From contig JAMAHW010000007.1 of NCBI GenBank assembly GCA_023627715.1, forward strand, positions 677,042 to 741,041: DNA of 64,000 nucleotides. Direction: 5' to 3'. This stretch comes from Periconia sp. R9002. Its lineage: Eukaryota > Ascomycota > Dothideomycetes > Pleosporales > Periconiaceae. Positions within the stretch are counted from its first letter, which is position 1, and each line of letters begins with the position of its first letter. Below, piece after piece: positions 1 to 64,000 of the stretch. The position numbers and the translations under genes were made by a program. The notes below the pieces were generated by a model that was not told where the DNA came from, ran no database searches, and worked only from the letters and a program-made list of their open reading frames with translations.

Positions 1-41
1 TAGAAGCAGAACTGCAAGCCGCCGAGAGAGCTGGCCAATAG
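1..41 (+). CDS. Possible 3' end of a gene cut by the window edge
   Basis: The first bases read, in the frame starting at base 3, as a short charged and alanine-rich peptide ending in TAG at 39-41. The composition (EAELQAAERAG) looks like a coding tail and the sequence after the stop turns AT-rich, as in a 3' UTR. Twelve codons are too few to name a family. It could be chance. Confidence 0.3.
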   Translation, partial: EAELQAAERAGQ

Positions 42-3000
42 CTCTGGTTCAAGTTGCCATGCATTACAAAATAGAAAAAGGGCACCGATGCCTAGACGAT
101 ATAGAGGAAAAAAGCCATTTATTTGGACCCTGTTGATGGGTTTGCATTCCTTGCCTGTGTTTGCGTTTCAGTGTCCATCATGACGAGTTGCCGTATTCCA
201 AACGCAAATAGAAGGCAGAAATCAGCGCATCGTGCAGGAATTCAAGGAAACCAGATAAGTGAAATTATGAAGTAACTTTCACTATTATTTTACTTATATT
301 TATAGGTTTATCAACTTACTTTTGATTTTAATAATTGTTAGTGTTATGAAGTAGTAAAATTCTTATGTCTTGAGTGGGAAATTAACTTACCTATTCATTT
401 TGCCCTTTATAGGTACCCTGCCTATGTAAGTACCTTATGGATCTGTGCCAGTGGATGCGAGCCGGCCATGCTTGTGGTTGCCTGAGGAGGCTGTGCTTTT
501 CTGCGCCTGAGGACTGGGCACGGAACGAGCGCGACTCGCCAGTCCATCCTCTAATGCAAACCTTTCATTAGACATATCGACATGCCCGTTGCATTTTCTT
601 GTGGGTTGTGCATCCACGTGCCTGGCATCGATTATCCAACAGACTAGGTAGGCGATAGAGTGGTCGAGCCACATAATCCGCCGCCAGCTGCGTTCCCCGG
701 GCCGTCTTTCCTTGGGGAATATGTACTCCCCATCGATACACAAACCAATATCAGTACAATGTTGGCAAGCTGACAAGGTAAAGGAAATTTCCGCGTCATT
801 TTATCCATGCCACGTGAAAGACTGATTATATTCATCTCCTATTCACTACTTTCTCTGCACCCCCCTGGATCCAATCCACTTTTCTAGTCGACGTATCAGA
901 AGGACGGCGAACTTTGCTAGAATTTCTTCATGTTGGCGTCCTGCTTCCGTTCATGAACTTAGCCTGAGAAAACGGTCTGAAGGGGGTGTGAGAGCTGTCC
1001 ACGGTTAAAACCAGCGCGTGCATTGGACCGTCATTGAACGATCCTGATGCCTCATGGATTGAGGATCGGGCTTGCTTATAGGCTTTTGTGCAAATTCCCC
1101 TTTGGCCCGAAGATAAGGCCCTATGTATGCTATGCCGATTTTGCGCTTCGCGTATAGCGCAGCATGCCCGCACATGTATATCAACAACTACTTATATCGA
1201 TGGAGCTTGAGGATATTCCATGTTGAAAGAACGGAAGGCTGCCCCGTATGCAGTGACAAAATCTATTTCACCCATGCCAAAGCTGAAGCGATGCCGCACA
1301 TGTTACAAGTAGCACGTATTGTACCTGCGCCATGAACGTCACTTTGGTGATTCACATAGTATTGGCCGCCATCCTTCGGCATTCTCGATAGTGCAAAGTA
1401 CATAGTTACATGCAATGCGGGATTACCTGGAGGATTGACAGATGGGGTGCGAGCATTGCGGGGGTTATCCTTGTTCTCTCGCTTTGGGCGGGAAGCAGCG
1501 ACCCTGCCATGGATGATGGAAGCCACCGACGGCAAAGAGGCGAGCTTCTAGAAGAACAAACGAACAAACACATCGCCCAGTTTTCGCTTCATCAATCGAT
1601 ACATGTGTCATGTGGTATACACGCACGCACGCACGCTGGACGCAAAGCATACTCTTCGCGTCTCTCGAATTACGTGCACGAGTCGCAGAGAGGGCAAACA
1701 ACCCCTTGTGTGCTTATTCCCAGGACTTTCTCCTTGCTCCACCTGACGACGGTAGACAGACTCGCCATCACCATCCCTATTCGTTCCCATCGATATTTGT
1801 ACCGGCAAGGAGCATAGCCGGAGAATTTCGCCATAGTAGGGAAAGAAGGCCGACCGATATCAACTCGTGGCTTTTGCCGTCCTACGCGAAGTGCGCCTGA
1901 TGTAACTTGCTTTTTTGCCGTTGGGCATCATGATACGACGTAGGTAATCAATGACATGCTGTCGCCGTCGCCTGCATAACATCCCGTGGGATCCTAGACG
2001 TAAGATTACCAGCCGCAATACCCCTAAAAAGTACGAAGGAACGTAAAAAGAAATTCTACATCCGACACATTTTGTTCGCACGCACCCTTTTCACGACTGT
2101 GGAATGTCTGCCCTGTGAATCGATCTGGGTATCATCTAACATAGGCATATGCTTCGTTTCCACTATTTGTCAGCCTTCCAGCCAGACGCCATAGCTGCAG
2201 TTTCCAGGTTGCTCGGAAAGCTGGAATGTACGACATGCATCACACAGCTTTACCGGCCGCCATTTGCACTCAAGCCAGATTCTGCTGGCCTGTCAGTGCC
2301 GTGAAGCCGCAAGCAACGGACCAGAGACTAATGAGGAAGGCGTGACTACCGTCATTACGGAAATCCAGATTACAGACGCCTCTGTTTCGATGTTACGCCC
2401 CTTGAATTTATACCACAGTGAATATACGATATTGTTCAAGGCAGGGAGTCTCCGTCATACTTCATTGTTATCGCTGCCTAAAAAATAGGATGACGACATA
2501 TACATAAAATTGACCGCAGTAGAGCATTCGTACTGTGATACCATGAAACTGCGAGGCCAAGTTGATCCATCCCTCCCCTTTTGCGGTAACTTCTGCCTAG
2601 CTGAGGTGAGCAATTTGGATTAACGTGCCGTCAAGTAGCAATTGGCATCCGGCGTTCAGTCGTGCCACTCAAAAATCTATCTGTGTCGTTTGTAAACAGC
2701 ACGTTTCCCCCAGGTTGAGTCCATAAGCAGGGTATCTTGGATAAGGATGGCTATATCCAATTCTTTATCAGCAAGTAGTCCCTATCGGAATGTATCGTGG
2801 TTTTTTTATTAATCATGGCAATTCGACTATTGTTCGATGCACATCGTCGAACCGGCATGATGCCTAGGTACGAGTCTTTGATGAAATGTTGTCACCAAGC
2901 ACGTTGTCATAGGTTAATTACAAGTCGGACTGTTATACTTCATGAAGAATCTCTTCCTACCCATGTACTACATACGTACCTACACACCTATGTATACGTG

Positions 3001-3195
3001 ACCATTGGAGGTCAATTGATGTTTCATCGCGTGGAAACCTTCAGATTGAAGATGCGCTATACCTGTATTGATCTAGCGTAAAATCTTGGCGTTGTCGCAC
3101 TCTCGAAATTCGCGATAACTCCAACACGACAACCGCCGCCAGTCTGCCGTCACTACCCCACAGATCCCACGAACATCGCCGAGAGATCTTTCAAT
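42..3195. other. Intergenic region without a supported gene
   Basis: No open frame here looks like protein by composition, family resemblance or splice structure; the short open frames on both strands overlap each other and look like chance. The stretch from about 250 to 400 is clearly richer in A and T than its surroundings. The last few hundred bases must hold the promoter of the eIF3h gene. Confidence 0.5.
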
Positions 3196-4423
3196 ATGGC
3201 CAGCGCCCCGAAGGACTCGCCGATTAAGGCAGTGCAGGTCGAAGCCCTGGTGAGTATCTCTGTCTGCGGGTGCCAGACCCCTCCCCAACCAACGCCTCTG
3301 ACTGGTATTAGGTGGTCATGAAATTGGTCAACCATGCGTCCAAATCTTTCCCCACCGTTGCTACCGGCTCTATAGTTGGTATGGAATCTGTCAAGCAGCC
3401 AGGTCTTCTCGAAGTCACATCCTGCTTCCCTTTTCCCACCGTCGATGCTCCCGCTACCGACAGCCACCAAGAGCGAGATTCTGCCGCCAACCTTGCGGCT
3501 GCCGCGCCTCGTAACAAAGCCAACGTCGCCTACCAAAACGAAATGATCAAATTTTTGAGGGAGGTCAACGTGGATGCCAACAATGTGGGATGGTACACGA
3601 GCACAAGTATGGGCAACTTCGTCAACCTGAACACCATCGAGAATCAGTTCTTTTACCAGAAGGAGCCCAACGAGCGAGCAATCGCTCTCGTGCATGATGT
3701 GAGCAGGAGCTCGCAGGGATCTCTTCACTTGCGCGCATACAGACTGTCTTCTGCTTTCATGACAGCGTACAAGGAGAGCAAATTCACTACAGAGAGGTTG
3801 GTGTACAATGGCAAACTCCAATGTGGGACATAGTAGCTGACCGTGCTCTCAGTTTGCAAAAGAGCGGCCTCCGGTATCAAGATATCCTTGTGGAACTTCC
3901 GGTCGCAATACACAACTCACACCTTCTTACCTCGCTTCTGCACCAGCTGCCTTCCAACCCACCTACCGAGGAACTCACATTCCCTCCTAATCTAGCCGCC
4001 CTCCAGCAAGACCCGAATACCCCCGAACCCCCTCTTTTTCCCAACTACGATTCTTTGGATCTGTCCATTGACCCTTTCCTGGAGAAGACATGCGATCTGC
4101 TTCTGGAGAGCATCGAGAATCACCACACCGAGCTCAACAACCACTCTTACTATCAGCGTTCGCTTGCACGGGAGCAGGCCAAGATTACTGCTTGGCAACA
4201 GAAGAGAAAGGCAGAGAACGCTGCGCGAACGGCGTCGAAGCAGCCACTACTCCCAGAGGATGAATGGCAAAGACTGTTCAAATTACCGCAAGAGCCTAGC
4301 CGATTGGAGACTCTGCTCAATTCGAGGCAGGTTGAACAGTACGCGAGACAGGTTGATGGTTTCACAGCAGGTGTCAGCTCCAAGATGTTTGCCGTGAAGA
4401 GCAATCTCTTGCCTGGGGAGTAA
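3196..4423 (+). CDS. EIF3H: Eukaryotic translation initiation factor 3 subunit H (eIF3h)
   Basis: Subunit of the eIF3 complex, which helps the 40S ribosome bind mRNA in the cytoplasm. Three exons: 3196-3249, 3312-3796 and 3853-4423, with introns in phase 0 and phase 2; the joined product is 369 residues, normal for fungal eIF3h. The N-terminal half is an MPN domain beginning near residue 13 ([14 protein letters not shown]), and the C-terminal half has the typical family run [12 protein letters not shown] followed by a charged helical tail. The zinc-binding JAMM residues of active MPN proteases are not evident, as expected for eIF3h. The second junction is supported because it restores the family reading FTTESLQKSGL, whereas reading through meets a stop at 3831-3833. 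Budding yeast lacks this subunit, so the gene fits a filamentous fungus. The start is the first ATG, with no upstream in-frame alternative needed. Confidence 0.93.
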
Positions 4424-4979
4424 ATCGTTGGAGATGCGGTAATTGTCAAGATCTGTTCTTCTCACGGCATGGGCATGGCGTTGTGGGCGGTAAAAAACTG
4501 CTGCTGTAAAGGCTGCAATTGTCTGTGGTCTATCATGGAGGGCAAAAATGAGGGTGGCTATCGGCCAAGGGAGAGGAGAAGGTTGAATTTTGCTATAGTC
4601 AATGCAGTGGACAGACGATGTATGCGATGACGGATGGGCAATATAGGACATAGATGAAGCCTGAAGGCATATCCGGCGGAACTGCGCAACACTGTGCCGT
4701 AGAGTTTGCGTGAAGTAGATTAGCTGGCAGTCCAACAAAGAAACACACGCGTATGCCAGCCCTTCCACCTTGATCCAGGGGCCTCGAAATAACATAAGCC
4801 GACGTCATTAATGCCGTGTGAGGATTGTCGATTTTTATACCTACAAAGGTAGTTGCCGGACCCCACGAACCGGTCCATGCTCGATTTCCATCACCCCTCA
4901 TCGCCAAGCTAGTCGCTGCCCTCATTTCACGCTGCTTTAAGCAAAACATGCGCGCTCATGCAGTACGCCCACAATCGAG

Positions 4980-7562
4980 ATGAACCCGTCGCATCAGTTA
5001 CCACTACATCACCTTCAGCCTACCGCACTGCATATCCACACTATTCCTCCTGACCTCCAGAGCCTAGACGGCATCCCCACCGAAGCAAACGATCCCTTCT
5101 TCCAGCAGCGATACAATCACCACTTGAACACATCCAGTCCCCATGCATTGCACTTCCAAGGCCATGGCATACCACAGGGACAGCCGCATTTCCCACAATT
5201 TCAAAGCACAGGAGAGTATAGAAGGAGTTTCGACCTAAACCCGCCTCCGCCTCCACCCACGCAGCAGCCGCAAGAACAGCATCAACAGGCGCATCAACAA
5301 GCGCGTCAACAGCAGCAACAGCAACAACCTCCCCCAAGACCTCAAATTAGAACACAGGCTACTCCTCTTCCACAAATTCCTCAGCCCATTCAAGAAGTAA
5401 TACCAAGACCTCAATTCATACCAGATCAAGTCCCTGTACAAGCTCAAGCACAGTCGCAACCACAATCGCTGCCCCAAGACCAGACGCGCGAGGCAGACGA
5501 AGCACCAGTGTCAAACCATGGCCAATTCGAGGGACTAAAACTGATTGCTTCACCACCGGATCTTGAATTGTGGAGAGGAAAGCTATTTCACGTCGACGAT
5601 ACTATTACCCTGACTGAAGAAGAGTATGTCTTGCCAACAGTCTATATCTGTTTGCCATTAATTGTTCCTACTAGATTTCAAACTTACTTTCCCCACGTCG
5701 ATAATGTTTACTCGCATCGGTCCACTCAACGCCACAAGCGTAAGCGTTTTGTGTCACATTACTGGGACTGTAGACTCAAAGGGCGCCCCCCTGGCACTAA
5801 GAAGTCCACTGATCCGGATAAGAAGAAGAGAAAACGGGTCGCCCGCGAACGAGATCTTTGCGACGTGAAGATAAAGATCACTGAATACTTTGATGGAGAT
5901 GAACTTACCGAGCAGACGGGGCAGACACCACCCGGAGTGCCAGACATGACACAAATGAACAGTGCAACAGGCAACACCAATCAGTTTTTTGGACAAGGTG
6001 GCGCCGTACCTGGATGGGGTGTACCACCAGAAATGAGAGCGACTCAGCCGGTGGCGAATGCGAAGCAGAAGTTCTATACAATACAAAGAGTCAATGGTAA
6101 CGGTGGCAATGGGAAGAGTGATGGCGTGGCTGGACCACATAAACATTCACTGGAGGATAGTGATCGGGTGAAGAAGAATAGCGTGCAGAGATGGTTAATG
6201 AAAAACGAGAGAGAGAGAAAGAAAGCACAGGTACGTTTATTTCTTGTGCTCAAATTACTGGCATCACCATTGGTTGTAGCATCTCCCAGATGCTCGAGGT
6301 TTTCAGAAAACTACGAGACCCGCTATAGCAGCAACGCACTGCTGCATAAAGCAAGCTCGGCAGTCTCGATCGCCGGTCATTTCGTCATGATTGCAAAAGC
6401 CGCACCATTTGTTTCTTTTGTAAATTCGTAGCCCACATTTGTCGCCTTCTTCATGTCTCCCACCTCAAAAGCTGTCCCTGCATTTCGAATAATTTTCCCA
6501 TCAAGATCACCCCCCACTCAGCAAATATTTGTAAACACACTTGTATCGAAGTGCACTGCTGCGACAGTAAAATTTCCTCGTTTTCGTTCTTATATTTCTA
6601 TCCGTTGCAAGATGACCGATACAAACCAGGGTGGTGATCCGACCAAGAAGACGTACCATAAAAAAGCCACTGGTGCCGCGCTCTCCACAGTAAAAGCCCA
6701 TGCCAAAGAGGATGATTTGAAACTCTACGGCAGCTGTTTCTGGTGAGTAAAGACCCTTCTGGTTCGCCTTCATGAGCTTTGTTTCCAGGATAATTCATAT
6801 CACATGTCTGACGTCACTCACCAAACTCAGTCCCTTCGTCCAACGTGTTTGGATCTCGCTCGAACAAAAGAAAATCCCTTATCAATACATCGAGGTCGAC
6901 CCTTACAAAAAGCCTCAATCGCTCCTTGATGTCAACCCCCGCGGTCTTGTCCCCGCCATCCGCCACGGCCCAACATGGTCTACATATGAATCAACTGTAA
7001 TCATGGAGTACCTCGAAGATTTACAAACGGGTCCGGCACTCTTACCATTACATCCTCAGACACGTGCAACCTGTCGTCTCTGGACGGACCACATCAACAG
7101 GCAGATTGTCCCATGCTTCTACCGGCTACTCCAAGCACAAGACCAGAACGACCAAGTGAGCCACGCCGAAGAGTTGAGAACGGAGATTGGAAAGTTGGTC
7201 GATGCTGCCGATGACGAGGGACCGTTCTTCCTCGGAAGAGAATTCGGGTTTGTTGACATCCAAATCGCACCTTGGGTTGTGCGGTTAAAGAAAGTGCTGG
7301 GACCGTATCGCGGGTGGCCCGAGCCAGAAGAAGGAAGCCGCTGGAAAAAGTGGGTAGACGCCATTGAAGGGGAAGGCGCTGTCCGCAGAACCACTAGCGA
7401 TGGTATGTTTCCTATAGAGAATCGCCTGCCTCTTGAGAAAGGTTGTAAAACTAATTTCTATTAGATACACTCTACCTGGATAGTTACGAAAGGTATGCCG
7501 AGAATAGGCCAGGAACATCGCAGGTGGCAAATGCTGTAAATTCTGGTCGGGGGTTACCGTAG
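4980..7562 (+). CDS. Fusion of a basic DNA-binding-like region with an omega-class glutathione transferase
   Basis: Five exons: 4980-5623, 5675-6230, 6630-6742, 6831-7402, 7465-7562; 660 residues. Residues 1-180 are low complexity, rich in Pro, Gln and His. Residues about 185-300 form a conserved-looking block with HYWDCRLKG, a lysine/arginine cluster (KKKRKR) and RERDLCDVKIKITEYF, suggesting a nuclear or nucleic-acid-binding domain I cannot name. From residue 401 the protein is an omega-type GST: the thioredoxin fold contains SCFCPFVQR with the catalytic cysteine at about 438 (the codon is split by the 6743-6830 intron), then NPRGLVPA and ESTVIMEYLEDL, and an all-helical C-terminal domain. 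Omega GSTs use the cysteine for glutathione-dependent thiol transfer. The join depends on a 399-base intron (6231-6629). An ATG at 6612 inside it would give a free-standing 266-residue GST, so two promoters or two genes remain possible. The first intron (51 bases) has no in-frame stop. Confidence 0.72.
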
Positions 7563-7567
7563 AGAAG

Positions 7568-7826
7568 CATGCACCCCGGTGTCAAAATAACCCGCACTCA
7601 CAACACTTACTATGCCACACACAGCGCTTCGAGGACCTTTTCTTATTAAGATTTTACATCTTATAAGGGTAAGTAGAATACTAGGAAAATATTTCTACAG
7701 TATATCTTTAGTACTTCTTCTTTATATTTACTATTTAAGAATATAGTATTTTTTTTATAGATATGCTACAGGTGCTGTATAATAATGTTTTGTGAGTGCG
7801 GGATATATTGACACCCGCGTGGCATG
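7568..7826. mobile_element. Miniature inverted-repeat element (MITE-like)
   Basis: Imperfect terminal inverted repeats of about 40 bases: the left end from CATGCACCCCGGTGTCAA (7568) matches the reverse complement of the right end CATGCCACGCGGGTGTCAA (ending 7826), both continuing into CCCGCACTCACAA. The 170-base interior is very AT-rich with no coding capacity, as in a non-autonomous DNA transposon. The left end starts 6 bases after the stop codon of the GST gene, so it probably lies in that 3' UTR. CATG at both outer ends could be the start of the repeat or a target duplication. The superfamily cannot be told. Confidence 0.75.
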
Positions 7827-9537
7827 TAGGGGGGAAAGGGGGTCATTGCTTTACTTCGCAATCGATGACACTTTCTGGATTTCGCATATGAGACAGACTC
7901 TTGCCAGCTGGCATTTGCATACCAATCAAATGCCATTCTCCATACGTAGTCGCCCTCGCATATGTGAGACTTCATAGCGTAATAGATCTACAGACTTCAT
8001 ACAAGCTTTCACCAAGCGATAGGCGAATGAAGAACGGAACTTAAATCCCACTGACCTCCGACTACGGCGAGCATGTATCACATTTCTAGAACAAGTTTAC
8101 CATTTATCATTGCAGGTTTATGCGGAAACAATGTTGACTACAGACGTCGCCGGCTCTTGATGTCTTTTTTCGTCGGGAGATGAATCCAGATTACACTCCG
8201 AGCGGAATCGTAAACGAAGAACGAACGAGCGAACAAATCAAGTAAAGAGAAAGAAAGACAGATGAGGTGGGCGACTTGATTTCTCGCCCCCACCTACGCG
8301 GCCACACATATGTAGAAAGGCACTTGGTATGTAGAGTTCGGTGGGTGGTTTTCAACGCCGAAATGCCGACAGGTGCACGTGAGATGGAGATAACCCTCAT
8401 CGGGTGTCGGATGTCGGGGCGTAGTTGGGCTCGATATTGTTACGCGCGAGAGGAAATCAACCAGCGAGATAAGTTTCTACAGCATGCTAGACAAGACCTC
8501 ATAAGCAGCCAGCTGGCAATGTGTGAAGAGGAGTTAGAGATTGATGATGAATGCGCGCGGAACAGCACTACTACTGTACTCCGGTTCTCTGTAATCAAAG
8601 AGGAAGAAGCTTGTTTGTAAAAAAATAGGCCCTTTGCCCTGCATAGTTTACACATCGCCCCACTTGATTAATGATTTCGCTCGTCTGAGTCATCCCAGTA
8701 GTGACCCTCCGTCTCTAAGCAAATGGAATCCCTTCCACTCGCATCAACTGCGAGAGTAAGTACACATTAGATGCATACGCATACGCTGTGAGCCCTCGAT
8801 TAGGTAAGAGGTCGATCTATAAGGGGAAAGACGAGGAATTTGGGGCGTTCATCCGCAAGCATGGACGGACTTAGAAAGAGATAGTTTTAATAAGTCGGCT
8901 TTGATAATGTCTGGTGTTAAGCGACTACGAGTGGAAAAGATGCGATGCTCGTTCTAGTCGAGGCCCCCCAAACCCAACCGGGCATTGAAACTGGTCCACT
9001 CGGTCAGTCAGCCTGCCTTGTCGGATCCCGGGTCTGAATGCACGCCGCATACGCCCCATGGTAACACTGCAAACCCGCACTTGTGTGCCGATAGTGGTAA
9101 AGACATGGGTGACAAAGCACGCTGCAGCAAAGCAGACAGCGATTCTCGCGAATACGGACACTGTTGGTTAAAAAGGTATGGTGAGCGTGTTGGCTTGCAA
9201 GTCGATGCTATCTACGAATATAAAGGCGTGCCGTTTGCTATCTTTTCCATTTTCTTGTTGCAAACATTTTTGCTGGTTCCATTTCTCATCCTACCATCTC
9301 CACCCCTCCAGATACCTCCTTGTTTAGAACCAAGACAGTCAAGACAGTATTCTAACACCAACTTCATTCTCAATTGAGGTTGAAGAATAACAAAAGACCA
9401 TCACACCGAACCTTATTATAAGAGAAAGAAAAACAAAGACATCAAATCACTCCAACTCCATACCATCTCGATCCAGGAACGGATTAAAACCAAGAACCAA
9501 AGACACAAAGACCGACTACATACAAAACCAACCAAAC
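7827..9537. other. Intergenic region, promoter side of the nitroreductase gene
   Basis: No supported gene. The last 200 bases before 9538 are rich in A and C and poor in G, typical of a fungal 5' UTR and core promoter on the plus strand. Open frames at 8267-8620 and 8985-9377 lack any recognisable pattern and I do not support them. Confidence 0.5.
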
Positions 9538-10425
9538 ATGGCATCAACAGTCCCCTTCCTGACCGCCGTCGCCGCCCGTCGCTCCGCTTACGCCCTGGCT
9601 AAATCATCCCCCATCCCCAACTCGCGTATCGTCGAAATCGTGCACGCGGCCCTCGAGCACTGCCCGTCTCCTTTCAACGTGCGTAGCGCGCGCGCGGTTG
9701 TCATCTTTGGCGACTACCACAATCAGCTCTGGGAAGTAGCTTACGCCAATACGGAGAAGAACGACGGTGAGAAGGCCATCCAAGCCCTGGGGCCCAAGAT
9801 CAAGGCGTTCGGCGCGGCCTATGGATCGGTAAGTGGTTGTGTGAGAGAATTAACCTCGAACCTTCATACTCCTTTCAATTTCGATCATAATGTCATACTA
9901 GATGAACTTGGAATTTGAAGAAGAGAAAAAAAAATCCCCAAAAAAGAGATCAAAAATTCTGACAGACGGAAACAACAGGTCCTCTTCTTCGACGACCAAT
10001 CTGCCTACGAAAACATGCCCCCGCGCGCAAAGACTCTCCTCCTCTCCTCCAAAGCCTGGGAAGACCACTCCTCTGGCATGCATCAATTCACCGTCTGGAC
10101 GTCCTTGGAGGTATGTTAAACTCTAGGTACAGAGTCGTTTGGTACCGAGACACCACGTGGTGTGGCGTATTGAGACACTGATAATGTACTGTAACCACCC
10201 TAGTTACATTTAACTAACTTTGTACCCGCGATATAGGCCGAAGGGCTCGGCTGCAACCTGCAGCACTACCAGAACCACCTCGAGCAGCACGTCCAGGAGA
10301 CTTTCGACGTGCCCAAGGACTGGACGTTCAAGGCGCAGCTGGTGTTTGGTGAGCCGGTCGGCGGGTTGCCCGAGGCCAAGCCGAAGACGGGGCTGGAGCA
10401 GAGTTTGAAGGTTTTTGGGGCTTGA
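9538..10425 (+). CDS. Nitroreductase-family protein, Frm2/Hbn1-like
   Basis: Three exons: 9538-9828, 9979-10110, 10237-10425; all introns are phase 0 and the product is 203 residues, the usual length of this family. Members are small FMN- and NAD(P)H-dependent oxidoreductases; in yeast the homologues Frm2 and Hbn1 have been linked to fatty-acid signalling and oxidative stress. Visible signs are the N-terminal RRSAYAL with basic residues for FMN phosphate, FNVRSARAVVIFG near residue 45, HNQLWEV, and the C-terminal AEGLGCNLQHYQ that follows VLFFDDQ in exon 2. The second intron (10111-10236) is one of the introner-like elements described here and is needed to join LE to AEGLG. The first intron (150 bases) is unrelated to it. 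Cellular location is not obvious; there is no signal peptide. Confidence 0.88.
10111..10236 (+). mobile_element. Introner-like element, intron 2 of the nitroreductase gene
   Basis: 126 bases filling the intron exactly, from donor GTATGTTAAACTC to acceptor GCGATATAG. Just inside the ends lie GGTACAGAG and CTTTGTACC, a short terminal inverted repeat. The centre is the palindrome ACACCACGTGGTGT. A branch-point-like TTTAACTAAC lies about 23 bases before the acceptor. The copies at 50758-50883, 49005-49130 and 52638-52763 have the same length, and those at 50758 and 49005 closely match it. Confidence 0.9.
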
Positions 10426-10864
10426 AGAATGGGTGGAGAGGATGATGTGATGGAACGAAAATGTCGAAGCACGCGAGGGAGAGGATGTTGCTGTTCTTCT
10501 AGTAAATGAATCATGAGTTCCTGATAGTTCACATTAATGAAAAAGTGATGATGTATGGTTGAAACGCAATATTATGCGTTAATTGTCTCTTGGTGAGCTC
10601 TATCTCTTAACAGTGAAATCTTCTGTGCATTGGTTTATCGGGATTCAAAAATGAAATTATCCTTCCACGCTCGTCCCTCATTCGTTTACTCCATATGGGC
10701 TGGGTAAGTAAAGTTGGATGAGGTGTATGTTTTGCGTCGATCTAAAACACCATGTCAATGCCTGGAACTCGCTCGTGTTACTAAAACCGCAAACGCCGCA
10801 AGTAGTCTAGAATAAATCCACATACATGTTGAATATACAGGGCGCGATTCCCCCCCTTTACTAC

Positions 10865-12042
10865 TTAGTAAGTGGCAGGAAACACGGAGGTCCTCCCTCC
10901 ATCCGTAAGATGAACACTTCCATTAACATAAGTGCCTCCTTTGCCAACCAAGAACAAGAATATGCCCGCAATATCGCTCGAAGCGCCTTTTCTTCCTTGA
11001 GGGACCTGATTTGTGCCTTAAAATGGGTACGAAGTCAGCTTAACTCAACCAGGGGTGATACAATGAGCGATAAATGTCTCAATACGCCACGCCACGTGGT
11101 GTCTTGATACTACTTTGCACATGGAAGAACATACCATACACTCCCTTGATGTGGCTTGTCATGTCACTCGGGAACGGCCCAGGGCACACGACGTTGCTTC
11201 TTACGCCCCACTCGCTCAGAATCGTGGCCAACATTTTGCCGATATGGGCGGCGGCAGATTTGGAGGCGTTGTACGCGAGGCCTGCGGAACACCAGCGCAT
11301 GAAAGAAGCGACCGAAGCGACCGTGATGATTTGTGCCAGGCGATCGTCGTCGGGATCGATACCCTCGGGTAGATTGCCAGTGTCGCGCTTGCGAGGGTTG
11401 CCCTCACCCGTGACTTTCCCGGGGCTCCAACCCCGTCGTGTGTTGGCAGCTTCAAGGAGAGGAAGGAAAGTGGCGCTCACGCCGACGACAGCTTGTGTGT
11501 TGATTTTCATGGTGGCTTCCCATTCATTTGTGTCCATCCCTTTCAGCATGGAGTCCTTGAGCTCTGATATCGACGTAGCTTTGTACATGTCACCGTTTGC
11601 AGGTCCCAATACGCCAGCATTGTTTATTAGACAATCTACGTAGCCAGTCTCCTGTTCGATGCGAGATGCAGCAGCGGAGACTGAAGATTGGTCTGTCACA
11701 TCACAAGATATGGGAATGAGAACGGGACTCGATGTTTTGGGTGCAGAGGGTGAGGCTTCGAGGCTCTTGATTGCATCCTCCAGAACATTTTTTCGACGAC
11801 CAATAATGTAGATTTTGTGGGCTCCATTCTGGTAAAGTGCAGAGGCAATAGCAAGACCGATACCTAGCGACAGTAAGTGGAGGTTACGAAACGAGGTCTT
11901 GGTGGCGTTAGGGCAATAGAGTGTTGGTGTGGGGTACGAGTTGAACGCTGTGTAACCTACCACTACCACCGCCAGTAATCACGACCACCAGATCCTGTGC
12001 CGAGAAAAGGGTTGCTGGATTGAATGACGCTTGCACATCCAT
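10865..12042 (-). CDS. Short-chain dehydrogenase/reductase
   Basis: Transcribed leftwards in three exons: 12042-11961, 11863-11135, 11016-10865; 320 residues. It is a Rossmann-fold NAD(P)-dependent oxidoreductase of unknown substrate. The cofactor motif TGGGSGIG is split by the first intron (11864-11960) and restored by splicing in phase 1. NNAG follows near residue 115, the catalytic serine lies in ITVASVAS, and the Tyr-Lys pair is YNASK. The last exon gives VPQGRKGASSDIAG and YVNGSVHLTDGG, the standard C-terminal pattern of fungal members. The second intron is an introner-like element (11017-11134); reading into it meets a stop soon after. The gene converges with the nitroreductase gene, with about 440 bases between the stops, and each has one introner. 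Confidence 0.9.
11017..11134 (-). mobile_element. Introner-like element, last intron of the dehydrogenase gene
   Basis: 118 bases, exact intron from GTATGTTCTTCC to acceptor TTTTAAG on the minus strand. It shares the palindromic core (ACACCACGTGGCGTGG, one arm mutated) and the 3' half CACCCCTGGTTGAGTTAA and CTTCGTACCC with the copies at 52515-52635 and 52638-52763. Its left end belongs to a second subtype (CTTCCA...GCAAAGTAGTATC) that differs from the 126-base subtype. Confidence 0.9.
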
Positions 12043-12913
12043 TTTGCTTTATGTTGTAAGGGAATAAGATAACTCGGTCTGAATTTTTGTAGTCGTGGAA
12101 AATGGACGGCAAATAACCGTGAGTCACTCTAGTACATATCTAGGTCCATGTAGATGTCATTTCATATCCACGTGATGCAATAGGCTTGGTCTGGTGCTGA
12201 TTCTTAGCTATGGACGCTTTATAATCTGCTCACACTACTTGACAGATGGGGATTACATTTGTGGCATGCATTTAGGGTTAGTTTCAGTTCTTATAATACA
12301 GTACATGTAGGTCCTGGTATGCCACAGTCGTCTTCACATAGGTACATGTGTGCACAAGTAACCACATGGACTCCATTTATTAAGGCTAGAAAGCTGATAC
12401 CGGCGAAGCGCGTTTAGATATGTATGATATGTTACTCCGTATCTGTAATTAATAAAATAGGGCGCTTATGGATACTAGGACGTGGCGAACGTGTAGATAG
12501 ATATTTAGATCATGAAACAGAACGTTTCTTACAACTTCAACAGTGAACATTGAGAATGTACATATTACGTCATAACGTATCCCCACATCTTGACAGATCA
12601 TTTCATCGGTTCCACAATTGCCGCCCAGTAACGAGCAGATCCTCACCCCGTTATTCTGAGCATCAAAACTCGTCAGGCTTGTCGGGTTTCGTTATGTGAT
12701 GTGGAGAACAGAGGCAATTGAGTAGATCAAGGTTGGCGGTGATAGTATTGGCAGCGAGGGAGCGATGCCCACAGGAAAACACAGGCCCGGAGTGCCAGAG
12801 AAGGTGATTATATATTGCCAACCAATATGATGGGTATCTTGCCTAATAGATGTAAAAAGTCCGCCATAACGCCCAAACTATGCTTTTTAGTTTTGAGGAA
12901 CGTATTTGAGCTA
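12043..12913. other. Intergenic region between the dehydrogenase start and the THO3 stop
   Basis: Contains the promoter of the leftward dehydrogenase gene and the 3' flank of THO3. I see no coding sequence, RNA gene or clear repeat. Confidence 0.5.
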
Positions 12914-13973
12914 TTAGCCCATACCGCCCACGATCTTCAACCCCTGACTGTCCGCTGAATATGCCAATACGTAGCGAAACGGGTGCCATGCGACATGAGC
13001 CGCTGGTTGTGCCAGGTCAATACTATGTACTATCTCGCCCGTCTCCACATGCGCAATATGTAGTTTTTTATCTTCTTTGTCTTCGACCTTGTCTGCGCCA
13101 GCGGTAACGTAGCTGCCGTCGAAAGAGAAATCCACACTCTTGACCATAGAAGCTGTGAGGTCCAGCGTTCGAACGCATATCCACTCTTGCGTGTCCCATA
13201 TAGAAACCAATGCGTCGCCACCACCTGCCGCCAAGTATTCACCCGATGGTGACATTGTGACGGCAAAGCAGGAGGATGTATGGGCATTGAGGGTGAGGGC
13301 GGTTTCGAACGTTGGATACCGCATTACTTTTACGCATCCATCCCCATTTGTAAGGTAGAGGTGTGAGCCTGACCAGTCGAAGACGCATTGATTCGTTTGT
13401 ACGGGCTGGCGGTGTTCGGTGAGGGGCTTGAGGGCTGCGCGATCGATTGGCACAATGACATTATCCTGTGTGAAATCATGTCAACACAACCTCTAGAAAT
13501 CGGCCCATAGCATAAGGGCTGACCTTTCTCCCCGCGACAATCTCAGTTCCATCAGGCATCCACGCCAACGTGAAGGGCTGCTCTCCAACCTTGACTTCGC
13601 CAACACTTGCTTTCGACCGTACATCCCAAAACCTCACCATCCCATCTGTCCCACAACTCGCCAGTTCATTTTCATTGATGGGGTGGAAAGCAACGCGCTC
13701 CAGAGCTACCGTACCCGGCGTTCCGGGAGTCCGCAGCTCTGTAGAGTTCTTCACATTTGTTCGTTCTGGGTTCCATATGCGCAAGGTTCGATCCAGAGCT
13801 CCAGTTGCGACAAAGCTACCCGATGCATTCCACGAGATCGTACGTATAAAGTGCGAAGAGGAAACGGGGGCGCCGGGACGTAAATTGTCTGTGTAGACCG
13901 AAGTCTTGAGCTTTGCGAAGGCGGGAGAGAATGCGCTTTTTGGGAGCGAGCGGGCGCGTTGCGGGGGTGCCAT
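12914..13973 (-). CDS. THOC3: THO complex subunit 3, WD40 protein (THOC3/Tex1 type)
   Basis: Two exons, 13973-13524 and 13465-12914, joined across a 58-base phase 0 intron; 333 residues. THO/TREX couples transcription to packaging and nuclear export of mRNA. The protein is a beta-propeller of WD40 repeats: visible repeat units include IRTISWNASGSFVATGALDRTLRIW, ELASCGTDGMVRFWD, LAWMPDGTEIVAG, FAVTMSPSGEYLAAGGGDALVSIWD and VKSVDFSFDGSYVTAGA. The residue pattern and length fit THOC3 better than other propellers; in particular the late repeat with LAYSADSQG near the C-terminus is typical. Other WD40 proteins remain a small possibility. The start chosen is the ATG giving MAPPQRARS; an open frame continues upstream but reads as non-protein sequence. 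Confidence 0.85.
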
Positions 13974-14594
13974 TGGCGTGAACGCGTCGAAACAGAGAAT
14001 AGATAAAACTTTGTAAAGAGCCTGAGAAGAAGGAGAAGGAAGTATGAACACCACAAATAAGAAACCTAGTCTAGATAGTTCGCGTTGCTTGGAGTTGCCC
14101 TGGAAGCTTTGATCGAGGCTAGCGATTGTGTGAGGTTGTCCGTGCACGGACTCATAATATCTATTGCCCGTGTACGAGATGTGTCCTACCGTGAGATTTC
14201 CAACATTGAATGATTGTCTGGTAAAAACCGACTATCTAGGAGAGTACCTGGGCTCTGGAGATTGCATGTACGAGAATACTATTTTACACATGACGGCTAC
14301 CCATGTGAACTTGACGGGGACGCGAAGTCAGAGAAATCATGTATGAAGCTTCTACTTTTCATTTTTTTTCTCTATGATTGATTAAAGTAAGTCGAGTTAC
14401 CCTTTTCCAGAGTTGAGAGGTCCTATCTCACACCTGCCCACTCCATATCGATGTTCAGCTCAAGTGCTAGTAACATATGTGTGATCATACCGAATGAAAT
14501 CTATTATAAGTGCATTCCCGATTGAAAGCTTTCAACTGCCCGTTGTTCATGTTGGTTTCCATCTGCGACGAGGAAGCGGCGTACGTGAGGTGTG

Positions 14595-17087
14595 CTACAT
14601 CCTACCCAGGACGCCCCTTACACTTCCCTCAAGTACAACATTTCCCTTTACAGTGGCTTCATTTATTCCAGTGTCACCTCCACTGCCCTCGTTTAGCCAC
14701 CTTTGCAACAAATCGTTGCTCTCCTTGGGTTTGATGCTTTGATCGGCTGTACCAACGGTGACATGTGCCATAGCGTTGACAGTCTCGAACATCAGTTCTT
14801 CGGTGCCGGTGCCGGCTTCAGACTGCAGTTGAAGAGTTGCAGAGCCATTGAGTCGCACCACGAAGCACATAATTCTATCGTCCCAGATCAGGCGCTCCAA
14901 CTGTACACCGCATTTGCCGAGCTCAGGCTCCCAGCTGCCGTTACCTAAAGCTTCTGTGACAGACGAATGGAGCGCATTGAGCTTGTCCCAATATTGCTGA
15001 TTTTGGGAAGCGGAGGCGCGATGTATCAGTGTGACATGAAACTCGTTCTGGACGCGGCGCGTTTGTTGCAGTTGGCGGTAAAATTTTGCAACTTCTGGCC
15101 TCTGGTCACGAAAAATGGTATCGAGGATAGAGCTCACACGCTCGGTAGGAAGACGAACAGAGAAGTACTCCATCTTCGGCTGCTTTTTTGCGCGGGTCTC
15201 GGGATGAAGTCTGTTGCTGTTATTCTGATTGTTGTTGGACTGCGGGGCTTTATTGTTTCCGCTACGAGAAAGATCCATCTTGAAATCAGGCGTGTAGTCA
15301 TTTGTAGCCCATTGAATGGCGTCATCGAGATCAGCAGCAGATGGCATTTCGCGATCTTTAAACAATCCTGGATATGTTTCGTAGAGCTGACTAATGATGT
15401 GCTCCAAATTGTCTCGAGAATCAGCGATGGGATCAAGGTTGATCACGAGATCGAAGTTATCGTCGGGGGCGTCAGAGGGATCCACAGGTTGGAAACGGTG
15501 CATGAAGCCTTCCATTATGCCAATGATCTCCTGTTGACCCTTTGATCCGGCTTGGATAGTCTGATGGTTATCCCCACGATCAAGCACACGCTGTTGTGTC
15601 TTTTGTCGTATGGCATCATAGTTGGAACGATCATGAACATAATGCAACGCTACATATCGGGTGCCGGGGGAGCTCTTGCCAATATCCGTGAATAGTTGTT
15701 CTCGTTCGCGTTTTTGGTGATTGTTGCGGTCCGCGATCACAACGGGCTTGGTAACCAGCAACGAGACGATAGTATCAGCAAAGACCTGGCCACGGCCCTT
15801 CTTCGCTTTAACGTTGTCGTTCTGGAAGTGACCCCATCCAAATAGTTTGACAAGTGCCAAAGCTAGCGTGGTTTTACCACAACCAATGGTTGCGATTGGA
15901 ACAAGGACAATGTTGCGATCAATGTTTTTGGACTCAAGCTCGCCGTTTTGGAGCTCCTGTTGTATAATCTCGGCTCCGGTTGTGCCCCGAGCCTTCAGGA
16001 AGTCTTCACGCAGCTGAATGATGCCATGATTTTGATTGTACCGTTTCGCTAGACCTGGCTCCTGAACAAACCGCCTCCGTGCATACTCGAGATATTCTTT
16101 GGTGATTTGCTGGTGCTTTTTATAACGGGGAGGTTTGCCCGCGATGACGGCCCTTGTGCACTCGCGCCATTGCCGATACATGAGATATGGCTCCTCGAAC
16201 TTGTATTTGAAAAACCAATCTTCCCAGGGCGCGTTCTCTGTCTCTCGCGCTTGACAACGTATGACGAATCCTTCGGTGTCACGACCGTTGTAGTTACCAG
16301 TCTGGGCGACCTTGTCCAAAAACTTCCGCACTTCCTCGATGTCGTCTTCCATAACATACATGACCTTCTTCATTCCCCACTCATCGGCGAACTTGTCGAC
16401 TAGAGGGCCGGGGTAGGTAGCGAATTCAGGGAGATTTAGGTTGATACCATGGATATACAGACCAGCGTCCTCGGGGCCGTAGGCAAGAACATGCTCCTCG
16501 AAATCATCATCGCACAGTTCAGCAACCAGAGTGGCATTCATCTCCCGTAATCGGCGAGCCAGATCTTTCTTCGTCTTACCCACGGTCGCCAAGTGCTTCT
16601 CGACCCATTTTTCGCCAGCGAGAGCATGGCTGAGCTCTGCGTCGCCCCTACCACCTGTGGAATGCTTGCTGCAGACGAGAAGGGTATCATCGTCCAATCC
16701 GGCAATGAAGATTATGCAGCCGTTCTCTTTCACGCTCAGCTCGTAGGGACCGCGAGTATGCTTCGCAACATTGCGCCACTCCGTCTTCCTGACTTCTCCG
16801 TGGTTGAAGAATTTATCGTAACCCCTCACTGCAATCTCATCCTTGCCATCCAGTGTTTTGTAGGTGAAGAGTCCGCGAGCGTATGTGGGCAAACTCTCCT
16901 TTTTGTAGTCCCAATCCGGAATCTTCCAGGAGTCGACAGACCGACCATTGGGGAGAGGGAACGTGTTTTTTCGGCACGAGAAGCCCCCCTTTGCCTTTTT
17001 GCCCTTGTGTGACTCGAGCGAATGGATAAGCTGGCGGACCTGGTTGTGATCCTGCGGCGCGTAGGGAGCCTTTTCGCGGTGCGCCAT
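14595..17087 (-). CDS. TRL1: Fungal tRNA ligase (tRNA splicing and HAC1-type mRNA ligation)
   Basis: Intronless, 830 residues from the ATG at 17087; the frame stays open for about 97 codons further upstream without family resemblance, and 830 is the usual length. The enzyme heals and seals exon halves after tRNA intron removal, and in the unfolded-protein response also joins the HAC1/hacA exons. All three domains are visible. The adenylyltransferase domain has the active-site lysine in KENG (residue 120) and a later EGFVIRC (272-278). The polynucleotide kinase domain has the P-loop ATIGCGKTT (399-407). The cyclic phosphodiesterase domain has two HxT motifs, HVTL (684) and HVTV (775). The stop lies 620 bases beyond the THO3 start. 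Nothing key is missing. Confidence 0.95.
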   Translation of the reverse strand: MAHREKAPYAPQDHNQVRQLIHSLESHKGKKAKGGFSCRKNTFPLPNGRSVDSWKIPDWDYKKESLPTYARGLFTYKTLDGKDEIAVRGYDKFFNHGEVRKTEWRNVAKHTRGPYELSVKENGCIIFIAGLDDDTLLVCSKHSTGGRGDAELSHALAGEKWVEKHLATVGKTKKDLARRLREMNATLVAELCDDDFEEHVLAYGPEDAGLYIHGINLNLPEFATYPGPLVDKFADEWGMKKVMYVMEDDIEEVRKFLDKVAQTGNYNGRDTEGFVIRCQARETENAPWEDWFFKYKFEEPYLMYRQWRECTRAVIAGKPPRYKKHQQITKEYLEYARRRFVQEPGLAKRYNQNHGIIQLREDFLKARGTTGAEIIQQELQNGELESKNIDRNIVLVPIATIGCGKTTLALALVKLFGWGHFQNDNVKAKKGRGQVFADTIVSLLVTKPVVIADRNNHQKREREQLFTDIGKSSPGTRYVALHYVHDRSNYDAIRQKTQQRVLDRGDNHQTIQAGSKGQQEIIGIMEGFMHRFQPVDPSDAPDDNFDLVINLDPIADSRDNLEHIISQLYETYPGLFKDREMPSAADLDDAIQWATNDYTPDFKMDLSRSGNNKAPQSNNNQNNSNRLHPETRAKKQPKMEYFSVRLPTERVSSILDTIFRDQRPEVAKFYRQLQQTRRVQNEFHVTLIHRASASQNQQYWDKLNALHSSVTEALGNGSWEPELGKCGVQLERLIWDDRIMCFVVRLNGSATLQLQSEAGTGTEELMFETVNAMAHVTVGTADQSIKPKESNDLLQRWLNEGSGGDTGINEATVKGNVVLEGSVRGVLGRM

Positions 17088-17809
17088 GGTGGCGGAGGAG
17101 TGCAAGTGGTGTACTCGTGAGGAAATGGCAAGCTTCGGAGGGGTGGTGGTGTGGAATATGAAGTGTTTGGTCACCTGAAGGAGGAGCGGGGAGGGGAGGT
17201 AAATAGTTGGCGGGGTAGTAGGGAAAGCATGAGAGAGGGCGGCGAATTGTCGCAAAGGCGGCATAAGTGGAAGCAACGACACAACACAAGGCGCAGGTGA
17301 TTCAGAATGATGAAGGGCGCGCCTGCTCCTTAGTATCAAGGGCGGAAGGCGCCGTGCGCGATGAGGATCACCGGGCATACAGTAAGTACCATTGGATGAA
17401 TGATTACTTTCACCCAGTCAGAGCTCGTATTCGTAGTTTTGATGTCATTGGTTTTCTCGTGTGGCGCACTTCCAACTGTGGCTGAGCCAGGACAATTACA
17501 TGTACCACGTCGTCAGAACTAACGTTGTTCGTCACCGCAAACGATTGATGACAACTAGGACGAAAGTTTGGAATACGCAAGTTGATCTACAGCCTTGAAG
17601 GCGAGCCCTAGCATTCATTTGTGGAGTTCGGGGTTGGGGACTCTTGCGAGTCTGCTCAAGTTTGGGGAAGTGGCAGGGATGATGGAGGCTCTTATGCACA
17701 GACCATGCCATGGATCGGCTCTGCTCACTCCCAGTGGACGACGACTGCTTATTTTTACTACACGGAACTTTCATCTTCACCCCATACTAATCTTATAACA
17801 CCGCCGACA

Positions 17810-18741
17810 ATGAGTACTTTTGGCGGCCCTGGAGGGGGTCAAAAGATCACAAAGCCAACACCGTGCGTCGTTTCCCCTCTACCAACCCTCACCGAAACAG
17901 GAATACAGTAGCTAACAGTGCATTCACAGTCCCGAACGCGGCTCTTTCCCCCTCGATCATGACGGTCAGTTCACTCGCTTTATCTTGCCATTGCTACCAA
18001 TCCCATCGCCCGCCGTCTTTCCCTTCCATATCAAATCGCACAGTTGCTAAATGGGGCATTCCAGGCGAATGCAAGCACATCATGGCGTCGTATCTGCGAT
18101 GCCTCAAGTCCCATCGCGGCACCAATGACCCCGAATGTCGCAATCTTTCAAAGTCCTACCTATCCTGCCGAATGGACAGGTATGTAGCCAACACTCCCTT
18201 CTCGTCGTTATCCCTGTCCCCCGCCATCTTTCCGAACTCGCCGAATTCGCTCTCTACCTCCCTGCGCTTAAGCTACATCCCTGCTACTGTCTTGCACAGC
18301 GAATAAGAACCTCTTGTGATACCACCCTGTCAAAGTGATCGCGACCGGGTATTTGGGATACGCAGGGTGGGGGGCAGTTTGAAGCAAGGGAGAGATGCGG
18401 TCCCCCTCCATTCTTGATCGAAATCTGAAACGCTGCATCTGATTTAGCTGTCAAATGTGGCACATTCTCCTCATTCGTCGATGGTGTTCCCTTGCTCATA
18501 TCGGTGTCCTTCTGTTGCACCGCCTCGGAAGGAGCCGAGTGATGCGATGTCTTATTTGCTTCCTAAAATAGCTTCCCGGACACAGTGTGCTTGCTGACTT
18601 TTGTTGTAAATGAACAGGAATCTTATGGCCCCTGACTCATTCAAGAACCTAGGGTTCGGGGAGGACGCTGATACCACGGCGTCGACCGACGCTGCAACTG
18701 CAACTTCGTCTCGTCCCCAAGATAACCCGCGCACTTCGTAA
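17810..18741 (+). CDS. COX19: COX19, copper-related assembly factor for cytochrome c oxidase
   Basis: Four exons: 17810-17862, 17930-17964, 18065-18179, 18618-18741; 108 residues. COX19 is a small twin CX9C protein of the cytosol and mitochondrial intermembrane space needed for cytochrome oxidase assembly. The two CX9C motifs are both visible in exon 3: cysteines in ECKHIMASYLRC and in ECRNLSKSYLSC, forming the coiled-coil helix-coiled-coil helix fold imported through the Mia40 pathway. The N-terminal part PPERGSFPLDHDGEC is the family signature and appears only after removing two short introns (phases 2 and 1). The last intron is 438 bases, long for this genome; its end is placed at 18617 because it restores RNLMAPDSFKNLGF. 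The gene is divergent from tRNA ligase, with a shared 720-base promoter region at 17088-17809. Confidence 0.92.
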
Positions 18742-21700
18742 CAGACTCTCCAACGTACGGTTGGAATGAAAGGGACCAACCGATCGGATTATGGTCCGGT
18801 AGTATCCGAACAGCCGAGCATGGAACGCTTTAGACTGTCCCTCCATTCCAGTAGTTCATCTAAGTCATGGTGCTCTGTCTGATTCTGTCAATGTGCGCTG
18901 CGGACCCATCAAAAATAGGGCTGCAGTTTTGACAGGTTTGACGTTGCTTCCACAGCGTCTCCAATGTCTCAACCTCTTAACAAAGACTGACGGAAGATGC
19001 CCAAGGGTTGATGACGATCAACGTTTAGGAAGCGGATATCAGTGGAGATGAAGCGTGGGGTACGGTTACTGTGTTCGACAGTCAGAACAAATCTTTGCAA
19101 GCTGAGGTTATGTAATCACGTCGCGTTTCTGAATAATGCACTGTCTATATACTGGGAGGCAGTATTTGGGGATTTGAATATGACTTAGTTAGGTTCTGTC
19201 AAGAAAGAAATCTTCCCCGCGCGGCAGGGATATATCACTGAGTACAAAAGTTTAATCTTCTGGCCGAAGGTAGTGTTCAGATACCACATCAATAGAGACA
19301 TGAAGGCAAGACTGTCAACAGAAAACAAAGTTGCACAAATCGACGGCGAACACCACATACTCCTTCCCTGCTATATTATACTCCACCTCGGCTGCTGTAC
19401 GCCACCCTCCACCACACACACCGACAAACAATCATGTGTACACAACACCAACGTTCTCGGCAAATCATCTCAAGCTACGAGCACAACCACCACCACCACC
19501 ACCACACTGCAGCCGCCCCATCTAACGAGGTGAGTACACAACCCGCCTGGCCGGAATCTTGCGCTCCGAACCTAGCCGTGAGGTCGTTGTTCCGAACACT
19601 GAGACAAGGGCAAACAAAAACCTGTCTTTCGCCGGTCCTGTCGTGCCGCGTTGCGCCGTTGCGTGCCGATCGGGGGGTGGGTATGAGACATCGATAAGGG
19701 GAGGTTGAGGACTGGTCGTCGGACCAGCCGATCAATCAATCATCTATCGGCCGGTCGGTCGGTTCATCTATCGGCCGCGTTGAATGGGGTGATGTTTCTC
19801 TCTTTCCTGCGCCTATTTTTTCTTTTCTTCCCCTCCTTCGTATTGTTTTTGGGGTGATAAAAAAAGGTAGCGTGCCCGGCAGTGCCGTGCCGTGAATGTG
19901 GCTGAGGCTTTTTGTCAGGCGAGATGTCGAAATGGGGTAGGGGGTGGGTGCTGGTGGTGTAACGTTACTAGGTCGCATGGGCAGGTAGGTATACAGTATA
20001 CGGTATACGCAACAAGGAGAGAGAGGGAGAGAGAGAGAGAAAAGGAAATCACGAGAAGAGAACAAACAAAGGAGTGGGTGGTGTAAGGTATGAGATGTGA
20101 GCGACCGGGCCATCTGTTTTTGGATGTTTGTGACGAATGAGGGTTGTTAGTGGAGGAGGATGAAGAAGAAAAGTTGGTACGACAGTCTGCGGCAGTTCGT
20201 TTCGATTGTCACATTTCATTCGATCTTTGGAGAAAAGCGCGAGGTAGTGGATGATAGTACACAATGGTTCGATGTGTAGGAGCATACCAGGCAGTCACTG
20301 AATAGGAAAATGATTGCGTATGAAAGCTTTTCCGTTCATCCTTACCGCTGAATATATCTGTTGCCTAGTCTGGTCAATCGGAATCGATAGAGGGCGGGGA
20401 TGGGGCTTGATCATCACACATGTTCAGGTATGCTGGAGTCAATGACCAAGATGCTGGGCGAAGACAGGAAGTAATCCTAGAAGGGTAGAATTCAATGCAT
20501 GATATTCGTGACGAACAAGGCGGATTCTAGGATCAAAACATTCTAAACCGTAGCGAGGGGTCAGATACCACGCCAGCCTCCTTCCTGGTTCGAGACTCCC
20601 GAGTGAATTCAAGGCATCCAAGTTCTTGGTTTCCTAAAACTTCGCCATGCAAGTAGTGAATCGAGCATCTTTTCCGGTGAGACGCTAATGACGAAAAGGA
20701 AAGGAAATCCTCCCGGACTATCTATCCAGTTTCGTCCTGATAAGGCGTCGACGAGTGGCTGATTTGGCTTACTCTAGGGTGGTGGTGGCGGAGTAGGTCC
20801 CCAATATGTTGCAGCACAGACGAGTCGATAATAATAACTTATATGGCTCAAGGCAGCAGTCGTCGTCAAACATACTGACATGAGACCTCCAGAAAAACGA
20901 ATAGTCAGTCACAGAGGGAATAGGGAAGGAGGTCATGGTAGCATATATATCATGTACTAAATTGTAGATATGTGGAAAACATACATTGCTTTATGAAATC
21001 CAGGCCAAACCGGCCACTATGTAAAGTGAAGGGAAAATGAGAAGCCCGAAGAGCTGAACAAGTAAATAATCCCGGAAGCAGTCAAGCCTGAATGCGCTCA
21101 AGCGACAGATCCCACAGAACACTCTACCCACGCTTCCGGTATGAAATCAAGGAAAATGAAGGAAAAGCAAATGTGCAAATAAAAAACTTAGTATAAGAGA
21201 GCCCATGTATTAACCCCATAAATGCAATGTAACAACAAGGAAAGCACAACACATATAAGGAAAAATGAAAAAGCAACAACAAGTGCCATAGTCTATGTTC
21301 GAAGAGGCGAAATGCTTCTTCGTGCAGACAAAGCGAACAACGAAACAGGAAACCGCAACAGAGACCCACGCTATAGGCGAAGAACGCCTTGTTGCCAGAC
21401 GAGGCAATGCATAGGGTACTCCAGAGATGATAGTGACGATGAATCCGGTCGGTCGAAACATATTACGCAAAGAGATGGGTATGTCGGTGCAATGGACGCG
21501 CAAACTCAGACTGTCTTGAGGCCAGCAAAGAAGGTCTAAGCTGAATAGACACGTAGAATAGCAGACTGCAGATACGGTGCGCGGGCCCTCTCATCCCAAG
21601 CTGGACTGCTTTGGAAAGAAGTGCACGGTGCATTGTAGCCCGCCAAATACTGTGTCTATGCAGATATATGCGCATGCCAAGCGGGAAAACACATGTGATG

Positions 21701-21780
21701 TGGGTATCGTCGGGGTATCATGATAGGAAATCTGACATATATGCAGAAATGGGACGGCAAAGGACGGGAATCGTGTGGAA
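18742..21780. other. Intergenic region with low-complexity tracts
   Basis: Three kilobases without a supported gene. It holds a CCA/CAC repeat (about 19484-19506), a GA run (about 20017-20041) and a CATCTATCGGCC direct repeat near 19740-19780. The part nearest 21780 should be the 3' UTR of the leftward bHLH gene. One possible first exon at 19434 is listed separately. Confidence 0.5.
19434..19529 (+). CDS. Candidate first exon of an unrecognised gene
   Basis: An ATG at 19434 follows a TATATTATA sequence (about 19372) and an A/C-rich leader of 60 bases, like a normal fungal core promoter. The frame codes 32 residues with a run of six histidines and ends at a good donor, GAG then GTGAGT (19530). 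I could not find a convincing second exon, so this may be a short regulatory RNA leader or chance. Confidence 0.2.
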
Positions 21781-23469
21781 TCAGCCCATATCCATGCCAG
21801 TGTATTCGTCTTCTTCTTTCAGGCTGTTATTGGACCAATACTGTTGCTGATTGTTGTTGATTCCTGTGTTGGAGCCACTGCCTGTACTTTGGATATCTGG
21901 GCTAAGGCTTTGAGGCGAAATCTGGAGAGGGTCGCCAGCCAGATTGGTGTGCTTAGGTACACGTAGACCAGAGCCGGGACCACGGGAATACTTGAAGTTG
22001 CCAAAACCATTCTTCTCGATAGCATCGAGCAACTCCGTTTTCATGCGGCGCTCATCCTCTGTCTGCTCGGTTGGAAACTCCTCGCCAGTGAGCTGACGAA
22101 GCCGAGCGGCCATTTCCTCATTCTGCTGAAGGGTCTTATCTAAGAACCACATGAGATCGCGAGTCCAGCTGACAGCTCCGTTGAGGATGTCTCCCTTGTT
22201 GGGACCTTTGTCTTTGTCTTCAATGGGAAGGCCTTGAGTGATATTGCCTGCAGCACGACGGCCAGTGCCACCAGCTAGAAGAGATGTGGCCTGTGGTGGG
22301 GACATGCCAGTTGCAGTGATTGTCGGGGACAAAGGACCGTTGTTGTTGATGTGCTTTCGAATCTTCTCATCCTCAAGACGGTGCTGCGGGACCAGGCGTG
22401 AAAGGTCATGGATACGCTCATTGATGTTGTCTCTTCGGCGGCGCTCGACCAGATTGTGAGACTCGCGACGGCGTCGCTTCTTTGCGTCTTGGGTTTGACC
22501 AATATCCACTTTGGCTGGAAGGGAAGCATGCTTTGAATGCATGACTTCGGAAATGGGCTGATGATGCATTGTTGCAGCATGAGACGAGTTCGGTGGTGAA
22601 TCAACCCAAGAAGAGGGACCGCTCCCGGGCGTGCCCTCCCACTGACTGGACACGCTTGCCTTGTGGCGATGCATGTTCGTCATGATGGGTTGGGAGGCGA
22701 AATGACCTGAATCTGGAGTGCCCAAGTGAAGAGTGCTCATTGCTGGCGTTTTTGGAGACATTGGGCTACGAGTGTCGGAGCCATTACGGGTCATGGGCGC
22801 AGGCATGCGTCCCCTCAAGGAACTGGCCTGCATACCAGCAGGATAGGCCATACGCTGGGGGGTGCTTTGATATTGGTTGAAATCGAAACCATTAGGATGA
22901 GCAAACGGGCTTTGGATGGGAAGGTCGTCCGGCGTGTTCGAATACATTTGGTTCATATTGCCATGATTGCCAGACACATGGCTGTTGTTGTTTCCAAAGA
23001 AGTTGTCTTGCTGGGTGAAATTGTCGAACCCCTGCTGGTGATCGAAAGTGCCGAGGGAGTCAGCGAGTTCATCGTCAGCAATTCCGGCACCTCCAGGAAT
23101 GTAATTGTTTGAACCTCCAAACTGGTTGTTCAGATTGAGGTTTCCACTCATTGTGAGGTCGGAAGGATTGATTCCACCCGAGTTGTCCTGAGCGGAACCG
23201 AAATGTTGGTTTCCAAAAGGCTGATTCATGTCGAAATTGTTACCGGACATGAATCTGGAATTGAACTGCATGTCATCCACTTCTTCTTTGATGAAAGGTG
23301 TGGGAGATCCAGTCCCGGCCATGTTAAAGATATCGACGTCTAGGCTGTCGTCAGAGTGAGAGTCGAACTGGGGGTCCAGTCTTGAAAAGGTCTTCTGGGG
23401 AGAGTATGAAGAAGGAGGGGTAAAGAGGGCGTCCGCTTGAGGGACAGTCAGTACATCTTCGAAGATCAT
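21781..23469 (-). CDS. Basic helix-loop-helix transcription factor, class B
   Basis: Intronless, 562 residues from the ATG at 23469 (an upstream extension would need a TTG start). The first 320 residues are low complexity, rich in Asn, Gln, Ser and Gly with an acidic segment, as in activation domains. The basic region starts near residue 331: KKRRRRESHNLVERRRRDNI has the His338-Glu342-Arg346 triad that reads CACGTG E-boxes. Helix 1 is NERIHDLSRLV; the loop is unusually long, about 60 residues with a Pro/Thr-rich insert, before helix 2 around DILNGAVSWTRDLMWFLDK (about 430-450), which runs into a leucine-rich coiled coil for dimerisation. Similar proteins in Pezizomycotina are regulators of development or metabolism, but I cannot give a specific name. 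The long gene-free region upstream suggests complex regulation. Confidence 0.85.
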   Translation of the reverse strand: MIFEDVLTVPQADALFTPPSSYSPQKTFSRLDPQFDSHSDDSLDVDIFNMAGTGSPTPFIKEEVDDMQFNSRFMSGNNFDMNQPFGNQHFGSAQDNSGGINPSDLTMSGNLNLNNQFGGSNNYIPGGAGIADDELADSLGTFDHQQGFDNFTQQDNFFGNNNSHVSGNHGNMNQMYSNTPDDLPIQSPFAHPNGFDFNQYQSTPQRMAYPAGMQASSLRGRMPAPMTRNGSDTRSPMSPKTPAMSTLHLGTPDSGHFASQPIMTNMHRHKASVSSQWEGTPGSGPSSWVDSPPNSSHAATMHHQPISEVMHSKHASLPAKVDIGQTQDAKKRRRRESHNLVERRRRDNINERIHDLSRLVPQHRLEDEKIRKHINNNGPLSPTITATGMSPPQATSLLAGGTGRRAAGNITQGLPIEDKDKGPNKGDILNGAVSWTRDLMWFLDKTLQQNEEMAARLRQLTGEEFPTEQTEDERRMKTELLDAIEKNGFGNFKYSRGPGSGLRVPKHTNLAGDPLQISPQSLSPDIQSTGSGSNTGINNNQQQYWSNNSLKEEDEYTGMDMG

Positions 23470-26400
23470 GGCGGAAATAATTGGAAAGGGAATAACAAGA
23501 AATGTGAAGAACAATTGGGGGAATCAGGAGCGGTTGATATATGTGCAAAGATGAGGGCACACACCACACCGACGTCCACTGATCACGCATGTGCATGGAT
23601 GGGCTGTAGGAGGGTGGTGTTCTCATGACAGGAAGGGCTAGATGGGATGTGGGTGGAAAGTGCCGGATGTACTTACTGGGCGCTGGCATACTAAAGGTTG
23701 CAGTGAAGAGGAATGTGGATAAGTGAGGCCGAGGGTTGGTGGTGGTGGTCCCTGGGTCTCGTAGATCTGAAACGGCTTGTCTTCGATCGAAGCGAGTTAT
23801 TGGAATGCACACTCAAGCCTGCTGAGTGATTGCAGCACGAGACGGCCTGTGACGCTTTAAAGCTCTTGGACCGTGATTGCTGAGGGTACACAAGATCTTG
23901 TCTAGCAAGCTCTCGCTTGGTGGGGGCGTGATATAAGAGCAAGCTTCTCACTGCTCGAGTTGGAAATGTTTGTCAGTCTGCAGAAGAGGCGTCAGTGGTG
24001 CAGGCTGTGAACACAATGGCGTAGGATCTCACCAAACGCAGCGACGGTGGGCGTTTGTAATCCCTGTGGTGTAGAAACAGGTACCCAGCGGGGTGGGTAT
24101 TGGCAGACGGTATATAGGGATGGAAGGGTGGGGCGCAAAGAGGACGGTCTAGTCGTCTCTAGTCGTCTCTAGCAGGGTAGAAGCGGGGCGGGCTTGATGC
24201 TCGTGGCTGTGGTTTGGGGGTGAGACTGTCGGCAGGCTGTCAGCGGTGGTGTCCACAATATCAAATGTTGAGAGTCTCAGAAGATGGTTGCAGCAAGGTG
24301 TGGCGCACAGCCTGGTAACTATCCAGGCGAGGTTGGGGTGGACGGCAGCCGTCTGCACCCCAGTGTAGTGGGGATTTGTGGTACCGACGCCAGAGAAAGA
24401 GAAACCGTCACACAGAGACCGCGACGGATGCCTAGGGATGGGTATCGTAGGCTGTCGCCTTTACATATGTGGCTGTGCAGGCGCAACCATCGGCGAGTTT
24501 TGACGAAAAGGAGGAAAAGAAGGGCAAGACAGACAGGTGGAAAATTGGACAAAAGAAGAAAATCATGAAAGAGAGGTGCTTTGACTCACTGGTTGAAGCG
24601 CAACCTCGCAAGGCTCGGGGGAGGGGCACAAAGGCGGCTGGCTGCCTGAGCTATCGAAGCAGCAGCAGAAGCAAACCGCTGGGGTCCTAGGAGGCGAGTC
24701 GAGACTGGGCGAATTGAGGCGAGGTGTGGTGAAGGTCAGGTCGGTGGATCAGAGAATAGGTTGGATGTGTGCGGGATGGGCGTCTGGTGGCACAGGATAG
24801 CCTTCTTTGAAGGCCACTCAAGCCGAGAGATTGCCGCTTGGAGGGGCAGCGCAGATTGGCTGGCTGACTGGCTGGACAGGCGGCGGTCGAGGCGGAGGAA
24901 GCGGCGGCAATTGCAGGAGAGGGAACAGGAGTCTCCAGCGAGATGTCGTTGTACGACGACGAGGAAGAGGAGGAGGAGGGGAAATGTCCTGGAGAGGATA
25001 AGAGAGAGGATAGGCTGTCGATCCGCGATGGCGGGGCGGAGGGTGGGTTGACTCCGGCGTTCGGTCAATTTATCAATCGATCAATGCATGCAAGAGATGC
25101 ACGGCGCTTGAAGCGGAACACAAGGTCGTTTGGTGGCACGCAGCTCACAGTGCGGGCGGGCTGCAGTGGCAGCGAGGGGTTGCTGCAGGTGTGAGGGGGA
25201 GGTGAGAGAGAGAAAGAGAGAAGGAGGTGAGGTGGTGAGAAGCGTTGGTAATAATAGGCTCGTCGGCGTCGGCTCGCTCAGTAAGAAAGAAGGCGACTAG
25301 CAGTAATAGCTACGACCACCTAACAGGGCAGGGCAGGGCAGAGCAGGGGAGTACTGTAGGATCTGGGGGCTCTGGGGGCTCGCAAAGGCGGTCAGCGAGC
25401 GGCAGAGCTATGATGCGACGGAGCGGAGCCAAGAGGCTTCTACGAGTCAATCAGCCGTGGGGCTCCAAACCATTTGGCTTTGATGCTGTCCTTGCACGGC
25501 AAAGACAAGCGAGAAGAGACAATCGAGGCCAGAAAGAGACGACGCGATACGATGCGCGCAAAGTCGTTGGTTCAGCGCAGCACGGTACGGGCAACTGTTG
25601 CGCAGCACACAACCCGGCCAGCACCGCACCGCACGCCGCACGCAAAGCACCGCAGTCGCCGACACCGACCAGCGGGCGGGCGGACGGACGAGAGAAGAAA
25701 GGAAATTGAACAATGACGTACGTACCGGTGCAGAGGGGGCGTTGTGGAGTACGAGGTGCTGTGGCTACTGTGGTTGTGGTTGTAATGGGTGGTGATGCAG
25801 TATGCGGACGAGTATGCGTATGCATACATATGGGTGTACGCTAGATGAGAGTAAAGTCTGTATGTCGTCGTAGTAACTAACTGGCAGTCAAGTCGAGAGG
25901 CAGACGGGCCGGGCTGAGATGGATGTTGAAATGGTTGGTCGGACGGATGCGGGCATGAAGCATATTATTATACTGCTGCGGCTCTACATCCCATCTGCCT
26001 TCACCTTGGATTTTCTTCTCTACTGATCCCTCCCTCCTACGGTCCATCATCATCCACCCATCCATCAGGGCTCGAATCAGTAAGTGCCCTGTTTGCTGAG
26101 GCCAAGTGGGTGTGTGGCTGTTCGCCCATCCAGCTATCCATACATGGAGGTAGCAGGCCCATCATCCCCCCATAATAGATACTAGAGGGCATACCATACC
26201 ATGCCATGCCATGCCATGGCAAGACTACCTCCTACATAATAGTGTACTGTACAGTAGCATTGCCTCCCAGTTCAACTGCAGGCCTCTGGCAAGGCCGCTC
26301 ACCCATGCGCGCCGGCTGGCTTCCGCCTCAGAACAAAGGTCATCCGCGTCGCCGCCAGAGAGAGAATGAGGGCAGGTCTCAGATATCACTGCCAGAAACG

Positions 26401-27733
26401 CACCAGGCTGTGACTCACTAGCCCATTGGGACACCAAATGTACTCGTAATCAGGAAGCTCATGCCCATGCCCATGCCCATGCCCCGGCTCACCCGCCCGA
26501 TCGTGCTGCCTGCTTGGGCCCGCTCGCTCAGTACACTGCTGCTCACTCACTGCCCTGGTCCGGCAATAGGCTTTGGCCATGGGGGGGTGATGGTGGAGGT
26601 GGTGGAGGTGGTGTGTAGGTACGGGTACATAGGTACAAGCAATATAGTAGGTTAGCAGCCCCCTTTGCGGCCTAGCGGCAATGGCCGCCCCAGCTCGCAT
26701 GTGCCCGGCCGACCCCGGCCTTCCACCCCGGCGGATCCCAAATCGTCTCAAGTGAACAAGTGAACGGATGAGAAACGCGCTAGCGCATCTTGAACTGATC
26801 ATCGACAACTCTCCAAACCAGACCACACATCCACACCCACCCACCCCCCCTTCCATCCCATCCCATAGCTCGACACCCTGACAGCCAGTCCAGTCCTGGG
26901 CCCCGATACCCATCCTCGTACCCATACCATCGCAGTCATCCACATCCGACCGCACCGGGCCCTACGCTTCACGCTTCACGCTCCACGCACGCTATACCAA
27001 ACTTACCAATCCCGCCAAACATCATACCACACCACCATTACGCGCTCTCACACCCCCTCCGCGAGCGCGACGTTACTTCGATCCCCCCTCCTCCGCTCTG
27101 CCATTCTGCCTGTCGCTCTCAGGTACTCGCCACGCCAACCACGGCCCTGTCCCTTGTCCCTTAACGACGGCCTCTCCCACATCCCCCCGGCTTGTCTCCT
27201 GCCCGCAGCCGCCCTCCGTGCGAGTGTAGACTACCTCGTTCATCTGGTTGTCACAAGCATCGCGCACCGGTCGCGTTGTCTGAGACTCGCGTCTGACATC
27301 TGTCATTGGACGTTGTCTATCAATCTGCTTCGGAGATCATCTGCACGAAATCCTCCGTTGCCGTGGTGCAGCCTGTTCTGTCCTACTTCCGTCATCGACA
27401 TAACCCTCACAAGCCACACGTACCCACGCCTATCCACTCACACGCCTTCTCACATGCACGCTTAGCTTTAGCCTTGCCGGGACCAAGCTGAACGCGAACG
27501 AGTTCGCCTGTTAAGCCCAGGCGGTTGCCGCAGCTGCCTAAGCCCTTTTCCAGGTTCGCATATCTCTGTGTCGCCTGCTGCGGCTTCTCTAAAAGCTTCT
27601 TCTGTACGATTGTGTCCATTGTGTTGCCCTCGCCCAGTCTGTACGCACGCTCGGCGCAGAACCGATCTTTAACCGAGCAAGCCATCCTACACCTCCGTGT
27701 CTTCGACTACCATCACTCGGTCGGACTGTCAAC
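23470..27733. other. Long divergent regulatory region between the bHLH gene and SFT2
   Basis: 4.2 kb with no supported gene between two divergently transcribed genes. It is full of G/A- and C/T-skewed low-complexity sequence, tandem short repeats (CTAGTCGTCT near 24150, GGGCA near 25325, CTGGGGGCT near 25368, CCATGCCATG near 26195, ATGCCC x4 at 26461-26484, GGTGGA near 26590). Open frames on both strands here are compositional by-products. Much of it may be the promoter and a long 5' leader of the bHLH gene. Confidence 0.45.
26461..26484. repeat. ATGCCC tandem repeat
   Basis: Four consecutive ATGCCC units. Noncoding context; a microsatellite. Confidence 0.8.
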
Positions 27734-29632
27734 ATGGCGTCTGCCTCGTTCCGGGACTCGATGAACTCGTTGGGTTGGAGCCGAAGAGAGCAGGACATGC
27801 CTGTGAACACTGCGCCGCCCACCATTATGGGCAGGCTTCAGAACTTGAACCCTTTTGGATCCGGAGGCTATGTTAGGCTTCCAACCACCGAAGGACCCGG
27901 GGCACCTCTGCCGGCGCCATCCAGGCGGGAGGAAGAAGAAGGTTGGTTTGCGCGTAAGTCTGTCTCTGTTTCTCTCCGGTGGCGTCCCTTCACTGCCTCT
28001 TTCTCTTTTCGACCTGTTTGCTTTCTCCCGCACACTTAGCCTGGCCTGGGGAAGATGGAAGATCTCGATCTTCTATATAACTGCAGCGCTCTGGGGAGCC
28101 TTGTGACTACGCCCAACCGTGTTGCATGCGACTAGTCTCAGATGCCCACAAAAAGCTCCATAATCTACTCATGCAAGTCACATATGGGGAAGTGAAAGGC
28201 GCATGTTGCTTTTGGATTGCAAAGCAGCTGTACTTTTTCTTTCGTTGTGGGCCCATCACCTGGTAGTTGTCTGGCAGTCCCGCGATCGGCTGCATGAGGG
28301 TGATAGAAGGGAGTTCCTGCGTAGAGCTTTTTTGGATGCAGGAGGCTTGCATACCCGTTTCGACCACCGTTGTTTACGCTGAGATGACTTGACTGACCAT
28401 TGCATTTCACAGTGAGTCGCTGGGACCGCATGCTAGTATTTGGAGCGGTAAGTTCACCACTCCACTCTTGGGAGGTAACCAGGACTGATTGCGCGTCCGG
28501 CAGTTTCTCATTGCTTCCTTGGCTTTATTCGCCATCTGCATTGGACTATTGTTCACACCCATTCTCATTGCCCGTCCCAGCAAGTTTGCTATATTGTGAG
28601 TGTTCCATTATCTTCCTTCCTTGCACTGCCTGCATAACCGTCAAGCCGATCGTACCCTGCATTGAAGCTCCAAAAGACCCATGTCGTTGGAGGCAAAAGT
28701 GTGGCACATTGCTTCGCATCCCGGTACCACTGCGAACGGCCGTGCAGTGCCAATGCCGTTCATTGGTACTATATGCCCGCTGCGACATGTGGGCCACTCG
28801 CAAGCTTTTCACAAATCAATGGCGACAAGCTTGGAGTGCACCACCTATGACTTCTCCAGCCACCACCAAAGGATCTGCATTAGACCCTTTGGAAGGATCA
28901 TGCGGGTACTGGGTCGGGCAGCTGCAGCAAGCGACCAGTGTATACAATTTGGGGAGGTCTGAAGCTAACTGTTGTTGTCTCGCTCAGGTGGTCGGTGGCG
29001 AGTGTACTATTTCTCATGGCTTGGGGTGTATTGATGGGTAAGTCGAAGCCACGCTCAAGAAAGAGGACATCGCGTACCGCGCTAACAATTCCAACCTTAG
29101 GCCCTACCGCATACAGTAAGCAGCCTTTTATGATAATGGCCAACCTCGCTCGACGTCCCAAATTAACAAACCTGCTTACCATGTGTTGCTTCTAGTCCAG
29201 CATCTTCTATCCGGGCCCAGACTACCCTTTACTGCTGCTTACTTTGGCAGCATAGCGCTTACGCTATATCTTTCCTTGGTGGTGAGTAGGATCGATCCCA
29301 ATGCCTGCCTGCCGGCCTGCACCTGCACCTGCCCATGACATGACTCCCCTGCACCTTCCTCACAGCCTTGCACGCCTACCCGCCCCAACCTTGTCGGATG
29401 CCTCCTTCCCTCGTCCAACCCCCCCACGCTAGTCTTATCGATTACTGATGCGATGGATGGTGGTCCGTCCGCCTGACAGGTGCGCCGATTCCCTCTCACC
29501 TTTCTTGCAACCATGCTTCAACTGTTGACGCTTCTTTGGTACATTGTATCCTACTTCCCCATGGGTACCTCAGGCCTACGCTTCGCTGCGCGCTTTGGAG
29601 GAAACCGAGTGGCTGCCTGGATGAACAACTAG
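27734..29632 (+). CDS. SFT2: SFT2-family Golgi membrane protein
   Basis: Seven exons: 27734-27953, 28413-28447, 28504-28595, 28988-29037, 29101-29115, 29196-29281, 29480-29632; 216 residues. SFT2 is a four-span membrane protein helping fusion of endosome-derived vesicles with the late Golgi. The cytosolic N-terminus has FRDSMNSLGWSRR, then RLQNLNPFGSGGYVRLP and EEEEGWFALSRWDRMLVFGA before the first membrane span. Four hydrophobic segments follow (FLIASLALFAICIGLLF; SVLFLMAWGVLMG; AAYFGSIALTLYLSL; TMLQLLTLLWYIVSYF), and the end GLRFAARFGGNRVAAWMNN is the family C-terminus. All splice phases agree. Exon 5 is only 15 bases. Introns 1 and 3 are 459 and 392 bases, unusually long for this genome. 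Confidence 0.92.
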
Positions 29633-30876
29633 ACAAGAGAAAACATATTACTCACGGCCCCGAGACATCAAAGCTTCACGGTTCCCACTGTGGCTGCGGC
29701 TGTGCCCCGATGGAATCAATGCCTAGAGAGAGAGAGATGGTTTGCTTTGGAGCGACGAGGTGAGGCGACGCGTCATGCCATGTCGCACTCCGGTGCGCCC
29801 GTCTACATAGATGATTCCAGTAGTCGAAACAAGCAGTATAGCTGTATGTATCATCCCCATAGTCACTTCCGCGGAGACCACACTCGACGAGCTGAGGGAT
29901 GTGACTGCCGGTACCACACCTCATCACGCCGCGGCGTCACGCATTCATTCCCATTGATTAGCAAGCCTGCTCGTGTTTTTGTCCAAGACCTGGTGTTGCT
30001 CAAGTCTAACATGATGCACGCAGCAACTAGGTAGCTAACTTGGAAATATGGACGAGCGTGCATACCTAGCCACCAGAGTGGATAGTCGAGTGCTTTGCAT
30101 CTCTGCATGTCTTTCTTCTCCGCTCTCTTCGCTCCATTCCTTCATCTAACTTTACCCGATCTCCCTCTGATGATGCATGCCGACGCGTTGTGTCTCTTGA
30201 ACCTTGGTGTTGATAGATATGTAGATACGGGAATGGGATGCTGCGGCAATGCATGTGCATGTAATGATTGACAAAGGGTCCACATCCCGCTGCACGCCCT
30301 CCCCTCATGGTCAGTCCTGTTAAGCCCTTGGAGGCCTTGGGTGTTTCCCTGCTTTTCTCGGCCCAGTCTCTCGCGGGTACTCTGTTTATAACAGTGACAG
30401 CGGGCAGGGCGTTGGCGAGTGTACCGCGTGGCTTGGTGGGCTGCTTTGGTTGGGCCATGAAGAGGTACATGGTGCAGCCACACGTTTGTCTGCAGTGTAT
30501 TGTTGCTCCCTTCTCGGTCTGCCCACACACCCACACACAAAAGCCGACCGTCATATGTTCAGAATGACTGGCAGTATCAATCAGAATCAAGTTGGACGCA
30601 AGATTAGGTTCAACTTCTGCTTCGCTTCGCTACCTACTGACATGAGTGACCCAGGACGACAACTAGCGTCGAGAAAACCATGGACCGCAAAGTAACGATG
30701 GCAGGGATGCTTCGCACTTTACCCTCCTCCGACCTGACAAAGGGAAACTGCATACGATAGGAGGTGCGATCATTTCCATGGCCCAGTGCAGATGCATACA
30801 TTCCGCCGCCTCCTCCGCATTTCGGCTGCTGCAGCCGGCCGCGATCTTGGCCGCGCGCGAGAAAACCCTTGAGCGA

Positions 30877-30902
30877 GCAAGCAAGCAAGCAAGCAAGCAA
30901 GC
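30877..30902. repeat. GCAA microsatellite
   Basis: Six and a half GCAA units in noncoding sequence. Confidence 0.85.
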
Positions 30903-32583
30903 GGTTGATGCACTCGAATAGCCTTGGTTAGCGTACGCCGTGCGGCCCCGTGCTAGCCTCGGCGCTTCGTTATCGATACGCTTCCGTCGCCCGCGCTGAT
31001 CATTCGTTCCTTCCTTTCTCCACATGTCTTCCTACACCCCATGCAGCTAGCCCATTCTCTTATCCATATCCAAAGGCACTTGGCGCGTGTGGTTGCACTA
31101 CAAATCGCCGTGCTACCTGGACATGGCGATGGTGTACCTGTACTTGTACTACTCTACACCATACTTTACTTCCACTTCCATCCTTCAGCCTGTTTAGCTT
31201 CGGTGTTACTCTTCTGAAACTAAACGGTCCGTATCCTCTTTTTTTCTGGTACGGGAACCATGTCTTTCTTTGTTCACCGCATATCCGTCGCTTCATTCAC
31301 TTCCTACTCTAGCTATCCGTGCCCTTTCCCTTTTCCCCCACCGCCTGTTCGAATCCCGTTCATCAACAAGGCCCCAGGAGCTGCCAGCGGCGCTCCCCAA
31401 ACGGTCCTTTTCACTTCTCGGGCTTTTGCATCTTGATACCAGATCAAGTACGTAGTCAAACTGTATTCGTCCATCGTCCATCGTAAAGCAGATAGCAAAC
31501 AAATCCTCAAACCATCTGTCCTTGTCCATACAAAGGTACCTCCATATACTTCCCATGTTGCAGGGACTGCCTTGTTTCCCTCGGGGAGATGAAAACGTGT
31601 GATATAGACACACCGTATAAGTGATGTAATCCATCAGCATCAGCGTCAGCAGTATGCGTCTTGTACCACATAGCATCATATCCCATTCCACATTCTATCG
31701 CGAATACTTTTATCTTATCGCACCATTCGCGCCTAGTGATTACCCAGCATTCAAGAAAACACACCGTACAACTAGTCCAAACATCGACTCATCAATCAAA
31801 TCAGCATCACTCATCATCGCACATGCATGCACTTCTCCGACGATATGCGGTCAAGTCACTCCTCGTTGAGCGGATGCGAAGAGCAACAAAAAAGAAAAGA
31901 AAACAGTAAACAGCCGGCGCAGAAGAAAAGGCCAACCCACAACTCCTTCGCTCTTCCACACTGCATCATTTTGTAACCCTTCATCCTTGTTCCTTCTGTC
32001 TATGTGTCCGTTGATCTACTTTGACCTCCTTTCTGCCTCCCACGAGCCAGGTAAGTTGGCACACGGAGGCAAACCATGTCAAAGTGCGTGTATTTGACGC
32101 ACCATGGTGGCCTCGTTCCCTTTTGTTTTATTCTTCCCCTTCTCCTTGTCACCGTTCGGCTTGGGCGGTACGGGGTATGTAGATCGACACTGTCACCGAC
32201 GGAAGGTTGGGCGCGTTCGACGTCTGATCGGTGTGCAGTGTGCCGTGCGGTCTCTGTGCCGTGTCGTGATGGGAATGCAAAACTACTTCACCGACGACTA
32301 GGAACCACATGGGTTAGCTGAGTGAGTGAGTGAGTTGACGCGGCAGGGGGGAAATAGCAACAAGAAAGAGATAGGATGGCATAAAAGAGAAGGGATAAAA
32401 TGATGGCGAAAGATATACAGTACACATGGGCTACAGGTACCATCGGTCAGTAGCATCCTCGGGAAAGAAGAAGTGAATCATTCAAGGTTGGAAAAGAAAG
32501 TCCAAACTGAATGTTCACGGCGGGGTACATCATGACGATGCTTGGAGGGTGATCGACTTCTCACCCATTCCATATTCCCATCA

Positions 32584-32606
32584 TCTCTCTCTCTCTCTCT
32601 CTCTCC
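32584..32606. repeat. CT microsatellite
   Basis: An uninterrupted CT run of about 11 units in noncoding sequence. Confidence 0.85.
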
Positions 32607-33332
32607 AGCGACTAGATCATTACACTCAGGACTACTGGCAGCACACACTCTACCCCGAGATAGAATGGAAAAGAGGAACGTTGGAAAAATCTCCTTTGGC
32701 TTTCTCACTTCCCGCTTTCGCTCTCCCTCTCCCGGTCTTCGCACTGTAACCACTTACCATACAGGCGCAACTCTACGACTCTCCAACGCGCTTCCAAGCA
32801 TGCGCCACTGAACCGTGCCAAAGCGGTTCAAGCCTACCTACATGCACGTTCGCAGATCCCATGACCTCGCACCCACATCCCTACCGACATACTAACTATC
32901 GCTCCCGTACAGGACCCTGCCTTGCCCCCTCCCCACTATTCCACGACGTATAAACCATCACCCGTCATTCGCTGCCTATCTACCTACCTCTCTCTCCCCA
33001 ACACCCCCCGACGAAACCGAAACCGAGACAAGCAAGAGAAGGCGGAGTTGGGAGGGGGGGCAAGAGTGAGGGGAAGAGAGGGGAGGGGAGGGGTCAGAGG
33101 ACTAGATTGGTTTGAGCTGGATGGGAGAAGCAAGGGTAGCAATGGCAGGAGGAGCCGGAGGAGCTGGAGCTGGAAACAGGGTGAGACTTGAGGAGGAATA
33201 TGCGAGAGCATGGTGGATGGAGAGTGGGTGTGCAGGTGGATGCGGATGTACAGAAACGGAGGCTAGACCAGGGTGTTTAGAGTGTGTGTACCGCGTAGAG
33301 ATTTTGTCTGTGTGTATGTAGGTAGATAGGTA

Positions 33333-33370
33333 GGTATGTATGTATGTATGTATGTATGTATGTATGTATG
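33333..33370. repeat. GTAT microsatellite
   Basis: About nine perfect GTAT/TATG units; open frames through it (Tyr-Val-Cys-Met or His-Thr-Tyr-Ile repeats) are artefacts of the repeat. Confidence 0.9.
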
Positions 33371-36300
33371 GAAGTATGCAAGTATGTATGTGTGGCGCGA
33401 AAACCATTCTCCCGAAGTGTTTCATCGGCGACGTACAGAAAAATTGGATATAGATGGACAGATAGGCAGATTAGCAGGTAGAACAGAATGGATAAGAGGG
33501 CCAAAACTGCACAGGAGAGAGTGTGTGTGTGGTGTGCGCAATGCAACAATGGCAAGTCCTGTGTGTGGGTGTGGTGGGGATCATGGGCAATCAAATGCCT
33601 GCTCGTTTCGTGCATGATGATCAATACAGTGCATCATGGCTGCATAGAGAGCGCATGTGCATGATATGTGCATATCCGCTGACGCTCGGACTCCATTCTC
33701 TCTCTTCCTTCGTTTCCTTTGTTCGTTGCGCCCTCTTGGTACTTTACTCTCTCCCTCTATCCCCTCTTTCATATATCCGTTTTTACCTTTACTGTTTCAT
33801 TACTCTCTCAACTTCCGGTAATTCCGATGGAAATCTACGTGTATATGTTCTAGGGCGAGTATGGTAGAGGTAATCTACACGCGAAAGCGGGGGGGAGGGG
33901 GGTTGTTTGGAGAGGCAAGCTAAGCTGAAATAGTTACCTACCTTTGATCGAGCTTGGTCTTCATTCGACTTGGTCTTGTACCCAATGCAAGTAACGTGCT
34001 GAGGCTGATAACGTAACAAAGAATATTACGATATGAGGCGCAGACGCGTATACGGACGCGTACGTAGATGGAGCATATTGCGTAGAAGGGGGGTTTGCGT
34101 AGGCATTCAAGACAAGAGATAGAAGGAGTAGTGTGTGGAGGAATACGATACGAAGGAGGGTAATGGTGGTGGTGCCAAAGTACCTACCTACCTATTTGCA
34201 ACTTAGTCGGTGCGGGGTCTCTCTCCACTGTATGCGGTAGGGGGATGTGCCAGGCAGGGCTTTTCCTGCTCTACGGGTGTGCTACGCCACCGCGTTTATT
34301 CTATAGGGTGGAGCGGAGTAGTGGCCGTGGTGTGATTTTACCTTTTGGATTCCCCATATCAAATTAATGGGTATGGGTATGTGTGTGTGTGCCTATGTAA
34401 TTGTGTGCTTTAGAGTTGGACTTGTGAGGGTGATGGGAATAACTGGGATTATCTGCTCCATCATTCCGTCATGAGTCTTGCTTGAATCTTAAATCGGTGG
34501 TCGGTAGTGCCTCCGAGCCCCCCTCCCGTATGGCGATCATAGGTGGTTTTGTTAAGACGTGCCGATAGTGGTGGTGCACGAGCTCCGCCTCTCCTCTTCA
34601 CCATCAACTTCCCTTCGGAGACACGGACCTCGTTTAGCGTTTCGGAAGAAGTCATGAATCATGATGGATGGCAGTGGTGGTGCTGGGCGATAACGAATAC
34701 AATGACGACGAGCATGACGATGGGATTTGGGTGTGGAGAGTAGGGGGGGAAATGGTCATCCTGCCCTCAGTCTGTATGTACATCAATTGATAGCCTCTAT
34801 TGCCGTCCCATTCATGTCAATTCTCGAGAGCCAGCCCCTAATTTGTGGAACGTCTTTGCATTGGACATTCTCTTTCTCAGGATGACCATTATCACCACAC
34901 CTTCAGAGAAGTTGCATTTAACGAAAAGGGTACGGCTTTCTTATCTTGCCGTGAAATGGAGATAGCCAGCCGTTGATGTGAGGTCGCGCTGGGGAGCGGC
35001 ACTAAACCAACAAGCACACACACTGCAACCCACCCAGCTTGATTCTTGTCGCCGACTCCAAACCTGTCAGAGAGCACCGTTTTTTCCTGTTTGCTCGGCT
35101 GTGCACATCGTCAGTTTAATTTAACGGGAAAGCGCGCCGGATCCTGAGCCAAAGGTTGAGGGCGATGAAACAAGACTTGGAAAGTGTATACACTAGACCG
35201 TAACTATGCGTCGTCGGTAGGCTTTCAATGGAAATGTTGGCTCGGGTAGAAATTAATACTTCTGTCCCATGTATCTAGCTTACTCTCATATTACCTTGAA
35301 GCGTCATTGCCCTTGAAACTGTCGATTATCGCATGCCTCTCCTATTGCACATGTTTGAAAGGACGTTGAACAAAATACGCAAAAGATACACATACACATA
35401 AATCTCTCGTCCAGCACATGGTAGGAATCACGGGAGCTAATTCCGGACGGAGTGCTTGCCCTGCCTTTGCCCTGCGCAGGCGCGCATAGCGAGCGAATCG
35501 CGCCATGTCGAGGCGTACTAGGCCATTGACAGAATTAGGCACATACATACTGCGTAAGCGTATACGCGCCGTATCGCCAACGCGAACGCAACGGGCGGCG
35601 ATCGATAATGCGAGTGTTCATTGCATCGATGTCGGCTTACTTTTCTTGCCTTGCGCAGCGCCCTTTGGCTAGCGAGCAATCAGGAAAAGTACATCCGTCA
35701 ACTCCGCACCGCATTCGGAGGCCTGTTTTGGTGGTTGACGAACCGTATGGATGCGCTGATATATTGGATTTTTCTTTAAATAGAAGACGGTGTACGTGCG
35801 CGGCCTTGATACTGAGCCATCGTTTATGATGTGCATCCACGGATTCAGGCTTGCTGCGCTTCAATGAAACGCGTCTTGGGGGAGTGAGATAAGGCAAGAT
35901 GCCAAAAAGGGAACTCGCGCTTTCCGAGCACCTTCGAACGGATGCGGTGTACGATGGGCCTCAAAACGGAATTTGCGATTGTCATCTTACGGGGATTTTG
36001 CTTGCTGCTCATACTTGGAATGCACATGTTACACCCGCTTCTGTCGCGTCTCACATCATCTTGGTCTCTTCTCACCTTTCTATGAATGTATGCATGGAAG
36101 ACCCTCGTCTCGCACACGGTATGGTGCCACACCGTATATGACGGGCAGGTTTATTAATCCGCATTACACTCTGGTCTGACCCCGGAGACCATGGCATCCA
36201 TGCAGAATTGGAGAAGGCGTCCAAAAATGTCATCACCAACTAACAGTTCGACTTCGCTGGAAGTGCTTAGTACAGTGTGGCAAACGAGAACTTATGTTTG

Positions 36301-37840
36301 AGGCGAATTTGTCTCAGAATGTGTGTGTGTACGTTGTGTAGGCGATATCCGGCGCAACCGGGTAGAAGGAAGATCCGGCGCACGCCGCGGGTTGCTCGTT
36401 TGTTAGTGGTGTGCACCTCTGTGGTGTTGGTGTTGACACGAACGGTGTGAGACGACAATGTCGCGAAGCAGAGACTGATAGGGCTGAAGGAAGCGGTCTG
36501 CGCTCGTCGCGTGGCGTAGGAATTAATAATAAGGCTTGTTATGAACATGATGACGGCGCCATGTTGGGTCTTGTGCCGTGGTTTTCCAGCTCTGTGATTA
36601 TGAACGTGCTGATCTTTCTGTTCTTCTTGATGACTAGAAGAAGATGGCAAGGGATAAAGGCGATCGGTGTGATGGACCTAGGGTTACAGATTGCATACGA
36701 GGTCGAAATCAATAGCGAGGCAGGTAAGTAAAAACCGAGGTTCGTCCGCAGCATTGATTTCTGTCGCGAACGGTATAGAAAACGAATTACTAAATATGCC
36801 TTTAATGCGTTCTGGACCCTTGAAACATGTGGTTGGCATGGCGGCTGTGAGGACAGTCACTGTTCGTTGCTCTATGCTGGGCCCTTGCTTTTGGATATGC
36901 CGTTAATGACAACAGTGACACCGGAATCACGAACCTATCAGTAAAATGAGCAAATCTAGTTTGAATCAAATCCACTTCTTTGAATCTCTGAACAGTGCAC
37001 ACACTACATTCAGATGGTGTAAATAGCTGCTAGTTAGAGACATACCAGTACTGTAGTCAGTGAATTTAGTCGTATCGGTTATAGGGACTGAACTGGATAC
37101 TACATGCTTATGCTATTTTGTCTAAATTTGTTTCGAGGCGATATATCAAGTAAAACTTCCTATGTTCTTATACAATGCCTTTCTAGATGTTGACATATCC
37201 ATCGGTAAAGATGCAATACAATCATAGCGTTAAGGAAAGCGACTCATGCCAGCAAAGTAGACGCCAACAGTATCGAGGAAAATCACTCCTACGCGGTGCC
37301 TCGAGTCTTCTAGTATCGTTAACATATTCGCCGAGTAGGACTGGTATGCACGATCCTCAGTAAGTGAAGTCTCTAGGAAGTACTTCCTAACCATTCTCAT
37401 ACCGTGGATGATTATATGGTGAGTTCTTGCAATAGCAATGAAATTTCATTGTTTAATAAACCTCCCGTCATTGTCACCATCGTTGGTGTTATTTTTCTGG
37501 AAGAGGTGGCACTCAAGTTCAGCAGTGCTTACAGTGTCCAAGTACTCCGTTTTTCGAACTGTAAAACCGGATGTTGCTCCTAAACGAAATTGTTCCGATT
37601 TCCTTGCATTTATTGTGTTTTGCTTACCTTCTTCTTATTCTTATGCTTGGTTTTATCGGAGGGGTGTTTTTTTTATATTGATGGTTTTGCATTTTGAGCA
37701 ACAGCGGCTGGAGCCTTTGTGTAGCATCACGCATGTCAATGATGAAATGCTCTACCTATTCAAGTCTTGAAAAGCCTCCTGTTCCTATAGTCTCTCCACA
37801 AAAAATATTGGACATTGACAGGAACACGGACTGCCAAAAC

Positions 37841-37960
37841 GTAGGTACAAAGTCATCTTGAAGTCATCGAGATACCACGTAGCGTGGTGAATCGCAATAC
37901 TGATCAAGTCCTGTAACTACTACCCCAGTTATCTGTAGCTAACTTTGTACCCGATATATG
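37841..37960 (+). mobile_element. Decayed introner-like element in gene-free DNA
   Basis: Starts GTAGGTACAAAGTC and ends ACTTTGTACCCGATATATG, so the terminal inverted repeat GGTACAAAGT/ACTTTGTACC is perfect here, but the acceptor AG has become TG. The core ATACCACGTAGCGTGGTG is an imperfect form of the family palindrome. No exon is recognisable on either side. Confidence 0.75.
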
Positions 37961-37962
37961 AC

Positions 37963-38059
37963 CTAAAATTCGCGAATAGGGTGATATAGTGAATTATGTA
38001 TATCTCAAAACGCTACACTACGTAGCGTCTTAATACTACTTCGTACTAGACGGATATAC
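37963..38059 (-). mobile_element. Second decayed introner-like element, tail to tail with the first
   Basis: On the minus strand it runs from GTATATCCGTCTAGTACGAAG to CGCGAATTTTAG, the same 3' end as the SDH1 copy at 52515-52635, with core ACGCTACGTAGTGTAGCG. Only two bases separate it from the oppositely oriented copy at 37841-37960. The middle has lost about 20 bases compared with full copies. Confidence 0.7.
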
Positions 38060-39718
38060 TTTACTATACATAGTTTTGGAATGACAAAATCCTTGTCCTT
38101 AGCTTTATATCCCATTTTCATAGAATGCTAATCAGAAGCCGTCTAAGGTACGTGGTTTATTTCCTGGAGAATCTGAAAACAATATGAGCAGCTTCTTGAG
38201 CCCTATTGACCTGACTCATGGGGCTACAACGTGGGATGAGACACACTCTTCCTGATCACTAATGACGAAGTTAATGAAACGAAAAGATCCAGACGCTCTT
38301 GTATGAACAGATATTCTCTTTGGTGCTAATCTTGTCATATTTCCGCAATTTAATAGCGTAGTTTGAGTTCATTGTCTATATCAATACTTTGAAAGATAGC
38401 ATAGGAATAAATATCATCATCCTCGTGTTGTATAGACTTGGAGTGGTCACCAGTAAAACGTAAAGACGATAAAAAATTACCTTTCACTATGAATTTGCAT
38501 GAGAAGATGCTGTTACACAGCAAATACAGGAAGTGATATTTAACAAGGGGGTACAAACTGAGTGAACTCATATCTATTGTTCAGTTTGATACATCTGTAA
38601 GCAAAGAGACTTGAGTCATGGGCTAGTTAAACTGGATAATTTCTACTGTGGTTAACTAATGGCACGTCGTCTAGCTATCTAAATTAGTCTGGTACTGACT
38701 AGGACAGGCAAACGAGTGTTATAGGTGATTTTGTGACACCCTACGAACGTTTTGGTGCATATTGAACCACCTTCGATAAGACCCTCGTTAACAAGGCTGG
38801 CCACATTGAAAAGCTGCTATCTCAAAACCTGGGTAGGCACTTGGAGAATTAGCTCGGAGCTGAAATTGAGACTTTTGTTGACAAATAAATGCATATCTCA
38901 TTGTGACTGAACGGCAATTCTTTTTTTCTGAAGGATTTGTGAGAATAGGTTAACCGATGATTTATTCTTTCCTGTCGACAAAAGTGCGTATGTCTATCGG
39001 CTACTTCCAATGCAACAAAATGCATTCGCAGTCTCCTGTTTCATACATGCGCATTTTCCAATGTCTATTCGAATATGATGGTTTCCACGAAAAAGTGGCC
39101 AAGTCCTGCCCGCAAGCGATTGTAATAAAAAGGAGATACTTTTCGTTATAAATGAGTACTTTATGCATAACCTTTTTTAGCAGATGAATTGTGAAGTACC
39201 CTATTAGCTATTCCACCGAAAATGTATAGCGAAATCAAAAACAAAACCATATCTGTAAGTCCGAACATGTCAAAAATCAGCACACATAAAGCTGAGAGTA
39301 CCGCCTTCAGGAAAAGCTTCACGAAGCATTCCGACGGTGAATGTATGATCATGCTATCCCCTTGTGTTTACATTACAAATTCCACACGCCAGGGGCTGGA
39401 GGTAGCGAGGGTCTTTTTGTGTGAAACCCATCGAGAAGACCAACATGTACCAATGACAGAGAAGAGCACGATTTCGAATTTTTCTTGTTTTCTTGGTGTA
39501 ATTCACGCAACTAGCCGGCAGGTAATCAATGGCATTGGCCTCTGACAGAGTGATAACTCGCCGAGACAGAAGGGAGAAACAGCTAGAGTATGGGAATTAT
39601 GATCAACGATTGAAGCCATGCTCGCATGTAAACCGCATATCACAAACCTGATGCATATGATGACAGAGAGCTTATAAAGCCACTTTGATTGAATCATGTT
39701 GGAACCCCGCCATTTTTC

Positions 39719-39741
39719 TCCACGTGCTCCACGTGCTCCAC
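39719..39741. promoter_or_regulatory. Tandem CACGTG E-boxes upstream of the homogentisate dioxygenase gene
   Basis: The 10-base unit CTCCACGTGC occurs twice in a row, giving two CACGTG palindromes 10 bases apart, 540 bases before the HGD start. CACGTG is the site of class B bHLH factors. That it works for HGD is inference from position. Confidence 0.35.
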
Positions 39742-40277
39742 AACGCCGGCCCGACATTATCCCTCGTAATAATTCAGAGGTCTAAACCTCCTCTAGTAAG
39801 CCCGAAAAGTGACCCCTCTCTACCGTCACCGGCAGTTGTGAACCTCACGCCAGGACACCCGCGGACTCTTTCGCGTGTTGCACTTAATGTCACAGAAGTG
39901 GCTTTCGTACACGCGATTTTTTGACAGGGCACGTGGCGCTCTTGTGGCTTGGAACGAGCATTGGCCCTGGAATATCTCGTAACAGTCCCTCTCCATGGCC
40001 CCACTATGATGGATCGTCACATCACGATAGCTGGACGCGTAGTGGAGTGGACGTGATCGTGAATGCTTGGAATGATGTGGGGTCGCTTACAATTCGCACA
40101 TTTTCATCATGCACAAGACCGTGTCAGCTTGTACCGTTCTTGGAGCCAGGGCCCCGATATCTATTTATCCATTGATTGTCCTTCGTGATATCTCTGCTTT
40201 ACGATCACTCCTGCTTGAATGGTCCGAGACGAACAGCAAAGGTATAATAGATAAAATCCGATAACAAGATCGTCATC

Positions 40278-42264
40278 ATGCCTGAGAAGCTATCAGATCC
40301 CCGTGAGTATCAAAAGATATTCCACTGGGCAGAAACTCAGAAGGATGGAACTATCCCCAGCTTCGCGACGAGAAAAAACGATCCATATGAAGTGAGTCGC
40401 AAAGGTCGTGCACCTTTCCCCTCCCCATCTTCGAATTATCAGTACATACCTCCTTTCATCTAGAGTTATGCGCCTAACAGCAATAGTACCAATCTGGATT
40501 CAATAACACGTTCGAGAGCGAAGCGATTCCGGGTACCATTCCTCGAGGCCAAAACTCGCCCAGATGTGTCAGATTCGGATTGTATGCCGAGCAGATGACT
40601 GCGACGGCATTTGTGGCACCTAGACATGTAAACAAGAAGGCTTGGTCAGTGAAACCTGCAAATTCCAGTCATACAAATGGCGCGGAACGGGCAAAATAAG
40701 AGCGAAAGGAAAATGTATTGCGCTCATGTGCTGACTGCTATGTTCTCAGGCTGTATCGGGCGCGACCCGCAGTTGCGCACCAAGGATTTGTAAGTACCTC
40801 CATGCAAAGTACAAGGACGGTGTATCGGAGGATGATATGTATTGCACGAATTCAATAGCATTCGTATTTTCTTTGATTAGTAGGGTACTAACTATACTGA
40901 CTAGACCGATCTTCCCGACAACGCTGATTCCGAATCTTGCTTTCTCCCACTCAACCCACGTGTCCATGTATCCCCTACACAACTAGCATGGCTACCATTT
41001 GACATCCCTAAATCGGGTAAAGTCGACTTCATATCCGGGCTCAAGACCATCGCCGGTTCCGGCGACCCCACGTTGCGAGAAGGTCTCGCGGTGCATACTT
41101 TCCTCTGCAATTCAGACATGGAGAAGCGCGCGTTTGTGAATTCGGATGGAGATTGGTTGATTGTTGCACAAGAGGGAACTTTGGATATCCAAACGGAATT
41201 TGGAATGTTGTATGTTCAGCCCGGCGAAATTGCTGTCATTCAACGAGGCCAAAGATTCAAGGTTGCGGTACCGGATGGTCAGACCAGAGGTTATATTTTG
41301 GAGATCTGGGGCTCGAATTTCCAGTTACCAGAACTGGGTACGTTGAAGATCACACATTTAAATCCGGTGAAGGTATGACTAACCATATGTAACAATCTAT
41401 AGGACCCTTGGGCGCAAATGGTCTTGCTAATGCACGCGATTTCTTACACCCTGTGGCCAAATACGAGATCGAGAAGGAGCAATGGGAAATTGTGTACAAG
41501 CTTGGAGGGAAATTCTTCAAATCGACGCAACAGCATAGCCCCTTCGACGTTGTGGCATGGCACGGGAATTATGTCCCGTACAAGTATGATTTGACCAAAT
41601 TTGTCAATGTTGGGTCCATTTCTGGTACGTGTGTCCTGGATTAATTCGAAAAGTTTCCCTGGAGAGGCAACTAATACTTTTGTTGCGATTAGTCGATCAT
41701 ATTGATCCTTCCATCTTCTGCGTCCTAACCGCACCATCGCGTGACCCGACTGCCCCCCTTGCAGATTTCTTGATATTCAGCCCGCGATGGGATGTTGCTA
41801 GCCACACCTACCGACCTCCTTATTACCATCGTAACGCGGCGTCCGAGCTCATGGGTCTCATCTATGGCGAGTACGCTGGAAGATCAGACGAGTTCCAGCC
41901 CGGTGGTGTTTCATTCGAATGTGGCTTTGTGCCCCACGGAGTTGGTAGGACACACCCTCTACATGCTTAAACATGCAAACCATACGAAGACTGCTAACAA
42001 TCTTTTCTAGCGTACGAAGAATTTAAAGCTGCCTCTGAGAATCCACCTCCTGAGATGCAGATTTCCAAGGATGCCATCGCCTTTATGATGGAGAGTTCGC
42101 GACCATTTACGATTACGAACTGGGCATGGAACAGCGACAAGAAGCACGAGCACAACCCTAAAATGTGGGATAACCTCGTTGATAACTTTAGCCAGCATGC
42201 GGAAGAGGTTGAGAAATTGCTCGCAGATGAAGTCAAGAAATTGGGATTGAAGAATGGGCAATAA
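40278..42264 (+). CDS. hmgA: Homogentisate 1,2-dioxygenase
   Basis: Seven exons: 40278-40391, 40487-40644, 40750-40789, 40905-41337, 41403-41624, 41693-41944, 42011-42264; 490 residues with all phases consistent. The enzyme uses non-haem iron and O2 to open the ring of homogentisate, giving maleylacetoacetate in phenylalanine and tyrosine breakdown. Family landmarks: YQSGFNNTFESEAIPG near residue 39, LYRARPAVAHQGF, FLPLNPRVHVSPTQLAW, QRGQRFKVAVPDG, VVAWHGNYVPYKYDL, and the metal-ligand stretch YYHRNAASELMGLIYGEY (His and Glu) with GFVPHG (His). The N-terminus is about 40 residues longer than the bacterial enzyme, as in other fungi. In Aspergillus the fahA and maiA genes are adjacent to hmgA; here they are absent on both sides. 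A TATA-like AAAGGTATAATAG lies about 40 bases before the ATG. Confidence 0.96.
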
Positions 42265-42403
42265 AGGGCCGTGAGCTGAGCGAAGAACGAAGTCTATTCG
42301 GGTAGATAGGATAATGACGGTCTATGTATATGTTTATGTAGCAATTGAAATCAAATTCTATTACACTGACCTTTGGAGTTTTGGGCCGACCACCTCCCGG
42401 TCT

Positions 42404-44004
42404 TCACAACTTCGTCGGAAACCTCACGCGAAGGAACTGATTCGGCCACGCGATATCAATCCCGAGCTCCCAGGCGACTTTGAGCACCCATTCAGGCTCT
42501 CGCATGAATTGTCTCGCCACCAAAATGACATCCGCCATTGGATCCTTCCCATCACTTGAATTGGTCATTTTCAAAGCCGCCTTGGCTTCCTTTGCAATCT
42601 CCGCATTGTCGACTGACTGTTGCGCCCCAGTGGCACCGCCCTCCTCAAGAATATCTCGCGCTTGCTCTGCTTCCGTGATCAGACCTACGGCCCCAATGAA
42701 CAAGTTCAAGTTCTCCTTTTTGAGCTCCGAACGGATTCGAGACGCGATTCGGGTCTGATAATCTTTGGAGTCGAACATGTTGATCTGCTGTTGGGGATGG
42801 TTGCCACCACTGCTCACATCTAGTAGATCAACTCCGAGACCCGGTAGTAACTTGGCCAGTCGGATCGAGCTCTCAACATCAAAGCTGCCAAATTTCTTAC
42901 CCAATTCCGTCTCTTCCATCCACTCAGTCGAACTGATTCGCAGGAACAGCGGCATCTGATCCGGAATAACTTTCCTAATCGCCTCGATGATTTCAACTAA
43001 CATGCGCGTGCGATTCTCGAAGCTCCCACCATAACGATCCGTTCGTTGATTCGTTATTGGCGAGAGGAACTGGTGGAGGAGATAGCCATGCGCGGCATGG
43101 ATCTCAATGACCTGGACACCAGCCTTGACAGCTCTGTCAGCCGCGCTCGCCCAGTCCTGAACCAATTGTCCGATCTCTTCCTCCGTGAAAGCCTTGGGTG
43201 CCTAGATTCGCGCATTCAAAGTCAGTTCCATTCAACCTGAGGATATTGCAAAGGGTGATCAAGGTCCCAGAACGCCACGTTAGGTGGTATCTTGATACTA
43301 CTTGATACTTGGAAGAAATGTGCCCGGGAAAAACATACCCAGAACCCCCCGCTCTCATCGCTGTTCTTTTTACCGTCCCAACTCCATTCATCTCCGCCCA
43401 TGGGACCTTTCACGTCCTCTGGCCACCCGCCCACATCAGTCCCGGCACGAACGCTGATTTTTCTCCCTGGCGTACTGAACGAGACCCATGGTGGACAGGT
43501 ACTTCCTTTACGGCCGGCATGCGCCAGTTGAATAGCACTAATTGCGCCTTGGCTCTTGATAAAGTCGGAAACACGGCGCAGGGCCGGAATCTGCGCGTCG
43601 CTCCAGAGACCTGGACAGTTGGGCGAGATGCGTCCGTTGGGCTGTACGCCTGAAGCTTCCACCATGACCAGGCCTGCGCCTTTCAACGCATAATGACCGA
43701 GCGTGGCAATGTGATAATCGGTTAGAGCACCTGCTTCTGGGCCAGTTGGCGCGGTGGAGTATTGGCACCTTTTTGGATGAGATGTTAATTTAGAGTGTTG
43801 TGGATGGGGAGTGGATACAACATACATGGGTGCGACCAGGATTCGATTTTTGAGGGTCACTCCTCTGATAGTGAGTGGCTTGAAGAGCGTGGGGATATGG
43901 CTTTGCTCTTGAGCACTGGGCAAGGGCGTGCCTGGGGAATTGATCTGTTGGGGGGTGAAGTAGGGGATGCCTGGAACCCCTGGGTTGTCATTGAAAGGTG
44001 CCAT
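42404..44004 (-). CDS. NADH:flavin oxidoreductase (Old Yellow Enzyme family, YqjM-like class)
   Basis: Three exons: 44004-43826, 43768-43339, 43201-42404; 468 residues. FMN enzymes of this TIM-barrel family reduce activated double bonds of enones; the substrate here is unknown. Landmarks: TLFKPLTIRGVTLKNRILVAPM joined by splicing to CQYST, QLAHAGRKGS, EIHAAHGYLLHQFLSP, NQRTDRYGGSFENR, and the C-terminal ADVILVARQFMREPEW. CQYS after the first strand and AHAGRK are typical of the thermophilic-like class that includes B. subtilis YqjM. The second intron (43202-43338) contains an introner-like element. The gene converges on HGD with only 139 bases between the stop codons. The start gives MAPFNDNPG; the frame is open further upstream but without family resemblance. 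Confidence 0.9.
43202..43338 (-). mobile_element. Introner-like element, intron 2 of the flavin oxidoreductase gene
   Basis: 137 bases from GTATGTTTTTCCC to GCGCGAATCTAG on the minus strand. The shared part begins at CTTCCAAGTATCAAG; TATCAAGTAG followed by TATCAAGATACC shows a short internal duplication. The core palindrome has decayed to ATACCACCTAACGTGGCG, while GTTGAATGGAACTGACTTTG keeps the 3' half. It is the most diverged copy that still works as an intron by phase. Confidence 0.8.
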
Positions 44005-44525
44005 CTCTGCAACTGTATTCGCTTCTACTACTCCAGAGGTGCTGTCTATGGTTTGGACAATGTGTTCCACCTTGATGGAAAGGAGAGAAAAGTGAGACTG
44101 ATGGCGGGGCTCAAGCGTCTGAAGTTCGTGCACCTTTCAGAATTTTCAAGCTTGTTGCTGCTGGGAAAATAGGATGCTATCAATATGTGAAGAGTTTATA
44201 GTCAGTCCAATTGTGTATTTGTAAGACGTCTGCTAACGAACTAGGCCACTCGAGTCACGTTATAAGTAGCAACCGAGGTACGGTGAGCTTTGATTTTTAA
44301 TCCATGTAGGTTGTTCGTGTGGGGGTCCTTGCCAGTTTAGTGAAGTGCATTTAGAGCGTGGTGTAGCTGCTCAGCTTCGAACCACCGAAGAACAAAGCGA
44401 TTAAATGGCGAGGTTCACCACTTAGTAAAGTCCTCGCAACATTGTATCAGGGGTGTTATCATTGGTGGGCAGGTATCATTAAATTTCATTCCATTTCGTA
44501 TCATGAAGTCATATGTTCCTTTGGT
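44005..44525. other. Intergenic region
   Basis: Promoter side of the flavin oxidoreductase gene and 3' flank of the CsbD-like gene. No coding sequence or repeat seen. Confidence 0.5.
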
Positions 44526-44899
44526 TTACTGCTTCTTTGATTCAGCACCCTCTTTTTGCATCCCTTCGCAGCCAACTAAACTCCCTGCCTTCTCTTCGAT
44601 GCCTCCAAATCCCGAATCTTTGGGGTCTCGCTTCTGGCTTGCTGCCTTCATTGCATCTACGGCTTTTGTCTTGTCCTCTGCACCTGATGCTTTCCAGTTT
44701 TCCAGTCCTGTCACACTGCCAACGGTTTCCTGTCAAGCAGCGTTAGTGAATTTATGGCCTAATACCATGTGGATAAAACAAAAGGGGTGCTGGTGATGGA
44801 ATTGTAGGAGAGCGGGTTTGGCAAACGTACCTCGGCAGCACCCTTCACGTACTGCGCATGGCTGGACACAAGACCGGGGGTGTTCTGGTTGGAAGACAT
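44526..44899 (-). CDS. CsbD-like small stress protein
   Basis: Two exons, 44899-44831 and 44729-44526, joined in phase 0 across a 101-base intron; 90 residues. CsbD-like proteins are small, charged, largely unstructured proteins induced by stress; a fungal relative has been described as binding cruciform DNA. Visible signs are VKGAAEETVGSVTG across the junction, ENWKASGAEDKTKA and a Lys/Glu-rich C-terminus (GAESKKQ). The VKGxxxExxG-type pattern is the family hallmark. There is no signal peptide. The exact role in this fungus is unknown. Confidence 0.78.
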
Positions 44900-45629
44900 G
44901 ATGAGATTGTTCTTTGGAGTTTGAAATGGGGAGTTGCGGAAGGCTTTGGTATGGGTAGATATTTTAGATGAGATGAATAGGCGGATAGTTGTAGTTATGA
45001 GAAGGTGAGCTTGGTCTATTAAGTACTTATTGATGCTGAAAGAGCATGACGTCACGTTGGAGTCTCTGATGCAAGCACTCATCATATTGAGCCACAAATT
45101 GAGATCCCTTAAGTAATCAAAATCAGACATTCAGATCGGATGGAAGCTCCTGCATCGAACGCACTGTCAACACTCTTTTGGTGTTTGGCCAATGGTCCTG
45201 TACAGACCTACTTTTGTGTGTGTGACCGGCACACAACCGCTACATACCATCTGAGACATGTCATGATTAATGATGCGTCACTTTACCAACATTAATGGGA
45301 ATATATCGCGTATTTGACGCCCTAGCTGTCATATGTGTAGTGGTTGGGGTAAAGGCTAGGAATGGTTTGGAGACTGAGGAGTAGGAGGCGGGTCGTCCCT
45401 TGCAGTAGCCAAATCCAGGTAGAGGGTTTTCTCCGATCGCTTCCCCGCCGTCATCCAAAGCTCGTCTCTCCACCACAACACCACGCGACCATCATGATCC
45501 AATGGTCTGTATGACATTCTGAAGCTGTAGTGCATCTTCTCCAATGGTGCCTAAGTAGGAATCTAGTCATGTTAGCAAGCTAGCGCTCACCTTCCCGAGC
45601 TTTGCACTTCCTCTTTTCTTCTGCGCGCC
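44900..45629. other. Divergent promoter region between the CsbD-like gene and NPR3
   Basis: 730 bases holding both promoters. I see no extra gene; short open frames on the minus strand have no family pattern. Confidence 0.5.
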
Positions 45630-48269
45630 ATGGCGCTGCCACTTCCACCCGCCTCCAACCTACACGCCATCCTCCTCGTTACCAAATCACGATCGCTCGG
45701 ACCCCGTTTAATCTTTCATTACCCACCGCTCTCTCCCGCTTCAGTGCTCTCGACGCAGAAGGCACCCGCTTGGTATGGCGCCGAGACCTCGACTGGGAGC
45801 GTGGGAGACTCCAACAGCTCGAGCAGCGATTGGGACAGTAGCACAGAGAATGACGGTCCTGATGATGACGCTGACGCCGGCAGCCGAACAAGTGGTGGCA
45901 GGGGTTCTGGAAAAACGGGGAATAGCCACAGTCATCGGGGTGACAAGGACGGCAAATTGAGGCCTGGCGTTGCTGGGGCCTGGGGCAGACAAGAGAGTAT
46001 AGACGAAGAAGATGCTGAAGCCGAAGGGCATGGAGACCACAGCGAAAAGGATAGGAATGGAAAATCCAAAGGCGGGGACCATGATTGGGATACGGTGCTG
46101 GGCTTCAAGGTTGATGCGCTCGAGAAAATGCTTTGCCCCGATCGAGCTTTCAACAAGAGAAAATTTGAATTAGGAGTAGAAAGCGTGGTATTTGTGGGTG
46201 CGCCCATGTTCGTGAGAGATGATGGATTATGGAAAAAAAGGAAGAAGAGACGCAAGCGAGAAAAGAATAAAGGTGACGGCGAGTCTTTGGCGAATTCTAC
46301 TGACGACAAATCCGATGAGGAAGATGAGAGTGCAAAGGATGAAAGACCATTGATCAAAAAGAACTCTTCCTTCATATTCCCTCCAGGTTTTGAACCGGGT
46401 TACGGCCACGATCTCATGGTATCAGAACCCCCCTCGGTCGCGCCATCAGAGGTAGGATCAGAGACCAGGAGCAACTCGACTACAAACGACAATCCCGACA
46501 TGACTATGTTCAACATTGTATTTGTGCTGAACCCCCCAGCTTTAGAATATCAGCTTCGCGTGAAAGATATCTACGACAATGTGACGAAGAAATTTGCAAA
46601 GGCTCTGAAATATGAGCAGGCGCGTTTCCAATACGTCTGGAGGGAATCTAAACGGATCATTGACGTCAAACAACGCGCCAAAGAGCGAAATGAGTCTTTA
46701 ACGGGGACATGGCAAAAGATTATCAGTACCTCACCGTTAGCAAAGTCTATCAGCACATTATTCGAAGCAGTGTCCCACGAAAGGATAGCACACATACATT
46801 TTGACGCCTCTTTCAACTCATCCTTCCAGATTCCTCAAGCTGATTCGACGCCATATCTCCCCAATGCCTTGGAACCACAGATGCCAGGCCTTTGGCTCAC
46901 AACCTCCAATGTTGTCGCCGACGATGATGACGGGGCACCGATGACGCAACATGCCGCTCTTTTGCTCCTTGATGACCCTGAAGTCATCATCAAAGACCTC
47001 TTGAGTTCAGGAGATAAGAACTATGCGGCCATCCTTACTTTCTACATTCGTAGCATCGTCCCTACCAAATCCCTCCTTAAAATATCTGTAAAGCAGAAGA
47101 TCTCCGCCGAGGATATGGAGTACATAGCTACACATCTCGTTTATTGGCGCCGTGCCCGCCTCATTGCACCTCTACATCCACGAGATACATATATCGTGTC
47201 GCCAAACGCCGATCTTTCGCACTTGCAACCAGCTACCGCTGCATACGCCGCACGTTTCTCCACTTTGCCATCCCTCCCTAAAATGCTCTCTCTTCTTTCT
47301 GGAACACCCAAACCTTACCGCTTCTTCATTCCGACAGCGGACCACAAGGATGCGTACATGGATATCTTAGCATGGCTCATGCGTGGTGGATGGGTGACAC
47401 AATTGCGAACTTTCGCATGGGTGCGCGTCTCGGCCGAGATCAAGGAACGTGTGGCCAAGGATATGGACAAAGAAGAGACAGCACGAAAGGCACGAGAGGA
47501 AGAGCAAAGGGAAATGGAAACGTTGGGTGAATCCATCCTTTGGGACAAGCGATCCAGCTTTCTCTCGGCGGGATCAAATAGGCCGGGGACCCCGCTTCGC
47601 AAATCAAGGCGAGATCGAGATAGGGAGGGATCAGAAGACGGAGTCGATGTGCTCAGCCCCAGGATCGGAGCAACAGGATGGAGAGGTAGTCCCGCTCGTG
47701 CAGCAAGCGACGCGGGAAGTGCCAGTTCTTCGCGGACGGCCATTCTCTACAATTCTGCACGACCATCCTCGCCAGCTCTAACAACTTCACATTCGCGAGA
47801 TAACATTGCGACGGCCGCTGCGAATTTGCCCCATCGTCCTTCACCTCTTCACCTCAAAGCGACATCGCCGTCTCGTCTCTCATCTCAATCTCAAGCTCAT
47901 TCCCACACACAGCGTGAACACCCTCTGTCCCCAACATCGCCCTCTACACTGACTCCTGGTGCTCACTCATCTACGATGCTACCTCCCCCTGCGTTGTCGC
48001 CAACTCAACCAGCCCAGAAATACACGCCCAGCGTCATATTATCTCCGCAGAAAGCAAGCTCAACCGAAGCTCGATGGCTCGAAGAAATTGCGAAAGGTTT
48101 TGATGACGACGATCTCAGAGAGCATTGGCCCATGTTGTTGAAGTATTTTGATGGGAAACATGCGATCGAGGACATCTGTCCCAGAGAGGGCATCAAGAGA
48201 GGTAAAGTAGCAGCGTTGGTGAATGCAGTGAAGGAAAGAGGCTGGCTGGTTGTTGTGCGACATTGGTAA
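45630..48269 (+). CDS. NPR3: NPR3, nitrogen permease regulator 3 (SEACIT/GATOR1 subunit)
   Basis: Intronless, 879 residues. NPR3 works with NPR2 and IML1 at the vacuole as a GTPase-activating complex that switches off TORC1 when amino acids are scarce. The N-terminal longin-like part starts HAILLVTKSRSLGPRLIFHYPP (residues 11-32), the family signature. It is followed by an acidic, Ser-rich disordered insert (about 45-150), the conserved WDTVLGFKVDALEKMLCP, a lysine-rich loop, FNIVFVLNPPALEYQLRVKDIYDNV, and later LVYWRRARLIAPLHPRD. A disordered Ser/Pro-rich stretch precedes the C-terminal winged-helix region (LLKYFDGKHAIEDICPREG near residue 840). The length and order match other Pezizomycotina NPR3 proteins. 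The ATG is the first one in frame. Confidence 0.93.
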   Translation: MALPLPPASNLHAILLVTKSRSLGPRLIFHYPPLSPASVLSTQKAPAWYGAETSTGSVGDSNSSSSDWDSSTENDGPDDDADAGSRTSGGRGSGKTGNSHSHRGDKDGKLRPGVAGAWGRQESIDEEDAEAEGHGDHSEKDRNGKSKGGDHDWDTVLGFKVDALEKMLCPDRAFNKRKFELGVESVVFVGAPMFVRDDGLWKKRKKRRKREKNKGDGESLANSTDDKSDEEDESAKDERPLIKKNSSFIFPPGFEPGYGHDLMVSEPPSVAPSEVGSETRSNSTTNDNPDMTMFNIVFVLNPPALEYQLRVKDIYDNVTKKFAKALKYEQARFQYVWRESKRIIDVKQRAKERNESLTGTWQKIISTSPLAKSISTLFEAVSHERIAHIHFDASFNSSFQIPQADSTPYLPNALEPQMPGLWLTTSNVVADDDDGAPMTQHAALLLLDDPEVIIKDLLSSGDKNYAAILTFYIRSIVPTKSLLKISVKQKISAEDMEYIATHLVYWRRARLIAPLHPRDTYIVSPNADLSHLQPATAAYAARFSTLPSLPKMLSLLSGTPKPYRFFIPTADHKDAYMDILAWLMRGGWVTQLRTFAWVRVSAEIKERVAKDMDKEETARKAREEEQREMETLGESILWDKRSSFLSAGSNRPGTPLRKSRRDRDREGSEDGVDVLSPRIGATGWRGSPARAASDAGSASSSRTAILYNSARPSSPALTTSHSRDNIATAAANLPHRPSPLHLKATSPSRLSSQSQAHSHTQREHPLSPTSPSTLTPGAHSSTMLPPPALSPTQPAQKYTPSVILSPQKASSTEARWLEEIAKGFDDDDLREHWPMLLKYFDGKHAIEDICPREGIKRGKVAALVNAVKERGWLVVVRHW

Positions 48270-48427
48270 CATAGGAGGAGAGAGAAATATAATGCGGTGA
48301 ACCATTAGACAAATCTACCTAGCGTAATGTAATGTAATATACCAGCCTGTAGCGATAGATGTCGTTTTGCGATATTTCCAAGGTTAGAGGCTGGTTGTCA
48401 CGAAGGCTCCCCTAACAAACCAAAACA

Positions 48428-48772
48428 TCATACCCACTTGGTCGAACCAGGCTTTGCAATAGCCTTGATCCCCCGCGTAGTGTACAGCTTCATCCTTCGC
48501 TTCAACGTCAAATTCTTCTCCTTCTCCCGCGTACCGTCTTTGGCGAATCCATCGTCATAGGAAGATTGACCGATGATCTCTTTCTTAATGTCGGGAATGA
48601 ATAGTTGCTTTGCGACAGGGTCGTGGATCATTCCAGTGACGGGGTCGTGTACTAATTTGTTTTTCGTATCATTGCGGTCGACAGTTTCTCGTGGCTGAGT
48701 CTGGCAATTGTTACCACTGTTAGAATATGCATACTCGCTTGTGGTCCCGACCAATGCGCCTCTGCAGAGCAT
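48428..48772 (-). CDS. Hypothetical protein, 3' end well defined, 5' end uncertain
   Basis: An open frame of 114 codons ending at 48428. The last 75 residues look like real protein: LVHDPVTGMIHDPVAKQLF, then KKEIIGQSSYDDGFAKDG and a basic tail KNLTLKRRMKLYTTRGIKA. I do not recognise the family. The first 25 codons (from the ATG at 48772) look less convincing and contain a good branch-acceptor pair (TTCTAACAG, then CAATTGCCAG at about 48703), so the true start may be on an upstream exon I could not identify. Confidence 0.35.
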   Translation of the reverse strand: MLCRGALVGTTSEYAYSNSGNNCQTQPRETVDRNDTKNKLVHDPVTGMIHDPVAKQLFIPDIKKEIIGQSSYDDGFAKDGTREKEKNLTLKRRMKLYTTRGIKAIAKPGSTKWV

Positions 48773-49004
48773 TCCCTACTCACCAGGAACAGCAGTAAAT
48801 TCGCATTGGCCAAGAAACGTACAAAGGAAGATTCTTGCCAGACACCAATGGCTAATTGGCTACCACTACATGGCCCCCAACTCAGATGTATGCAGCTCCA
48901 TGGCCTCCTAATTACCGTAGGCAACTAGCCGCCTACATCACGAACCACACCCATATCTGGCATAACACAGCACTGCCTATGGATATCAGTGCGTCAGCAT
49001 ATAC

Positions 49005-49130
49005 CTATATCGTAGTTACGAAGTTAGCTATATATAGCCTGGGTGGTTACAGGATATTATCAGTGTCTTAATGCGCCACTCCTCGTGGTGTCTTGATGAT
49101 AAACGACTCTGTACCTTGTGTTTAACATGC
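49005..49130 (-). mobile_element. Introner-like element outside a recognised gene, donor changed to GC
   Basis: 126 bases, the same length and ends as the nitroreductase intron copy: GCATGTTAAAC...GGTACAGAGTCGTTT at the 5' side and TTCGTAACTACGATATAG at the 3' side. The donor position reads GC instead of GT. The core is ACACCACGAGGAGTGG. No coding exon is visible on either side. Confidence 0.8.
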
Positions 49131-49546
49131 AACCGTTTATGCATATATGCGCCGATGAGCTCGCTGATTAGGATCACATAGGATATCTGCGTCATATGTG
49201 AAGATATCTTTCTCTAGGAACTAGTATTCTCTCTCCCCTATACCCCTAATCACTCCAATCATTAATACTCTCTGGTCACCAGGACTGGCATAGTAGGTAG
49301 ACAAGTTACAAGGAGAATAACATTACGGGGGCCGTGTTCTTATATATACATTCTTCCATATTAGTTGCTATTATTAAACACTATACTCTAGATATTAACG
49401 GCTGCAGTAGTATCAACTTGCTTATAACCATCCTCCTCTCAAGGTGACACTATCATAGTAACAACTTGCTCATGATCATCCTCCTCCTAAGGTGACACTA
49501 TTACAATAACATGTTGCACTGATAACATATCAATCTTGCCACCATC

Positions 49547-50391
49547 TTAGCGACGATACATAGTGTGTGCCTGTACAAAGTTTCTACCATAAGGTACGAG
49601 AGAGGACGAGATTGCAGAATCTCTAACATGGGCCTCCTTTTCCTCTTGTATGTTTGCTGAGGATTGTATAAACTGAGCGTCGTTGGTTGAAGCAACAAAC
49701 TCTCTCGTGGATGGGGTAAGCCAACTGCGTGCGGCAAGTTCGAGACGTTCACTTGTTGTGCTGAAGTAGTTGTACACCGAGCCTCGGAAGGTCATGTTGT
49801 GTTGTCCGAATCCATACTTGAGAGTTATGTCTCGAAGGGCAAAGATAACACTGAAACCACCATGTTGTTTTGTAAGGAATTGAAACCATAGCAACGGGCT
49901 CGCCGCGAAACCATCCACGCCCGAATAATTAGCGTGCGCCTCTCCTGGGACAGATAGCCTGTGTCTAGAAAGGACTGGATGGCATTCGTAAACAGGCGAG
50001 CGTTGCTCTGTCGTCTCAAGATGTGATCGTTCGAACTATCCTTGTCCATGTGTGCATCTGGATTCCAAGGTAAATACCGAGTTGGGACAGTGCCAGATGC
50101 AATCATACTGCATGTTTGGGGCGTAATGGGTGTGATCATTCCCGTGAGATTCAAATCGTCCATGACCTGCTCTCCTAAGTCGAAGAGACCGCCGATCTTG
50201 GAGCCATCCAACGAACGTAAATTTACGTTACTGGACCAACGAGCAACAATGGCCACCGTGGTCCTTTGTAGACGTTGGAGATATTCCTTGGTATCACGAT
50301 CAGGTGTGTCGGGAAATGCGTCCCTGTCTAGAGGGAAAGTGCATAGTTTGGCATGGACTTTTCTCTGCTTGTTGAACGGAAGGGGCAGCAC
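49547..50391 (-). pseudogene. Possible broken gene with one frame change
   Basis: Two long open frames follow each other on the minus strand: 50391-49825 and 49918-49547. They switch frame near 49915-49925, where the first reads QERRTLIIRAWM and the second continues DGFAASPLLWFQFLTKQHGG. No GT-AG intron of suitable length explains the shift, so a one-base indel is likely. There is no ATG at the start of the first frame (a TAG lies just upstream), so the 5' end is also missing. Composition resembles real protein, but I do not recognise the family. Confidence 0.35.
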
Positions 50392-50757
50392 AACAAAACT
50401 GGGAAATGGCTCTGGCTAGTTTTTGGCACCACGGTAGAGGGTGATGCTTATTGAAAAAACGTAGTGTATTGTAAGTGATGAAGTTTCAGGATGGCTGAGA
50501 TGCCCTATCTAATACTAGCCGGCGATTGCCCTATTCGTTGCAATCAATTACCCAATACAAAATAACACCTGCCAATCACATGGAGCCCACCTTCCAACAA
50601 TGCTCTCATGACCCCCATTGATCTGGTGATTAAGGATATACAGACCGTCACCGGGAAAAAAGTGGTGGAACCGATCTATGAACCAGTGCCAGAGTGACAG
50701 GTCTGTAATATTAGTTTGCACACACACTCATTATACTGCAGTTCGATTCTTGTATTC

Positions 50758-50883
50758 GTATGTTGAACTCTAGGTACAGAGCGGTTTGTTATCAAGACAC
50801 TATGTAGTGTGGCGTATTGAGACACTGATTATGTATTATAACCACCCTAGTTACATTAAACTCACTTTGTAAATGCGATATAG
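50758..50883 (+). mobile_element. Introner-like element outside a recognised gene, intact splice sites
   Basis: 126 bases from GTATGTTGAACTC to GCGATATAG, very close to the nitroreductase copy at 10111-10236. Inner ends are GGTACAGAG and CTTTGTAAA; the core is ACACTATGTAGTGTGG. Donor, branch region and acceptor look functional, but no coding exon is recognisable around it. Confidence 0.88.
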
Positions 50884-51122
50884 GTATAGGGGCATTTATT
50901 GAAATTGCTGTAATCACTAACTTATTTGAAATCAAGCCTACGACTTACAATTAGTAATTACATTCTATCCATTACAATGATACATAACTACATATCTTAC
51001 TCCTTACTCTACGCAATGGAACCCTGTATATAAGGGCCCATCCTGCTAAATCCTCTAACGAAGCCAACCCAATCGATCAACCGGGATCATCAACGTCTCT
51101 TCCAGATATTATCTAACTTACC

Positions 51123-51575
51123 TTACAACCACATCATGTCTTCATCCTCATCATCATTTTTCTCCCCCTTCCTCCAGCTCCAGCTCTCGCCGACGCTCTT
51201 CTCCTGCATCAATTTCCGCTGCCGCTTAGTGATGAACGTTCCGTCAGGGCGAAACATGGTCCCCTTTGACGGAACGAGCTTTTCGTCAACACGCATCGTG
51301 CACTCACCTTTTTCATGCTTAGAGCTGTGGCTACTCGTGGGCGTACTGCTACCTGAAGACGAGGTTGGGGTGTGAGTGCTCGTGGTTGGGCTGAGGAGGG
51401 AGGCAAGCGATTCTCGCACGCGAGCGGTAGGGGGTGTGGGAGGGACTGGGGTTGAGACTTGAAGTCGTTCGACGGAGGTTTTTGGTATAGACTTGCCGGG
51501 TGTAAGTAAGGTGAGTTTTGGCTTGGAGGACGTACGGGGATGTTTTGTAGTTGGTGTGTCTGTGGGGTCAGACAT
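51123..51575 (-). CDS. Hypothetical small protein
   Basis: Intronless, 150 residues. The first 85 residues are low complexity (Thr, Ser, Pro rich). The last 65 look folded or at least conserved: ECTMRVDEKLVPSKGTMF, then RPDGTFITKRQRKLMQ and an acidic end (DDEDEDMMWL). I do not recognise the family; there is no signal peptide or membrane segment. It lies 266 bases downstream of the SDH1 stop on the same strand. Confidence 0.5.
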   Translation of the reverse strand: MSDPTDTPTTKHPRTSSKPKLTLLTPGKSIPKTSVERLQVSTPVPPTPPTARVRESLASLLSPTTSTHTPTSSSGSSTPTSSHSSKHEKGECTMRVDEKLVPSKGTMFRPDGTFITKRQRKLMQEKSVGESWSWRKGEKNDDEDEDMMWL

Positions 51576-51841
51576 GTTGGTGGGATTTGAATCTGAGGTC
51601 GAGTTCGAGATGTTCGTGCTGGTTAAATGTCTTCTTCTGTGAGTCCAAGGCTGACTGATTCCAGGAATTTTTCTTTATATCACTATAGATACTAAGAAAT
51701 TGTGTATTGCGTCAACACAATGATCACACAATGCTCCCACAATTGATTCGCCATTATCACCGCCCGTAATCATCGAAACTTTACAGGACAAAAATGTGTA
51801 GTTGGTGGTATTTGTATGCACACGTCTAGGATATTCGAGTA

Positions 51842-54451
51842 TCAGTACGAACGCTTTGCAGGTGCTACACTTTTACACTCATTCTCATCCAACGTCTCCA
51901 TCTTCACACCTCTCGTTGCCCACCGAACTTGCTCTCCAACCCCTTTCTGCCACGTAAGACTGTGCTTCATCCACTCCTCGTCATTTCTTTCCTTGAAATC
52001 ATCTCTTGAATGCGCCCCTCTACTCTCTGTCCGCGTAAGTGCTGCTTTGCTTGTTTGCACTGCATTCGTAAGTAAGTTGCGTAGCTCGAGCGTTTCCACG
52101 AGATCACTATTCCAGATAAGCGATTTATCCGTTATTCTCAGATCCGTCTTGAAATTTGCTTCAATGGCAGCGAGTTGTGCATTGCCAGAGGCGAGAGAGT
52201 CGTGGATGCGGAAGACGGCGGTAGTGTTTTGCATTGTGCGCTGCATTTGGTCCCTCAATGCTGCTGTGGGGTGTTTTCCCTCTGATCGAAGGAACGTCGA
52301 AATTTCCTCGATGGAGTCGAGTCCAATATCGGATGGTGAGGCATTATGAGGTGCAGAAGGCGCGTGATTCTCTGCAATGTGTAATGCGGCTGCTCGGCCC
52401 TTCACCAATGTTCGTACAGTAGCCTTTTTGGATTTAGGAATTGGTCGGACTTACAAATACGACGATGTCGAGTAGTGAGTTTGCTCCAAGCCGATTTCCT
52501 CCGTGGACACTGACCTAAAATTCGCGGGTACGAAGTCAGTTTAACTCAACCAGGGGTAATACAGTGAGTGATGAATGTCTCAAAATGCTACACCACGTGG
52601 TGTCTTGATACTACTTTGTGGCTGGAAGAACGTACGCCTGTGTCATGGGTATAAAGTCAGCTTAACTTAACCAGGGGTGATATAATAAGTGATGAATGTC
52701 TTAATACACCACGCCACGTGGTGTCTCGATAACAAACGACTCTATACCTAGAGCTCAACTCACATGCTACCTCACCAGCTGCATATAAACCATCTACGAT
52801 GGTTTCTTCACCATTCTTCATATCCAAAACTTGGCCTTTGTAATTCCTTGCCAGAAAATTAGCTGCATACTCATCGACATTCATCCTCTCATCCTTGAAC
52901 TCACGTAGGCACACCACCCATACAATAATGGACTGTCGGCAATACCGGAATGGGCTCTTTCGTAATATCAATTCCAGCAAAAACTGAAGCAGTCTCCGCG
53001 ATACCCGGTAGTCGTTCCATGATAATATCCCTAGGTAAGTGCGACAATTGCAGGTGGATATGGTCAGCACGCGGTCCACATCCACGACCCTCCAGAATCT
53101 CGAGGTTCATGGAGCGCGACACAACATCTCGAGATGCAAGGTCCTTTGCTGTCGGTGCATAACGCTCCATGAAACGTTCGCCTTGCGCGTTGAGCAGGTA
53201 TCCGCCTTCGCCACGAGCTCCCTCTGTAATAAGAACCTAAGTTTACGTAAATGAAAGCGTACATTTCCAGGTTGAGGGAGTACGTACGCCTGCTCCATAG
53301 ATCCCCGAAGGATGGAATTGCACAAACTCCATATCTTGGAGGGGAAGACCGGCCCTGGAAACCATGGCATTTCCATCCCCAGTGCTGGTATGCGCGCTTG
53401 TAGCGCTGTAATATACTCGTCCGAATCCTTCCCTCGTCAGTGACGCAGTTCTTGGATGAAACAGTATAATTATTCCTACCACCGGTTGCGAGTACAGTAT
53501 TCCTAGCAAACATACGATGACACGTGCCATCTTCCATGTTCATCGCTGTAATACCCACACATTTCCCCCCTTCCATCATGAGATCCAGGGCGAAATACTC
53601 GATGAAAAACTGAACACCGTGCTTTAAGCTCTGTCCATAGAGCGTGTGCAGCATGGCATGTCCCGTCCGATCGGCTACGCAAGCCGTTCGATAGGCAAGT
53701 CCTTTTCCAAATTCCAATGACTGTCCACCGAGGGCACGTTGGTATATTTTTCCCTCTGCGGTCCTTGAAAAGGGCATGCCGTATTGCTCGAGCTCCACTA
53801 CGGCGGGGACTGCTGCTTTGGTCATATAGTGCACAGCGTCCTGATCCGCAAGCCAATCTATTTGCGGTCGGGGAATATCAAGTCAGTCGACTGTTTATGA
53901 GACTTCGCCCACTGGCAGCTGTTTGATAGTTGACTTCCAATGAACAAACGAGTAAGACATTACTCCCCGAGGAAACTAAATAATTACCAGAGCCCTTGAC
54001 CGTATCGTACATATGCCAGCGCCAATCATCCTCGGTCATGTTTCCTAACGCCGCATTGATACCGCCTTGTGCCGCCACAGTATGAGATCGTGTAGGGAAG
54101 AGTTTAGACACGCAGGCAGTGCGCAGTCCAGCTTCGGTGAGGCCCACGGCGGCGCGGAGACCCGCTCCGCCTGCACCCACGACAATGGCACTGTTGTGAA
54201 CGTTACATTATCGAAAGTAATCATTACAAAGTATGGGATAAAAGGGAAAAGGATGCAAAGAGGAACAGGGAGAATTACTCGTATTGGTGATCAACGACTT
54301 TGATATCCTTGATCTTTGGTGTGGTGGAGGTGGACGCCAAAGCACGTCGCCCCCAATGGGATGATAGTGACACCAAGCTTCTCCGTTTCTTGGATGAGAA
54401 GGCGCTACCCGAAGGCTGTTGTTGCAGTAGCGCACGTGTAAAGGGACGCAT
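51842..54451 (-). CDS. SDH1: Succinate dehydrogenase flavoprotein subunit
   Basis: Complex II subunit that oxidises succinate to fumarate in the mitochondrial matrix and carries covalent FAD. Exons in order: 54451-54279, 54190-53988, 53857-53480, 53427-53288, 53236-52905, 52846-52764, 52637-52636, 52514-52455, 52399-51842; 642 residues. The N-terminus is a basic mitochondrial presequence ([12 protein letters not shown]). FAD binding: [16 protein letters not shown] restored by the first splice, and SHTVAAQGG with the histidine for covalent FAD. Further landmarks: [72 protein letters not shown] and the C-terminal [18 protein letters not shown]. Between GEVA and VSVHGG lie two introner-like introns separated by only GC (52636-52637); those two bases are needed to complete the conserved cysteine codon and keep frame. 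Confidence 0.93.
52515..52635 (-). mobile_element. Introner-like element B, SDH1 intron 7
   Basis: 121 bases on the minus strand from GTACGTTCTTCC to GCGAATTTTAG. It has a perfect core palindrome ACACCACGTGGTGT and inner ends ACAAAGTAG and CTTCGTACCC. The subtype matches the dehydrogenase copy at 11017-11134. Confidence 0.9.
52638..52763 (-). mobile_element. Introner-like element A, SDH1 intron 6
   Basis: 126 bases on the minus strand from GTGAGTTGAGCTC to ATGACACAG, with inner ends GGTATAGAG and CTTTATACCC and core ACACCACGTGGCGTGG. Its left half is of the 126-base subtype and its right half resembles the other subtype, so it looks like a hybrid. Confidence 0.88.
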
Positions 54452-54891
54452 GGCCAAAAGAACAGTCAAACGACTAGTGGTATACAGGTGCAAGACAGTG
54501 CGAATGTGGGGTAGATCAGGTACTTGACCATATTTGACTACAATTGATATGTACGCTAGCTTTAGATACCCGTCTGTGGGGTGCATGGATACTCGATTAC
54601 AACGATCGTTTCTCGGTTCACCATCTGTACATGTCTAGTCCTTTGTGTTTGGAGGGCAAAGCTTCTACGAAGTGAGTGGATAGTATTAAAGTAGGAACTG
54701 GCTGCCAGTATGTTACATACCAAACAACACAACGTCATTACACACACAGACAAGATAGCATGATTCCATCCTCCTCGACATCATTTTGCGGGGTTACCGT
54801 GGGGGGAAGAAGAGCCGGGAATAACGAAATGCTAACAGTAGACCCATGACTCGCCCGCGCAGCCGAACCGAACCACACCAACTTTCGCTCG
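54452..54891. other. Intergenic region, SDH1 promoter
   Basis: About 440 bases between the SDH1 start and the stop of the tetraspanin gene on the same strand. No further gene seen. Confidence 0.5.
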
Positions 54892-55888
54892 TTATGATCT
54901 CAGCCATGCATTTTCCTCCGGCGCTGCAGTCTCACGCTGCTCAACACCATCATCATCCTCATCAGCTGCAAAAGGGTTGCCATTTCGTTGCATGCCTCCC
55001 TCAATGGCACGTCTGACTCCACTTCGCTCTCCCCCTTCGTCGTCATCGCTGATTTCTTCCTGCACCCTATCCGAATACGATTGAGGCAGAAATCCAGTGA
55101 TGGCTCTCGATCCACCACGTTCTTCGTCATTGGCAGCACCGTAGCCGCCGGCGACGAGGCGTGAGACACCATCGGGAAGCACGCGATGGAGCCACGATTC
55201 ACGTTTGGTAGGTACCGCGATGATGGCAAACTGCCAAACAAAAACGAGCCCCACAACCGCCATCAAAACGCCAGCAACCCTCTGCTCCTCGCCTTTCCAG
55301 GGTTCAAAGCAGCCGTTCGTGCGCCCAAAGGTCTCCTCGCATGCGGTCGGCTTGTGTGTCTTGTCCGGGAAGGGCCACGCCATGTCCCTCGAGTTCTGGA
55401 ACCCGCAGCACTGAAATGTTTGCTGGATCGTCCTAATTCCCTCCGCATTCTTTTTTCTATAAAGTGCCGTCCATTGATCTCTCAGCATGCAGTCGTGGCC
55501 TGCCGGCGGTGCGGCGTGGGTCCCCAGCAGCGTGATGACGACGCTTGAGTAGATGAGGATGAGAGTATTAGCGATGATGACTAGCGGAGGGCGAATGGTT
55601 GTGCCTCGGGGTAGCCTGTTGCGACGCTCTTGGAAGCGGGTAAAGTCATAGCCACATTCCAGAAGCAAGGCTGAGATGGGCGGGAGGAGGGTTGTCGCGT
55701 AGGCGAGGCCGTTGGAAATGGGGATGGAGAAACGCTGGGCTTGAGATGATGCATAGCCGGCCAGTGCCGTGGCGAGGAGGAGGAACTGTCCACTTGTTAG
55801 TGTTTCTGCTTGAGAGACGGAATGGCTTGCTGAATTGACCTACAACAATACTAACACAAGTAACGACTTGCTTTCTAGTAAAAGCCAT
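54892..55888 (-). CDS. Fungal tetraspanin
   Basis: Two exons, 55888-55844 and 55785-54892, joined in phase 0 over a 58-base intron; 312 residues. Tetraspanins organise membrane protein complexes; fungal ones such as Pls1 and Tsp3 are linked to infection structures and development. Four membrane segments are visible: VVTCVSIVVFLLLATALAGY-like at the N-terminus (across the junction), LAYATTLLPPISALLL, PPLVIIANTLILIYSSVVITLLG, and VAGVLMAVVGLVFVWQFAIIAV. The large loop before the last span has the CCG motif (TFQCCGFQNSRDMAWPF) and two more cysteines. The C-terminal tail of about 130 residues is hydrophilic and acidic, longer than in Pls1, which suggests the Tsp3 type. Which class it belongs to is inference. 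Confidence 0.85.
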
Positions 55889-56241
55889 ATGGAGGGATTG
55901 CAATGTTTCGGACGACAATGCCTATTGAGGTGGGATGTTAAGGTGCTGGCTGATTCAAGAGCAGGTTGGTGAGGAAAGTGGGTAGAAACTCTCACACGAG
56001 TACAAGGGAGGTGGGCTGAGTTATGAAAGAGGGGTAAAGGAGTTCATGTAGTACAATGTAGGCAACTTGTAAGCAAGACAATACAATAAACTACTACCAA
56101 ACGTCTGTGTCCTGCTTCTCAACGGCAACGAACGGGACGTGATTGGCGGGCCACGAGCAACGACCGGCATTCGTTATCGTGGCTAGGTAACAATCACTTG
56201 CGGGTTGGCTGTTTGTCAAAAACAAAGTTACGCCAGCACAC
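55889..56241. other. Intergenic region, tetraspanin promoter
   Basis: 353 bases between the tetraspanin start and the MFS stop. Nothing else is seen. Confidence 0.5.
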
Positions 56242-58993
56242 CTACCACAATCCCCTCAGTAGCGACAAATTGTATCCAAGCCCCATGGCCCATCCAAACC
56301 CATCACGACCATCGCCTCTTGTTGGAGATGGCGTCTCTTGCCGTAACTCTACTTGATCCTGTCGGCGCTCCATGCTTCCTTGACCGTCTTCTTCACTATG
56401 TGCACCATCTCTTGCGCTTACGGGCTCCCCCTGACTCGACTCGCCCTCCTCTGATGTTCGCCTCTCGCCATCCCCGCCTTCACCTTCTCTGACTTCCAAA
56501 CTCGATACATTTCCCAAATCAAGCTCTTCGCCAACATGTGATGGAAGCCGAAGCGTCAGTTCGAGGTTCTCACTAGTTGTACCGCCACGCGCGTCACGCT
56601 GGGTTTCTTGTTGGTTGACTTCCCTTGGATCAGCAGCTTCTCCTTCATCCTCAATCTGCTCCTCCTCTTCTCCATCAGCTATGTGGCCAAAGTACGTTCT
56701 TGGCTCGTCGTGGCCACGAAATTTGATACATTCTGGGAAGTCTTGGAAACCTTTCGTGAACACAATGGAAAAGAGTAGGAGAAGGCATAAGACTCCGGAA
56801 ACTACAGTACCTGTGATATAAACTCGCTTGAAACCATTGAGAAATAAATCTGGGTTACTAATCGTGGCATTCTTATATAATTCTCGGAGAAAGCTGCGGC
56901 TACGTAGCGTAGGATGAACCACTTTCCCGGTGAGGTTTTGAGATGTTTGCGTTTCGTTCAAGCGAGATTCCGTACTCAGACTAAGCATTGAGCCGTGCTG
57001 TGATTCGAAGATAGTGCGGAAAATCTAAGGGATAGATATTAACTTTCACTGTAGCTGTCGAGGCTGGAGGTTTCACCCACAGTATACCCAGTAGACAACC
57101 CCAGGCCTCGAGCCGCGATAGTGAAACCAGTCATGGTGGCTAGCACTTTTGGCTTGCTGATATGGAGAATGATCCATATGATTACCGTATCTAGTCCACG
57201 GAACCCTACAGATCCAACCAGGCCGAAGTTCCAAGCTACGTCCTGCGCGGATGTTGTTCGGGTGATTGCAACCAAGCGTATATATGAGTATAGAATACAG
57301 CTCATTGATGCAAAAAAAGCGAGCCTGCAAGAATATCGAAGCTCGATGCGATTGCAGCATATCTGTTGGAGAGGATGAGCAAAACGCACGCAGGTGGATA
57401 CATGCAAAAGTAAAGAGTTTATTACTCACCCATAGAAGAATAAGAACCCCTATCGAACCCAGTAGGGCAAGCGCTATCGGTGCCCTGTTGAAGCCATTCT
57501 CAAACGTATTCCAGCCATTGTTGTGGATAGCAGTGATTGCCATGGGCCAGAAAAACACCAGAGGAGCTGAACTAATGGAGCCCATCAACATAATGAATAA
57601 TCCGCTGGCAAAAGAGTAGGGCGAATCGCTGCTTCCAATGAAACCATTTTTCCTGTTTATTGGGAGCATATAAGCATCAGGCATCCAATTAGCCTTTCGA
57701 TCCATAGTCTGCCACAACCCAAGTGCTGCTAGGAACATGACACCAGGTATAAGTAGTATCAGGCTGTACGGTGGAGGCCCCCATGCTCCCCATTGGAAAG
57801 CGAACATGACCAGCGTCATGCCGGAAAATGAAAGGAAACTCCCCAACCAGTCGGATTTGCCCACAGCTCGCATGGACCCTCGGCTGAGAGTCGTGCCGCT
57901 TTTCGGCTTGTATAGAAGACTCGGTTTGCAGAATAGTATAGTTAGTAATGCAACGGCCAATCCTGGAACCACAAGAGTAAGAGCGAGGGATAGTCTCCAT
58001 CCTGAAAGGTGAGATAGGCAATGAGACAGAATCGGTGTCAACGAACAGAAGAAACAGGGTAATAACGTGAGAGAAAGCATCTGGGTACTTCGACGCTCAT
58101 CTCGATGACCAGCCTCCATGGCCATGGAGTATGCCACGATCTCGCAAACACCAGATCCCATTCCGGTCAATATCAACCCGCATGTGAGGACAGACAATGG
58201 TTGCATCATGAAGCAAATGAGTAATCCAGAAATGACAGCCATTGGCCCGATAAAAGTCCTCAGCCTATACCTCCGAGCACGCTGTAATCTGTCAAAAACA
58301 TGCCCTGCCAGTGGTGCGATGGCAGAAGCCCCCAAGAGATACGAGAGATGTATCCAGTGGGGAGACTTTAAGTTGGATCGTTGTTGATGGAAGAAAGGCT
58401 CGATCGTGGTCAGGGTCAGAATCGGAACCTGATTCTCAATCAGATCATTCATTCTGAAAATTCGAAATTGATACAAACCTGGGAGCACAAGTATAGAATT
58501 GAGCTTGATAATATGACCCAACCGCGAGGCAATCGACCCTCAATTTGAGGCCGAGGCCGAGGTTGTGTAGGAAGACGATCGCTTCGATCAACCCTTCGCC
58601 TGCGATCTTGAAGCTCAATATTTTCCGTATAAACCGGGTTCTCCGTATCATGACCATGATTATGAGGGTTCCGCCGTGCTCGATTGGCGCCTGACGTTCC
58701 AATATAATTTGCGGGTCGAGTAGCTATAACGGGTCGAGTCCTAGTATCGCATGTAAAAAGTTAACTATAGACAGCCAGATTACTGTACATGCCAGTGTTT
58801 CAATACAACGTCGTGTCTCAATAACAAACGATTCTGTACCTACCTTTCATTGGTCCCCAAGGTTCCCTAACTCAGAGTACTGCATGCCCAGATTAACAAA
58901 TCAACGTACATTATCCGAAAGCTGCTCATACGATCGTTCCCCTTGGCTGCGCGAGGCAGTGGTGCGTGGTACTCTACCGCGATGGTCGTCCAT
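56242..58993 (-). CDS. MFS transporter with 14 predicted membrane spans and a long acidic C-tail
   Basis: Exons in order: 58993-58910, 58866-58844, 58740-58479, 58434-57430, 57362-57081, 57024-56242; 812 residues. Hydrophobic segments include GWVILSSSILYLCS (span 1), the WIHLSYLLGASAIAPLAG region with GHVFDRLQRARR, LTCGLILTGMGSGVCEIVAY, WRLSLALTLVVPGLAV, and the last span VYITGTVVSGVLCLLLLFSIVF. Fourteen segments fit DHA2-type drug/H+ antiporters or siderophore transporters; the substrate is unknown. The last 200 residues are hydrophilic and Glu/Arg rich. The N-terminal model is less certain: exon 3 has no methionine in frame, so translation must begin upstream, and a start at 58993 with a 23-base exon 2 is the only phase-consistent path I found. 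The intron at 58741-58843 is an introner-like element. Introns 1 and 3 are only 43 and 44 bases. Confidence 0.75.
58741..58843 (-). mobile_element. Introner-like element, intron 2 of the MFS gene
   Basis: 103 bases on the minus strand from GTAGGTACAGAATCG to ATGCGATACTAG. The core is diverged (AGACACGACGTTGTATTG), but TCGTTTGTTATTGAGACAC and AGTTAACTTTTTACATGCG match the family. The inner left end GGTACAGA begins directly at the splice donor. Confidence 0.78.
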
Positions 58994-60398
58994 CTTAAAG
59001 AATAAAATACTGAAGCGATCGTTGGGAATATGATAACGGATGTTGGTTTCGGAATCGTCAGCCGCTATAACAACTTTCTAGGGCAAAATTGGGTGTGTGT
59101 GAAATGATTCAATGATGGGGATCACAAAGCAGCGGGTCGAGACTCGGCATGTCTGAATGAAATCTCTCGGAGCAGTGCTAGCTGGCGGTGAGCAAAGAAT
59201 GCACCTGCTCATCCCTGGACGACATTATGGAAACAACCCACCATGGAAGGAAAGAGCCTCTTCCCTAATTAATGATACATGCTTTTATGTAAATTTTGTA
59301 CCTATCGATGTATGCATATCCGATAGTACATGGCAGTGATTCTGCGCCGTGTCCCTTGTAATCTAAAGTCTGCTGCCCTGCAATATATTGATCATCAAGA
59401 CGATACTTACGAGATGCATGTACGTCTGTCTGAGGTCCTCTGAACTTACACCATTTAACAGTTGTGAACCCAACCAAGCTGACCTGAAAAGGCAAGGTCG
59501 ATTCCTGTGTTTGACCCCTTACGGCAAGAGGTGCAGTTCTGTAGATGAATGAGGGAACACGGCCTATACCCAAAGCGACATGAGCATGTGTACCGCGTGG
59601 TTTTTTGGGTATAGTCAAGCGGGTCATGTTATACAGCATACGGTGAGTGGATCTGATCCATGATGTACATATGCGAGACTGGATGAAAGGGGTTGCATGG
59701 TTTAGCTGCTTAACACAAAGATATGGCTATGATGAAGGGTAGAATTGGACCTAGTTAGTTACCGGCACCAAATCTCTCGTTGTATGTTTATAGCCATCGA
59801 AACTGGAAAAGCAATGTGTTGTTGCACGCCAATAGATGCCTGTCGTGTGAGGGTAAAGAAGACGAATTAATATAAGGGATACGAGACTACGGGTGGAGAA
59901 CAGAGGACTAAACCTCAAGAGAAACGACCAAGACACGGCGGGACCAGTGCAAAAGCAAGAGAGAAGAAAAAGCAAGTTTTGAAATTTAATAAGAGGAATG
60001 ACTAAGGCGCTATCGAAAAGAAGCAAGCAAAAGTACAATCGACGGGACGGGACGACAGCAATGGGATAGAGTACAACGAAGAAAACGAGAACAATACAAG
60101 GGAAGGGTATCCATAAATCCTCCAACTAAACAATTCCTTAAAACGCCAAAAGCCGTGAGGCTACCAATTTCTGCTGTGAAAAGACGCGATTGCCTACCGC
60201 TGCGCACCATGCCGTATTTTTGATTTGGCTGTGAAGCCTCCAGTTTCTATTCGATGGGTATAGGTAGGTTCCGTGTGGACAGGGTGGTCCGATTGAGGTG
60301 ATGTGATAAAGGAGATGCAAAGGAGTGTAGGTACAATGGACGAACGCAAGGGTTTAGTTGCGTCCGTGAGGGCAGCATAGCATAATGTGGGGGGGGTA
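58994..60398. other. Intergenic region
   Basis: 1.4 kb with the MFS promoter and, toward 60398, the 3' flank of the BLOC-1-like gene. A hydrophobic open frame at 59751-60125 on the minus strand is Leu/Phe rich but patternless and starts at no good ATG context; I do not support it. Confidence 0.45.
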
Positions 60399-60899
60399 TC
60401 AAAAGCGACGCTCGAGATGAGCAACCCTAGCCTTGAAGCCCTTCACTATTTCGCCAATGCGGCGGACCTTGTCGAACTCAACTTGGAGCTCGTCGATTTC
60501 ACGCAGGATAGCGTGGAAACGGGCGATTTCGGCGTCAGCCATCTGGATCGCATTACCGGCGCGGTCGTACTGGATCTGGGTTGCCGTCTGGGTCTGCTGT
60601 GAGAGCTGGAGGAGTCATGTCAGCGGCGGGGAAGGTTTTTAGACATTGAGGGGGCTGGGGCTTCGACTTACAGCCTGCCAGCGCTGCTGGATGGAGTACA
60701 TGAGGCGATCAAAGTGGGCGCTGAGCGCCTGCAGGCTTGTGGGATCCAGGAGGAGACGACCTTGGCTCGAGGCATGCGACGCAGCGCGCGAGGAGGAACT
60801 GCCCTGCTGAGAGAGGGCGATTTGCTGATGTTGGCGGAGGAGCTGGACTTCGCTCTGCGAGAGGCCCAGTTGCGTGTCGGGGACGGATCGCGCGGACAT
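60399..60899 (-). CDS. Small coiled-coil protein, BLOC-1 subunit 2-like
   Basis: Two exons, 60899-60672 and 60605-60399, with a 66-base phase 0 intron; 144 residues. Residues 50-144 form a continuous helical coiled coil: FDRLMYSIQQRWQA joins to LSQQTQTATQIQYDRA, then EIARFHAILREIDELQVEF and a final KGFKARVAHLERRF. The pattern and the basic LERR end resemble BLOC1S2/Cnl1, a subunit of the BLOC-1 complex that acts in endosomal traffic. This is resemblance judged by eye; another small coiled-coil subunit (for example of DASH or a SNARE adaptor) is possible. The N-terminal 45 residues are Gln/Ser rich. The start is the first ATG giving MSARSVPDTQ. Confidence 0.6.
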
Positions 60900-61555
60900 C
60901 GCCCTGGTATTATAGCTGTAGCAACAACATGGTCGGGTTGCATTACAGACAGCGCATATGACGGACCCGCCGACGGGAGGAGCGTCGCTGTGCCTGTGTA
61001 GCTCTCAAGGGACCGATGGAGCACCGATTGGGGGGCGTGCAGGCGTTCAAGTAGCACAGGGCGTACACGGCGAGCGGCGCGAGGGAGGGGATTGAGGGAT
61101 GGTGATGGCGATGGCGATGGCGATGAGTAGTGAACCACCACGCTATCAATGCTACATGTTATGCTACCTATGCCGGCCGCCGCCCAAAGCCATGCCGAGC
61201 CGAAAAAGAAACAATACATGCAACCACTACGCTCCATGCCCCAATCCCATCACCACGACCATCCATGATCCATGATGCATCCCCAGCCCTACTTGCTGTT
61301 CCCATTGCCGACCTGGTCGACTCCAACCGCCCGTTGCCATTGCGGTGCCTGCTGAAACCCGCGTCGCAAAGTAGCCGACTAATCACCCATCCCCCATTCA
61401 CACCCACTCGGCCAGGAGAGGCACCACTTCCGCTTTTCCACAACACCTCCATAACCACCATCCCGTCCTCTCCCAATCCCCGGGCCCAGCATCGACAGGG
61501 GCGCATATGTAGGTGCTAGGAAATAGAGAGTGTATTGACTGATCTAGTGGCTATA
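60900..61555. other. Intergenic region before the AT-rich block
   Basis: Normal base composition. Contains the promoter of the BLOC-1-like gene and a GATGGC/GATGGCGAT repeat near 61098-61125. No gene seen. Confidence 0.45.
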
Positions 61556-63930
61556 TACGGGGGTAGTAGGTATATATACCTACTAGCCTACTACCTAGGC
61601 AGCAGCCTAGGTAGCAGAATAAACGCTCTATAAATAGATATAATTATATAATAGGGCTATAACTAATAGCCTCCTTAGTCCTAAGAAACGTAATTAATAT
61701 AAAATATAAAATAAATAAAATAAATAAAAGATAAGTTCTTAATTACTATCCTTAATTTTATAAATATTTAATAATTAACGTATATACTTAAAGATTAGTA
61801 ACGTAAGTAGTTTAGTAAAAATATTAGTAGGATTCTTTTTACTACTTACTTAATAAGTTATTAGAGTGCCTTTATTAATATAGTAACGTAACTAATAATA
61901 CCTAATATTAATATATTTTAATTTCTATAATATAGACTTATTACGTAGTAGTTTAATAGTAGCCTAATTATTAATATAAATAAGTACTTATAGATAACTA
62001 AAAGTACTAGAGTATAGCTCTTTATTTCTTAGCCTCCTATTTTTTAGCTTTTTATCTTCTAAGATTTTAACGCGTAAGTTATTAAAAAAACGTATAGCCT
62101 ATAGTACTTCTATACTATACTTACTAACTATTATATACTTAGCTTTATATATAGAGAGAGTAGTTACCTTTTAATATTATAAATACTATAAAACTAAGTT
62201 ATTACTTATTATTAATACGTACTTAGTAGTAAATTATTATGTATCTAGATAGTTATTATAATTAGCGTTAATATATATATATATAGTAAGATTACCCCCC
62301 TTTTTATACGTAAGCCTATTATTAGGTATACTATAAAGAAATAATATAATATAATTAAAACTATCTATATTATTTTATAATAAGTAAAAGTTAAAATAAC
62401 TATATAAAGTAATACTATAGGTAAAGTCTAGTCTTATCTATATTAGTAACTAAAAATATAAACTAAACTTACTCTAATATAGGTAGTAAAAAGGTTTAGG
62501 TAGTTTAGAGCTATCTTTATCTATACGTAGGTGCTAGCTAGCGTTATATAGTAGTATAGTAATAGAACTATAAGTCTAATTATATTAAGTAAGTATCTTT
62601 TTAATATATTTACTCTAAGATAATATAATATTACTATTAGCCTACTTTATAACTTAGATACTAAAGTAGATACTAGTTATAATATTATTTATCTAAAAGT
62701 GCTTACGTAGTACTACTTTAAAATTATTAAAAAGAGACTTAGTAGTAGTAAATATAATTATATTATCTATATAAATACTAAAGAAGATTTACTTTTTATT
62801 ATAAATAAAAATGTATAAGTTATAATTACTAACTTAAAAACTAAAACGCTTTAGTACTATTTTAAAAGTTTAATACTATAATTATAGTAATTATTATAAA
62901 CTATATAATACTTACTATAGACACTATACGTAGCCTTTAAATAACTTAATAAAAGATAGTAGCTAAATATATATTTCTTTATTTAGTATTAAATTTAGAA
63001 ACGCTATAACTACGTTAGAAACTACCTATATCTACTTAAGAAACGTAGTAATAGCGAATAATATACGTAAAGTAGTAACTTTAATTATTAGTAACTATAT
63101 TTTATTAATATTAATACTATTTTTCTAGGTAAAACTATATATAACTAATTTAGCTTTAAACTTATCTACTTTACTAGTAGGAGTTAGTTTAATCTTAAAG
63201 ACTAATTAATAGCTAATAACTTATATACCTTTAGGTAATAATATAATTTTAAAGACCCCTTTTTCTTTAAGTTATTTAATCTCTAAGATTATTATATTTT
63301 TCTATTATTTAGCCTTAGGTATCTTTATAGCCTCTTTATATAAGTTAGATATTATTAAATCTTAGATATACTTAGGCGCGTTTATAGTATTTACTTTAGC
63401 TCTTAACTTAGCGTCTTCCTATAAGTTTTTTATAAAGTTAATATAAGTAGAAAGTAAAGCTATAGCTACTATTATTATTAAGTTACTATTAATAGAATTA
63501 TCTACATATATATACTCTAATAAGCTAGGACCTATAAATATAATAGTTACTATTATTATAGTTAGTTATAGGGTAAGTTTAGTAACTACGTCCTAATTAA
63601 TGTTATTATTATTAAACTTATTACTATTATTTAATTTAACTATCTATATTTAGAAGTAGTAAATTAGAGGTAGTTTATTATTATATTATAAGTTATTAGC
63701 CCTCTTTATCGTAAAAGAGGGTTCTTATTCTCTAATCTATTTAATACCTTAATAGTTCTTCTCTTAGGCTTCTAGAATACGACTATACGTATAATAAAGT
63801 ATAAGGATTTTTATATACTATATCCTATATAGTTACTCTAAGAGACGCTTTTATTTATAAGCGTTATATAGTATATAGTTCTTTTTATACTTATATATAA
63901 CTTCACGCTATATAGTTTATTAGTGTTACG
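61556..63930 (-). mobile_element. RIP-degraded Ty1/copia-type retrotransposon
   Basis: 2.4 kb of about 75-80 percent A+T with very many TA dinucleotides and no open frame, ending abruptly on both sides in normal DNA. This is what repeat-induced point mutation (C to T on both strands) leaves behind. If stops are ignored, the minus strand from about 63400 down to 62700 shows copia reverse-transcriptase features in the right order: an LPKG-like motif, VFKIKL, a KAKLV motif (about 63133-63175), a stretch like VIAFLN followed by EIYI, and a YIDN motif at about 62761-62775 in place of YVDD. The element is dead. The exact ends and LTRs are not determined. Confidence 0.75.
61564..61614. repeat. Two perfect palindromes at the left edge of the AT-rich block
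   Basis: A perfect 22-base palindrome (TAGTAGGTATA and its complement) at 61564-61585, then a hairpin at 61591-61614 with 10-base arms CTACCTAGGC and GCCTAGGTAG around AGCA. They mark the composition boundary and may belong to an element end. Confidence 0.7.
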
Positions 63931-63954
63931 GCTGTGCCTCACAGAATTACTCTT

Positions 63955-63997
63955 GGCACTCATGGTGAGTGTAATTTCAATAATGACCATGAGTGGC
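63955..63997. repeat. Inverted repeat just right of the AT-rich block
   Basis: Arms GGCACTCATGGT (63955-63966) and ACCATGAGTGGC (63986-63997), one mismatch, separated by 19 bases. It may be the end of another element that continues beyond the window. Confidence 0.5.
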
Positions 63998-64000
63998 ACG

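Follow-up and report, generated by a model that had tools for sequence, protein, structure and literature searches.

Can two mobile introns create an exon of two nucleotides? This question is raised by an SDH1-type gene in the window, by which we mean the whole 64,000-nucleotide stretch of DNA analysed here (C7:677042-741041 of a 42.9-Mb assembly). The gene lies on the minus strand at 51842–54451, and a conceptual GT-AG model with nine exons leads from start codon to stop codon (54451–51842). In this model, exon 6 (52764–52846) ends GAG GTA GCA T and is followed by intron A (52638–52763; 126 nt, GTGAGT...CACAG), a predicted exon 7 consisting of GC alone (52636–52637), intron B (52515–52635; 121 nt, GTACGT...TTTTAG) and exon 8 (52455–52514), which begins GTC AGT GTC CAC. 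The GC would supply the second and third base of a cysteine codon, TGC. Re-reading of the minus strand reproduced the coordinates and letters of A, GC and B in the first-pass annotation exactly. Both introns contain a CTGAC (52656–52660 in A, 52535–52539 in B), the adenine of which lies 19 nt and 21 nt, respectively, from the 3' splice site; going by the fungal consensus, we take these branch-point-like motifs to be the putative branch points.

The gene and its predicted two-base exon

The first-pass annotation had named the gene SDH1. An SDH flavoprotein gene it is: neither its frame of 642 amino acids nor any of the eight intron boundaries is disrupted, SDH flavoproteins of solved structure match residues 50–642 of the product, and homologues from the Pleosporales found in the homologue search are ~80% identical, the closest relative among the matches listed being that of Periconia macrospinosa (89% over 535 aa). 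The name itself, however, belongs to another locus. Two SDH1-type flavoprotein genes were found, at 51842–54451 of the window and at C82:174195-175492, and a 484-aa part of the latter is 93% identical to the proteins of Pyrenochaeta and Didymella, whereas the C7 product shares only 63% identity with it over 481 aa. By these sequence comparisons, the C82 gene is the canonical SDH1 and the C7 gene a second SDH1 paralogue. Judged by names among the matches listed, both types are present in Cucurbitaria berberidis, Paraphoma chrysanthemicola and Alternaria alternata. The top matches of both SDH1 proteins point to a pleosporalean fungus as the source of the genome. As a separate observation on the window, its last block at the contig end (60001–64000) has a GC content of 35%, compared with 43–58% in the remaining 4-kb blocks.

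Candidate GT/GC-AG introns with a minimum length of 40 nt were enumerated from the start of exon 6 to the end of exon 8. Exactly one of 20,357 two-intron combinations restored the motif A-C-V-S-V-H-G, namely A, the GC exon and B. The same enumeration yielded 33 single-intron solutions open to the true stop, none of which (0/33) kept the motif. Removal of A alone, removal of B alone and skipping of GC each resulted in a premature stop. Among the best 120 of 7,998 scored homologues, 117 have the motif here without gaps and with the ending VSVHG; minor replacements occur, for example serine in place of cysteine in three sequences. The remaining three listed homologues (P0041, P0044 and P0113) had no match to the motif pattern; P0041, an annotated SDH of Alternaria sp. 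RS040, reads EAAC and then GRAT without the segment equivalent to exon 8, perhaps owing to a gene-model error. The enumeration and the motif both indicate that the ultra-short exon is required for the frame and the conserved protein, as had been claimed for Ala-Cys-Val-Ser-Val-His from the first reading.

The reading that the first-pass annotation had set against its own was a single composite intron, with its donor GTAGCA at 52770 and its acceptor TTTTAG at 52515. When computed, this intron did leave a frame open to the true stop, encoding 639 aa, but the protein was without Val-Ala-Cys and did not keep the motif, so that residues retained by 117 of the 120 listed homologues would be removed. 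It would also bypass the donor GTGAGT at 52763 and read two complete introners as one intron. We consider such a composite intron quite unlikely. An error of sequencing or assembly as the source of GC appears very improbable, as the two letters are exactly the bases needed for the conserved codon and the ends of the flanking introners are complete.

The second paralogue bears on a further explanation, in which the C7 locus is decaying: its insertions would be spliced inefficiently, most transcripts would contain stops and the C82 gene would do the work. With a canonical SDH1 so close to those of Pyrenochaeta and Didymella in the same genome, faulty splicing of the C7 copy might be tolerated, and partial splicing or skipping of GC would produce the stops. 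Decay nevertheless has to be reconciled with the intact frame and intron boundaries, and with the retention of both SDH1 types in relatives, and we regard it as unlikely. On the sequence evidence, GC is most likely a functional two-nucleotide exon of mobile origin.

Two introners of different subfamilies

Genome searches with A and B (40 candidates scored for each) returned at least 43 and at least 41 matches, respectively. Near-identical copies thus recur across the genome, as expected of introners; among the matches listed, the nearest other copy was 94% identical over 111 nt for A and 93% over 121 nt for B. Patterns of the 3' ends, with up to three mismatches, identified 142 places of A/C type and 38 of B type, and a core pattern at the same tolerance gave 130 matches; the reversed-pattern controls gave none for any of these patterns. 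A second feature of introners is absence from the same position in a paralogue. Consistently, the C82 SDH1 reads GCA TGT GTA at the same codons and is uninterrupted there.

A and B are 82% identical to each other over 85 nt. A tree built from 80 copies placed A among the A-type and B among the B-type copies. Because each is nearer to copies elsewhere than to the other, and because they belong to different subfamilies, the two are, on sequence relationships, separate insertions from different subfamilies of one large introner family. This bears out the earlier proposal that one element was inserted two bases from another, with GC as a separate exon. We also considered a tandem duplication of one introner, suggested by the adjacency, shared orientation and related sequence of A and B; the mutual identity, lower than that to copies elsewhere, and the different clades led us to reject it as extremely improbable. 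Relative to the consensus of the respective subfamily, A carries changes at 12 of 126 sites (8 of them C-to-T or G-to-A) and B at 8 of 121 (3 of them C-to-T or G-to-A), a weak hint that A is the older insertion, read from a biased consensus set whose copies were chosen by likeness to A and B.

Folding stability, a feature reported for fungal ILEs, gave z scores of −2.54 for A, −0.53 for B and 0.09 for one C copy; of the three, A alone exceeded its shuffles in stability, and the whole segment of A, GC and B was not more stable than its shuffles (z −1.25). Subterminal inverted repeats in which 9 or more of 11 bases pair were present in 18/30 A, 13/30 B and 13/20 C copies, compared with 4–6% of shuffles.

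Further members of the family were observed in the window. A C-type introner (GTATGT...ATATAG) interrupts a plus-strand open frame at 10111–10236 on the plus strand. A B-type introner on the minus strand (11134–11025), 87% identical to B, has the 3' end CCCATTTTAAG in place of GCGAATTTTAG and a shifted acceptor. Other partial matches to A or B are found at 37842–37892, 38044–37979, 43317–43206, 49116–49064, 50762–50871 and 58842–58808. Beside A/C copies at L100 (C86), L101 (C106) and L102 (C117) we observed a related element type, with GTTCGTTCGT near its 5' part and GGTAGGTAGGTATAGT beyond its end, which is possibly another subfamily.

Target duplications and a proposed origin

The mode of insertion was examined by comparing the base triple that precedes the element body with the one that follows its final G, against 10,000 shuffles. 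An earlier test of 22 A and 23 B copies was later extended to 101 A/C copies, 87 of which were kept after dropping eight for their 5' end, one for its 3' end and five without AG. In the A type, the triple was identical in 29 of 50 copies, compared with 15.9 in shuffles (highest 25), and in the C type in 20 of 37, compared with 12.4 (highest 19); 21/50 and 17/37 copies, respectively, had no identical triple. The shuffles do not preserve relatedness between copies, and a sub-subfamily whose two ends share the same bases would pass for a duplication. Across the 87 copies, neighbouring or shifted registers showed no excess. Rarer triples were duplicated as well (6 TGC, 2 TGG and 1 TCA; 1 TAC and 2 ACA). 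For the C type taken separately, 20 copies gave no significant result (p 0.14 at the fourth position); 37 copies did, except at the last position of the triple considered by itself (p 0.056). A pooled test of A and C was set aside, being inflated by subfamily structure. The B type showed no duplication, with an identical triple in 1 of 23 copies compared with 2.2 in shuffles. Side by side with this, 22/23 B copies begin with GT, 20/23 are then followed by GT after the element, and 23/30 have G before the donor.

The AG of A/C copies is followed by G in 86 of 87 cases, so this base is probably part of the element. Taken together with the three-base duplication, this would mean that the donor is composed of the target G and the duplicated bases, whereas AG|G is brought by the element. 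The commonest 3' flank of the A type is GTGT (12/22 copies). As a side observation, A/C copies at L011-L038, L076-L095 and L103-L154 display 3-bp direct repeats, some of them outside open frames, unlike reported ascomycete introners.

Open frames suggest that the copies act as GT-AG introns in coding sequence, a third feature of introners. For A/C copies with a GT donor, the median open fraction across the spliced junction was 0.75 (n = 49), compared with 0.42 on the antisense strand; copies without GT reached 0.27 (n = 38; p 1.2e-5 against GT copies), this split by donor having been chosen after the first open-frame test. With the donor disregarded, 30 A copies showed no sense excess (16 vs 18 codons). 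B copies gave 35.5 codons sense and 21 antisense. The copies without GT still had an identical triple in 19 of 38 cases, which speaks for movement as DNA.

We then asked how often introners lie this close together, using exact patterns without mismatch; the counts are therefore lower bounds, and B-to-B pairs are covered only through the any-to-B pattern. Pairs of any element with B occurred genome-wide at the SDH1 locus only. The any-to-A pattern matched at one place, on C35, with no second introner upstream in the 1,014 bases examined; exact patterns for TATAG-to-B and B-to-A pairs found none. Pairs between A/C elements were matched at no fewer than six places. Two of these are head-to-tail A/C pairs whose members abut without an intervening exonic base: two copies on C117 (L102), and a pair on C1 (L096, C1:769300-770200) in which the second copy is apparently interrupted after its 5' end. 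Copies on C86 and C106 lie ~20 nt from a degenerate related element, and those on C2 and C39 had no second copy within the 200 bases examined. Uniform placement of 180 copies predicts ~0.001 same-strand pairs within 2 nt, a figure that is post hoc and ignores target preference. Adjacency of introners may be favoured, for example if inserts are left with a GT target next to them. Elsewhere, one A/C-type and one B-type introner were seen 298 nt apart in one apparent gene (L075, C5:15900-17300).

For the SDH1 locus, we propose that the introners were probably inserted at the two GTs of one GTGT and that GC is kept after sequential splicing. The target would have been the GTGT within the exon codons GCA TGT GTC AGT, whose two GTs are two bases apart; GCA followed by Cys-Val as TGT GTC gives GCATGTGTC. 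An A-type element would duplicate the 3-bp target TGT, take its donor from the target G and the duplication, and bring its own AG acceptor; a B-type element, with its own donor and acceptor, would enter in front of the second GT. With the first GT taken by A and the second by B, a GT exon would be left, and a synonymous T-to-C substitution within the cysteine codon would turn it into GC. The site does not record which element came first, as either order would give the same final sequence. In splicing, each short intron would be recognised as an intron, and A and B would be excised successively, whichever goes first, with GC retained. As two bases separate the acceptor of A from the donor of B, simultaneous recognition is unlikely and stepwise removal is expected.

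Several points count against this proposal. A is flanked today by TGA before and CGT after, each one change from TGT, and no identical duplication is left, as in the 21 A-type and 17 C-type copies without an identical triple. B has the unusual C before its donor, where G is the rule. With a canonical paralogue present, a copy that is non-functional or spliced poorly could be tolerated.

More broadly, we lean slightly towards the view that the A/C introners are short DNA transposons and not reverse-spliced introns. Such elements would duplicate 3 bp (mostly TGT or TAT), form the donor GTRNGT from the target G and the duplication, carry AG|G, leave a GT target beside the insert and pile up back to back; the two-nucleotide exon of SDH1 would then comprise one element base and one base of duplicated target. 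If this is true, SDH1 shows a mobile intron pair creating a two-nucleotide exon inside a coding exon. The duplications are also relevant to the question of whether DNA transposition or reverse splicing moves fungal introners, and suggest that both modes may operate in related subfamilies of one genome.

Comparison with known systems

The literature searched, in which few subscription journals were covered, nowhere described a tiny exon that two introners had generated; phrase searches for two-nucleotide exons found nothing on point, and no paper combined Alternaria, introners and Pleosporales. One candidate that seemed relevant by its title (PMC11889510) was discarded, as it concerns a ribosomal RNA intron.

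Introner-like elements of Dothideomycetes (PMC4457414) and introners at large (PMC9860276) are likewise multi-copy, near-identical introns in genes, as far as the accessible text goes. In Passalora, two of them occur in one gene, the pairs described being 145–626 bp apart (PMC4457414), whereas A and B are separated by two bases. Ascomycete introner families are stated in the available part of PMC9860276 to be without TIRs or TSDs; the 3-bp duplications of the A/C types are at odds with this statement, and the B type shows none. Stwintrons, according to the accessible portions of PMC5639578, PMC6616335, PMC8469720 and PMC9024468, are likewise adjacent fungal U2 introns removed consecutively, and some of their families multiply. 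In stwintrons, however, a splice motif of one member is split by the other intron; A and B are complete, with two exonic bases between them and no interrupted splice motif, and we rejected a stwintron reading on this ground. Recursive splicing at zero-nucleotide exons, named in the available text of PMC4674806, resembles the SDH1 case in stepwise removal and in overlapping acceptor and donor, but here the introns are short and the two bases would stay in the mRNA.

Exons of extreme shortness have precedents. The accessible text on the lipS genes of Dactylellina gives two 3-nt exons (PMC5639578). One-nucleotide exons are described in available passages on Arabidopsis APC11 (PMC4674806), where the authors favour combined intron definition and stepwise removal, and on plant VPS55 (PMC8831610). 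Both cases, like SDH1, involve two introns around an exon too short for exon definition; they are ancient, from plants and of one base, and mobile introns are not mentioned in those passages, whereas the present exon is fungal, has two bases and lies between introners. An ascomycete parallel is found in CYP621A of Fusarium, which has a one-nucleotide exon backed by public RNA reads; the available text calls it the first for a fungal gene and proposes rescue of a cryptic exon (PMC12940212). There, too, an internal coding exon of minimal length falls within a conserved motif and was deduced from that motif and the reading frame, but it has one base where SDH1 has two, and the accessible part of the paper describes no mobile flanking introns. 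This locus provides a natural substrate for testing whether adjacent introns with overlapping splice sites need stepwise removal, and it offers a direct route to the smallest exons, through two mobile introns at the two GTs of one target. One-base exons are thus already known from plants and Fusarium, and a two-nucleotide exon between two introners would represent a new form.
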